From the IMG/VR virus record IMGVR_UViG_3300025168_000138, positions 1 through 48,840 of that record: 48,840 bases of DNA, one strand, 5' to 3'. Positions 1 through 48,840 of the stretch are shown piece by piece (position 1 is the stretch's first letter; each line of letters opens with the position of its first letter). The DNA comes from a virus. The notes beneath the pieces are model-generated. The model was not told the origin of the DNA, did no database searches, and was given only the letters and a program-made list of their open reading frames with translations. The translations under genes were made by a program, and so were the position numbers.

Positions 1-1
1 C

Positions 2-2050
2 GGTTCAGGTGGTACAGGAACATATTTTTACTTAAATGGTGGCTTGAGCTCACCTTATACTATATTTCCAGATGGTTCTCACATAGGTTTGGGAACCAGT
101 ATTGATTTAGCTATTTATCACGATGGCTCTAATAGTTATTTAAGCCAAAACGGCACAGGTAATTTAATCATACAGCAAGCAGTAGCTGATGCAGATCTTA
201 TTCTTAGGGCAGACGATGGTTCTGGAAGTGCAACTGCTTATCTAACTTTGGATGGTAGTGTGGCTAAAACAGCAGTGTCTAGACCATTATTATTTGCAGA
301 CAATATATCAGCTGAATATGGTACTGACACAGATATGATTATGTATTCTAGTGGTAGTCATGGATATATAGAAAACTACACAGGTGATTTAAAAATTGTA
401 CAGAATACTGATAATTCTCGTATTCGTTTTGAAGCTGATAACGGGGCTGGAAGTGTTACTTCTTATTTTGATATAGATGGTAGCGCCGCTACCCACAATG
501 GTTCTGCAACTACAAGCACGTGGACTAAATGGCATGATAATTCTAGAATTTCTTTTGGTGACGGATATGACACACAAGTATACCACGATGGTACTAACAC
601 TAATTTCTATCATCAAACTGGTAATTTAATATTCAAGCAGGCTGAAACTGATGCTGATATGATTTTCCAAGCTGATGACGGTTCTGGTGGTTTAGCGACT
701 TATTTAACGCTAGATGGTAGTGCTGGGTACACAACGGTACAAAAACAAATGAATTTTGGCGATGGCGTTGTGTTAGCTTTAGGAGCTAGTCTTGATTTAC
801 AATTATTTCACGAATCTGACAACTCTTTTATGTCTAATTACATAGGAGATTTAACTATTACAAACTATCATAACGACAAAGACATAATATTTAGAACTGA
901 TGATGGTAGTGGTGGAGTAACAGAATATTTTAGATTAGATGGTAGCAACGCTGGTTTTACTACATTCCCTGATAGTACTCATTTGGCAATTGGAACAGAT
1001 AGAGATTTTAGAATGTCACACGATGGAACAGACACAAATCTTTGGGGTGTTACAGGGGATATAATTTTTACTAACTATGCCGATGACAAAGACATTGTCT
1101 TTCGATCAGATGATGGATCAGGTGGTGTAGCAGAGTATTTTAGATTAGATGGTAGTGAAACAGTTACTGAGTTTGTTCAAAACATTAAGCTACCCGATCA
1201 CGTTAGAATTCTTATGGGTACTGGTTCTGATTTTCAAATACTTCACAACGGTAGCAATGCCTTTGTTCATAACACTGTAGGAACATTAGAAATAAGAAAT
1301 TACGCTGCTGATGGTGATATAACTTTTATGTCTGATGATATGTCTGGTGGGGAAACAGAGTATTTTAGATTAGACGGTGCGTTAGGATATATGGTTGCTA
1401 GCAAACACATTTTACTTGATGACGATGTAAAGTTAAGAGTTGGTAGTTCTGCTGATTTAGAAATACTCCACAATGGTACAAATTCAGTAATATCAAACGC
1501 AGTGGGTGATTTATATATTAGTAATCATGCGGACAATAAAGATATAGTATTTGAATGTGATAATGGTTCAGGTGGTAGTACAGCTTACTTAACTTTAGAT
1601 GGTGGCTATGCATCACCACAAATTATTGTACCTGACAACGTTGCTTTTAACGTCGGTAGTGGGCTTGATTTTAACATAATACATAATGGTAGTAACACTA
1701 CATTAACAAATAACATTGGTGATTTAACAATATTAAACAACACTGATGACGGTGATATAAATTTCCTCTCCGATGATGGCTCAGGAGGTACAGCTACATA
1801 TGTTAGAGTTGATGGTAGTGCAGTTGAAACTAGATTTTTAAAATCAACACGACATTTTGATGATGTAGGAGCATATTTTGGAGATTCTGCAGACCTTCAG
1901 ATATATCACAATGGTAGCAATAGTTATATTACTGACCAAGGTACTGGTAACTTATTTATTGAGGGATCAAATCACATATACTTTAGAAGTGCTGATCAAG
2001 GAGAGTATTACGCTCAATTTAATGATGATGGCGCGTGTAAGCTTTACTAC
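2..2050 (+). repeat. Degenerate in-frame tandem repeats of the tail fibre
   Basis: About nine units of roughly 210-235 bp code for the repeated DDGSGG / LDGS / HNGSN pattern. The units differ in length and sequence, and neighbours share most identity (for example the two units reading EYFRLDGS near 920 and 1130). The DNA is too diverged to be a recent duplication, which suggests old amplification with selection on the protein fold. Confidence 0.75.
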
Positions 2051-3100
2051 GATAACGTTGTTAAGTTTGAAACAACATCTGCTGGTGTTACTGTTACTGG
2101 GGCTTTAACAGCTAGTGGTAATATAAATGCTAATGGTAATATAGTTGGTGATGATAGTACTAATATAACTAATATAGCGGGTATTGAGTGTGACACCGTT
2201 GCGTGTGATGCTGATAATTCAACTATTATGCAACTAGGTGCTACAGCTATAAACTTTTTAATTGCAGATAATGATGTATTAGATTTAACTGAAAATAACA
2301 CAATTGTATACAACACTTTAAGTGTAGCTCAAGATATAGTTCACACGGGTGATGTTAATAATAAAATAGCTTTTACTACAGATACACAAACATTTACTTG
2401 TGATGGTAACGATTCTTTAATTATCCGTGGTAATGCTGTAACTGATGCGCCGTTGTTTGAAATTAATGGTGCTGGTGCTGGTAACTCATTAAACATAGGT
2501 TTATTAATGAAAGGGACTGTGCATGGTAATCCTATAAAACTAAAAATGCAAGCTGAAAATGCCGGTGGTACTAACACGGGTGCTGGTATATTATCTTACG
2601 AGCCAGATGCTGATGAGTTTAACATTGGTCAAAGTACTACTCACAATAGTATGGCTATATCTATTGATAATAGTGAGAATGTTACAATAGATAAACGCAA
2701 GTTTACAAAAACAAGTAACACTGATGCAGACTTTAGTGGAGATGTAGTTTATTTTGGAAGTACAACATCAATGACAGCAGGTAAAATATATCACTATAAA
2801 TCAAATGGTACTTGGGAGTTAGTTGACGCTGACGCAGCTTCTACATGTGATGGGTTATTAGGTGTTGCTTTAGGTGCTGCATCAGATACTAACGGTATGT
2901 TATTAAGAGGTATGGTAACTTTAGGCCACGATCCAGGAGCTGTAGGTGACGTGCTTTTTGCATCAACTACGCCTGGATTAGCTACAGCAACCGCTCCTTC
3001 TGGTAGTGGTGATATAGTAAGAGTTATAGGATATTGTATAGACGCAAGTAATGGTCAAATATGGTTTAACCCAGATGGTACATTTGTTGAGGTTGCGTAA
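2..3100 (+). CDS. Modular tail fibre / receptor-binding protein (5' partial)
   Basis: The frame is open from base 2, and the residues before the first possible internal start (TTG at 44) already belong to a repeat unit, so the true start lies left of the window. The visible 1030 or so residues have three parts. The first two thirds are about nine degenerate units of 70-80 residues, each with a DDGSGG...YFRLDGS segment and a (D/E)x(Q/I)(I/L)xH(D/N)GSNS segment. A linker around 690-740 carries a VTVTGALTASGNI-type strand. The C-terminal domain resembles the knob found at the end of many marine phage fibres (GLLGVALG, GDIVRVIGYC, GQIWFNPDGT). No enzymatic motif is seen. The fibre role is inferred from the repeat architecture and from the structural genes that follow. 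The stop overlaps the next start (TAATG). Confidence 0.7.
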   Translation, partial: GSGGTGTYFYLNGGLSSPYTIFPDGSHIGLGTSIDLAIYHDGSNSYLSQNGTGNLIIQQAVADADLILRADDGSGSATAYLTLDGSVAKTAVSRPLLFADNISAEYGTDTDMIMYSSGSHGYIENYTGDLKIVQNTDNSRIRFEADNGAGSVTSYFDIDGSAATHNGSATTSTWTKWHDNSRISFGDGYDTQVYHDGTNTNFYHQTGNLIFKQAETDADMIFQADDGSGGLATYLTLDGSAGYTTVQKQMNFGDGVVLALGASLDLQLFHESDNSFMSNYIGDLTITNYHNDKDIIFRTDDGSGGVTEYFRLDGSNAGFTTFPDSTHLAIGTDRDFRMSHDGTDTNLWGVTGDIIFTNYADDKDIVFRSDDGSGGVAEYFRLDGSETVTEFVQNIKLPDHVRILMGTGSDFQILHNGSNAFVHNTVGTLEIRNYAADGDITFMSDDMSGGETEYFRLDGALGYMVASKHILLDDDVKLRVGSSADLEILHNGTNSVISNAVGDLYISNHADNKDIVFECDNGSGGSTAYLTLDGGYASPQIIVPDNVAFNVGSGLDFNIIHNGSNTTLTNNIGDLTILNNTDDGDINFLSDDGSGGTATYVRVDGSAVETRFLKSTRHFDDVGAYFGDSADLQIYHNGSNSYITDQGTGNLFIEGSNHIYFRSADQGEYYAQFNDDGACKLYYDNVVKFETTSAGVTVTGALTASGNINANGNIVGDDSTNITNIAGIECDTVACDADNSTIMQLGATAINFLIADNDVLDLTENNTIVYNTLSVAQDIVHTGDVNNKIAFTTDTQTFTCDGNDSLIIRGNAVTDAPLFEINGAGAGNSLNIGLLMKGTVHGNPIKLKMQAENAGGTNTGAGILSYEPDADEFNIGQSTTHNSMAISIDNSENVTIDKRKFTKTSNTDADFSGDVVYFGSTTSMTAGKIYHYKSNGTWELVDADAASTCDGLLGVALGAASDTNGMLLRGMVTLGHDPGAVGDVLFASTTPGLATATAPSGSGDIVRVIGYCIDASNGQIWFNPDGTFVEVA

Positions 3101-3774
3101 TGGGTACTTTAGCAGTAAATAGAAAAGGTTTTATAACAGGTGCTCAAGCCGGCAGTTATACAGATGGGCATGGAGCTACAACTGGAACAGCTACTGATAG
3201 TGCTACAGGTAATCAAGCTCTTGCAATACAATATCTTTTTTCAACAGGTAGAGGTAGTGCAATACATAGGTTTACAAGAACTTTTTTACATTTTAACACT
3301 CAAGGTTTATCAGCAGGTTCAAGTTTTATATTACAAATAACTGGTAACAGTAGTGCTGAAGGTAATGTTATAGCTGTAAAACATACTGCAGGTAATAGTA
3401 GTGGTGGTGAGCTTGCAAACGATGACTTTAACAATATAGATCGTACTGTTCCATATAGTGCATCAACAGCTTGGAGTTCAAGCTCACAAGTATCAATAAG
3501 TTTAAATGCAGTAGCAATACAACAAATTATAAGTGAAGATAATTTTAATATAGCTTTAATTGGTATAGAAGATTTTAACGCAGAGGAAGAAAATCCTTTA
3601 GAAGCGGCTGGAGATATAACTAGAGGTGTAGCATTTAGTAGTACAATACAGTTATCATACACAGATGCTGCTAGTGGATATACACATAAAATAAATGGCG
3701 TAGCTGCAGCCAGCATAGGTAAAGTAAATACCGTTGCAACAGCCAGCTTAGGAAAAATAAACACAGTAGATTAA
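3100..3774 (+). CDS. Putative virion structural protein
   Basis: A 224-residue Ser/Thr/Ala/Gly-rich protein, predicted by eye to be mostly beta strand, with no signal peptide or membrane segment. It ends in imperfect short repeats of about 11 residues (KINGVAAAS, IGKVNTVATAS, LGKINTVD), a type of C-terminal tail I associate with phage structural proteins. Its ATG overlaps the stop of the fibre gene (TAATG), so it is translationally coupled to it. It could be a fibre-associated or head-decoration protein. The family was not recognised. Confidence 0.5.
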   Translation: MGTLAVNRKGFITGAQAGSYTDGHGATTGTATDSATGNQALAIQYLFSTGRGSAIHRFTRTFLHFNTQGLSAGSSFILQITGNSSAEGNVIAVKHTAGNSSGGELANDDFNNIDRTVPYSASTAWSSSSQVSISLNAVAIQQIISEDNFNIALIGIEDFNAEEENPLEAAGDITRGVAFSSTIQLSYTDAASGYTHKINGVAAASIGKVNTVATASLGKINTVD

Positions 3775-3807
3775 CATTAAATAATTAAATAATAAAATAA
3801 TAAAAAA
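3775..3807 (+). promoter_or_regulatory. A-rich untranslated leader without Shine-Dalgarno
   Basis: The 33-base gap is pure A/T except for one base near its start, and ends with TAAAATAATAAAAA just before the ATG at 3808. Almost the same string precedes the ATG at 5624. A-rich leaders without a GGAG-type site are typical of Bacteroidota translation starts, so this is most likely a translation-initiation leader; it could also contain a promoter. Confidence 0.45.
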
Positions 3808-4134
3808 ATGGCATTAACAGGAAAACTAGTATATAAAGGACTAGACATAAATAACGCACACTTAAAAGTGATGCAAATAAATCATAGAGCTGTAGATACT
3901 TCTACAACTGCTGAAGATGGAAAAGTAACTTGGAGTAAAACAAACTATGCTGATTATTCAGCTAGAGTATATAAAGATGCTGCTGCTTACGCTGCAAACC
4001 CAGACGCTGCAATATATACTATATCTGGTACATTTACACCATCAGTTGCAAACGGAGCAAACTTAAATATCGTAAAACAAACTTACGTACATTTAAAAAC
4101 GCTAGCTGATTACGACGAGTTAACAGACGTATAA
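3808..4134 (+). CDS. Small putative virion protein
   Basis: A 108-residue soluble protein of mixed character. The N-terminus is MALTGKLVYKGLDINNAHLKV and the middle is rich in Ala, Asp and Tyr. There is no recognisable motif, signal peptide or membrane helix. It follows an A-rich leader and its stop directly abuts the GTG start of the next gene. The position between the fibre genes and the holin suggests a minor structural or fibre-accessory protein, but this is context only. Confidence 0.45.
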   Translation: MALTGKLVYKGLDINNAHLKVMQINHRAVDTSTTAEDGKVTWSKTNYADYSARVYKDAAAYAANPDAAIYTISGTFTPSVANGANLNIVKQTYVHLKTLADYDELTDV

Positions 4135-4515
4135 GTGATAAGAGAACATATACATAAGAATGTAGCAGGTACTGCCGCTACAATTATAACAAATAGGTAT
4201 GATAATAATAATGACTATGATGTTTTTAGTTTGATTTTATGTAATACTAATACAGACTCTTCTGTGTATGTAGATTTATATTTACAAAAGCCTCTAGCAA
4301 CTGCAAATTTTGTAGGTAGAAGTGGTGATTGGAACGCAGTAGTTCCTAGTTATCAGACTATCTATATAATAAAAGATCTAGAGATTACACCTAACAATAC
4401 GTTAGTTTTAGAAAAAGAAGAGATTGAATTTGATTCTACACGGTATGATTTTTATATACAATTAAATGCATCTGACAGTGAAGTTGATTTAATCTTAAAC
4501 AAACAAATAAATTAA
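4135..4515 (+). CDS. Small putative virion protein, GTG start
   Basis: A 126-residue protein that appears all-beta, for example the alternating stretch YDVFSLILCNT and VYVDLYLQ. The reading frame has GTG at 4135, directly after the TAA of the upstream gene, and no ATG near its beginning, so initiation is probably by coupling. There is no catalytic motif. The compact beta-sandwich look suits a head-fibre, collar or tail accessory protein; this is inference from composition and neighbours. Confidence 0.45.
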   Translation: MIREHIHKNVAGTAATIITNRYDNNNDYDVFSLILCNTNTDSSVYVDLYLQKPLATANFVGRSGDWNAVVPSYQTIYIIKDLEITPNNTLVLEKEEIEFDSTRYDFYIQLNASDSEVDLILNKQIN

Positions 4516-4524
4516 AATAAAGAT

Positions 4525-4911
4525 ATGATAAAGAAATTACTTTCAGCAGGTGCAGGTGAACTAATAAAAAGTGTTGGTGGTGTATTAGATAATTTAACTA
4601 CAACAAAAGAAGAAAAGCTAGCAGCCGAGCTTAAAATTAAAGACATGATAATGGGTTATGAAGCTGAGATGCAGAAGCAAGTAACAGAAAGATGGAAAGT
4701 AGATATGAATTCAGATTCATGGTTAAGTAAAAACATAAGACCATTAGTTTTAGTTTTTTTAGTTGTAGCAACAGTGTTATTAATATTTATAGATGCTGGA
4801 ACTATAAGTTTTAAAGTAGAAGACAAGTGGACTGATTTATTACAACTAGTATTAATTACAGTGATTGGAGCTTATTTTGGAGGGCGTTCACTAGAAAAAG
4901 TAAAAAAATAA
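4525..4911 (+). CDS. Holin, 3-TM / GTA-holin-like
   Basis: A 128-residue protein that probably makes the inner-membrane lesion at lysis. Residues 1-60 are amphipathic and charged. Two strong hydrophobic segments follow, about 71-90 (RPLVLVFLVVATVLLIFI) and 102-117 (LLQLVLITVIGAYFGG), with a basic C-terminus. The segment DSWLSKNIRPLVL plus IGAYFGGRSLEK matches the pattern I associate with phage holins of the 3TM family. No endolysin gene is recognisable beside it, so the partner enzyme must be elsewhere. Its stop overlaps the next ATG by one base. Confidence 0.65.
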   Translation: MIKKLLSAGAGELIKSVGGVLDNLTTTKEEKLAAELKIKDMIMGYEAEMQKQVTERWKVDMNSDSWLSKNIRPLVLVFLVVATVLLIFIDAGTISFKVEDKWTDLLQLVLITVIGAYFGGRSLEKVKK

Positions 4912-5600
4912 TGACATTAAACGAAATAGCTTATAACTTGCTAAACTTAGTAAGAGGTGGTAGATCTAACCATGATGAGCATATATCATTAGATCAAATT
5001 AAATTTAACGTTAAACATTATAGAGCAATGTTTATTAGGAGAGACTATGCTAGAAATGGTTTTGTTAGTAGGCACATAGAACAAGACCTTGGATGTATTA
5101 AACTTCAAAGAGTAGATGCAACCAAATGTTGTAGTTTACCTTCAGAGTGTATTGTATCTAGAGGTGAAGATCTTATACCTACAACTGTAAGATTTAATAA
5201 CCAAGAAGCTATTACGTATGTAGGAGATGTTACAGGAACTGGTACTATACCGGTAGTTGATTCTAACACAATACAATTCCTTGCATTTGATAAGTACACA
5301 AATAAAAAGTATAAAGCTTACATGATTGAAAATTATTTGTACATTTACAATGCAGAGGGGTTAGAGTATATTAACATTAGAGGAATATTTGAAGACCCAG
5401 AAGCTGTATCTAAATTTGGAGATTGTGGTGGAGCAAAATGTTATGATGATAGTGCTACCGTTTTTCCTATTCCTATGGACATGCTCAATGCAATTAACAA
5501 AGGCATTTTAAGCGGAGAGTTATCATTACTAGCTAGTACTAAAAGTGATACAACAAATGATCGTATGCAAGATGTACAACAAGCACAACCTAAAAAATAA
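4911..5600 (+). CDS. Putative neck / ring structural protein
   Basis: A 229-residue soluble protein. The N-terminal 50 residues are helical (NEIAYNLLNLVRGG, QIKFNVKHYRAMFIRRDYAR), the middle is beta-rich, and a Cys-containing stretch (CGGAKCYDD, near residue 170) precedes a helical C-terminus ending in a Gln-rich tail. The layout (short helical start, beta core, final P-M-D-M-LNAINKGIL helix) is like proteins of crAss-like virions that sit between portal and tail, but I cannot assign it to a named ring protein. The start overlaps the holin stop. Confidence 0.4.
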   Translation: MTLNEIAYNLLNLVRGGRSNHDEHISLDQIKFNVKHYRAMFIRRDYARNGFVSRHIEQDLGCIKLQRVDATKCCSLPSECIVSRGEDLIPTTVRFNNQEAITYVGDVTGTGTIPVVDSNTIQFLAFDKYTNKKYKAYMIENYLYIYNAEGLEYINIRGIFEDPEAVSKFGDCGGAKCYDDSATVFPIPMDMLNAINKGILSGELSLLASTKSDTTNDRMQDVQQAQPKK

Positions 5601-5623
5601 ACAATTAATATAAAATAATAAAA
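5601..5623 (+). promoter_or_regulatory. A-rich leader repeated upstream of 5624
   Basis: This leader contains TAAAATAATAAAAA directly before the ATG, the same 14-mer as in front of the gene at 3808. There is no Shine-Dalgarno sequence. It is likely a translation-initiation leader of Bacteroidota type. Confidence 0.4.
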
Positions 5624-6073
5624 ATGGCAAAGCAAGGATTGTATGCAAACATACACAAAAAAAGAGCAAGGATAAAAGCTGGCTCAGGAGAGAAAATGAG
5701 AAAGCCTAACAGTAAAGGTGCACCAACTGCAGCTAATTTTAAAAGGTCAGCTGAAACTGCTAAAGCAGAAATGGGAGGAACTATGAATAATTTAAATAAT
5801 ACTAAAATGAACTTAAAAAAGAAAAAAATGAAAGATGGAGGTAAATTTGGAATGTTAAGCGTAAAAGCTGGATATGACAATAACCCTAATGCTACAGCTG
5901 CTGATAGAATAGTTGGAGCTAAAAAAAGTAAAAACAAAATGGGAGGTAAGAAAAAAATGTACGGAGGATCTGCAATGAAGCCTAAGAAAAAAGGTATGGG
6001 TGGAAAGATGATGAAGTATAAAAAAGGAGGATTTACTTTAGAACCTAAGACACCAAACTTGGACGACTTATAG
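5624..6073 (+). CDS. Lys/Gly-rich basic protein with GG motifs
   Basis: A 149-residue, strongly basic, low-complexity protein. Lys runs alternate with Gly-Gly (KDGGKFG, KMGGKKKMYGGS, KGMGGKMMKYKKGGF), and the C-terminus turns acidic (LDDL). No enzyme motif is present. The basic-aromatic-x-x-GG pattern also occurs at the N-termini of the proteins starting at 12781 and 13855, so it may be a shared virion signal. Candidate roles are DNA binding or condensation in the head, or a scaffold/cargo-type protein. It is bounded by an A-rich leader and, one base downstream, by the next ATG. Confidence 0.45.
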   Translation: MAKQGLYANIHKKRARIKAGSGEKMRKPNSKGAPTAANFKRSAETAKAEMGGTMNNLNNTKMNLKKKKMKDGGKFGMLSVKAGYDNNPNATAADRIVGAKKSKNKMGGKKKMYGGSAMKPKKKGMGGKMMKYKKGGFTLEPKTPNLDDL

Positions 6074-6074
6074 A

Positions 6075-6551
6075 ATGAACTATACTCTTAAGCATATATA
6101 TGAAGACTATCAAGATTATTATAATGATGATCTTGACAAGTCTTTACATACAAATATAGTACAAGAGTTTAACATTCTGATCATGGAACATATTCTAGAT
6201 GGAAAGGAATTCAATATGGGGAATAACCTTTCTACACTTTCTATAATTAGAAGAGATAGAGATCCAAGATCACCTAGATTAGATTGGGGAGAGAGCAACA
6301 AATATAAAAAAGAACTCCTAGAAGAAGGTCAATTGTTATATAACTCGGAAACGGGTAAAGGAGTAAAGTGGCATATCTATCATACTGATGAGTTTTATTG
6401 CAAATACTATTGGAGGAAAGGTAAATGCAAGATACCAAACAAATCAGTATATAGATTTGACACTACTCGTGGCGTAAAAGGAAATAAAGAAAAGTTAATC
6501 AGTCTTTTAAAACAAGATGATTTAGCTTATTTAAAATTTAAAAAGCACTAA
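6075..6551 (+). CDS. Conserved-looking hypothetical protein
   Basis: A 158-residue soluble protein. An acidic, Tyr/Asp-rich N-terminus (YEDYQDYYNDDLDKS) leads into a segment with MGNNLSTLSIIRRDRD and LDWGES, then a basic and aromatic region with a Cys pair (EFYCKYYWRKGKCK). The pattern 'short helix, glycine-containing strand, basic strand, x-DW' recalls small phage neck or completion proteins, but I do not recognise the family. It is tightly packed between the Lys-rich protein and the ring-like protein (gaps of one base). Confidence 0.4.
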   Translation: MNYTLKHIYEDYQDYYNDDLDKSLHTNIVQEFNILIMEHILDGKEFNMGNNLSTLSIIRRDRDPRSPRLDWGESNKYKKELLEEGQLLYNSETGKGVKWHIYHTDEFYCKYYWRKGKCKIPNKSVYRFDTTRGVKGNKEKLISLLKQDDLAYLKFKKH

Positions 6552-6552
6552 C

Positions 6553-7437
6553 ATGGCAGTATATAAAACAAAATCTAGCAAAACTATAATAAGAAAAATA
6601 TTCAGGGATTTAAAACCTGCAGATGATAATTGGATTGATGATGCTATTGAATGGATAGGCGAGGCATTAGAGCACATAGGTGCTTCTACACAATTGCTAC
6701 ACAAACAATGTGTATTAGATGTAAAAAATCATAAAGTATTATTACCTACAGATTTATATTACATTAATCAAGTAGCAATTAACAACTCAGTATCACCTAT
6801 ATCTTCTAAAGAACTAGATACTTTAATAGATAAAGTAAAAGAATTAAAAGCTGAGATAGCAGATGCACAAGCAAATGGATTAGAATACTCAAGTACAACT
6901 TCTATACTACATGAGATTAATAGTAGAATAGTAGTATTAGAAAATGTATTTTTTAAAAATAGTAATCATATGCAACCACTACAATATGGAGCAAGTAATT
7001 TTCATAGGAGTATGCATTGTGAGGGCTGTGTAAATGAGAATGTAAACTACGAAGACACATACATAATAGATAATGATTACATAAAAACATCATTTGAAAG
7101 TGGTAAAATCTGTTTAAGCTATAAAGCATTTCCTACAGATGAAGATTGTTTCCCTCTAGTACCAGACGATATAAGCTACTCTGAGGCATTGTTTTGGTAT
7201 ATATATAAAAAGATTTTATTATCTAAACCAGATTTTAAGAACAATGGTATTAATTATGGGACCGCAGAACAGCAGTGGAAGTACTACTGTACGCAAGCTA
7301 GGAATGCTGCAAACTATCCAGACATTGACAGGTATGAATCTTACATGAATCAGTGGGTAAGAATGATACCTAATATTAATAGACACGATGTAGGGTTTGA
7401 ACAATTAAATAATAGAGAAGACTTACATAGAAGCTAA
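6553..7437 (+). CDS. Putative neck/tail ring protein (adaptor-like)
   Basis: A 294-residue soluble protein. Helical N-terminus (DDNWIDDAIEWIGEALEHIG), a beta stretch ending VLLPTDLYYINQV, a coiled-coil-like helix (ELDTLIDKVKELKAEIADA), then a second beta part with CLSYKAFPTDEDCFPLVPD and a helical C-terminal third. The order 'helical entry, strand ending in P-x-D-L, late strand xLSYxAxPxDxDxxPxxPD, then helices' is what I expect of ring/adaptor proteins between portal and nozzle in crAss-like and T7-like virions. The stop overlaps the start of the large nozzle-like gene, which supports a physical partnership. Confidence 0.45.
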   Translation: MAVYKTKSSKTIIRKIFRDLKPADDNWIDDAIEWIGEALEHIGASTQLLHKQCVLDVKNHKVLLPTDLYYINQVAINNSVSPISSKELDTLIDKVKELKAEIADAQANGLEYSSTTSILHEINSRIVVLENVFFKNSNHMQPLQYGASNFHRSMHCEGCVNENVNYEDTYIIDNDYIKTSFESGKICLSYKAFPTDEDCFPLVPDDISYSEALFWYIYKKILLSKPDFKNNGINYGTAEQQWKYYCTQARNAANYPDIDRYESYMNQWVRMIPNINRHDVGFEQLNNREDLHRS

Positions 7438-10400
7438 TGGATAAAAGATTTATAAAAGGTTTATTTAAAGACACTGCGCATATTGACCAGCCGGAAGGAA
7501 CTTGGAGATATGCTAAGAATGCTGTTATTAATAACAAAAAAGGATCTCTTTCTAATGAAGGGGGTACAGAACTTGCGGGACACTTAGGAGAAGCTTTAGT
7601 AACAGGCGCTCAAAATGATAAGGTGTTAGGTAAGATAGAAGTTAATGATAATAAAGTAATACTTTTTGTAAAAAATGTTGTAAGCAATACTGGAAGAAGT
7701 GAGATAGGTGTATGGGAAAATAATAAATATACAATATTATATAATCCTAATCCACCTCTAGATTTAAATTTCCAAGAATCAAATCCAATACAAGGTACAT
7801 TTAAGATAGATGCTAAAGGAGATCTTGTAGTATACTTTACAGATGATTTAAATCCACCTAGAGCATTTAATGTAGATAGACAGATAAGAGAAAGTGGTAC
7901 AAACGTAGGTAAGTTATATGGGTTTACACCTAACAATATAGAACTATTAAACCTATTTCCACATGCAGGATCTGTACCACACGTAGAACTAGAAGATCTT
8001 ATTACACACCAAGCGTCTATACTAGAAGGTGGAGGACTATTAACAGCTGTTTACTATTTAGCTTTAGCATATGTAGATGATGATTACGTAGCCACTAACT
8101 TTGTAACTGTTTCAAATCCTATATCTATTGTAGAAGAGTTTGATTTTACAACTCCTACAAATAAAAAAGACGGGGCTAAAGAAGGTAGTCAAACTACTAA
8201 AGCAATTAAATGGGCTATTACTAATTTAAATACAGATTACAAATATCTTAAGCCTGTAGTAATTAGAAAGATGGGGGATGCAACTGAAGGATTTAAATTA
8301 AATGATATAGAAGTTACAACAAATAATACTACTGTAACTTTTAGTGGTATAGAAGGAACAAGTCCTGCATCTGTAGAAGATGTAATTATAGATACAATAT
8401 CATATGAAAAAGCTAAAACAATACAACAATTAGATAATGTATTGTATTTAGGTAATTTAACTAGTGGTCAAGATTTAGGGTTTCAAAAGTATGCTAACAA
8501 TATTAAGTTACATTCTGTTACTAAAACAATAGAAAACTTTGATGAGTACTATGCTACAGTAGATGGTCTTAATACTGGGTTTGCTAGATCAAGAGTAAAC
8601 GAGTTTAATGGTGCAGTACAAAATGTAGACAACACTAAATCTTACAGATACCAACCTAATATATTTAAGTATAAAGGATACATGAGAGATGAGGTATACG
8701 CTTTCTATATAGCTTTTGTTATGAAAGATGGTAGTATGTCTTATGCTTATCATATACCAGGTAGAAAACCAATACTACCAGTTGAAACTAATTCTGCAGG
8801 TCAAGGACAAGCAGGGGATCTTTGGACTGATATAGGTAAACTAAATCCTGAGTATGCAAAAAACTTTCATTTTTTAGATAGAGTTATACTGTCTCCAGGA
8901 GCTAGTTTTAATCAACACAGACAAATGAATTATTGGGAGAATGCTACAGAAACATATCCTAACACAGAAGACTATGAAGTATATAATGGTAATACACAAG
9001 CAGCTCCTATACAAGGAGAAAAAGTTAGGCATCATCATTTTCCATCAAATAAAAACTCAAATAGAAAAAGTATTATAGGAAGTAATTGTGAAACTGCAGA
9101 CGCTACTTCTGTTCCTTTGGCTCAAAAAAGCTGGGACGGAGTTGAGTTAACATTCCAATGGGATCAAGACACTGATGGCGCAGCACAAATAAATGAAAGT
9201 ACTTGGACAAAATATAGATTTAACGATGATAAAAATGCTCCAAACTTTCCTGTTCTAGGTATAAATGGTGTTGCCGGACCATTATTTAATCCTACAGATG
9301 CGATAAATGCTTTATGGAATAGAAAAGAATTTACAGCAGACCAAAAAATGACAGTTGAAGTTGCATGGAATGTATGGTTTGAACAAGATGGTGGAACTAT
9401 GGGAGATGTAAAAACAAGACTAATGACTACGTCTACAGCTCTTGGTTCAGGACCAACAGAAGTAAACTTTGACACTATAACACAGTTTGGTACTGGAAAT
9501 TGTGGGTCAACTAGACTTGATTTTAACAGGCAAACTACTCTAGTAACAATAGATTTAGAACCTGGAGAAAAAATTTGGCTAGAAACAATGGAAATATCGT
9601 CGGGTAATGATCATTGTTTTCAAGCAAATCATCAGTCAACTAGTGGTAAATCTCAGATTGATTGCTCTCCTGGTCTGGATAATCATTATGGTATAGACTG
9701 TTTTAATAATAGTCCAGAGATGAATTGTAAAAGTTGGATAGCATTTAGTATTAGTTCTCAAGCTCAAGCAATTCCAAACAATGAATATTCTGATGCTAAA
9801 ATTTCACATGATGTAGATATTTTAGGAATACAACTATCAGACATTAAAATACCAGAAGAGATAGCAAACAAAGTACAAGGGTTTAGGATCTATTATGCAA
9901 ACAGAAACCATGCAGATAAAACTATATTAGGACAATCAATTTTAATTCCTTCTACTCAGCATAATGCACAGATAGGTATTTGTCAAGAAAGTAATAATAA
10001 TACAGACGCTTTAAAAATATTAAATACTTTAAAAAATGAAAAAGAAAACTTTTGGAGTATAGACCCTTTTGGAAAAAGTATTACCAATTATCCTAAATAT
10101 CCTTCTATGCAAATTGCTTCTGGTAGTACAGTTAATACAATTACAGACGATTTTGGATATAAAGTATTTAGCTTTCATGATTTTAATTTACTTAGAAGCC
10201 ATAATAGTATAGCTTCTGCAACACATATAGACTTACAATATAAAGTTAGAAACTTTGCTTGGAACGGTCCTAGAATAGAGCAGGAGAAGAAAATGGTATC
10301 GTATATAGAGAATAATGTTAGTAGTCAAATAGATGAAATAGTACAAGAGTGGGGATGGGATGCAGACTTTAATTGTTATCCACAAGAAATTAAATCTTGT

Positions 10401-12779
10401 ATTTTAATAGGTAATGAATACAGTGCAATAAATTCTAGGGAACAGCCTAGATTGTTAACTCAAAAAGCAAAAACATATTTAGCTGGTGATACTATATTTG
10501 AGGGAGAACCTTTAGGGTTTGGATCTAAACTTTTTAATGAGTTTGGTGAAAGCTCTGTAGTATTTGGATTAAAAGATAACCACGAACTTCCAGTAACTTC
10601 AGCACAAAACAGACTTTATAATACAACAGGGTGGCCACACGGAAATAGTTTTCCTGATGCAGGGCAATATGGGGTAATAGGTCAAGGACTTCCAGTATTA
10701 ACAAATCCATTGCCGTGGGCAGGAACTGGAGGAGGCGTAAAAAGTCAAAACTTTGTTGCTAATTTAAAAGCATTTAAAACTGATGTATATAAATCTATTG
10801 ATAGTCAAGACTTAGTGTGGACAGGGTTTGAAGTTTTAGGAGATGATTTAGAAAATTTTGTAATAAGAAATAATTCTTTACAAGGTACGGGAGATACAGT
10901 AGACATAGTTCCAGAGGGTATATTTGGAGGAGACACATACTTGTGTAGATATGGGGTTGCTACAGGATTAAAGCCTAGTAATCCAAATCAAAAGTCTAAT
11001 CCAGAAAGAGCAGTAAGTTATCATATAGTAGAAAGCTCAGATAATATAAACTTTAGACATACACAAGATTCTGACAGTATGTATTTTCCAGGAACACCTG
11101 CAAGAAAATTATTAGAATATGTAGGTATTAAAGACTTTTCTAGTTTAGATAACTCTCGATATAATGATAATTATTCTGAGTTAAATATTATTAGATCTCC
11201 ATTTCCATTACCTTTAAGTCAATCTTTAAGAGAAGATTTTCCTACAAGAACACATAGAAGTGCAAAAGCAGACACTACAAGTTTAATAGATAACTATAGA
11301 ATATTCTTAGCTAATCAATTTAAAGACTTACCTAAGAACAGAGGAGATCTTTGGACACTGTCTTCTTTTAATAATTTAATATACTTCCACATGCAGGAAA
11401 GTTTATTTGCAGCTAAGGGTAAACAATCTCTGCAAATGAAAGATGGTAGTGAGTCTTTTGTAGGTAGTGGAGATATATTCCAACAAGAGCCTGATGAAAT
11501 AATACAAACATCAGGAGGTTATGCGGGCACTAGTTCTCAGTGGGCAGCATTAACTACAAGATATGGGTATTTCTTTGTAGATAAAGAGTCTCGTAAAGTA
11601 TTTTTAATGGGTCAGCAATTACAAGAGATAAGCGCTATTGGTATGGAGGCGTGGTTTAAAGATAACCTTAAGTTTGAGTTAGAAGACTATGGTCTTAAAA
11701 ATGATTATGACAATCCTATATTAGGGATGGGATATACTTCTATTTGGGATCCTAAAAACAGAAGAATTATATTAACTAAAAGAGAGTTTAAACCTACACA
11801 AGCTTTTAAAGATGGTTGGAATGCATCAGTACTTAGTTTACCTTGTCAGTCTTATGCTGATGGTCTTATTAGATATAACTCAAATAAAAAAGTATATCAA
11901 ATATGGGGACAAACTATGAGTTCAGGCCCTACTAATTGTGCATGGACAGATTTAGAATTTAGTTGTACTTCAGGATACTTTGATTGTGTAGGATGGACTA
12001 TATCATATACACCAGAAGCAAATACTTGGACTAGTTTTCATGACTATATACCATATATATATTTTAATACTTCTACAGATTTTTATTCTTTAACTGATAA
12101 ATATGCTAGACCTGTAGTAGCAGCTACTAGTGGTACAACTTATGGTAATGCAGGTATATGGAAACATAACTCAGAAACAAACAGAGGTATACTTTATCAA
12201 GAGAATACTGCAAACACAATGTTAAATAATGATTGGATAAACTTAGTAAACTATTATTTATTTGAAGTAGAGTTTATACATAATGAAGTTAAATCAACTG
12301 ATACTTTAATTTCTAATTTAAGTTATACTTTAGAAACATTTAATCAAAGTAATATAAGTGTTTTAGAACATGGCTTTACAGATTTCTTATTATACAACAC
12401 AATGCAAGTATCAGGTACTACAGAATTAGAGTATATGATAAATACAAGAAGGGTAGGTAATAGTTGGACTATTAATAAGTTTAGAGATATGGCTGCATTA
12501 AGTACAAGTACAGATACTTATTATATGTCAGCTAATACTAACCTATTAGGAGGAACAAATACAGGAACTGTAACAACTTCTGATACAAATAACATGTTTA
12601 ACGTTGATGGTATGAGCGAAACTGTAAACACATCTTATATAGATTTAAACAAATCATGGGATAAACAAAGAAAGTTTACAGATAAATGGGTAGGAATTAG
12701 ACTAATATGTGATAATAAACAAAATAATTTACTAAATTTGTATTCTACATCTGTAGGTGCAAGAAAGGTACACAGATAA
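7437..12779 (+). CDS. Giant tail nozzle / muzzle-like protein
   Basis: A 1780-residue protein. The N-terminus (DTAHIDQPEGTWRYAKNAVI, then KGSLSNEGGTELAG) matches the conserved opening of large tail-hub or nozzle proteins in crAss-like phages, where a 'D-QP-GTYRYAxNA...GSLSNExG' signature is typical. The rest is dominated by beta structure with many Trp, Tyr and Asn residues, as in beta-propeller nozzle proteins. There are scattered Cys residues around 730-780, and no membrane segment or catalytic motif. I infer that it forms the distal tail through which DNA and cargo leave. It overlaps the upstream ring-like gene by one base and is followed by the cargo-type genes. The exact structural name is uncertain. 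Confidence 0.6.
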   Translation: MDKRFIKGLFKDTAHIDQPEGTWRYAKNAVINNKKGSLSNEGGTELAGHLGEALVTGAQNDKVLGKIEVNDNKVILFVKNVVSNTGRSEIGVWENNKYTILYNPNPPLDLNFQESNPIQGTFKIDAKGDLVVYFTDDLNPPRAFNVDRQIRESGTNVGKLYGFTPNNIELLNLFPHAGSVPHVELEDLITHQASILEGGGLLTAVYYLALAYVDDDYVATNFVTVSNPISIVEEFDFTTPTNKKDGAKEGSQTTKAIKWAITNLNTDYKYLKPVVIRKMGDATEGFKLNDIEVTTNNTTVTFSGIEGTSPASVEDVIIDTISYEKAKTIQQLDNVLYLGNLTSGQDLGFQKYANNIKLHSVTKTIENFDEYYATVDGLNTGFARSRVNEFNGAVQNVDNTKSYRYQPNIFKYKGYMRDEVYAFYIAFVMKDGSMSYAYHIPGRKPILPVETNSAGQGQAGDLWTDIGKLNPEYAKNFHFLDRVILSPGASFNQHRQMNYWENATETYPNTEDYEVYNGNTQAAPIQGEKVRHHHFPSNKNSNRKSIIGSNCETADATSVPLAQKSWDGVELTFQWDQDTDGAAQINESTWTKYRFNDDKNAPNFPVLGINGVAGPLFNPTDAINALWNRKEFTADQKMTVEVAWNVWFEQDGGTMGDVKTRLMTTSTALGSGPTEVNFDTITQFGTGNCGSTRLDFNRQTTLVTIDLEPGEKIWLETMEISSGNDHCFQANHQSTSGKSQIDCSPGLDNHYGIDCFNNSPEMNCKSWIAFSISSQAQAIPNNEYSDAKISHDVDILGIQLSDIKIPEEIANKVQGFRIYYANRNHADKTILGQSILIPSTQHNAQIGICQESNNNTDALKILNTLKNEKENFWSIDPFGKSITNYPKYPSMQIASGSTVNTITDDFGYKVFSFHDFNLLRSHNSIASATHIDLQYKVRNFAWNGPRIEQEKKMVSYIENNVSSQIDEIVQEWGWDADFNCYPQEIKSCILIGNEYSAINSREQPRLLTQKAKTYLAGDTIFEGEPLGFGSKLFNEFGESSVVFGLKDNHELPVTSAQNRLYNTTGWPHGNSFPDAGQYGVIGQGLPVLTNPLPWAGTGGGVKSQNFVANLKAFKTDVYKSIDSQDLVWTGFEVLGDDLENFVIRNNSLQGTGDTVDIVPEGIFGGDTYLCRYGVATGLKPSNPNQKSNPERAVSYHIVESSDNINFRHTQDSDSMYFPGTPARKLLEYVGIKDFSSLDNSRYNDNYSELNIIRSPFPLPLSQSLREDFPTRTHRSAKADTTSLIDNYRIFLANQFKDLPKNRGDLWTLSSFNNLIYFHMQESLFAAKGKQSLQMKDGSESFVGSGDIFQQEPDEIIQTSGGYAGTSSQWAALTTRYGYFFVDKESRKVFLMGQQLQEISAIGMEAWFKDNLKFELEDYGLKNDYDNPILGMGYTSIWDPKNRRIILTKREFKPTQAFKDGWNASVLSLPCQSYADGLIRYNSNKKVYQIWGQTMSSGPTNCAWTDLEFSCTSGYFDCVGWTISYTPEANTWTSFHDYIPYIYFNTSTDFYSLTDKYARPVVAATSGTTYGNAGIWKHNSETNRGILYQENTANTMLNNDWINLVNYYLFEVEFIHNEVKSTDTLISNLSYTLETFNQSNISVLEHGFTDFLLYNTMQVSGTTELEYMINTRRVGNSWTINKFRDMAALSTSTDTYYMSANTNLLGGTNTGTVTTSDTNNMFNVDGMSETVNTSYIDLNKSWDKQRKFTDKWVGIRLICDNKQNNLLNLYSTSVGARKVHR

Positions 12780-12780
12780 T

Positions 12781-13842
12781 ATGGCAAAAAAATTAAGAAA
12801 AAAGATACATAAAAAAAATAAGTACTCTGTAGGAGGTACAATGTATGATACTAATACTATACCTGTAGGACTACAAACTAAAAACTTAGTAGCAGAAGAA
12901 AGTAATCCACAAGTACTTGCAAATAAAGAAAAGGCGCTTGAGGCAGAAAAAGCATCATTAGCAACTAACGCTTCAAACGCAGTAAATACAATTGAAGAAA
13001 ATCAAGAGACAGCAGATCAAAACATAGAAGCTGCAGCAGCTGCAAGTGAGGGACAAGCAGATGCTATTGTAAATACTGCAAAAACACTTGGAGATAAATT
13101 TGTAAAACCACAAGATAGAACTAATCCTTTTTCAAGTGCAGTAGAAGCTTATAAAGGAGTAAAAACAGCTAACCTAGCTGCAAAAGCTACACAATTTGAT
13201 GCAAGCATAGGTATGAATGTTTTAAAAAAAGGAGCTACAGATCAATTAATAAAAAACGCACCTAAAGGAGCTTCGTTTGCATCTGATGCTATAACAGGTA
13301 AAACAATAGTTACTAGTGCATCAGGAGAAGTACTTAAACAAGGTAGTTCTATAGGAGCAGGTTTAAAAAACTTTGCAACATCAGGAGCAGGTATAGGAAC
13401 TATAGCAAGTCTAGCAGGAGCAGGAGTTAGTAAAGTAGCAGATGATAAAGATGCTACCACACTGACGCTTGGAGAAGGCTCAGGTAAAGTACTGTCTGGT
13501 ATTGGAACTGGGCTAGGTGCCGCAGCATTAACAGGAATGGCTTTAGGTAGTGCAGTGCCTGTTTTAGGTAATATAGTTGGAGGAGTTTTAGGAGCAGGGT
13601 ATGGTTTATTTAAAGGTCTTGCTGGAAGAAATAAAGCAAGGAAACTACAAGCAGAACAACAGAAAGAAGAGGATGCTTTTGTATCAAAAACTAATACATC
13701 TACAGCAAAGAGATTTGGATCTCAACTATCTAGTGTACAAGCAGCAAAGCTAAAAGCAAAAACATTTTCTGGGTACAACCAAGGTTTTAACACATTACAA
13801 GCAAAGATGGGCGGATTAAAACTAGGAATGCCTAGATATTAA
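12781..13842 (+). CDS. Gly/Ala-rich hydrophobic virion protein (cargo-type)
   Basis: A 353-residue protein. I chose the ATG at 12781, one base after the upstream stop, because its product begins with a basic MAKKLRKKIHKK followed by KYSVGGTMYD; an in-frame ATG at 12757 would only add eight residues that overlap the nozzle gene. After the N-terminal GG motif come an Ala/Glu-rich helical stretch, then long Gly/Ala hydrophobic segments (about residues 195-215 and 235-280, for example VPVLGNIVGGVLGAGYGLF), and a C-terminus ending KMGGLKLGMPRY. The hydrophobic glycine-rich part suggests membrane insertion during DNA ejection, like an internal core protein. This is inference. Confidence 0.5.
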   Translation: MAKKLRKKIHKKNKYSVGGTMYDTNTIPVGLQTKNLVAEESNPQVLANKEKALEAEKASLATNASNAVNTIEENQETADQNIEAAAAASEGQADAIVNTAKTLGDKFVKPQDRTNPFSSAVEAYKGVKTANLAAKATQFDASIGMNVLKKGATDQLIKNAPKGASFASDAITGKTIVTSASGEVLKQGSSIGAGLKNFATSGAGIGTIASLAGAGVSKVADDKDATTLTLGEGSGKVLSGIGTGLGAAALTGMALGSAVPVLGNIVGGVLGAGYGLFKGLAGRNKARKLQAEQQKEEDAFVSKTNTSTAKRFGSQLSSVQAAKLKAKTFSGYNQGFNTLQAKMGGLKLGMPRY

Positions 13843-13854
13843 AAATATAATACA

Positions 13855-16038
13855 ATGAAAGAAAACATACTAAATAGAATACAAAAATATTATACAGGAG
13901 GACCTCCTGATACAAGCAAAGGATTTTCTTTAGCAATGAAAGGACTTAAACCTCTTTTTACTGGGGCTGCATCTAGAAGTTTAGGCCCTCTTAGTTTAAT
14001 GTTAGGAGCAGGTAAATTAAATGCAAATGAGTATAACAATTCTTCTAACCCTGTAACAATGCCTAGCGGTAATATTATGGATAATATAATGACAGCTTTA
14101 CCTGAAGGATCTTCTGAAGTAAATGTAGATAGTGTTAATACAGAGCTAGGAAACATTATGAATCCTTATAAGAGACAAATGGGAGGAGTAGAACCATTAC
14201 CAGGAGGAGTGATGGCCCCTATACCAGGAAGTGATGCAGTAGAGTTTGTGGGCAATAAACATGATGAATCAGGTATGGGATCAAATAGTGGTATTATGTT
14301 AGATCAACAAACAGAAGTAGAAGGAGGAGAAACTATGGATGAAGTTGTAATGAATAAAGGAGGAGCAAGAGATTATTTCTTTTCTGATCATTTAAAGAAG
14401 GGGGGTATGTCATATGCACAACACCATAAAAACATATTACAAAATGGAGGAGGACAGCAAGAGATTAACATGCTAGCAAAGCTGCAAGAGAAGGCTGCTA
14501 ATAGAGATCCTAAACAAGTAGCTAAACTAGGAGGTGTAGTTAAATATGAAGAGGGAGGACTATCTGATTTAGAAAAAGCAAAACGATTAACCTTTATGCT
14601 GCAAAATAATCCTGAATATACTATAGGGGCAAACAATCTTTTAAATGAGTCTGGTGTACAACCACCTCTTCCTTTTGGTCAACGTTTTGATCTTCCAAGT
14701 AAACAAGACTTAGAATCAATTTATAGTGCATACCAAAGACAAAGACAAATTAACGAAGCAACTCCATACAATACAACTACTTATGGTCCTAATTTTTCTC
14801 CTCAAAATTTAACAGTACCTCCTAATAATATGGGATTAACTCCTATAGGAGGTAACTTTGCTCCAAATGTAAACTATGGTGGAAATAATCCATTAGATCT
14901 TGATAGACGTACGAGAGAACAAATACAACCTATAGATCTACAGCCTAGAGATCTACAGCAGATACCTAATGAAATGCCTGAACAGGAATTAGCGCAGAGT
15001 ACTGATATTAATAAAGGAATACCTAAATTTATTTCTGCAGGACCAGGAAGAATGGATTACATAAAAAATCCTGATTACTTTGAGCCTTATGAACCTTCAG
15101 CTTTAAATGATGCAGGTGTTGTAGGCATGTCACAAGAAGAAGTAGATTTAGCTGGAGGCATTGACAATACTTATGATGCATATTTAGCTAGGACACAAAT
15201 GTCAGGAGAAATACCAGAAGGAGGAGTATTATCTGAGAAAAAATATAACAGACAACAAAAAATAGCTGCGAGAAAATTAAATAGAAAACTAAATCCAGGC
15301 ATGCCTCAAGCAGCAAAGATAGGATTAGCTGCAGCATTTATACCAACTATTGGAGCAATGCTTACTAAACAAAAAGATCTAGAAAAATTTGAATATACTC
15401 CTGGATTTGAAAGTCCTATAGTAGCAGGAAGAGTTAAAGGTCAAGTATATGATGCACCTAATCAAAATGAAGCAAGAGCTAGATTAGCTAGTGCTTATAC
15501 AGGAGAACAAAGATTTTTAGATACTTCAGGAGCGGGTTCAAGTGCTTTTGCTAATAGACAAGCTTTGTTTGCTAAAAAATTACAAGCAGAAGGAACATTA
15601 GGAGCACAAGAATCTAAAGATCAAATAACAGCTGAGAACTTAACTAAAAAAAGTGCAGAACAAGCAGAAGCTAGAAATGTACAAAATGAATTAACAGCTG
15701 CAACTACAAATGCACAATTAATACAAAGAGAAGCAGACAGAAGAGCAGCAGTTGATAATGCTAATGTAACGGCAAAAAACATGAGAGAGAGTGAGAAAAT
15801 TAGTAATAGAATGGCAATTTTAAATACACTAGGTCAAGGCATAGGAACAGTAATGGGAGATAAAATGGCATATGCATCACAGGAAAGAATGGCTAAAGCA
15901 ATTGGTTCAGATGGTATATACCAAAGAGATATATTATCTAAGTATTTAGCAAAGCAAAATCCTAATCTGTCTCCTGACGAGATTAATCTTCTGACAATAG
16001 AAACATTAAATAACTTGCAAGCAAATAAAAAGAATTAA
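13855..16038 (+). CDS. GG-motif virion protein (cargo-type)
   Basis: A 727-residue protein of unknown family. The N-terminus is basic-aromatic followed by GG (IQKYYTGGPPD). Several similar motifs recur in the first 240 residues (KRQMGGVEPLPGG, LKKGGMSYA, VAKLGGVVKYEEGG). Residues 250-470 are Pro/Asn/Gln-rich and probably flexible. A hydrophobic segment lies near 485-500 (KIGLAAAFIPTIGAML), and the C-terminal third is Ala/Gln/Glu-rich and helical. No catalytic motif is seen. Its place between the nozzle-like gene and the polymerase cluster suggests an internal or ejected protein. It is separated from its neighbours by 12 and 0 bases. Confidence 0.45.
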   Translation: MKENILNRIQKYYTGGPPDTSKGFSLAMKGLKPLFTGAASRSLGPLSLMLGAGKLNANEYNNSSNPVTMPSGNIMDNIMTALPEGSSEVNVDSVNTELGNIMNPYKRQMGGVEPLPGGVMAPIPGSDAVEFVGNKHDESGMGSNSGIMLDQQTEVEGGETMDEVVMNKGGARDYFFSDHLKKGGMSYAQHHKNILQNGGGQQEINMLAKLQEKAANRDPKQVAKLGGVVKYEEGGLSDLEKAKRLTFMLQNNPEYTIGANNLLNESGVQPPLPFGQRFDLPSKQDLESIYSAYQRQRQINEATPYNTTTYGPNFSPQNLTVPPNNMGLTPIGGNFAPNVNYGGNNPLDLDRRTREQIQPIDLQPRDLQQIPNEMPEQELAQSTDINKGIPKFISAGPGRMDYIKNPDYFEPYEPSALNDAGVVGMSQEEVDLAGGIDNTYDAYLARTQMSGEIPEGGVLSEKKYNRQQKIAARKLNRKLNPGMPQAAKIGLAAAFIPTIGAMLTKQKDLEKFEYTPGFESPIVAGRVKGQVYDAPNQNEARARLASAYTGEQRFLDTSGAGSSAFANRQALFAKKLQAEGTLGAQESKDQITAENLTKKSAEQAEARNVQNELTAATTNAQLIQREADRRAAVDNANVTAKNMRESEKISNRMAILNTLGQGIGTVMGDKMAYASQERMAKAIGSDGIYQRDILSKYLAKQNPNLSPDEINLLTIETLNNLQANKKN

Positions 16039-18570
16039 ATGGCAAAATACGAACTACAACCTATTCAATCAATGTACAGAGACACAGGATCTGTGCAGGT
16101 TAATCAAATGAAAAGACAAGAGTTTTTAGCTAACATTCAAGCTGATAACGCTTTATCAACTTCTGTTATGAACATGGAAGCTATGGATGAAGACTTTGAA
16201 GGTATGAACTCCCTTGCAGATAAATATAATAATAACATTGCGCAGAGAGGGCAAAGAAAAGATTATGAAAATTTAGGGATGTCTATAAACAGAGATGCTA
16301 TGGATTTTGTTAAAGATTATACTCCTTATAAAAAAAGTTTAGATTACTTTCAAGCTTATAAAAAAAGTCTAGAAGAAGCTTATAAAGAAGGAAAAATAAC
16401 TGCAGCAACGAAAGATGGTAGACTAGCTCAATCTAGAGCTAATTATAAAGGAATTCAAACAACACCTTCAGGAACTATTGATCAAGACTCTTACTTTAAG
16501 GGAAAAGGATTTTCAAATGATGTTGATATAAATGCAGCTATTCAAAAAGAGTTTAGTGATACAGATATTAGAAAAATGGATTTAAGAGAGATAGACACTT
16601 TAGTTGATGCTAAGTTTATTAATGCATTTGATGAAAAGGCAGGAAAGATTGTTTGGAATATCCAACAAGGAAATATGACTGAAGGAATACCAGCTGCTTT
16701 AGCAAACGAGGTAGTTATGAGAGCACTAAGTAGACCTGATGTTAAAAGCACACTGGCACAGCAAGCAGAGTTAGAAACTTATGATACACAAAATCCAGAA
16801 GAAGCTCTTACTACTGTCTTTGAAAATTATTACTCTAAAATAAATGAGCTTAAGAGTAAAACAGGTTTAAGTAAAGAAGATAAAAAAGTTAATGATGCAG
16901 ACATTGTTTCTTTAGAAAGGTTTGTGGGAGAGTTAGACAAGCTTTCTTCTGATCCTTTAAACGCTTTAAAGAATAATAAATATAATGAGTTACAAGAAAA
17001 AATTAGAACATCATCTATAGATAAATATGCTTATACAAATGTAACAGCTCGTAAAACATATACGTTACTTGATGCTGATGGTGTAGGAAATAAAAATAAC
17101 GCAGTTCCATCTGTAATTCTGGTGGCAGGAGTTCAACCTACTTTAACAGGACAAGTAACAGGAGGCCATACTATGGAATCTATAAATTTATCAATTACTT
17201 CAAACACAGAGATTTTAGAAGAAATAAAAGAAAAATATAGCACTGAAGATGTTAAATTTGATTTAAACCTTTTATATGATGCAGATACTCCTGAAGAGAT
17301 GGAAGCTTTAGTAGAAAATATGAAACTAGGAGAAGCAACAGTAGAAGGCATTGTTAATACAGCAAAACGTACTAGAGATAATATACAGTTAGCAGAGCTG
17401 AGAAAAAGAGAAGCTATGATTTCAACTCTTAATGTAGAAGGAGAAGAAACTTATAATCAAGCATTGTCTAGATTGTATGTTGAAGAGAGTGGAGGACGAA
17501 ACAACGGAAGTCTTCCTACTGGATTCCAATCAGAAAAGTTTGGACCAGATCAAGTGTTTGGAAAAAGGGGTCCTAAGTATGAAGAGATAAAAGACGGTTT
17601 AATATCTTTAGGTGAAATACCACAAGGATCTACTATTGTAGATGCTTTAGATTACTTACAAGCAAGTCAACAAATTCAATCTGCTGAAGGCTATAAACCT
17701 GATGCTAGTAGTGCAGCAGGTATGAATCAAGAAGTACCTATAAAGGGAGATGCATTGTTTTATGCACAAAGACCTGTAATACTAGAAAAACTATTAGGAG
17801 AAATTTATAATGCAAGAGGAGTAGCAGATGAGGTGGATATGAGCGATATATTAGAAGAAGAAGTATATTTTGAACAAATGTTAATTAGACATGCAAACAA
17901 TTTAAAGACTCATGAAGAAGGGGCTGATGCAGAACTTAAAAATAATCAAATTAAATTTGATGCTTTAGTTGATACAAGTTTTGGAATGCTGGAAAAAGAT
18001 GCAAAAGAAGCTCTTCATAAAGTAATAAAAACCGGACTACAAGACAACACTATGGTGTATAATGGTAATGGTGAAAAAATAAGTTTTGCACAGTACGTTG
18101 AAGAAAACTATGACCCAGCTTTTAATAACAAACAAAACTATAAAATATTACCAGATCAATCAGGACTTGTAAATGTTTCTAATCAACAAGGAGAACCAAT
18201 GCTTGCAATAGGTATTCAAAATACAGGGGCTAGTGGTGAGCAAAGTGGTAAGATTGAATGGGTGTTTATAAATGCAGATCAGATGGATGTTGTTACAGGA
18301 CCAGATCGTATTTCTCCTTTAAAAACATATACAAATAGTGTACGATATAAGATGATGACTTTATTCTCTAATGGTGAAGCACACAATGTTTCTAAATGGG
18401 CTCCAGATGTATTTACTAATGTTACGTTTGATTATACTTCATCAACTCCTATAGTAGTTTATACAGACGATAGTAAAACAGAAATATTAAGATCATATGC
18501 TAAAAAAGAAGGATTAGATTATCTTTCAAGTGTTGTAAAAGACAAAGGTCTAGAAAAATACATATACTAA
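16039..18570 (+). CDS. Large helical virion protein (cargo-type)
   Basis: An 843-residue, mostly helical, soluble protein rich in Asp, Glu, Lys and Asn. The N-terminal 120 residues are helical with repeated YKKSL segments (DYTPYKKSLDYFQAYKKSL). A segment near 480 reads LYVEESGGRNNG; it faintly recalls the E-S-G of lytic transglycosylases, but the other motifs of that family are not visible. No membrane segment is seen. The ATG directly follows the upstream stop. Because it immediately precedes the two genes before the polymerase, I infer a capsid cargo protein or an ejection-conduit component; the function remains unknown. Confidence 0.4.
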   Translation: MAKYELQPIQSMYRDTGSVQVNQMKRQEFLANIQADNALSTSVMNMEAMDEDFEGMNSLADKYNNNIAQRGQRKDYENLGMSINRDAMDFVKDYTPYKKSLDYFQAYKKSLEEAYKEGKITAATKDGRLAQSRANYKGIQTTPSGTIDQDSYFKGKGFSNDVDINAAIQKEFSDTDIRKMDLREIDTLVDAKFINAFDEKAGKIVWNIQQGNMTEGIPAALANEVVMRALSRPDVKSTLAQQAELETYDTQNPEEALTTVFENYYSKINELKSKTGLSKEDKKVNDADIVSLERFVGELDKLSSDPLNALKNNKYNELQEKIRTSSIDKYAYTNVTARKTYTLLDADGVGNKNNAVPSVILVAGVQPTLTGQVTGGHTMESINLSITSNTEILEEIKEKYSTEDVKFDLNLLYDADTPEEMEALVENMKLGEATVEGIVNTAKRTRDNIQLAELRKREAMISTLNVEGEETYNQALSRLYVEESGGRNNGSLPTGFQSEKFGPDQVFGKRGPKYEEIKDGLISLGEIPQGSTIVDALDYLQASQQIQSAEGYKPDASSAAGMNQEVPIKGDALFYAQRPVILEKLLGEIYNARGVADEVDMSDILEEEVYFEQMLIRHANNLKTHEEGADAELKNNQIKFDALVDTSFGMLEKDAKEALHKVIKTGLQDNTMVYNGNGEKISFAQYVEENYDPAFNNKQNYKILPDQSGLVNVSNQQGEPMLAIGIQNTGASGEQSGKIEWVFINADQMDVVTGPDRISPLKTYTNSVRYKMMTLFSNGEAHNVSKWAPDVFTNVTFDYTSSTPIVVYTDDSKTEILRSYAKKEGLDYLSSVVKDKGLEKYIY

Positions 18571-18573
18571 TTT

Positions 18574-21500
18574 ATGGGAATTACTATAACAGATGATGTA
18601 AAGTTAGATAATAAAACTAATTTACCGGTTACGGCTACAAAGGTAGGGTCAGGAGGAATTACTATAACAAAAGAAGATTTAGATAAACCTATTAATCTTC
18701 AGCCTGTTAATGTAGACCCTTTTGATTCTATAAACTTTACAAACATCTATACAGATGATTTAAGTAAATACACAAAGTATAATGTTCCTACAACTAGATA
18801 TTTTAATTGGGACGAACAAAGAGCTAAGAATCAAGGGACTGGAGAAAAGTGGATGCGTGGTATCGCTAAAGGTCTAGTTACAACTGTAGGAGCAGTAGCA
18901 GAAAACACATTAGGTGTATTAGCAGGGCTTGGAGAAATGGCTTTTGGTTCAGGATATTACTATGATAATTTTGTAGGAAAAACTGTAGATAAAGCTAATG
19001 ACTGGATGAGGCATACTATGCCTAACTATAAAACTATAGCAGAAACAAATATGCCTACAGGTCAAAAACTAGGTACTGCTAATTTTTGGGCAGATACAGT
19101 ATTAAATGGTGTAGGATATAGTATAGGATCTATTGCTACTATGTATTTAACAGGAGGTACAGGTCTTATTATGAGGGGAGCAAAAGCAGGAATGTTTGGA
19201 GTTAATACTGCAAAAGTTGCAGGAGGAATTACAAAAGCACAACAATCTAAAGGTATATTTGATATATCAAAGTATATTACAACCGGTTCACAGCTAGCGG
19301 CTCAGGGAGTAAAAGGACAAAAATGGACTAGAAGAGCACTTAATGCTGCTCAGTTTTCTGAGCTTGGATTTTATATGGCTGCAGCAGAAGCATCTGTAGA
19401 AGCAAGAGAGGCTCAAAAAACTGCCTATGCAGACTTAATGGAATTAGAAAAAGAAAGATCAGGAAGCGTATCTCCTATTCAAGAACAAGAAATATTAGCA
19501 GCTTCTTATGCTGCAGGTAATACAGATTTTATAGTACAACTACCAGTTTTAGCAGGAACTAACTTACTTATGTTTGGTAAACAAATTGTTGGATTTAAAA
19601 CAGCGCTTAAACAAAACTCAGACGTAGCTCTTAATAAAGCTGTTAAGCAAGTAGTAGATAAAACAGCTGGTAAAGGTTTATTTAGAACAGCATTAGCAAG
19701 ACTTGAACCAGCTGCTAGAGGAGCTGTTACAGAGGCGATACAAGAAGGGTGGCAGTTTGCAAGTAAAACAGGGGCAATAGCTTATCATACAGATAAATAC
19801 TTTAATGGAGGAAATGCAGATATGAGTGCAGCTATAGTACAGGGTCTTAGCGAAACATTTGGAACACAAGAAGGATTAGAATCTATGTTAGTTGGAGCAA
19901 TTGTAGGGGGAGGTGTTTCTGGTGTAAGTAGTGTAGTTCAAAAACCTTATGCACAAAGACAAAAGAATGCTCAATATTTAACTGCATTATTAGATGGTGG
20001 TTATTTAAGAAATGGTGCTAACAAACTAATGAACAGTGAAGCTGCTCTTAAAGCCTTAATAGATATGGAGGCAGCTAAACAAAGCAAAGATATAAAAGCA
20101 TATAAAGATGCACAAAATAAACTTATTATATATAATGCGTTTGAAGCCTTAAGGAATGGAGGTTTTGATGTATTTATGGAAAAGCTAGAAGAAGCAAAAA
20201 ACATGGAAGAAGGAGAGTTTATGAAATCCTTTGGATATGATCATAACATAGGAGAAGGAACAACTTTACAAGAACGAGAAGGTAAAACACAAGCAGAACT
20301 AGTTGATAATCTTAAAGAAAAGCTATCTAAGTTTAGTGAAATTTATGAAAATATAAATGATGCTTTTCCTAGCGCTTCATTATCAAAAGGACTTACAAGA
20401 ATGAGAATGTCAGAGTCAGAAAGAGCTGCAGAAGAATCAGTATATAATGAAAGAGAAGCATTACGTGCACAGCTTATAATAGGAATGGCTGAAATTAATG
20501 ATAGAAATAGTAGGCTATCTTCTATACATGAGAATATGCAAAACTTATTAGACACTACAGTTAATTTAAATAATGGTAGTGTTATGAAAGATATTTTAGC
20601 ACTACCAAACTTTGGGGGTAGCGCAATAGAAGAGTATGATAAAACTGAAGAAGCTTTAAACACATTTAATAGGCTTAAGGAAATAGAACAAATGTTAATT
20701 AAAAATAAAGTAGACCCTCTAAAAATTGATGAGTTTAGCCAGCAAGCAAGAGACTATATGGCACTATTAACTCAAAATCAATCTGCTGTTGATGCTTATA
20801 TTAAACTTAGTTCAAACTCTTATGCGCAAAAAGTATTTGAACAAGAAAGACAAGTAAACGAGGCAGAGGCAAAAGCAAGGAAAAAGTCTGAAGAAGATAA
20901 AAAGAATACTGAAAAAGCAGAGACTACTGATGATCTTAAAAATAATGTAAAAGACCCTCAAGGAGAATCAAAAGTAGATAAAGAAAAAAAACATAAAGAT
21001 CTTGCTCGTCAAGAAGAAGAAGCAAAAAATACGTATTTAGATTTACACAAAGACACTTCTCTAGAAAACCAAATTCAGATGCTTAAGAAGACAGATACAG
21101 CTGATCTTAGTGCTGTTGAGCTTAAAGGTTTAACTTTAGCAATTGCAGAGCTAGAAAAGAAAATTAGTACTCCATCAGAAACTTTTACAGATCCAGATGC
21201 ACAAAGCATAAAAGATATAATAGAGCAAGCTCCAGCAGAAAACGAAGATTCAGGCCCTGCTAAAAGAGAGGTTATTAATACTGACGAAACATCTCAATTA
21301 GACATATTTGCTCCACAGGTTGAAGTAGTAGGAGTAGATGAAGCAGGTCCAAAACCATTGTTAGGTTTAGAGCTAGCAGAAAACCCTACACTGTGGGTAG
21401 AAAATAGAAAGGTAGGAGTAGACAATGATGGTAATATAGTAGGATTAGAACCAGACACACTAGACGGTAAACCTATTATAATTAATGAAGATTTATTATT

Positions 21501-23118
21501 AGGAGAAGTAGCAGGAACAGAAGTAGAATTTGTAATAATAGAAAATGATTTCTTTGTAGAGAACCATAAAGGACAGCCAACAGAAACTGAGCAGATTCCT
21601 ATATATGTAAAAATAGGGGACACAATAGTAGGTAAATTAAAAGCTTCTAAAAGTGAAGAAAGAAAAGCGCTAGTACAAAAAATAAGAGACAACGAACAAG
21701 TTAATATAGATAGACAGGTAGACAGAGGAACAAGAAGTAGAAGAGCTGTAAATCCAAATGTAAAAAACAAAGGTCCAGTAGCAGGTAAAAGATATTATGC
21801 AGGAGATATAGTAGAAGTTGTAAACGAGATTGATGGAGATGTTGAAGGTGGGGACTACTTTGTTTATACTAGAATTTATGAGTATGCAGAGTTTGATGAA
21901 AACGGTAAGCAAACTAAACGAGCTAAAGTAGAAGTTGAAGGATTTAAAAATAAAAAAACAGCAGAGAAGGCTGTTGCTGATCTATATGAAAAAGTAGTAA
22001 ATAGTGCAGCAGAAAAAATTTCTACAGCGCAAGAATCAAAAACTGCTAAAAAAGTTACTACAAAAATATCAGAAGTATTTTCTACTAATGCAAACAATGC
22101 TGTGCTATCAGAAGCAACAAGTACTAGATATTTTTCTGATATAACAGACATAATAGGTAATGGTAATAGAAACAATGTATTGTTGTTACTTACTACTGGA
22201 CAACCTGGTACGTCAGATATTGTACAATGGGAAGTGTCTCCTGTTGGAGAAGGTAAAAATCAACAAGATTTAGATAGAATAAAAAATCAAACTCAAAGAG
22301 AACAAAAAGAAGGTAGACTGGACCAAATAGCTGTTGTAGTAAGGCCTGAAAATGTACCTGGAGGAAAGCCAAGAGTTTATATATTAAGCACTGCCAACTT
22401 AGCAGAAAGTGCAAAAAACGAAGTAATAAATTTAATTAAAGAAAGAAACTACGATAAAGCAGCAGAGATTGTAGCATCAAGTCAACAAAGAACAGGTAAT
22501 AATAATCCTAGCTTTTTAGAGTTTAATACTTTTGAAAACGGTGATAAGTATATGGTATATTATAGCCCTAAGCTTAGAAAACTTATACGTGTTACTGAAA
22601 GTGAAATGACAAAAGCTTTAGTTAATGGTCCTAAAATAAAAGTTAGTTTTAATACCGTTACAATAGAAAATGAAAAATATAAAAATTTGTCAAAACAAAA
22701 CACTGAAGATTTAAACTTTAATTTAGAAGAAGATTTTAGATTATTTTTAAATACTAAAAAATATCATGTAGATAAAGAGCGTGCTAATAGTACTGATCCT
22801 TATACTAGTCCTGTTAATTCAAGCAATGTATATAAAGACTATCAAGAATATTTATTTAGTCAAGCAGAAGTAGGAGATAGAATATTAGGTGAAGGCCATA
22901 ATGCTATTTTAACTATTGATGCAGTTAAAAAAGGAGAAAGCTTATATAATAATCCTAAAGTTACATTTGAAAGAGGCGATATAATGGGGGAAACAAAACA
23001 AGAAATTATAGATAGACTAGATTTAACCGCAATGAAAAATCAAGTAGAGCCATCTACAGAAGCTCCAGCAGTTCCTCAAAATTTTAAAGATAAATTTAAT
23101 AAAAAGAAATGTAAATAA
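18574..23118 (+). CDS. Giant membrane-active / coiled cargo-type protein
   Basis: A 1514-residue protein. Two hydrophobic Gly-rich clusters lie in the N-terminal part (about 95-125, GLVTTVGAVAENTLGVLAGLG; about 175-220, GYSIGSIATMYLTGGTGLIM) and a third near 430-450 (MLVGAIVGGGVSGVSSVV). The central region is helical, with a highly charged coiled stretch at about 765-830 (KARKKSEEDKKN). The last third is a mixed beta domain with no recognised motif, ending FNKKKCK. The combination of membrane-active segments and a long charged coil is what I would expect of an internal protein ejected with the DNA. Its stop overlaps the polymerase start (TAATG), so the two are probably made together. No homologous family was named from sequence alone. 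Confidence 0.45.
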   Translation: MGITITDDVKLDNKTNLPVTATKVGSGGITITKEDLDKPINLQPVNVDPFDSINFTNIYTDDLSKYTKYNVPTTRYFNWDEQRAKNQGTGEKWMRGIAKGLVTTVGAVAENTLGVLAGLGEMAFGSGYYYDNFVGKTVDKANDWMRHTMPNYKTIAETNMPTGQKLGTANFWADTVLNGVGYSIGSIATMYLTGGTGLIMRGAKAGMFGVNTAKVAGGITKAQQSKGIFDISKYITTGSQLAAQGVKGQKWTRRALNAAQFSELGFYMAAAEASVEAREAQKTAYADLMELEKERSGSVSPIQEQEILAASYAAGNTDFIVQLPVLAGTNLLMFGKQIVGFKTALKQNSDVALNKAVKQVVDKTAGKGLFRTALARLEPAARGAVTEAIQEGWQFASKTGAIAYHTDKYFNGGNADMSAAIVQGLSETFGTQEGLESMLVGAIVGGGVSGVSSVVQKPYAQRQKNAQYLTALLDGGYLRNGANKLMNSEAALKALIDMEAAKQSKDIKAYKDAQNKLIIYNAFEALRNGGFDVFMEKLEEAKNMEEGEFMKSFGYDHNIGEGTTLQEREGKTQAELVDNLKEKLSKFSEIYENINDAFPSASLSKGLTRMRMSESERAAEESVYNEREALRAQLIIGMAEINDRNSRLSSIHENMQNLLDTTVNLNNGSVMKDILALPNFGGSAIEEYDKTEEALNTFNRLKEIEQMLIKNKVDPLKIDEFSQQARDYMALLTQNQSAVDAYIKLSSNSYAQKVFEQERQVNEAEAKARKKSEEDKKNTEKAETTDDLKNNVKDPQGESKVDKEKKHKDLARQEEEAKNTYLDLHKDTSLENQIQMLKKTDTADLSAVELKGLTLAIAELEKKISTPSETFTDPDAQSIKDIIEQAPAENEDSGPAKREVINTDETSQLDIFAPQVEVVGVDEAGPKPLLGLELAENPTLWVENRKVGVDNDGNIVGLEPDTLDGKPIIINEDLLLGEVAGTEVEFVIIENDFFVENHKGQPTETEQIPIYVKIGDTIVGKLKASKSEERKALVQKIRDNEQVNIDRQVDRGTRSRRAVNPNVKNKGPVAGKRYYAGDIVEVVNEIDGDVEGGDYFVYTRIYEYAEFDENGKQTKRAKVEVEGFKNKKTAEKAVADLYEKVVNSAAEKISTAQESKTAKKVTTKISEVFSTNANNAVLSEATSTRYFSDITDIIGNGNRNNVLLLLTTGQPGTSDIVQWEVSPVGEGKNQQDLDRIKNQTQREQKEGRLDQIAVVVRPENVPGGKPRVYILSTANLAESAKNEVINLIKERNYDKAAEIVASSQQRTGNNNPSFLEFNTFENGDKYMVYYSPKLRKLIRVTESEMTKALVNGPKIKVSFNTVTIENEKYKNLSKQNTEDLNFNLEEDFRLFLNTKKYHVDKERANSTDPYTSPVNSSNVYKDYQEYLFSQAEVGDRILGEGHNAILTIDAVKKGESLYNNPKVTFERGDIMGETKQEIIDRLDLTAMKNQVEPSTEAPAVPQNFKDKFNKKKCK

Positions 23119-26100
23119 TGAGTTGTAGAATAGAAAACGGCAGAGCCATATTATCTAATGGAAAAGACTCAAGCCTTTTAAAAACATTAAGAGATACTGT
23201 AGGAAACCCTACAGAAGCTGATATTATATATGAACAAACATATGGTAATGATTTTAAAACATGGTTAGGTTTTGATTTTGAAAAAAAAGATGTTTCTCAA
23301 ATGGAACGATTTACATATAATCTAGATGAAAACAATGAACCTAAATTAGAAACAGCTAATGGCATTTATGCATTTGTAAAATTTGTACCAAAAAACAATA
23401 CAGTAGAACAACAATTTTTTCCTGTAGCCTTAGCTGATAAGCAAAAAAATAAAGTATTAGATTTAAATAGATCTGAATCAGAAAATGCTAAAATACAATC
23501 AGAACTTATAAATACTCTTGTAGGGTTTATAAACAATGTAAAAAAAACTGTAGGAGTAAAACTAAATACAAACGATTTACTTTCTAAAGTAAAAGAACAA
23601 ACATTATTAGCAGCATTTAATAATACTATATCTGTAAAAAAAGCTGAAGAATTATATCAAGTACTTACTGATGAACGTACACTTGATAATTTTGACACTT
23701 TTATAAAACAAATAAGAAAAGAAAAGATAGAATTAGCTCCTAGTTTTGATGTGTTTATAAGCGCATATGAACAATGGGAAAGTAAAGAAGACTCACTAGG
23801 AAATGTAAAAACTATAGGAACTAGACAACTATTAAAAGAAAGTTTGTCTAGATACAATATGAGATTAAAAGATGGAACATCTCTACTAGAAGAAATAGAT
23901 GACGAATATGTAAGAATATTTAACAGGTCTAGGTTAGAAGACAATCCAGAAGACAAACTATCTTCTCAAGCAAAAGCAATTATAAGCAGTATTGTAGTAG
24001 GTGAAAACAGTTTAGGCTATCCAGAAACATTACCTACAGATAGAGTGTATGCTATTGTAGCAGAAGCAGCAGTAAGTCAACCAGACTTTGATGAGATGAT
24101 TTCTAGACTAGATTATCTTTCTGCTTATAAACCAGAAGTAAAAGCAATTGTAAATAGACTTTTATCTTTAAATTCTTCTGAAAAAGCCGCTATATTTTCT
24201 GCATTTAAAAGCACATACAATGAATTTGTGTTAATGAAAGAAGAAAATAATAATGGTCAATACACTTATAAAATTATAAATTCTAATCAAAGTGCTGTTG
24301 CAAGCAAAACAAAACAAGAGTTTAAAGATAACTCAGTAGAATACAGTACAATAAAAAATCCAAGAGCTGTTTATATAGATACAAATAATGAACTTTCTGT
24401 TAAACCAGAAAAATTAAAAATTATTAGACAAGCTTGGGATGTTGTTAAAACAGCTCAATATGCAGATCAGTGGAGTGAGCAACAACTAGATGCTTTAGGT
24501 GTTTATATTTGGGAACTAGGAATGAATTATGGTCCTACACTAGAAAGCACACAAGAAAACATAAAACAATATTACATAAACGGTAATGAGTCTAGAGTAA
24601 AAGGAGGAGACTTATTTGGTAACTTTGTATTTGGACCTAATCAAGGCTTTGAAAGATTTATTAAACTATTAGAAACTAAACCCTCACAAAATTTTCATAA
24701 TTTAGAAGGAACTTTAATAAAGAAAATATCAGATCTTTCAATACTATTTGATAGTAAGCCTTTTGGTACTTTTATTAGCGCTACAAACAAACAATACTAC
24801 CCTATAAATTTACCAACATCTTTAGATGAAATGGTAGAGTTGTTTAATGATCCTAAACAAACGTTTAAAAGAAAACAATTTATAGAGTCTTTAAAAACAG
24901 ACCCTATGTTTAAACCGGGTCCAGGTAGACAATATCAATCACTACTACTTACAATGCTTGATGTTGCTCCAGGAGAAGCTAAACAAAACTTTATAAATTA
25001 TACATTAGATTCTTATAAAAGCAGTAAACGAGATGCGGTAGATTATTCTAGTCAAAACGATAAAACATCTTTACTAGGAAGACTAGTAGGATATGTAAAT
25101 GATCGTAACAAGAATTTTTCTTTAGTAGCAAATCATATTCAAGCAGATCGTAAACGATTAGGATATGTACAAGTCCCTAAATTAAATTCTAAAGGTATAG
25201 CAAATGCAGGTAAATTTGGAATGCAAGGAATAAATAGAAGAGAAATTATAGAAGGACTTATAATACAAGATTTAGCTAGAATGCATCAAGCTAGAGAACT
25301 TATAAGAAGCAAAGACACGTCTAAATTTATAGAAGGTTATCATTATAAAAAAGGATCTAATAAATATGCACAAGACGGATCAGTATTTACTATGCCTCAA
25401 ATATATCGTCTTGAAGACACAGATTTAAATGGAGAGTATATGTCTGATTTAGTTTCAGATTTTGTTAGTGGTCAAAACTTTACAAAAAAAGATTTATTTA
25501 TAAAACTTTTAAATGACAAAGTTAACCAAGTTGAAAAACAGCTAACAGAATTTGAGGCAGAGTTAACAAGCGCTTTAAAAGATCCTGAGCTATCTAGAGT
25601 TGTACCAAAAGAAAGAGACAAATTTATTAAAGACTTTATATTTCATGAGTTTGTAATGAGAATAGAAATAACTAAACTTATAAGAAGTGGATATTCTTTT
25701 GCAAAAGATGATTCTGATTTTTATAAACGTATGGGTCTTTTAAATACGCCAGGAGTTAAATTAAGTATACAAGGATTTGATTTAAATAATGAAGACTTTG
25801 GTATGATGCCACAATATAATGCATTAGTAATTAAAGATTTTGATTTCCAAGACACAGAAAGAGCGATACAAGTTGTAGAAAATTTAAAAGCTAATGGACT
25901 TTCAGATAAAATTGCTAATCAATATTTACCAGACTCTGAGTTAAATAAAGATGGAGTTAATAAATCAGATGCACAATCTTTTATTAGTATAGATATGTAC
26001 CGCGGGATCATGCAGGGCATGGGTCAATGGGACATGAAGTTAGATGAAGATGCATATAAAGTATATGCAGCTGGAGGAGGATATAATAGACCGGTTGTTC

Positions 26101-29100
26101 CTTTAAAGCCATACCATGAACAAAATACTGTAAAGAATGGTCTTAGTACTATGCATATGGATAAGAATTCTTATACTGTAGTTACACCAGAGTTAGCTGT
26201 AAACTTTCCATATTTAGAAAAGATGCTTATTGCAATGCGTGGTAAACCGGGTTCAGCACCAATACATGTAGTACACACAGAAAGCGCTACTAAAGGAGCA
26301 AGAGTTAATGTCCAAGACTTTCAAGCAACATCTGATCTAGATGTTAGCAACCCAATGGTAATGGATTCTAGTAAACTTAGATTTCCACAAATAATACCTG
26401 TAGATAAAAAAAATACTGTAACATTTAATAGGCAGCTTAGAAAAAATCTTATTACTAATGTTGTAAAAGAGGGTGAGTATAATATAGGGGGAAAAATAAT
26501 GAGAGGTTTTGAAGTACAAGAATTGTTTGGTTCTGCTATTGCAGATAATATAAAAGAAGATACCGCAAGAATATTAAATGAATTAGGTATAAGTAAATAC
26601 ACTAGTATAAAAAATAAAGCTAGTATAGAACATAAAGAAGCTAAGTTAGAACTTTTACAAAAACTTAGAAGTAGAATAGAAAAAGAAGTAGAACAAAGAG
26701 ACTTACCCCAAAACTACTTAGATGGATTAGATATAATACCTGATGGATTTTATAATTATAAATTTAGAATACCATTAAGTTTTCCAAACTTTGAAGCTAA
26801 ATTTCAAACAATAGTATCAGGTGTATTTAATAAAGAAATATACCAGCAAAAACTAAAAGGAACAGAAACAGTACAAATAGCAGAACTAGGAGGCCATGTT
26901 ACTAGCGGAGAACTAAGAATGTATGATGGACAAAATGGAGGATCTGAAGTAAGAATAAAAGCTAGTATTCTTGGATTTACAGCAGAAGAAATAGAAGGTA
27001 AAAACGCTTCAGAATTTGAAGGAGATCCTAGATTAGAGTTTATAGGGTATCGTATACCGCAACAAGGTAAAAGTTCTGCAATGGTATTTAAAGTTGTTGA
27101 CTTTTTACCTGAATCTTATGAAAAAGCAATTATGGTACCAGGAGGAATTACAGTACAAATGGGAGCTGATTTTGATATAGATAAACTAAACCTTATATTT
27201 AAAGAAACAGGCAAACTTACTCCTAGACAAAAAAGAAATAATACTATATATAATGTATTTAAAGGAATAATACTAGATAAAAAACATTTAGAAGAAGTTA
27301 TGACTCCTGTAGATAATAGAGACTTAAAAAGATTAGCGCCTATTGTTGGACAAGCAGATACTAGTATAAATTACAATAACCCTATGTCTGAAATAAGAAT
27401 GGAAAATAGACAAAAAATGGGTATAGCAGGTAGAGGATTACATTCGAATACTATTGCAGGTAGAAATGTAGCAGAACAACTAGGGACATTATCAATAGTT
27501 TCTGAAAACACACCTATAGTAGAAGGAGTTCCTTTAAGTTTTATAAAAACTATGGACTCACTTGGTAATTTTACTGATGGTAATATATCACAGTATTTAT
27601 CAGCTGCAGTAGATGCTGCAAAAGATCCTATACAAATAGATATAAATGATAATAAATATACTATACCTGTAACTAGTGTTTTATTAAGTGTAGGAGTTCC
27701 AATAGAAACTGTAGTATATTTTTTAGCACAGCCTAAGATTAAAGCACTTATAAAAAACGCAGAAAAAGATAATATTCCAGAAAATAAATTAGTAGACAGA
27801 ATACTTAAGATAAACAGAAGATTAAACGTGGGTATGACAAACATATCACTTGAAGAATTAAAAAGTGCTTTTAGAGAAAGTCAAGAAGAAACAGAACGAG
27901 ATAGAGTATTAGGTGTAGCTAATATAGAGGCTGAGCAATTCCAAAGTAAAATGTTAGATAACTTTGCTTTATTACATCAAGCTGGTAAACAACTTCAAAG
28001 AGTATATAAAGTAATTACTCCTGATAATTTAGATAATGTAAATGAATTGTCTTCTATAAACGCATGGATAGATGAAGAAACCTTCTTTTTATATAATCAA
28101 AACAGTTTAATATTAGGAGCTAAAGATTATATAATTCATCAACAAAAAACTAGTCAACCTTTAAATCCTATAGGTGTAGCTTACAGAGGAATTTTTGACA
28201 CAATACTAGAAAATACAAGCTTACTTGGATTTGTGCAAAACAGCGCTGCATTTAATTCTGCTAAAGAAGAAATAAAAGAAAAATTAGGGATAGGAATTTT
28301 AAGTGGTCCTCAACATAAATTTATAGATAGAGCACTTTTTAACTCTATAATGACTCAGCCTCACAGTCCATTAATAAAAAATATAGGAACTAAGGCTGGA
28401 TGGTTGTCAAGAACTTATATAAAAGGTTTATATACTCCACAAAGTTTAAATAACATTGTAAATAAAACTAGACAAATTGCTATTAAATACCCTAAATTGC
28501 TTAACAATCCATTTTACAGACTATTAAGAGAAGATCCTAGTAATGCTGAAAATAGTATTGCTAGAATACAATTAGACTCTGGTATAAACATGTCTACTTC
28601 TGATAAAAATGAATTAAGTAATGGACTATTAGCTATTATAAAAGACTCTAATCCTGAAATAAGTACTTATGGTAAATATTTAGTAGCAAATCAATTTTTA
28701 ACTAGTGGTTTTTCTCCTACATATGGTAGTTATATAGATTTAATACCTTCAGAAGTATTTACAACAGACATACTAAATCCGGGACAGGGATCACCTGTAG
28801 AATTTTTTACAGAAGAAATAACAGAATTAGTTAGACCAAATTACTCAGGATTTAGTAACTTTACACATGAATTTGTAAGAAACTTTGGAACAAGCAGGCC
28901 TGGAGGAAGAGATTTACTAAGAAAGGTTTCTGCAGGAAAAGCAGTAAATGGTATAGTTACTTTTCCAAATTTAGACTCATCTGTTTATGATGAACAAACT
29001 GGATACATAAACTATTTTAAATCAAAACAAGGTAATATGTATGTGTATTTAGGAGGTTCTAGCTATCAATTGCTAGCTCCTTTAGGCGTGGCAAATAAAG

Positions 29101-29261
29101 TTATTGAAATGGGGACTACAAATTTAGAAAGTGATAGTGTATTTATACAAAACTCTATAGCTTTATCAACAGATAATGTTCCTAATGATAGTTATGTACA
29201 TATGACACCGGACATCAATACACAAATTGATAATGATGATCCACTAAAAGTTTGTCCTTAA
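23118..29261 (+). CDS. Giant virion DNA-dependent RNA polymerase (crAss-like)
   Basis: A 2047-residue single-chain RNA polymerase of the type packaged in crAss-like virions and ejected to transcribe early genes. The catalytic metal-binding signature DFDID is at D1351, D1353 and D1355, preceded by the conserved YRIPQQGKSS block (Y1311, R1312) and a strand VVDFLPES. A second block, HTESATKGARV, places a lysine at 1059, as expected for the other double-psi barrel of two-barrel polymerases. Length and motif order fit the phi14:2 gp66 type family. The N-terminal 1000 residues are helical with no separate motif. It lies in the late operon, overlapping the previous gene (TAATG) and 11 bases before the metallopeptidase-like gene; this placement with structural genes, not replication genes, supports virion packaging. 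Promoter specificity cannot be read from the sequence. Confidence 0.85.
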   Translation: MSCRIENGRAILSNGKDSSLLKTLRDTVGNPTEADIIYEQTYGNDFKTWLGFDFEKKDVSQMERFTYNLDENNEPKLETANGIYAFVKFVPKNNTVEQQFFPVALADKQKNKVLDLNRSESENAKIQSELINTLVGFINNVKKTVGVKLNTNDLLSKVKEQTLLAAFNNTISVKKAEELYQVLTDERTLDNFDTFIKQIRKEKIELAPSFDVFISAYEQWESKEDSLGNVKTIGTRQLLKESLSRYNMRLKDGTSLLEEIDDEYVRIFNRSRLEDNPEDKLSSQAKAIISSIVVGENSLGYPETLPTDRVYAIVAEAAVSQPDFDEMISRLDYLSAYKPEVKAIVNRLLSLNSSEKAAIFSAFKSTYNEFVLMKEENNNGQYTYKIINSNQSAVASKTKQEFKDNSVEYSTIKNPRAVYIDTNNELSVKPEKLKIIRQAWDVVKTAQYADQWSEQQLDALGVYIWELGMNYGPTLESTQENIKQYYINGNESRVKGGDLFGNFVFGPNQGFERFIKLLETKPSQNFHNLEGTLIKKISDLSILFDSKPFGTFISATNKQYYPINLPTSLDEMVELFNDPKQTFKRKQFIESLKTDPMFKPGPGRQYQSLLLTMLDVAPGEAKQNFINYTLDSYKSSKRDAVDYSSQNDKTSLLGRLVGYVNDRNKNFSLVANHIQADRKRLGYVQVPKLNSKGIANAGKFGMQGINRREIIEGLIIQDLARMHQARELIRSKDTSKFIEGYHYKKGSNKYAQDGSVFTMPQIYRLEDTDLNGEYMSDLVSDFVSGQNFTKKDLFIKLLNDKVNQVEKQLTEFEAELTSALKDPELSRVVPKERDKFIKDFIFHEFVMRIEITKLIRSGYSFAKDDSDFYKRMGLLNTPGVKLSIQGFDLNNEDFGMMPQYNALVIKDFDFQDTERAIQVVENLKANGLSDKIANQYLPDSELNKDGVNKSDAQSFISIDMYRGIMQGMGQWDMKLDEDAYKVYAAGGGYNRPVVPLKPYHEQNTVKNGLSTMHMDKNSYTVVTPELAVNFPYLEKMLIAMRGKPGSAPIHVVHTESATKGARVNVQDFQATSDLDVSNPMVMDSSKLRFPQIIPVDKKNTVTFNRQLRKNLITNVVKEGEYNIGGKIMRGFEVQELFGSAIADNIKEDTARILNELGISKYTSIKNKASIEHKEAKLELLQKLRSRIEKEVEQRDLPQNYLDGLDIIPDGFYNYKFRIPLSFPNFEAKFQTIVSGVFNKEIYQQKLKGTETVQIAELGGHVTSGELRMYDGQNGGSEVRIKASILGFTAEEIEGKNASEFEGDPRLEFIGYRIPQQGKSSAMVFKVVDFLPESYEKAIMVPGGITVQMGADFDIDKLNLIFKETGKLTPRQKRNNTIYNVFKGIILDKKHLEEVMTPVDNRDLKRLAPIVGQADTSINYNNPMSEIRMENRQKMGIAGRGLHSNTIAGRNVAEQLGTLSIVSENTPIVEGVPLSFIKTMDSLGNFTDGNISQYLSAAVDAAKDPIQIDINDNKYTIPVTSVLLSVGVPIETVVYFLAQPKIKALIKNAEKDNIPENKLVDRILKINRRLNVGMTNISLEELKSAFRESQEETERDRVLGVANIEAEQFQSKMLDNFALLHQAGKQLQRVYKVITPDNLDNVNELSSINAWIDEETFFLYNQNSLILGAKDYIIHQQKTSQPLNPIGVAYRGIFDTILENTSLLGFVQNSAAFNSAKEEIKEKLGIGILSGPQHKFIDRALFNSIMTQPHSPLIKNIGTKAGWLSRTYIKGLYTPQSLNNIVNKTRQIAIKYPKLLNNPFYRLLREDPSNAENSIARIQLDSGINMSTSDKNELSNGLLAIIKDSNPEISTYGKYLVANQFLTSGFSPTYGSYIDLIPSEVFTTDILNPGQGSPVEFFTEEITELVRPNYSGFSNFTHEFVRNFGTSRPGGRDLLRKVSAGKAVNGIVTFPNLDSSVYDEQTGYINYFKSKQGNMYVYLGGSSYQLLAPLGVANKVIEMGTTNLESDSVFIQNSIALSTDNVPNDSYVHMTPDINTQIDNDDPLKVCP

Positions 29262-29272
29262 AAAATAAATAA

Positions 29273-32200
29273 ATGGCGTGTAAATATTATGATAAAAAAA
29301 CCGGATTAGTAAATGAATTACTTACTGATCTATATGGTTATACAGATACAGTTAAAAATAAAAATGTAGAATCTGTATATAAAATACTTAAAAACCGTAG
29401 AGTAGCTACAAAAGTAAGGGGTAAAATGTATTTAACATTACCTAATGTTCAAACTAGTTTAAGAGAATTAAAAAGGATAGAAAGAAAGCATCCCGGTCTT
29501 TTTACTACCCAGTATGTAAAAATGACTCCTAAAACTATATGGTCTGAAGCAGCCCCTTTATATGAATTATTTATAAATAAAAATGTATTAGAAAACATTG
29601 TACCTGAAGGTACTACTAATACAGATCTACAAAGTAATAATCTTGTAGATATTGATCAGTACGTTAGATTTGTAGCAGGAGCTGATCCTAACACTAGAGA
29701 TTACTATCAAGATGAATTAGCTAGAAGAGAAAATACTAGTAATAGTAAATTTTCTGCAATGGAAAGAGAAGAGTTAGAAAATGTTTACAGAATAGCTAAC
29801 CATTTAAAAAGCTCTTTTGCTATAGCTGGTGTTACTGTTAATGTTGAGTTTGATACTAGCATAGATAACTTAGGGCAAGTAGATTCCGCTGTAGAAGGAC
29901 AAAACCCTACAATAAGAATTAATCCAGAAAAAGTTAGAAAAGATACAACATACCATGAGTTTGGACATATTTATATAGATTTGTTAGGAGTTAGTGATCC
30001 TGTTGTTGCAAAAGCTATTGCAGAACTAAGAAATACAGATTTATATAAACAAGTACAAGAAACGTATCCAGAATTATATGGTGAACTATTAGATAAAGAA
30101 GTACTAGCCACAGCAATTGGATTAGAAGGAGCTAAAATTATTAGTAAAAGTCCTAATAAAATACAAAGAATACTTAATAGATTGTTTAGAGCTATAGGTA
30201 AGTTGTTTGGTATTAACCCTAGTGGTGCAGCTATACTTGCAGAAGAAATGTTTGCCAAAGAACTAAGAGCAGACAGCATGATTAATCCCTTGAGCTCTTA
30301 TATACAAGCTAGTAAGGACGAAATAAGATTACAAGAACTTGTAGATAATGCAAAAGTTAGAATAAATTCAGAAATGTATAGGCTAAATCAATTGCCTGAA
30401 GAACAAGTAAGTGAAGAAGAAAGAACTGCAATGTTAAGACTGCAGAACAGTTTAAAGAAAGTAAAAAAAGTAGAAGATTTGTTTAAACTTGTAGATGCTA
30501 TGGGGGCAGCAGTGGCCAGAGCAAAGAAAACATTTAAGGAAATTAAAGCATTACCCATAAAGGACAGAGGTACTACTACTAATTTAAATAAATTGTGGGC
30601 ACTAAAGAAAACAACAGACAGTTTAGAAATGTTTCAAAGTATTAAAGGTTTAATGTTGTCTGTAAAAGATAAAGGCAAAGTACAAAACTTTGAAGCTTTT
30701 GAAAGATTAGAAGATAGACTACAACAAATACTAGATGAAGCCACAGTATTAGAAGGTGATTTTATGTTTGACATTATACCTATATGGGCACAATCTGTTA
30801 TAGGATTATCTAATAAAAATTTACCAGGTGAAATACAAAAAATTATAGATAATGCAAAAAAGTTTAATAGAGAAGTTTTTTTAGATAAAAGAGATCTTAT
30901 GTATCAAGAACTTAAAAAAAGATACAAAAAAGGAGAACTAACAGATGCTGAATTTAAAGAAAAATCAGTAGAATTAAAAATTGATCAATTAAAACAAAAA
31001 AAACTTACTGGTTATGCTGACCTTGTAAAATCTATGAGAGCTGGACATAAAGATAAGAGTAGTTATTCTTATTATTTTGATCCTATTGTTTACTCTAGTG
31101 ATAGAGGAATACAATTATTAGTTAAAGTTGTACAACAAGCAAACTTAGAAGCAAATGATCTGACATTAAATTTAAAATCTAAGTTAGCTCCTATTTATGA
31201 AGAGTTTGTATTAGGTCAAAATGAGAACTCTGTAGCTGCTCTTAATGACCCTATGCTAGAAGAAATAAATATTAAAGGTATGAAAAGACTAGCATTTGTT
31301 AATCCTATAGATCAAGAGAAATATTATAAAAATTTAAGAGAATTTAAAAAAGAAATTGGTAAAAAATATGGTCAACCTAAACCTGAAGATTTTGATGGGG
31401 ACATGATAATATTTAGAGAGGCATATAGAGCTTGGAGCGAAAGCAGTAGAGGTAGAGATGCTACTAGAGATCTTGTTCAGTGGACAAAAGAAAATAGTTC
31501 TGAAATAGAAGGATGGAGAGAAGAGTTAGCTATTCTAGATAAAGATTTAGAAAGAGAAAATAAAGAATTAAAAAGATTAAAACTTGCAGGTGAACAAGAT
31601 ACGCAGGCTTATTTAGATGGACAACAGCGTCGAGACGCAACTCTTAAGCATCGTAATAAAAATTTTAAAAATGGTGCAGCTGTAGGAGACTGGGTACAAC
31701 CTAATCCTACAGTTTATCTTAATCCAAAGTATACTACAATTCAAAATAATCCTAGATTAAAAAAATATTATACTTTTATGCTACAACAGTTTCATCAAGC
31801 TCAAGATATGATAGGTAGAAAGAGAATGGATAAAAACAGTTGGGACAAATACTCATATTTAATGCCAACTTACAGAAAAGAAGATTATGATAGAGCAAAA
31901 GAAAATGGTGCTTTTAACACATTTTCAGATACAATGAAAGATAGTTTTACTATACAAGAAACTAATCATGATTACACTACTTATAATGAAAATAATAGAG
32001 ATGTAGACTATGCTATCCCTGTTTACGCTACTAACAGAGTCCCATCTAAAGAAATTTCTAAAGATATTGCTACTAGTATTTATAGATTTAGACACATGGC
32101 GCACGGGTTTAAAAGTAAAAGTAAAGTTTCAGGTCAGGTTAATATCTTTAGAGACATATTAAAACATGCACCAACTTTAGAAACTACTTCTGCAGGAATA

Positions 32201-33655
32201 GCAGTGGTTCAAGCAGCTGCTAAAAATATGGGGATAGATATGCCTAAGCTAAAAGATGGAGAAAGCTATAATTATAAGCATGTAGATGAATGGTTAAAGT
32301 CTGTATTTTTTGGAGAAAGTAATATAAGGAAAGATTTTACAGTACTTGGTAAAACTTTTTCTGCTAATCAGGCAGTGTCTAGTATAAATGCATTTACTGC
32401 AATGAGCACATTGTCATTTAACTTATTACAAGGAGCTAACCAGTCTATTTTAGATAATATGATGATGATGCAAGAAGCGTTTGCTGGACAGTTTATGAAT
32501 AAATCAGATATGGCATGGGCAAAAGGACAATATTGGGGATCAGGTATGGCTGTTACAGATATAGGTAGATTTGACCCAAAAAGTAAAATAGGAAAAGCAG
32601 TAGAATTTTTTGATGCTTTAACAGAGTTTACTGATGGTGAAGGTAATCAATTAGTAGGAGGTAAATTACGGAAGTTTGCAAGAAGTGGTAATTTATTGTT
32701 TTTACAACAAGCAGCTGAACATGAATTATCTGCCACTAGAATGCTAGCAATAATGAAAAACCTTGAAGGTACATTAAAAGATAAAACTGGTAAAGTTATA
32801 ACTAATGAACAAGGTAATCCTGCTAATTTGTATGACTTACTTGTAGTAGATAAACAAACAGGTAAAATGTCTATAGATTCTAGACTTGATGAAGAGCAAT
32901 CTGGATTTACTAGATTAGATTTTATTACTAAATTGCAAGGTATAGCTAGAAGAACTAACCAGATAAAAAGTAAAATGCATACCAATATGTTAAGTAGAAG
33001 ATGGTATGGTAAACTATTTATGCTTTTTCGTAACTGGATGCCACCTGGAATTAGAAGAAGATACGGACATGGTGGAAGTTCTACACTACATGTAGATGAA
33101 GAAATGGGAGTACTTACACAAGGTATGTATATATCATTTTGGAATCTTATTACAGAAAGTATATCAGAGAAATCTTTTGCATATGGCAGGATGACTGAGC
33201 TAGAACAGCAAAACGTTAAAAGAACATCTGTAGAGTTAGCCTCTTTACTAGGAGCAATGGCGCTAGTAGCAGCACTAGCAAACTTAGATGATGATGAAGA
33301 GTCATGGATTAGTAATTTTGCTTTATATCAAGCTAAAAGATACCAGACAGAGATTTTACAATGGACACCTTTAGTAGGAACAAAAGAAGCATTTAGAATA
33401 TTACAATCTCCTACGGCAACTACTAGGCCAATACTAAAAGGTGGTGAATTATTAGGACAACTATTAAGTGAAGTTGGATACGCTGTAGGTTTAGGAGATG
33501 CAAAAGAAATTTTTTATCAAAGAAAAACCGGTAGATTTGAGAAAGGAGACCGTAAGATAAGAAAACATTTTGAAGACTTATTACCTATATTTAGAGGTTT
33601 GCAAAAATCAAAAACTCCTCAAGAAGCATACAAGTGGTTTACCACATTAGATTAA
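29273..33655 (+). CDS. Giant virion protein with HEFGH metallopeptidase motif
   Basis: A 1460-residue protein, last gene of the late operon, preceded by an A-rich leader (AAAAAATAAATAA). Residues 190-280 look like a zincin peptidase domain: TYHEFGHIYIDLLG gives HExxH at H228-E229-H232, and a downstream DKEVLATAIG with E276 could supply the third ligand. The central part is helical and charged. The C-terminal 450 residues contain conserved-looking blocks (FNLLQGANQSILDN, LFMLFRNWMPPG) and one hydrophobic segment (SLLGAMALVAALANL) before an acidic patch. Its position next to the virion polymerase suggests a co-packaged protein. Whether the peptidase is active, and whether it acts on virion or host proteins, is unknown. 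Confidence 0.55.
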   Translation: MACKYYDKKTGLVNELLTDLYGYTDTVKNKNVESVYKILKNRRVATKVRGKMYLTLPNVQTSLRELKRIERKHPGLFTTQYVKMTPKTIWSEAAPLYELFINKNVLENIVPEGTTNTDLQSNNLVDIDQYVRFVAGADPNTRDYYQDELARRENTSNSKFSAMEREELENVYRIANHLKSSFAIAGVTVNVEFDTSIDNLGQVDSAVEGQNPTIRINPEKVRKDTTYHEFGHIYIDLLGVSDPVVAKAIAELRNTDLYKQVQETYPELYGELLDKEVLATAIGLEGAKIISKSPNKIQRILNRLFRAIGKLFGINPSGAAILAEEMFAKELRADSMINPLSSYIQASKDEIRLQELVDNAKVRINSEMYRLNQLPEEQVSEEERTAMLRLQNSLKKVKKVEDLFKLVDAMGAAVARAKKTFKEIKALPIKDRGTTTNLNKLWALKKTTDSLEMFQSIKGLMLSVKDKGKVQNFEAFERLEDRLQQILDEATVLEGDFMFDIIPIWAQSVIGLSNKNLPGEIQKIIDNAKKFNREVFLDKRDLMYQELKKRYKKGELTDAEFKEKSVELKIDQLKQKKLTGYADLVKSMRAGHKDKSSYSYYFDPIVYSSDRGIQLLVKVVQQANLEANDLTLNLKSKLAPIYEEFVLGQNENSVAALNDPMLEEINIKGMKRLAFVNPIDQEKYYKNLREFKKEIGKKYGQPKPEDFDGDMIIFREAYRAWSESSRGRDATRDLVQWTKENSSEIEGWREELAILDKDLERENKELKRLKLAGEQDTQAYLDGQQRRDATLKHRNKNFKNGAAVGDWVQPNPTVYLNPKYTTIQNNPRLKKYYTFMLQQFHQAQDMIGRKRMDKNSWDKYSYLMPTYRKEDYDRAKENGAFNTFSDTMKDSFTIQETNHDYTTYNENNRDVDYAIPVYATNRVPSKEISKDIATSIYRFRHMAHGFKSKSKVSGQVNIFRDILKHAPTLETTSAGIAVVQAAAKNMGIDMPKLKDGESYNYKHVDEWLKSVFFGESNIRKDFTVLGKTFSANQAVSSINAFTAMSTLSFNLLQGANQSILDNMMMMQEAFAGQFMNKSDMAWAKGQYWGSGMAVTDIGRFDPKSKIGKAVEFFDALTEFTDGEGNQLVGGKLRKFARSGNLLFLQQAAEHELSATRMLAIMKNLEGTLKDKTGKVITNEQGNPANLYDLLVVDKQTGKMSIDSRLDEEQSGFTRLDFITKLQGIARRTNQIKSKMHTNMLSRRWYGKLFMLFRNWMPPGIRRRYGHGGSSTLHVDEEMGVLTQGMYISFWNLITESISEKSFAYGRMTELEQQNVKRTSVELASLLGAMALVAALANLDDDEESWISNFALYQAKRYQTEILQWTPLVGTKEAFRILQSPTATTRPILKGGELLGQLLSEVGYAVGLGDAKEIFYQRKTGRFEKGDRKIRKHFEDLLPIFRGLQKSKTPQEAYKWFTTLD

Positions 33656-33668
33656 GGGGGCTACAAAA

Positions 33669-33685
33669 AGGGGGCAATGCCCCCT
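33669..33685. terminator. Bidirectional intrinsic terminator between convergent operons
   Basis: A 7-bp GC-rich hairpin (AGGGGGC, loop AAT, GCCCCCT) lies in the 35-base gap between the convergent stops at 33655 and 33691. On the - strand it is followed by TTTTTG, a good U-tract. On the + strand it is followed by ATGTTTT, a weaker one. A second GGGGGC at 33655-33660 could compete for the same CCCCC. It probably ends both the late and the early/middle transcripts. Confidence 0.85.
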
Positions 33686-33690
33686 ATGTT

Positions 33691-34161
33691 TTACTGCATA
33701 CTCATTTTTAACAAAAGTAAATAACCTATAAGGTCATTAACTGTATCCTCAGTTTGATCATTTATACCTTTGTTTTTTATACGCATGATTTTATCATCAA
33801 TACGAGCACATATAGCTTCTGTAGCATCTAGCCTGCTAAATATCTGTACAGGATCTAGAGCTGTGTTACCATAAGCTTTGTTTTTACTCTTTAATAATGC
33901 TACAACCTCACTAGATACTTTGTCTAGTTTGTCTGCAAAATCATCAGAGTTCGTATTTGTTTGTACCCAAGAAGGTATTGTACATTGTACTAAAGGTTCT
34001 ACATTGCTTGGATCCGTGTAAAAACAAAAATCTAACGTATCTTCAGAGCATAATTTAAGCTCTGTTTTCTTTATTTCTACAACTACATACCTAGTACCTA
34101 TAACTCCTCGATGATGTCTTACATCATGTTTTCTTAATATTACAATATCATTTATATTCAT
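33691..34161 (-). CDS. Nmad1 (DUF1599)-like protein with extra N-terminal domain
   Basis: A 156-residue protein. The C-terminal half (about 85-153) matches the nucleotide-modification-associated domain 1 pattern: LLKSKNKAYGNTA, then a Phe-Ser near FSRLDATEAICARIDDKIMRI, and DTVNDLIGYLLLLKM. This small all-alpha family is common in phages and has a proposed link to nucleotide metabolism or modification. The N-terminal 80 residues are beta-rich (VILRKHDVRHHRGVIGTRYVVVEI) and look like a separate small barrel domain. It is the last gene of the leftward operon, directly before the terminator; its ATG overlaps the upstream TGA (ATGA). Confidence 0.55.
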   Translation of the reverse strand: MNINDIVILRKHDVRHHRGVIGTRYVVVEIKKTELKLCSEDTLDFCFYTDPSNVEPLVQCTIPSWVQTNTNSDDFADKLDKVSSEVVALLKSKNKAYGNTALDPVQIFSRLDATEAICARIDDKIMRIKNKGINDQTEDTVNDLIGYLLLLKMSMQ

Positions 34162-34922
34162 AGTAGTTTTTTTAGTTTATAAATTTCAGGATCATACGTT
34201 TCTGTTTCTATATTTATTATACTTAGCAGCTCTGACTCTTCTGGCAAGTCCGCATTCAGTCGTTTCTCTAACAATTTCCTACGTTTGTCACTTTTAAATA
34301 TAATCTGACCCATCTCATCTTCTATATCAGCATTATGAAAATCTAGAATGTCTAATTTATAGTCTCTAGTAAACTTAGAATATTTACCTAGTATAAATGA
34401 TCTGTATTCTTTTTTATATCCTTTAGGAATATTAAAAACAAACATTACATAATTAGGGCTAGGATCATACCTACGTTTAAAGAATTCTAAACCTTTCATA
34501 ATTTTCTCAAACTTAATATATCTCGTATCAGAAGACCATCTATACAGCAAAGCGATACAGTTTGTATCCTCTGGAGTACCTATAAAGCAATTTACAAAAA
34601 AAGTATTCCAAAAATATAATTTTTTATTACCAGGTAACATAGGCATTACAAATGTTGTTGCCTTTGTTCTTTTAGCAATTGATACATCATAAGCTAGTAA
34701 CCGGGTATCTTCACCGATCACTGACTCTATAATGTTAACTTTATATTTTGTTTTCTTTATAGGAACCGTAAACCCTAGTTTTATATTAAGGTTATTAGGT
34801 CCTTCTAAAGCTACAATTTTATTGTCTTTTTTAATAGCTTTTAAGCAATTTACATTTCCTGTAATTCTAAATGTCAATGCATTTACAGGTTTGTATACTA
34901 AATTGTCACACTCTACTACCAT
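34158..34922 (-). CDS. Hypothetical protein in the replication operon
   Basis: A 254-residue soluble protein, not recognised. The N-terminal 110 residues are beta-rich; the middle carries LLYRWSSDTRYIKFEKIMKG and FFKRRYDPSPNYVMFVFNIP; the C-terminus is charged and helical. There are no nucleotide-binding or nuclease motifs. It overlaps the exonuclease gene by a few bases upstream and the Nmad1-like gene by an ATGA downstream, so it is co-translated with DNA-metabolism genes. A role in replication or host takeover is only suggested by that context. Confidence 0.45.
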   Translation of the reverse strand: MVVECDNLVYKPVNALTFRITGNVNCLKAIKKDNKIVALEGPNNLNIKLGFTVPIKKTKYKVNIIESVIGEDTRLLAYDVSIAKRTKATTFVMPMLPGNKKLYFWNTFFVNCFIGTPEDTNCIALLYRWSSDTRYIKFEKIMKGLEFFKRRYDPSPNYVMFVFNIPKGYKKEYRSFILGKYSKFTRDYKLDILDFHNADIEDEMGQIIFKSDKRRKLLEKRLNADLPEESELLSIINIETETYDPEIYKLKKLL

Positions 34923-35668
34923 AGTTCTTCTTGATTTGTAAATTCAACTTTATGTGTTATTAAATCAGGTAACTCTATACCAGTTTCTCTTAGCACATCT
35001 TCTTTAGTCTTAAGTATATATATCAACTTAAAGGTCTCTGTAAATCTATGAATTCCTTCAGAGTTTCCAAACTTTTCTATGTATTTATTTAAAACAAAAG
35101 TTGGCATTTCTGTAGGAATTACATTTTCTAACCAAGTATCAGCTGTTTTAGGACCTACTTTAGGGATCCCAGTAATACCATCTGTAGAGTCACCCATTAG
35201 TACTTGTTTCCATAAAAATGTTATTGCTTGATTCTCATCAACAGTTATAAATTCACCTTTACCATAGTTATAATTAGATACTTTGTTTTGGTATAACACA
35301 TCCTTGTCAGGACTACATATAATAGTCTTCATAGGATCATGATACACTGATACTAAGTCATCTGCTTCTAGTTCTGGTATAAATGTAAATTTCCAGTGTT
35401 GTTTTAAATACTCTTTAATTGCAGGGAATATAATTGGTAATGCATCTCGTTTTCTGTTATGTTTGTAGGGTTTTGTAGTTGCTATATTATATCTAAAGCA
35501 TTTACCTTGTGTTAGAAAACCGGCATAATATTTACATTCTGTTATATTTAACATTTGATTAATTCTCATGTCAATACCTGCTATTGCTTCTTCTAGTGTA
35601 TCTTTTTTCATCTCATAATAGATTAAACTGTCACCATCTATCAGAGCTATTCTATCTTCTCTATTCAT
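34916..35668 (-). CDS. 5'-3' exonuclease / flap endonuclease (FEN family)
   Basis: A 250-residue structure-specific 5' nuclease that would remove RNA primers and flaps or degrade DNA 5' to 3'. Metal ligands typical of the family are visible: IDGDSLIYY (D11, D13), ELEADDL (E101, D103, D104), SPDKDVL (D121, D123) and MGDSTDGITGIPKVGPKTA (D160, D163), which also forms the helix-3-turn-helix DNA-binding loop. The length equals stand-alone phage FENs (T5/T7 types), so in this phage the 5' nuclease seems to be a separate chain from the family A polymerase at the right end of the window. It follows the structured RNA at 35697-35786. Confidence 0.88.
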   Translation of the reverse strand: MNREDRIALIDGDSLIYYEMKKDTLEEAIAGIDMRINQMLNITECKYYAGFLTQGKCFRYNIATTKPYKHNRKRDALPIIFPAIKEYLKQHWKFTFIPELEADDLVSVYHDPMKTIICSPDKDVLYQNKVSNYNYGKGEFITVDENQAITFLWKQVLMGDSTDGITGIPKVGPKTADTWLENVIPTEMPTFVLNKYIEKFGNSEGIHRFTETFKLIYILKTKEDVLRETGIELPDLITHKVEFTNQEELW

Positions 35669-35696
35669 ATTTTAAAATTTAGGGTTATCGATATAA

Positions 35697-35786
35697 AGGG
35701 GGTGGATATAAAAATCTAATTAAAAACAGGAAGCTCTTATACTCCCGGTTAAAGTTGGTTGGCAAAACGCCGTTCGTCCACCCCCT
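35697..35786 (-). ncRNA. Structured RNA element A (GUAUAAGAGC hairpin)
   Basis: A 90-nt fold in the 142-base gap between the rIIB-like and exonuclease genes. The outer stem is a perfect 10-bp pair (AGGGGGTGGA 35697-35706 with TCCACCCCCT 35777-35786). The inner hairpin in - strand RNA is GGGAG, loop UAUAAGAG, CUUCC, at 35729-35746. An extra small hairpin GGC-GUUUU-GCC lies 5' of it. The loop and closing pair are identical to element C at 48578-48645, while both stems differ but still pair. One inner pair is G-U on the - strand and would be A-C on the + strand, so the RNA is read from the - strand. Possible roles: 5'-UTR regulator of the exonuclease, RNA processing site, or ribozyme-like element. 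No known family was recognised. Confidence 0.65.
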
Positions 35787-35810
35787 CATATCTTACCAAT
35801 TAAACACTAG

Positions 35811-36980
35811 CTACAGAGCGTTTAGCTCAGCAACTTCCTTGTCACTTTGAGCTTTTTTATCAGCTCGCTCTTGGACAGCTTGGGCTCTCATATCGTCCCA
35901 CTCTGCATCTGTCATAGCTGCGTAACTAGAGCTATGGTAAATAGATCCATTCACACCTACTAAGGAAGAATGAACAAAATATTGCTTACATCTAATAGCG
36001 CCATCTTCATCACAAGGCACAGCCCCGATATGCATAGGATCTACAAAGATGTTGTGAATTTCTCCACTATAAAAAGCAATATATTTTAACCCGCCGATGT
36101 GGAGCCCTTTAACGCATGACGTCGTATCATTTACGTTAACCTGGCTCCAATCAGCAAGTTTGTGAGTACAACCCACTTTGATAAAATGTTGTGGTTTTGC
36201 GTAACCATTTGGGCCCTCGCAAAAGAATGCATCACCGCTACTACCCATAATAGCTGGTTCAAACAATCTATCTTCTACGTGTTCTGGTAAACCATCACCT
36301 TCTATCTCACCAGTGTCAACATTGAACGTTCTTTTATAACGATCTTCTTGCTCACCGGTTTCTGAATTAAACTTGTGCAGCACTTCTCTAGAGACTTTAT
36401 AACCATTGAGTAATCCCTCATGGGTGATTTTCATTTGGTACATTGTTGCTCTTTTGCTGGCTGCATCTTCGCTTAATCCATGATTTTCCATAAGATCTTC
36501 TTTATGTTTAGGATGCACATATTGCATATTAACAAAATTAAAGAATCTATTACAGAAATCTTCTCCATAACCTTGCTTCATCTTTCTCCACAAGATTGGA
36601 TTTCTCAACCAACGTGTCCACATCTTTACTAGGGGCATAAAGTCTAACTCTTTATCTAAAGAGTCAAAAATTCTATCTACAAGCGCTTGTGGCATAGGTA
36701 TAGTAGATACTACACCCTCGTGCTTAAGAAAGAACTCTCCTGTTCCTTTGTTTACATGTATATACGGACATTTGGTTTCGATTGTCTTTGTATAATCTAC
36801 TATAGTTAACGTTTCAAAGGCTTTTATTACTTCATTGTAGTTTTCTATAGATGTTACATTGTTTGCTTGTTGAGCAAGCTCTTGCATTTGATCATACAGC
36901 TCTTTACTGTATTCTACTGTGAATGGATGCTCTCCATAATTACCACAGATTTTGTTTTCTATTACATTAATTGTTATCAT
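35811..36980 (-). CDS. rIIB: RIIB-like protein
   Basis: A 389-residue protein resembling the phage RIIB family. The C-terminal third carries the typical cluster: SSGDAFFCEGPNG, DTTSCVKGLHIGGLKYI (the 'C-xxGLHxG' block) and GAVPCDEDGAIRC, followed by a charged helical tail. The N-terminal part has a beta strand set and the segment LRNPILWRKMKQGYGEDF. In T4 the rIIA/rIIB pair is known for lysis timing and resistance to the lambda Rex exclusion system, with an unresolved mechanism at the membrane. Here it lies two genes from rIIA, separated by the radical SAM gene. An ACCAATTAAA leader sits 8 bases before the ATG. Confidence 0.7.
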   Translation of the reverse strand: MITINVIENKICGNYGEHPFTVEYSKELYDQMQELAQQANNVTSIENYNEVIKAFETLTIVDYTKTIETKCPYIHVNKGTGEFFLKHEGVVSTIPMPQALVDRIFDSLDKELDFMPLVKMWTRWLRNPILWRKMKQGYGEDFCNRFFNFVNMQYVHPKHKEDLMENHGLSEDAASKRATMYQMKITHEGLLNGYKVSREVLHKFNSETGEQEDRYKRTFNVDTGEIEGDGLPEHVEDRLFEPAIMGSSGDAFFCEGPNGYAKPQHFIKVGCTHKLADWSQVNVNDTTSCVKGLHIGGLKYIAFYSGEIHNIFVDPMHIGAVPCDEDGAIRCKQYFVHSSLVGVNGSIYHSSSYAAMTDAEWDDMRAQAVQERADKKAQSDKEVAELNAL

Positions 36981-36988
36981 ATTATCTA

Positions 36989-36998
36989 TTTAATTGGT
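36989..36998 (-). promoter_or_regulatory. ACCAATTAAA leader motif before rIIB
   Basis: The decamer ACCAATTAAA on the - strand ends 8 bases before the ATG of the rIIB-like gene. The same spacing and nearly the same sequence occur before rIIA and the SSB gene. Confidence 0.5.
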
Positions 36999-37861
36999 TA
37001 AAAAATATACCTTATAGTATTCCAAGGTATTTTGGCTTCATGTATCTGTCTAAATTGTTTAATATATTCAGACTTCATTCCTAGTTTGTATCTTATATTT
37101 TCTCCACCATACTGAGAACGTTTAACTTCTTGCTTATCAAGAACCCATAGATCTACTTCTGTTTCTGGATGTCTTTCTAAGTTTACAACGTGCTTTTTAA
37201 AGTTATGTGTCAAGAATATACATTCTGATAAAACTTGGTCTTTGTAACTAACATAATCATTCATCATATCAAATATATACTCGTAGTCTTGTAACCAACC
37301 ATCGTATACAATAATAGGACTATAATTTACATGTACATCATACCCAGCATCTATAAATGCATCAATAGCTTTTATTCTATCAATGATCTTAGAGGTACCG
37401 CGCTCATGTAAATCTGATTTATGTTGAGGCATTAGACTAAATCTAATACGTATTTTCCCTTCCGGGTTAAAATTAATTAGCATTGGGTTTACAAATTTAG
37501 TTGCAAAACTACCCATAGCTACAGGATGATCTCTAAAGAATTTAAATATTCTTTCCCAGTCATGATGTCTAGCATGCAATGCAAAATCTTCATTACAGCT
37601 AATATCATAAGTGGTAAATTCTGGATGCGTCTGATTAGGTTTGTCTACTGGTGTAAAGTATGCATGATTATTAACTTCTGTCAATATATCACCCGTGTTT
37701 ACAGCAACAGACAAACCTTTATCTTTATGACGTTTCATATAACAGTAAGAACAATTATATAAACAACCATAACCAAAGCTAGGAGAAATAAAATCCGTCG
37801 ACCTACCAGAGGGACGGATCTTAAAAGTTTTTCTAATGTCTTTAGTTATTAACTTTCCCAT
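36998..37861 (-). CDS. Spore-photoproduct-lyase-like radical SAM protein
   Basis: A 287-residue radical SAM protein, probably a DNA photoproduct lyase. The cluster motif GCLYNCSYCY gives C33, C37 and C40, the CxxxCxxC that binds the 4Fe-4S cluster and S-adenosylmethionine. The segment YDISCNEDFALH puts a further cysteine at 89, about 49 residues after the last cluster cysteine, close to where spore photoproduct lyase keeps its hydrogen-donor cysteine. The C-terminus (KIPWNTIRYIF) is also of the lyase type. The enzyme would reverse UV-induced thymine lesions without excision; an alternative is another radical SAM enzyme acting on nucleic acid. Its start overlaps the end of rIIA by 13 bases, so it is embedded in an rIIA-rIIB operon. 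Confidence 0.65.
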   Translation of the reverse strand: MGKLITKDIRKTFKIRPSGRSTDFISPSFGYGCLYNCSYCYMKRHKDKGLSVAVNTGDILTEVNNHAYFTPVDKPNQTHPEFTTYDISCNEDFALHARHHDWERIFKFFRDHPVAMGSFATKFVNPMLINFNPEGKIRIRFSLMPQHKSDLHERGTSKIIDRIKAIDAFIDAGYDVHVNYSPIIVYDGWLQDYEYIFDMMNDYVSYKDQVLSECIFLTHNFKKHVVNLERHPETEVDLWVLDKQEVKRSQYGGENIRYKLGMKSEYIKQFRQIHEAKIPWNTIRYIF

Positions 37862-40602
37862 ATTTCTCTAGATTTAGCTCTTAAATAAACTCTAACTTCT
37901 TTTTCAAGAGCTGAAGACATATCACAGTCTCTACTCTCAAGGCAGTCTAGTTCATCTAACAGCGGTTTAACTTCTTCTGCAAATTCTAGTATATTATCAT
38001 ACTTAGCTAATATAGTCAAATCAGCAGCTTTAGCATTACTAATATCTGCCAAAACAAACAGTTCTTTAGACTTTTGCGCTATCAAATCTTCGTCATCACA
38101 CTCTGTCATAAACTTTTGAAATTCAAACAACTTATCCATATGTTCAAGTATAGCTGGTGCTATTTCTTTTACTCTTCTGTAATCATATTCTGAATAATTA
38201 TCATTCCTCAAATCCATGAGCTCACAATAATCTTCTTGCAATGTAGGGTGTATGCATTTAAGTCCCTGCAGAAATTTAAAGTTATTTATCTTTTCTAGTT
38301 TATGCGCTGTGTAATATTTAATAAGTGAATTATCCATAGTATATGCGTTGTTATCTGTTAGTTGTAAAAATAGTTCATCAATGTGTTTGACATTTGGGTT
38401 TTGTGTAATAAACTTAACCTTATCTTGACTAACACGGATCAGCTGTGGTGTGTCCCATCCTTGCACAGGATTAACTGCCCAATCATAATACTCACCTTTA
38501 CTACTACGAGTCATAAATCTAACAGGAGCATGCTCGTACCAAAATATAGGGTAATTATGAGATTCTCTTTGATGACCATTGTCAGACCAAGAAGCGCTTG
38601 GATAAACTTCTTTAAAATGTGGAACAACGTGTGTAAGTAATAAAGCAGCAGCTTTCATTTTACCTTCGTCTTCTTTAGTACAGTAGTAAATACGATTAGA
38701 ACTAGACATAAGATCTTTAGCTCTAGGCTCTATCTTTTCTAAGGTTAAATTATCATCTTTTAAATGATCAAACCTAAGAGTATATGCCACCATTCTTTTC
38801 TCTATCTCACGTCGTTCTGCAGCTGAAAGATTACTAAACTTAGATTTCTCTTCGTCTTCTGCTTCTATCTCTTTACAGTCTATAATAAACTCCTCTGGTA
38901 CTTCTACAATATCATAGTTTTTATACCACTCAGATTTACTAATAAAGTTTAAGATAGCAGCTCTTTTAGCAGTTACCCTAGCCTTTTCTTTTAAGAGGAA
39001 CATCTGCGCATCAGTTGTACTTGCTTTAAGTATATCTTGACGATAAAATGCATCAAGATCTACTAAACTATACGTACAAACTTTATGTCTGTTTTGGTTA
39101 TTGTCTTGATCTAGTTGTCTTAGATATACATCTTTATACTTACTAAACTGCTCTTCTCTAGCATAAAAATGCTTAGCATCAAAACTATGCCAGTCTTTTA
39201 CATTCTCACGCTCTATGGTATTATTAATTTCTTGAGGTGTCATAAGTTTTAAGCCTTCAAACAATTTAGTTATATGACTATATTTAATTCTAGGATCAGG
39301 TCCAAACTTAGGTTTAATCTCATTTTTATCAATAATACGTGAAATTCTAGATAGTATTCTATCATCAGTATCTCCAGCTATAATAGATCTACATTTATCA
39401 ATCCATTTTAGAAAGTCAGTTTCTTGTAGCTGTTTTTCTACCATTGTACTAGCTTCTTCTGCAGCTGCTTTAATTACACCTTTAATATAATTTTTAGTTG
39501 ACTCATTCCATATAACTTTCTCACGAGATGGCGTAACATCTACACCCTCTTGTAATATAGTTTCAGTGCCATCTTCATTAATAACTACTTGTCTAGCTGG
39601 GCATTTGAAAGCAACACAACCATACATCTGCTCCATTTCTAATTCTTTGAAATCAATATAGCCATAGTTAATACCTGTAGAAGCTTCTTTATCTTTTACA
39701 AGAACAATATGAGGCTTACTAAAATAATAACTATCACCAACTATTATATTTTTAGAATTATAAAGTACATCAGTTTTAAAGTTAACTTTTCTCTCATATC
39801 CGTCATCTTCGTTATCAATAATTTTAAAATTAACGTTATCAAAGTACATCAGCTGCTCTTCAATAGCTTCTTCAAACTTATTTCTGTTATGGCGTTTTAC
39901 ACCAAACGATACAGTAGTTTGATTCTTACCACCATAACGCTCATAATATACTTTAGCACCATCACTAAAAGTAATAAATGGATTAGGTTTACCTTCTTTT
40001 ACATTAAAAGCTGGTATAATAAAATCAGTTTTGTAATTATAACAATTACATTTAAACCTCATACCATTATATACAGTCTCTATAGTGTAAAAATCTACAC
40101 CGGTTGATAGTGCAGCTTTTGCACCAAGACCAAAGGCACCAAAATTCTCACTAGTATTTCTTTTTGTAGAATAACCCAGTTCTAATATACCTTCTAAACG
40201 TCTTGCTCCAATACCTACACCATAGTCAGTAACTGAAAATATATCACAATATCCAAGACCTTCGTTTTGGTTGTATACTAGATCTATATGATCTGCTACA
40301 TGATTTAGTGCAGCTATATTGTAATAACTTGCATCAAAATTACTATCTTCATACTGAGCACCGTGGCGTTCAATATAGTAGTCTTCAACTTTCTTTTCAC
40401 CCCTTAGTATTTCTACAGCCACTTCTTTCTCACGTTGAGAGTCACATGCATTGGTAACAAGTTCTCTAATCGTAGATTGTATTGGCATAGAATACTGTGT
40501 AGACTGTAAAATGTCAAACACCATTTTCTCAGCGCCTTTGTTAATTTTTTTAGCTATGCCGGCGCTACCTTGCATAGGCTTATCAATAGTTTTAATACTC
40601 AT
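37849..40602 (-). CDS. rIIA: RIIA-like GHKL ATPase
   Basis: A 917-residue protein with a clear GHKL (gyrase/Hsp90/histidine kinase/MutL) ATP-binding fold at the N-terminus: IRELVTNACDSQ (E47, N51, D54), SVTDYGVGIG (D126, G128, G130) and NFGAFGLGAKAAL (G155, G158, G160). All residues needed for Mg-ATP binding are present. The remaining 650 residues are helical and charged, without a recognised domain. Length and context (rIIB-like gene two genes downstream) point to the T4 RIIA family. The protein is longer than T4 RIIA. The leader carries ACCAATTAAA 8 bases before the ATG. Confidence 0.75.
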   Translation of the reverse strand: MSIKTIDKPMQGSAGIAKKINKGAEKMVFDILQSTQYSMPIQSTIRELVTNACDSQREKEVAVEILRGEKKVEDYYIERHGAQYEDSNFDASYYNIAALNHVADHIDLVYNQNEGLGYCDIFSVTDYGVGIGARRLEGILELGYSTKRNTSENFGAFGLGAKAALSTGVDFYTIETVYNGMRFKCNCYNYKTDFIIPAFNVKEGKPNPFITFSDGAKVYYERYGGKNQTTVSFGVKRHNRNKFEEAIEEQLMYFDNVNFKIIDNEDDGYERKVNFKTDVLYNSKNIIVGDSYYFSKPHIVLVKDKEASTGINYGYIDFKELEMEQMYGCVAFKCPARQVVINEDGTETILQEGVDVTPSREKVIWNESTKNYIKGVIKAAAEEASTMVEKQLQETDFLKWIDKCRSIIAGDTDDRILSRISRIIDKNEIKPKFGPDPRIKYSHITKLFEGLKLMTPQEINNTIERENVKDWHSFDAKHFYAREEQFSKYKDVYLRQLDQDNNQNRHKVCTYSLVDLDAFYRQDILKASTTDAQMFLLKEKARVTAKRAAILNFISKSEWYKNYDIVEVPEEFIIDCKEIEAEDEEKSKFSNLSAAERREIEKRMVAYTLRFDHLKDDNLTLEKIEPRAKDLMSSSNRIYYCTKEDEGKMKAAALLLTHVVPHFKEVYPSASWSDNGHQRESHNYPIFWYEHAPVRFMTRSSKGEYYDWAVNPVQGWDTPQLIRVSQDKVKFITQNPNVKHIDELFLQLTDNNAYTMDNSLIKYYTAHKLEKINNFKFLQGLKCIHPTLQEDYCELMDLRNDNYSEYDYRRVKEIAPAILEHMDKLFEFQKFMTECDDEDLIAQKSKELFVLADISNAKAADLTILAKYDNILEFAEEVKPLLDELDCLESRDCDMSSALEKEVRVYLRAKSREIWES

Positions 40603-40610
40603 AATTTGTG

Positions 40611-40620
40611 TTTAATTGGT
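40611..40620 (-). promoter_or_regulatory. ACCAATTAAA leader motif before rIIA
   Basis: The - strand reads ACCAATTAAACAC, ending the decamer 8 bases before the rIIA ATG at 40602. A 13-base exact copy in the opposite orientation lies at 35795-35807, just after the rIIB stop. Confidence 0.5.
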
Positions 40621-40625
40621 TTATA

Positions 40626-40826
40626 TTAGTTTCCCATGTCACGCATCTCATCTGCTTGCGCTTCTGCAATGTCGTCTAGCCTTTGATTTCTATATTCATA
40701 GTTAACCATAGGTTCATCAAAATGTTCTTTACATTTGGGATTGTTACATTGGTACATCTCACACCCGCATGGGAGTGTTACTTCGCTGTATTCATAGCCA
40801 CAGCAAGGGCTAACATTATTAGCCAT
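40626..40826 (-). CDS. Small Cys-rich zinc-finger protein
   Basis: A 66-residue protein with about seven cysteines in the first 35 residues (SPCCGYEY, LPCGCEMYQC, NPKCKEHF), arranged as CxxC-like and CxC pairs plus a CxxxxC pair; these can bind one or two zinc ions. The rest is acidic and helical (DDIAEAQADEMRDMG). It is probably a DNA-, RNA- or protein-binding takeover factor; the partner is unknown. It sits between the structured gap 40856-40962 and rIIA and carries its own ACTAATTAAA leader. Confidence 0.6.
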   Translation of the reverse strand: MANNVSPCCGYEYSEVTLPCGCEMYQCNNPKCKEHFDEPMVNYEYRNQRLDDIAEAQADEMRDMGN

Positions 40827-40837
40827 AATTTAAAGTG

Positions 40838-40847
40838 TTTAATTAGT
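40838..40847 (-). promoter_or_regulatory. ACTAATTAAA leader motif before the zinc-finger gene
   Basis: The - strand decamer ACTAATTAAA, followed by CAC as in the rIIA leader, ends 11 bases before the ATG at 40826. Confidence 0.45.
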
Positions 40848-40855
40848 AAATAAAA

Positions 40856-40962
40856 AGGAAGGAGGGAAGGGCTTTTCAACCGTAATATATTTTATCCCTT
40901 TAATGCCTAGTTACGAGATGCATACCATGAATTACCATGCACATCTCCCGGCAGTCCAACCT
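40856..40962 (-). ncRNA. Structured intergenic element B (possible RNA)
   Basis: This gap between the resolvase stop and the zinc-finger start can fold on the - strand. A long-range stem AGGUUGGA with UCCUUCCU (two U-U mismatches) closes the element; inside, UGCC pairs with GGCA around a hairpin with the 6-bp stem GAGATG/CATCTC and an inner CATG/CATG; a second small AAGGG/CCCTT pair follows. It lacks the UAUAAGAG loop of elements A and C. The layout (5' strand at the stop codon, 3' strand before a U-rich stretch and the leader motif) is similar to theirs. It could be another RNA regulator or only a processing hairpin. Confidence 0.35.
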
Positions 40963-41411
40963 TATAATTGTTTGATTAGTTCTACCACTTCGTCTACTTG
41001 CTTTTTATTTCTAGGCATAAATAGAACATAGTGGTGATTGTTTTCTTTAAGATGTCTCTTAAATAGTTTCCATCTCAACGGAAAAGACTCATTGGCATAG
41101 CCTTTTGTTTCAATGATAAACTTACCATTAGGATCAACAAAATCTGGAGTATAAGTTATAGCCCGTATTTTGCTGCCCTTGTTATAAAGTTTTTTAGAGG
41201 TACCTTCATAACATGCTTGAGGGTATACCAAAGGATCAAAGATTGTAAATTTATGCTCTTCATATTGGACTTCCACATCAGCCTTTTTAAGTTCTTTATA
41301 ACAATAAAGTTCTAAATTAGATTGAAACGTTTTACCATCATAGTCACTTTTCTTAGCATTCCTTACTTTACTACGTCCAGGTTTACTTCTAACTTTTCTC
41401 TTCCAAGCCAT
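40962..41411 (-). CDS. T7 endonuclease I-like Holliday junction resolvase
   Basis: A 149-residue nuclease of the PD-(D/E)xK fold. The catalytic set is visible: E34 in SNLELYCYKEL, D90 in YTPDFVDPNG and E101-x-K103 in FIIETKGYA. The spacing D90 to E101-K103 and an early Glu match T7 gp3 endonuclease I (D55, E65, K67 with E20). The N-terminus is basic (KRKVRSKPGRSKVRNAKK), suitable for DNA binding. It would resolve branched DNA during replication and recombination, before packaging. Its start overlaps the end of the metallophosphoesterase gene by 23 bases. Confidence 0.75.
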   Translation of the reverse strand: MAWKRKVRSKPGRSKVRNAKKSDYDGKTFQSNLELYCYKELKKADVEVQYEEHKFTIFDPLVYPQACYEGTSKKLYNKGSKIRAITYTPDFVDPNGKFIIETKGYANESFPLRWKLFKRHLKENNHHYVLFMPRNKKQVDEVVELIKQL

Positions 41412-42558
41412 AGCTCATCACATTTGTTTGGAGGTACCCTTCCAGCCCTCTATTCTTACTCCATATAAAAGCTTGACCACATCTAAGTGTTCCTACATAG
41501 CCTTGTGTTTTATGCCAAGCATCGTTAGCACAAATAGATGGTATAAATCTAACTTTAGTTCCCATGTATTCATTAAGCATTTCTTTATGCTTATGTCCAC
41601 AATGTACTTCCCTAACTTTAGATCTACTCCACATAGCAGGTTGTTCTGTAGCAATTAAGAGTGGTAACTCTTGCGCTTTCTCCTTGTCTCCGTGTGTAAA
41701 CATGATCATATTTATACCATACTCATAATATTTACGTGAATCTAAACCATTGTCTATATTAACGTTTTTATTATTGTGATATAAAGCATCTAAAACTTCT
41801 CCTACATAAAACATACGCTCAAAATCATGATTACCTTGTATTACAACCACATCTACCGGGGCAAACTGTGTTAAATAATCAATTGCTTTTGTAACTAAAT
41901 GCCAGTACCCTCTAAAAGATTGACGCCATCGCATACTATCTTGTTGAGGTGTGCCTTTAGTTGTAGCTCTACTCATACCTTCTGAATTTAAACCATCATT
42001 ACCAACCGGTAATAAAAATCTCTCTATATTTAAACCATCTGCTTTCCTATGTAAATCTACAATAGCTTGCATATAATGCTTCTCTATAGCAGCAGAAGGT
42101 TCATCAGTAATTTTACCGTAGTGTATATCCGGAAGTGATATTTCATACAGTACAGGATCTTTTGGCTTTACATATTTAATCTTATTTACTTTAGGGGATC
42201 TATTTTTTATATAGTTTAGTAACTCATCTTTAACCTGGGGCTGTTCATGCCATTGGTTGTGTGTTACTATACTATAACGTTGTTCACCATTAAAGTTTTG
42301 CCAAAATTTAACAGACTTTACATCTGCCATTGTTAATCCGTTATCTAATAAATGTTTTGTAAAAGCCTGACTCTCGCCAAGCTCATGGCTATTATCATTG
42401 TTTATACGTTCTTGTACCCATTCTTCAGAGGTTACAAGTTTTTTACATTCTTTAATAATAGATGTTTCTACTTTCCATTTATCAGCTAGGAACTGTACTC
42501 CTTTTTTTAAGTATCCTTTCTTAATTCTTAATTTTTCAATAATTTCATCTCGTGTCAT
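41389..42558 (-). CDS. Calcineurin-like metallophosphoesterase with N-terminal HTH-like region
   Basis: A 389-residue protein. The phosphoesterase domain (about 135-340) has all family motifs: SLPDIHYG (D144, H146), PVGNDGLN (N187, D188), QGNHDFER (N243, H244, D245), FTHGDKE (H289) and HCGHKHKE (H322, H324). The set is complete, so it should bind two metals and hydrolyse phosphodiester or phosphomonoester bonds. The first 60 residues (KGVQFLADKWKVETSIIKECKKL) look like a helix-turn-helix. No SbcC-type partner is visible. Its place between primase and resolvase suggests a DNA nuclease or phosphatase in replication/recombination. It overlaps both neighbours. Confidence 0.75.
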   Translation of the reverse strand: MTRDEIIEKLRIKKGYLKKGVQFLADKWKVETSIIKECKKLVTSEEWVQERINNDNSHELGESQAFTKHLLDNGLTMADVKSVKFWQNFNGEQRYSIVTHNQWHEQPQVKDELLNYIKNRSPKVNKIKYVKPKDPVLYEISLPDIHYGKITDEPSAAIEKHYMQAIVDLHRKADGLNIERFLLPVGNDGLNSEGMSRATTKGTPQQDSMRWRQSFRGYWHLVTKAIDYLTQFAPVDVVVIQGNHDFERMFYVGEVLDALYHNNKNVNIDNGLDSRKYYEYGINMIMFTHGDKEKAQELPLLIATEQPAMWSRSKVREVHCGHKHKEMLNEYMGTKVRFIPSICANDAWHKTQGYVGTLRCGQAFIWSKNRGLEGYLQTNVMSYGLEEKS

Positions 42559-43546
42559 TTAGTATATTTTTAAGTTCAGTGAATCCACATGTCTTACTTA
42601 CTAGGTCTGATGGATCTTTAGACTGATAGTAATCAGGTATGCAAATGTTGTTAAAACCATATAAGTCACAAATCTTTTTAGCCATACTCTGGCCAGGGTT
42701 TGTAACCTTGTCGAAATCATTGTCGTATAAAATATCTATTTGGCTAAATCTTTCTTTTAGCTCATTCACTAGTTTATCTGAAGGTATTTGCATCTCACTC
42801 TGTAATGCGATTGCATGACTGCCTGCTGCATATAAACACATAACATCTTTAAGAGATGAAGTAATGATAAGTCTCTCACCTTTATACGGGAGTTGGTTAT
42901 AGCCTTGTACATCTGTCTTTTTTGTATTGCTTAACCACTTATTTGTTTCTTCATAAGGAGAATAAATTTTATATCGATTCTTGAATCTAAAGGCATAAGT
43001 TACTGATTTACAAGTAAATCTAGTACTGTTTACCCAGAAATGACTTATAGGTTCGACACCAAACATAGTTAATATTTTTTTACTGACAAAATATTTGCTC
43101 CAAAACTTTGCGTCGTCTCTAGTCCACTGTCTACGCTTCTTTTTAAGTATAACTTCAGTCTTAGTATAAGCTGGTGTTTTATTTTGTCTATAAGCCATAA
43201 GACCCATAGTAAATTTTATGCCATCTTTTTTAGAACTTAAGTTAAGATTAAAATCAGAATCGATAATGTTTAACGCAGAGTAAAAATCACAGCTGTATTT
43301 AAATTTTACATAATTAAAACAGTCAAACGTGTGATCAGGAGAACCAAAATCCTTATATAGTAACTTACCATTATACGGTACTATAGAAACTGTAGGTGAA
43401 TTATCTTGTCGAAGGTCACTCTTAAATTTCTTACCCAGTATTTTAAAGTTAGGGCAATAATACCTAAAAATGTCATACTCAGTAATTTTACCAAGTATGA
43501 CATCTGTATGTAGGTGATCGTTGCTGTCTCTACGATCTATAGCCAT
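42545..43546 (-). CDS. DnaG-like primase with degenerate zinc and TOPRIM motifs
   Basis: A 333-residue protein that should make RNA primers. The N-terminal part (about 25-85) follows the CHC2 zinc-ribbon layout (SDLRQDNSPTVSIVP, KLLYKDF, FDCFNYV) but the metal-binding Cys/His residues are gone. The TOPRIM part (about 223-320) keeps LYDNDFDK (D275, D277) and KDPSDLV, while the first motif reads IITSSLKDVM where the catalytic Glu of TOPRIM proteins is expected. Phage primases with a similar S-L-K-D motif are familiar to me, so it may still be active. It is one gene downstream of the SSB, in an operon with a DnaB-like helicase. Confidence 0.7.
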   Translation of the reverse strand: MAIDRRDSNDHLHTDVILGKITEYDIFRYYCPNFKILGKKFKSDLRQDNSPTVSIVPYNGKLLYKDFGSPDHTFDCFNYVKFKYSCDFYSALNIIDSDFNLNLSSKKDGIKFTMGLMAYRQNKTPAYTKTEVILKKKRRQWTRDDAKFWSKYFVSKKILTMFGVEPISHFWVNSTRFTCKSVTYAFRFKNRYKIYSPYEETNKWLSNTKKTDVQGYNQLPYKGERLIITSSLKDVMCLYAAGSHAIALQSEMQIPSDKLVNELKERFSQIDILYDNDFDKVTNPGQSMAKKICDLYGFNNICIPDYYQSKDPSDLVSKTCGFTELKNILNDTR

Positions 43547-44316
43547 TAGAAAGGACTAGCTTCTGCTGGTTCTGGTGTAGTCCAATCTTCAGTCTCTTGA
43601 ATAGTGTCTGGTGTAACTAGACTTACTGTTGAGACATGCTTACCCCACTTGAGGTCTGCATTAAAATCATGGTTTTTGAACTGAGAATACTCATCATTAA
43701 GAGCCTTAACAAATAAGTCATCTCTTTGAGGTTTAACTCTGCCAAAATAACCAGTGTAAATACCTTGATATTTATCATCTTTTACACCAATCAATACTCT
43801 AAGTTGATTATTTTTAAGTGCTGCAGCAAGAGTTTTAAGCTCTGTTACATTACCCGTTACAATATCACTCATAGTATCATAAAACACAGATCCACCTGCA
43901 GCTACGTTAGCCCAAGCTTTTGTAAACTCAATTAGTTCTCTCTCACCGTCATACGCTTTTCTTTCACCATCAGCTTTCCACCAGTCATAACTTGGTGCAT
44001 CATTTGACCATGTAGATTGACCTACATTGTTTAGCCATAGAAACTTACCAGTTTGAGATTGTTTAGTATTATTCTTTAAGAATAAATCTAATTTAAATTT
44101 ACCATCTTCGTTTGCAAGCCAGAACGTTACTTTATTCCACGCTTGATCGTTGCTAGTACCTGAGTATGCAGGTTCTTGCTTTACATTTACATCCATTGCA
44201 TGTAATTCTGCCATAGTAGGATTAACTGCTACAACATTTACATTTGTTAGACCTGAGTAGAATTCTCTACCTCCTCCTGATACTTCTTCAGTACTTGCAT
44301 TACTTTGTATTGCCAT
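43546..44316 (-). CDS. Putative single-stranded DNA-binding protein
   Basis: A 256-residue protein, beta-rich and soluble. A central part has many aromatic residues (KFLWLNNVGQSTW, PSYDWWKADGE, YQGIYTGYFGR), as needed for stacking on bases. The C-terminus is acidic and ends in aromatic Phe (EDWTTPEPAEASPF), like the protein-interaction tail of SSBs. It is larger than bacterial SSB, in the range of phage gp32-like proteins. No zinc motif is seen. The assignment rests on composition, tail and location between recombinase-like and primase genes. A variant of the leader motif (ACCAATAAAT) lies 8 bases upstream of the ATG. Confidence 0.6.
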   Translation of the reverse strand: MAIQSNASTEEVSGGGREFYSGLTNVNVVAVNPTMAELHAMDVNVKQEPAYSGTSNDQAWNKVTFWLANEDGKFKLDLFLKNNTKQSQTGKFLWLNNVGQSTWSNDAPSYDWWKADGERKAYDGERELIEFTKAWANVAAGGSVFYDTMSDIVTGNVTELKTLAAALKNNQLRVLIGVKDDKYQGIYTGYFGRVKPQRDDLFVKALNDEYSQFKNHDFNADLKWGKHVSTVSLVTPDTIQETEDWTTPEPAEASPF

Positions 44317-44324
44317 AATTAATT

Positions 44325-44334
44325 ATTTATTGGT
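44325..44334 (-). promoter_or_regulatory. ACCAATAAAT leader motif variant before the SSB gene
   Basis: A variant decamer on the - strand ends 8 bases before the ATG at 44316, the same spacing as before rIIA and rIIB. Confidence 0.4.
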
Positions 44335-44336
44335 TA

Positions 44337-44687
44337 TTAAAATTGTGTTAGTTCTCCTTTATGATCTAGTCCTTCTTCTATTCTTGTTACATTGTCAAAA
44401 CTTTCTTGAGTCTGTACAGGAATACTAGTTTGATTAGGATCTACTTGTTCTACTGTGTCATCTACAAACGTAAAAGATAATTTTCTAACTTTTTTAGCTT
44501 TTTTACCTTTTAGTGCAGGATGCATAAACATTTGTTTTACTTCCCAAGCTTCTAAATTATATTTAGCCTGAATAGCAGATCTATCTATACCATCTTCTAG
44601 ATCTTTTATAATCATAGTAGTAGTAATTTGTGCTGGTGTTTCTTGTTTTACAACCTCAGCATTGGTTGGCTCATTTGCGTCTATCAT
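44337..44687 (-). CDS. Small hypothetical protein, recombination cluster
   Basis: A 116-residue protein with three parts: an acidic Thr/Glu-rich N-terminus, a short helical domain (IIKDLEDGIDRSAIQAKYNLEAWEVKQMF) that could be a small helix-turn-helix, and a basic patch (LKGKKAKKVRKLSF) followed by an acidic, Gln/Thr-rich tail. It lies between the Sak4-like ATPase and the SSB, so it may be a cofactor of recombination or replication. No family was recognised. Confidence 0.5.
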   Translation of the reverse strand: MIDANEPTNAEVVKQETPAQITTTMIIKDLEDGIDRSAIQAKYNLEAWEVKQMFMHPALKGKKAKKVRKLSFTFVDDTVEQVDPNQTSIPVQTQESFDNVTRIEEGLDHKGELTQF

Positions 44688-44698
44688 AGTTTTTGTGA

Positions 44699-44708
44699 TT
44701 TAATTAGT
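44699..44708 (-). promoter_or_regulatory. ACTAATTAAA leader motif before the 116-aa gene
   Basis: The - strand decamer ACTAATTAAA overlaps the stop codon of the Sak4-like gene and ends 11 bases before the next ATG, as in the zinc-finger leader. Confidence 0.45.
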
Positions 44709-45411
44709 CTATAAAAATTTGATCCCAAGCTAAAGGCATGGTTGCGCCTTTTAAATGTGCACATCTAGAACCTGCAGTTACATCGTCCATAGAGTTAAAA
44801 GAAATCATTGTCTCTTCTCCTTCCCTGTATATATAACCAACAGCATCTGCATTAGCACATGTAATTTGTTTAATTTTACCAGTAAGGTCTAAGTCTTTTA
44901 CTGCAACTTCCTTACCTTGTTTCTCTAGCATTTTATCTTTTAGATGACCTACTAGTATGACGTGATCAGCTAGTTTATTAAGCTTATCCATCCACTCTTT
45001 GTATGCCATACGTAAATATAAATAGCCAGCACCGTTAGGTAAAGACAACACAGACAGATTCTCATTCTTACTGTCAAAGTTTTTACCCATAGGTGTTTTC
45101 TTGTATATTGCTTTAGCATAGCCCTCACACCATTCTTCTAGTTTAGATATAGTGTCAATTGCTACGTATTTATACGGTTTACCTGCTTTTATAATCTCAC
45201 TCCCAATCTTCTGCAGGTCTGCAAGACTATTAGCTTTAATTTTTAGTGCATCTACCATATCAGAACCGTCTTCTAGATCTATAAGCAAACAGTTGTTTAG
45301 TAGAGATAGCATTGTAGTCTTACCTATCTTAGGTGGACCATATATTATCATATTCTTAGGCGATTTACGGCTAGCCTTAACCTTTTCTTTTGGTAATTCC
45401 ATAGTTTCCAT
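44704..45411 (-). CDS. Sak4-like / RecA-fold single-strand annealing ATPase
   Basis: A 235-residue P-loop ATPase. Walker A is YGPPKIGKTT (G25-T33), Walker B is KYVAIDTISK (D86), and the segment LIDLEDGSDMVDAL is typical of Sak4-type phage recombinases, which belong to the RecA/Rad51 fold and work with an SSB. The C-terminal part (NADAVGYIYREGEETMISF, GSRCAHLKG) also fits that group. It would promote annealing or strand exchange between replicating phage genomes. The SSB-like gene two genes downstream supports this. The ATG is five bases after the stop of the 46-aa gene. Confidence 0.7.
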   Translation of the reverse strand: METMELPKEKVKASRKSPKNMIIYGPPKIGKTTMLSLLNNCLLIDLEDGSDMVDALKIKANSLADLQKIGSEIIKAGKPYKYVAIDTISKLEEWCEGYAKAIYKKTPMGKNFDSKNENLSVLSLPNGAGYLYLRMAYKEWMDKLNKLADHVILVGHLKDKMLEKQGKEVAVKDLDLTGKIKQITCANADAVGYIYREGEETMISFNSMDDVTAGSRCAHLKGATMPLAWDQIFID

Positions 45412-45416
45412 ATAAA

Positions 45417-45557
45417 TTAGTTTTCAAACCACACAGCATGAACTTTACACCCATGCTTAGTAGTATTTATTAATATTCGTTTTCTTACTTTTTGCTCTTT
45501 AGTTTGGCTAGCATCCATATACTTAGGATTCTTGCTGTTTAATTTTCTTTTCTTCAT
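45417..45557 (-). CDS. Small basic protein, 46 aa
   Basis: A short gene of 47 codons that fills the otherwise empty gap between the helicase and the Sak4-like gene. The start ATG overlaps the helicase TGA (ATGA), and the TAA lies five bases before the next ATG, so the spacing is that of a real co-translated gene. The product begins MKKRKLNSKNPKYMDASQ and ends CKVHAVWFEN; it is very basic in the first 30 residues. It could bind nucleic acid or the helicase. No family was recognised. Confidence 0.6.
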   Translation of the reverse strand: MKKRKLNSKNPKYMDASQTKEQKVRKRILINTTKHGCKVHAVWFEN

Positions 45558-46510
45558 TCTTTTATTCTCTCTTTAATTGTAAATGTTGACATCTCCGCTT
45601 CATACGGGATCATACCTAGCAAGCCATCACGGTTCTTCTCCATGTGTACTGCTAGTAAACCACGAGGATCTTCGTTACAATATGTATCTGTAATACCATA
45701 CAAATCATGTGGTCTTTGTAACATCATAACAACATGTGCATCCTGACCAATAGAGTCACCGCCAAACAAATCTGTTAGCAATGGCTGATACTGTGCCTTA
45801 GCACGATGTTCTTGTTCTATGTTACGGTTTAGTTGAGATAGTAATATATTTATAGTCCCCATTTTAGCTTGCATCCACATACAACCTTTTGATACTTCGT
45901 TAAGTTTTTGTAATTCTTGCTCTCTACTACTTAGTATAAGTCTAGAATGATCAAACACATTAACAATAGTATAATCTGGCCGTTTATTACCTATGTCTAC
46001 ATTAGCTGCTTTAATATAGTCCATATCTCTAGGAACACTATTAAAGTATATAGGGTAGTTACTATACTTTAAAACTTCTTCTTTAAACTTTACATACTCT
46101 TCTTGTTCTAACTTCTTCTCTACAGATAGTAATTCACCTACCTGTTTATTTGTACCTTTTGAGCCTGCACGCAATATCTGCTGATAGCCGGGCATCTCGA
46201 AAGACCAATACAATACAAGTAATTTTTTACCTATATTGTTATCCAATAAATCAAAGATCAATTGGTTACTAAACGCTGATTTACCTACACCTGGACGACC
46301 TGCAATTACATACATCTTACCCGGTTGTAAACCACCTAGTAAGTTCTTGTTTAATCTTGCCCATTTGGTAGGATATACCATACGTCTACCATTCATACCG
46401 TCAGTTACCTGGTGCAGTGATGCACTGATAGCTTTCCTTATGCTCTTAAATCCCCTATCTTTAAAGGGATCGTGTAATTCTGTTGGTTTTTTGTTTTGTG
46501 TCATTTTCAT
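45554..46510 (-). CDS. DnaB-like replicative helicase (SF4), short form
   Basis: A 318-residue RecA-fold hexameric helicase. Motifs in order: Walker A AGRPGVGKS (K77, S78), catalytic Glu in YWSFEMPG (E105), a Walker B position at NVFDHSRL (D187), the QLNR block (Q226) and the Arg-finger region EKNRDGLLG (R294). The DnaB N-terminal primase-interaction domain is missing, so it is much shorter than bacterial DnaB (about 450-470 residues). The ATG at 46510 overlaps the previous gene by 50 bases; a second in-frame ATG at 46504 is equally possible. It would unwind the fork together with the DnaG-like primase and family A polymerase. Confidence 0.85.
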   Translation of the reverse strand: MKMTQNKKPTELHDPFKDRGFKSIRKAISASLHQVTDGMNGRRMVYPTKWARLNKNLLGGLQPGKMYVIAGRPGVGKSAFSNQLIFDLLDNNIGKKLLVLYWSFEMPGYQQILRAGSKGTNKQVGELLSVEKKLEQEEYVKFKEEVLKYSNYPIYFNSVPRDMDYIKAANVDIGNKRPDYTIVNVFDHSRLILSSREQELQKLNEVSKGCMWMQAKMGTINILLSQLNRNIEQEHRAKAQYQPLLTDLFGGDSIGQDAHVVMMLQRPHDLYGITDTYCNEDPRGLLAVHMEKNRDGLLGMIPYEAEMSTFTIKERIKE

Positions 46511-47012
46511 CTAAGTTTTCATACTTTTCCCAAGTATGGTTATTAATCCATGTTTCTAAGTTTTGCATATATGAAAGATTATGTCTTTCTATTGTAAGTT
46601 GTGTATCTAAACACTTCATTATGTGCTTGTGTTTATATAGCTTATCCCTTACTATCTTTTTATATTTTGCTTTGCATTTTGCATTAGCCTTAGAATCTGG
46701 ATCCTTAGCATGTAACACTCTAACACCACGATCAGTACTCATTACTTTCATAGGATACGTAGATATAAGCTCAGCAAACATCTGATCAAAATTTGAAGAG
46801 AAAAGATCTATGAACTCTTGTCTTATAAAATGTTGATCAGGTGTTTCACCTAGCTTAATATACCCTTCTTCTTGTAACTTTTCTAAATTTGGTTTAAGAT
46901 TAAGATTGTTTAAATAGGTATAACTTTCCTTGTGTATTATATAAAGATATAAATAGTCGTCAGCAGACATACCTGTCTGTTCTAACACTTCAAAATCTAT
47001 ATCAACATTCAT
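46461..47012 (-). CDS. Hypothetical protein upstream of the helicase
   Basis: A 183-residue soluble protein. An acidic helical N-terminus (LEQTGMSADDYLYLYIIHK) leads through a winged-helix-like segment (LEKLQEEGYIKLGETPDQHFIRQEFIDLF) to a Lys/Cys-containing basic helix (SKANAKCKAKYKKIVRDKLYKHK) and an aromatic C-terminus. The winged-helix look plus its 50-base overlap with the helicase gene suggest a DNA-binding or helicase-loading role. This is inference; no family was recognised. Confidence 0.5.
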   Translation of the reverse strand: MNVDIDFEVLEQTGMSADDYLYLYIIHKESYTYLNNLNLKPNLEKLQEEGYIKLGETPDQHFIRQEFIDLFSSNFDQMFAELISTYPMKVMSTDRGVRVLHAKDPDSKANAKCKAKYKKIVRDKLYKHKHIMKCLDTQLTIERHNLSYMQNLETWINNHTWEKYENLDENDTKQKTNRITRSL

Positions 47013-47108
47013 ATGGCAGTAAAGGTTATAAAAAGTTCTGTTATACTAATTTTTAAATCTAAAGCAAATATAATAAATTCTGTTATCATCTACAAATTAT
47101 TTGTATAA

Positions 47109-48278
47109 TTATTGCCAAACAATATTTTTCAGACTCTTTGTGGCTTTCTTGAGCCACTTTTCTTCCTGAGAATCAGCAACATAGATAATTACTATCTTAC
47201 CAATTTTACCCTCTTGAAAACGTATCAATCGTCCTACACGCTGTATCATAGACAAAGATTTGCTTGTAATACCACATAAAATACCCATGTTTGCGTTAGG
47301 AACATCAAAGCCTTGATTAAGCGCTTTTGTAGAAAACAACACATTTATATCATCATTCTTAAACGAATCTAATGCTAATTGTTTTTGTTTCTTAGTCTTT
47401 TTAGAGTGATAAGCCATACCATTTGGTATAGAAGCACATAATTTATCTGTAAAATCATTTGCACCACCAAACACTAGTATTTTCTTATCTGTATTTGCTG
47501 CATATATCTGTTGAAACTTATTTATTTTATTCTCTGCAAAATCTACAATCTGTTTACGTGCTCTAATGAGTCTATAAAACTGTACTGCTGCTTGCATTTG
47601 TACACCGGTTGCAGACTTGCTAGCTAAAATTCTCTTTGCTTCGTTAAATGCATCAAAATTACCTAGCTGATATTTCCAATAAATAAACTTATTATTTATC
47701 TTTTTATATTCTTCTGCCTCTTTATCTGTAAGCTTAACAGGTACACATGTAATCTCATATGGACTTACAATACCTAGCTTTACACATTTATCTAGTGTAA
47801 TCTTGTACGCTGTTGGCGCTATTTTATCTAGGAGCTCTTTGTACTCAATCTCTTCAGGTAAGGTTGCAGTCATACACAATAACATATTAAACTTATTGTT
47901 TTCAAAGAACTTACGATACTCTGGTGATAAACCTAAATGTATCTCATCACATACAACTATATTATAATGTTTATTTTTTAGTTTGTATGCACTCTGGTAG
48001 CACATAATTTCTACATTCTCATGTGATACACCCCATTTATCAAATTCTTCTATAAACTGATCTTGTAATTGTACAGTAGGGACAAGAATCAATGCATTAC
48101 CACCATCTTTAAGTGCATATTGCACAGCAAGGACACCAACTCTAGATTTACCAAAGCCGGTACCTGCAATTACAGAGCCTATAAATCCTTGGCCTGCCCA
48201 TTTGTTTAGAGCACTTTTTTGCTCAATGTCTCTTATTTTATTTATTTCACTCACGACGTCTTCATTTTTATTTACCAT
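47109..48278 (-). CDS. SF2 DNA/RNA helicase (DEIH box, UvsW/XPB-like)
   Basis: A 389-residue superfamily 2 helicase. Motif I GTGFGKS (K44), motif Ia ILVPTVQLQDQF, motif II VVCDEIH (D111, E112, H114), motif III MTATLP, motif V STKALNQGFDVP and motif VI QRVGRLIR (Q346, R350, R353) are all present. The compact size is like phage UvsW-type or XPB-core helicases, which remodel replication forks and R-loops. An AACAGGAAAGTATG start context gives a purine-rich site, unusual in this window. It overlaps the upstream 90-aa gene by seven bases; a 96-base gap without an obvious gene lies downstream. Confidence 0.85.
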   Translation of the reverse strand: MVNKNEDVVSEINKIRDIEQKSALNKWAGQGFIGSVIAGTGFGKSRVGVLAVQYALKDGGNALILVPTVQLQDQFIEEFDKWGVSHENVEIMCYQSAYKLKNKHYNIVVCDEIHLGLSPEYRKFFENNKFNMLLCMTATLPEEIEYKELLDKIAPTAYKITLDKCVKLGIVSPYEITCVPVKLTDKEAEEYKKINNKFIYWKYQLGNFDAFNEAKRILASKSATGVQMQAAVQFYRLIRARKQIVDFAENKINKFQQIYAANTDKKILVFGGANDFTDKLCASIPNGMAYHSKKTKKQKQLALDSFKNDDINVLFSTKALNQGFDVPNANMGILCGITSKSLSMIQRVGRLIRFQEGKIGKIVIIYVADSQEEKWLKKATKSLKNIVWQ

Positions 48279-48544
48279 ACTTTCCTGTTATTTTTTAATT
48301 TATATTTAGTCATATTATTTGCCTTCATAATAGATTTATAGTTTAACGGTGGGACATAATGAGTAGGCGCAAGTACAAACTTACTATAGTTTGTATCATT
48401 ATATTTATATCTCTTACATCTAACCTCTTGCTTACCGCTATACTTAAACCAATCATTCATATCAACAACTTTAATTGCATGTAAATCTTTTAAACACTGT
48501 TCTTGTTTAATCTCTTCTATTAAATATTTACTAAGATCTTTCAT
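48272..48544 (-). CDS. Small hypothetical protein, 90 aa
   Basis: A 90-residue basic, Tyr/Lys-rich protein, first gene after the polymerase and element C. An early acidic helix (IEEIKQEQCLKDLHAIKVVDMNDW) is followed by a basic part (QEVRCKRYKYNDTNYSKF, MTKYKLKNNRKVW). There is no known motif. It overlaps the SF2 helicase start by seven bases, so the two are probably translated together. Function unknown. Confidence 0.5.
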   Translation of the reverse strand: MKDLSKYLIEEIKQEQCLKDLHAIKVVDMNDWFKYSGKQEVRCKRYKYNDTNYSKFVLAPTHYVPPLNYKSIMKANNMTKYKLKNNRKVW

Positions 48545-48577
48545 ATATATATATTTAGTTTTAGTTTATAAATAAAC

Positions 48578-48645
48578 ATGAGTGAGGCAAAACATTTAAT
48601 ATTATGGACGCTCTTATACATCCGTTAGATTAGGACCTCACTCAT
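48578..48645 (-). ncRNA. Structured RNA element C (GUAUAAGAGC hairpin)
   Basis: A 68-nt fold starting two bases after the polymerase stop. The outer stem is a perfect 10-bp pair (ATGAGTGAGG 48578-48587 with CCTCACTCAT 48636-48645). The inner hairpin in - strand RNA is GGAUG, loop UAUAAGAG, CGUCC, at 48606-48623. It shares with element A the UAAC just upstream of the hairpin, the apex GUAUAAGAGC and an AT-rich 3' arm. One inner pair is U-G on the - strand but would be C-A on the + strand, so the - strand is the transcribed one. It lies in the 5' region of the 90-aa/SF2 helicase pair. Confidence 0.65.
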
Positions 48646-48647
48646 AC

Positions 48648-48840
48648 TTATTTTTCCCAGCAATTACTCACTGTTACTTCGGCTTTTAATAAGCCATTTG
48701 TTACTATCTCTAGTGCAGCTTGTTCCATTAACTCTTTCATTTTCGTTGACCACCATTCTATATATTCATTTTTACATATAGTGTCAATTTGATCATGTAC
48801 AGTCATTACTATTTTAACAGGCACATCAAAGTCTTTAATA
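48648..48840 (-). CDS. Family A DNA polymerase, C-terminal fragment
   Basis: The right edge cuts this gene; only the last 63 residues are visible, ending at TAA 48648-48650. They read as the end of a Pol I-type polymerase: VMTVHDQID is motif C, with the His-Asp that binds the catalytic metal, followed by a helix (KMKELMEQAALEIV) and the terminal strand with VTVSNCWEK, parallel to the 'V-x-xGxNWxxxK' end of Pol I. The usual motif C Glu (HDE) is Gln here. It begins the visible part of the leftward replication operon, and would work with the separate FEN-type nuclease at 34916-35668. Confidence 0.75.
   Translation of the reverse strand, partial: IKDFDVPVKIVMTVHDQIDTICKNEYIEWWSTKMKELMEQAALEIVTNGLLKAEVTVSNCWEK

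Follow-up and report, generated by a model that had tools for sequence, protein, structure and literature searches.

Short palindromic elements of the REP/MITE-like and double-hairpin types are mobile in bacteria and organelles; they are non-coding, form hairpins and are found at non-homologous intergenic sites. In riboswitches with terminator expression platforms, a structured core is coupled to a terminator. Comparative genomics of metagenomes has also produced candidate structured RNAs that are intergenic, supported by covariation, largely environmental and of unknown function (Weinberg et al. 2010, PMC2864571). Herein, two intergenic elements, A and C, were analyzed in a 48,840-nt stretch of viral DNA (the window, meaning the whole stretch analyzed). 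The comparison gives good support to the view that A and C are members of one family of structured RNA, apparently undescribed, which occupies the loop of a terminator-like hairpin.

The window comes from an uncultured phage, probably of marine origin, and no close cultured relative was found. One strand carries large structural ORFs and the other the replication genes, a layout that recalls crAss-like phages, as a likeness only. The two convergent gene arms are separated by a short GC-rich hairpin (33669-33685) with a U-rich tail on either side, the arrangement expected of a bidirectional terminator. A spore photoproduct lyase-like gene (radical SAM DNA repair; 36998-37861, - strand) sits between the rIIA- and rIIB-like genes. 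The elements and the genes around them are listed below, where P1 is the long closing stem, P2 and P3 are the inner hairpins, and R1 is a covariance model built from A- and C-type members.

34916..35668, - strand: 5'-3' exonuclease gene, downstream of A (phrog_107, 7e-43; Pfam 5_3_exonuc under its cut-off)
35690..35792, - strand: element A, the complete terminator-like hairpin, whose loop holds the structured module (fold z -5.2; R1 107.8 bits; homologous site in relatives)
35697..35706, - strand: A, P1 3' arm UCCACCCCCU, then UUAUAUC
35709..35726, - strand: A, conserved 3' strand UUUUUAAUUAGAUUUUUA, the A-type counterpart of UUAAUAUUAAAUGUUU (invariant columns in alignments A3/A4)
35729..35746, - strand: A, hairpin P3, GGGAG-UAUAAGAG-CUUCC (compensatory changes in relatives)
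35761..35771, - strand: A, hairpin P2, GGC-GUUUU-GCC (present in every A-type and P2-only member)
35777..35786, - strand: A, P1 5' arm AGGGGGUGGA (perfect pairing with 35697-35706; A-U/G-C change in L014)
35811..36980, - strand: rIIB-like protein gene, upstream of A (phrog_609, 3e-8)
47109..48278, - strand: helicase gene, second downstream of C (phrog_16, 3e-40)
48272..48544, - strand: 90-aa ORF without a family, downstream of C
48570..48653, - strand: element C, terminator-like hairpin with module, beginning at the DNA polymerase stop codon (fold z -4.6; R1 56.9 bits)
48578..48587, - strand: C, P1 3' arm CCUCACUCAU, then GUUUAUUU
48589..48604, - strand: C, conserved 3' strand UAAUAUUAAAUGUUUU (invariant core in alignments A3, A4 and A9)
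48606..48623, - strand: C, hairpin P3, GGAUG-UAUAAGAG-CGUCC
48636..48645, - strand: C, P1 5' arm AUGAGUGAGG (perfect pairing with 48578-48587)
48648..48839, - strand: DNA polymerase gene, C-terminal end, upstream of C (phrog_17, 4e-5)

The initial annotation had described a perfect 10-bp outer stem in each element, and both stems were verified (AGGGGGUGGA/UCCACCCCCU in A, AUGAGUGAGG/CCUCACUCAU in C). The P1 stem of A is extended by GAUAU/AUAUC (35792-35788 with 35694-35690), and that of C reaches about 19 bp with G-U pairs. Relatives of C were found in L093, L094, L105, L107 and L248; L105 retains the C-type stem as AUAAGUAAGG/CCUUACUUGU. The GGC-GUUUU-GCC hairpin (P2) is present in A and absent from C. 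The shared apex of the inner hairpin, GUAUAAGAGC, was also as described, and its copies in A (35742-35733) and C (48619-48610) are the only exact ones in the window. With one mismatch allowed, this 10-mer is no more frequent in the window than expected by chance, so the weight of evidence falls on the folds and the relatives. A mere chance resemblance of two AT-rich spacers would be consistent with the 10-mer frequency, but it is contradicted by the fold z-scores, the dozens of relatives and the strong covariation, and can be set aside with near certainty. Compared with dinucleotide shuffles, none of 200 was as good as A (z -5.2), and one of 200 was as good as C (z -4.6).

Further copies, sought by covariance model as the initial annotation had proposed, were found in other phages. 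The R1 search of related contigs returned additional members, and pattern and covariance-model searches together brought the family to about 90 distinct members. These come from uncultured viral contigs and occupy about a dozen types of intergenic position. Two pattern scans had returned 119 and 92 contig stretches, of which only part were true members on inspection. The consensus reads P1 - [P2] - joining strand with YAAY - [P3, loop UAAGA] - UUAAUAUUAAAUGUUU - P1', in which the sequence of P1 is specific to the site and P2 and P3 are each optional. P2-only forms are found in L254, L256 and L266, and in L246 an A-like P2 is joined to a C-like core. A second model, R2, was built from another subtype (P2 GGGAAUAAUCCC, short P3) and recovered subtypes outside its training (L246, L234, L303, L387 and L105).

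No meaningful match was found in Rfam 15 (4227 models, among them the known small ribozymes and riboswitches) with the window arm, a P2-only member and a P2+P3 member as queries, and the hits listed were far under the cut-offs. A pattern scan of bacterial genomes, for the P2-containing form only, gave 31 matches, none with a convincing closing stem. Cultured phages of the collection searched had no DNA match to the D- or C-type cores, and A and the P2-only form gave only weak matches there, taken as chance. No description of the family was found in the literature, within open-access publications. There are large catalogues of candidate viral RNAs, and the family may already be entered somewhere without a name. 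The view of a new structured RNA thus stands, with many copies in other phages, covariation in all three helices, a G-U excess specific to one strand (both described below) and no Rfam family.

The same results bear on a small self-cleaving ribozyme, or a nuclease processing site, that would separate cistrons. The size, the three-helix shape, the strongly conserved unpaired residues and the intercistronic position would all suit such an RNA. However, the Rfam ribozyme families were unmatched, and many members lack P2 or P3, which would be unusual for a catalytic core. This explanation is considered improbable.

Two copies in a single contig, when found, differed in subtype: A and C occur together in the window and in the contigs of L003 and L014, and A- and D-type members in those of L095 and L104. 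A stable small RNA, or an sRNA derived from a 3' UTR, might act in trans, since the closed hairpin after a gene is stable and the conserved unpaired strand could pair elsewhere; two different copies per genome would then need a shared role, and we regard this possibility as very improbable.

Covariation was measured on 38 distinct members aligned to R2, in which 94% of cells were paired. Double-sided changes were counted in 112 cells, compared with 29.6 +/- 5.3 after shuffling, and the covariation score was 0.554, compared with at most 0.08 with slid partners. The R2 alignment was built on the structure and is biased in its favour; two MAFFT alignments that were not structure-fitted gave covariation in the same direction. 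The MAFFT alignments A1, A3 and A5 misalign the unrelated outer stems, and the conclusions are based on alignments A2, A8 and A9. Covariation was seen in all three helices, P1, P2 and P3, and the absence of significant covariation, which the initial annotation had named as a refutation, did not arise. The changes in the inner stem recur in relatives as GGGAG/CUUCC, GGGUG/CAUCC, GGAUG/CGUCC and GGGGG/CUUCC. G-U pairs outnumbered A-C pairs by 58 to 3. This indicates that the gene-sense RNA strand is under selection, in agreement with the earlier reading of the RNA from the - strand. The unpaired UAAGA and AUUAAAUGUUU are also conserved, for which simple stem pairing provides no explanation. A pairing of the UAAGA loop with CUUA of the 5' joining strand was judged by eye and rejected in view of the invariant loop and the tight geometry.

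An automated scan listed about 94 candidate elements, a few spurious and many of them homologous copies at one site. Because most counted members are homologous copies at few sites, the counts are not independent. The upstream gene was on the same strand in 87 of these candidates and on the opposite strand in 4. The median distance from the element to the upstream stop codon was 1 nt, with 63 of 87 within -10 to 30 nt. The 8 nt 3' of the GC-rich arm were 75% U and 19% A (82 elements); the U tract is interrupted in A (UUUAUAUC) and C (AUGUUUAU) and is weaker there than in the family overall. The position at the stop codon and the U-rich tail after the GC arm indicate that P1 resembles an intrinsic terminator. 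Two hallmarks of such terminators are met, namely a GC-rich stem (P1 in all members) and a U-rich tract (across the 82 elements). A short loop, another hallmark, is lacking, as the loop of about 40-75 nt holds P2/P3; P1 was not listed by a terminator scan restricted to loops of 3-8 nt. It is inferred that P1 acts as a terminator or 3'-end protector, for which there are no transcription or termination data.

The initial annotation had placed the elements before an exonuclease and a helicase gene pair. A does precede the exonuclease gene, and C precedes the 90-aa ORF and then the helicase gene, but the family is not tied to these neighbours. The genes downstream at different sites include the exonuclease, the helicase ORF, a primase, the portal region and small ORFs; the flanking genes have no common function, and some elements sit between convergent genes. 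These data were weighed against a ligand-binding riboswitch, in which the core would be an aptamer and P1 the terminator under its control. A compact conserved core within a terminator-like stem is what such a switch would look like. A consistent function of the controlled genes, expected of a riboswitch, is not met, as the downstream genes are unrelated; no downstream gene can be controlled between convergent genes, and P2 and P3 are each dispensable. The riboswitch is considered improbable.

The site of A was traced in relatives by a search with its neighbouring exonuclease, which gave 80 viral-contig loci. In the rIIB/exonuclease spacer of the nearer relatives, the hairpin base GATAT-GGGGG / CCCCC-TTATATC is often retained and the loop is variable: it is plain in L028, it holds the A module in the window, L003, L014 and L015, and it holds several others elsewhere. 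One of these is a second loop module, GGUUAGUAAUUUAAUUAAUAACU...GGUUAUACUUUGUG...AAUUACAAUUCC, found in L013 (2905-2970), L016, L020, L029 and L236 (1347-1412). This L013-type loop, apparently unrelated to the A/C family, is at the rIIB/exonuclease site in L013, L016 and L020 and in a different spacer in L236, so the exchange of loops may extend beyond a single RNA family. The L013-type loop was considered as an antisense form of the A/C family from opposite-strand R1 hits (E about 0.0007-0.02) and rejected, the hits consisting of AT-rich matches and a generic stem.

Several side observations concern the same kind of hairpin. Other unrelated loops were seen at the rIIB/exonuclease site in L004, L010, L017, L025, L031, L036, L040 and L044, and in L126 an unrelated loop was seen in the same kind of hairpin upstream of a helicase. 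The L044/L048 loop contains CCUAAC and a hairpin with loop ACAUAAGAG, and is possibly a distant cousin. Just 5' of the A hairpin, the motif GTGTTTAATTGRT (window 35795-35806) is conserved in many of the loci L003-L048, also in relatives with a different upstream gene; it is possibly a promoter or other signal. A long intergenic spacer at 40827-40961 (- strand) contains nested hairpins and ends in a U-rich tail. Its whole fold was no better than chance (z -1.2), and it is not a member of the A/C family. In L528 a plain terminator occupies the corresponding spacer, and in L236 an L013-type loop does.

A motif search located the A module in other intergenic spacers as well, where the outer stems differ in sequence but are likewise self-complementary. 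In L095 it follows a 224-aa gene in a replication cluster (called ssb-like by position only), where most relatives have a plain terminator-like hairpin. In L087 it follows GroEL, and in L088 and L104 it precedes a primase-like gene, which we take to resemble VirE-type primases. Between the window and the 108-kb contig of L095, the only matches were a 396-nt stretch (71%) and the module itself (93-95%); the DnaB proteins are 28% identical, and no similarity was seen for the neighbouring proteins that were compared. Element C is the sole match between the window and the 28.6-kb contig of L246 (87% over 67 nt). L527, which has the same metagenome number as L003, matched the pieces of the L003 contig in a 95-nt element at 95% and in another 27 nt. 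Its flanks are about 73% shared with L088, whereas its module is 95% identical to that of L003 and 87% to that of L088. Conversely, the exonuclease genes of the window and L003 are 95.6% identical, with modules of only 87%. Genomes that are otherwise unrelated carry nearly identical copies at sites that are not homologous, which is a mark of a mobile element. At the level of sequence comparison, these data show that the module, about 78 nt for the A type, has been exchanged horizontally as a compact unit between otherwise unrelated phages. No mobility enzyme, terminal repeats or target duplication were seen on inspection, not systematic, of occupied and empty sites. The initial annotation had included neither this movement nor the terminator-like nature of P1 nor the additional P2 hairpin of A.

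Such exchange also raises the possibility of a selfish mobile hairpin, a minimal element moved in trans and tolerated only in intergenic hairpin loops, with a fold that serves movement and no regulatory role. It would account for the clean transfer of a unit among unrelated phages and non-homologous sites, and for different modules replacing one another within one hairpin. The consistent sense orientation and the placement at stop codons would be unnecessary for it, the unsystematic inspection revealed no transposase, target duplication or insertion signature, and spread through phage recombination is possible. This explanation is considered unlikely, though not negligible.

The preferred reading is that this phage RNA family is an exchanged receptor in the loop of a terminator-like hairpin, which tunes termination, read-through or transcript stability; its probability is put at roughly 0.4, and neither the function nor the way the module moves has been proven. 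It starts from the observed fold, covariation, sense-strand selection, position, U-rich tail and horizontal exchange. The family would form the enlarged loop of an intrinsic-terminator-like hairpin, in most cases directly behind a stop codon, and P1 with its U-rich tail would serve as terminator or 3'-end protector. The core (P2, P3 with the UAAGA loop, and the UUAAUAUUAAAUGUUU strand) would act as the receptor of a factor, protein or otherwise, and that factor would tune termination, read-through or transcript stability. The module would pass as a unit between the hairpins of unrelated phages. Termination by P1, binding of a factor by the core and the way the unit moves are all inferred, and binding data are lacking as well. 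Against a receptor, no partner protein was identified; P2 or P3 is missing in some members, so not all parts are needed for one binding mode. A wider proposal, in which the terminator loops of these phages offer a niche where mobile structured RNAs dock, spread horizontally as units, replace each other in one hairpin and alter termination or transcript fate at each new site, is somewhat doubtful.

These findings suggest that terminator loops, to which little attention is usually paid, can house a structured RNA that is transferable. Its exchange is remarkably clean, the module being the only, or nearly the only, DNA shared in some genome comparisons. With occupied and empty versions of one site available, the function of the module can be tested in reporters without culturing the phage.

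Compared with the known systems, the A/C family resembles the candidates of Weinberg et al. 2010 (PMC2864571) in being intergenic, covariation-supported and largely from environmental sequence; unlike them, it lies in terminator loops, is mobile and matches none of the 4227 Rfam 15 models. With terminator-platform riboswitches it shares a structured core coupled to a terminator-like stem, but there is no common downstream gene function, elements also occur between convergent genes, and no alternative pairing was identified. Like mobile palindromic elements, the module is short, non-coding, hairpin-forming and located at non-homologous intergenic sites. In contrast to these elements, no mobility enzyme or target duplication was seen on inspection, strong selection acts at the RNA level on one strand, and only the inner module is shared while the outer stem belongs to the site. 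Intrinsic (rho-independent) terminators are matched by the GC-rich stem after a stop codon, the A-rich 5' side and the U-rich tail. The family differs from them in the broken U tract of A and C and in its loop, which is not a few nucleotides but about 40-75 nt with a covarying structure of its own.
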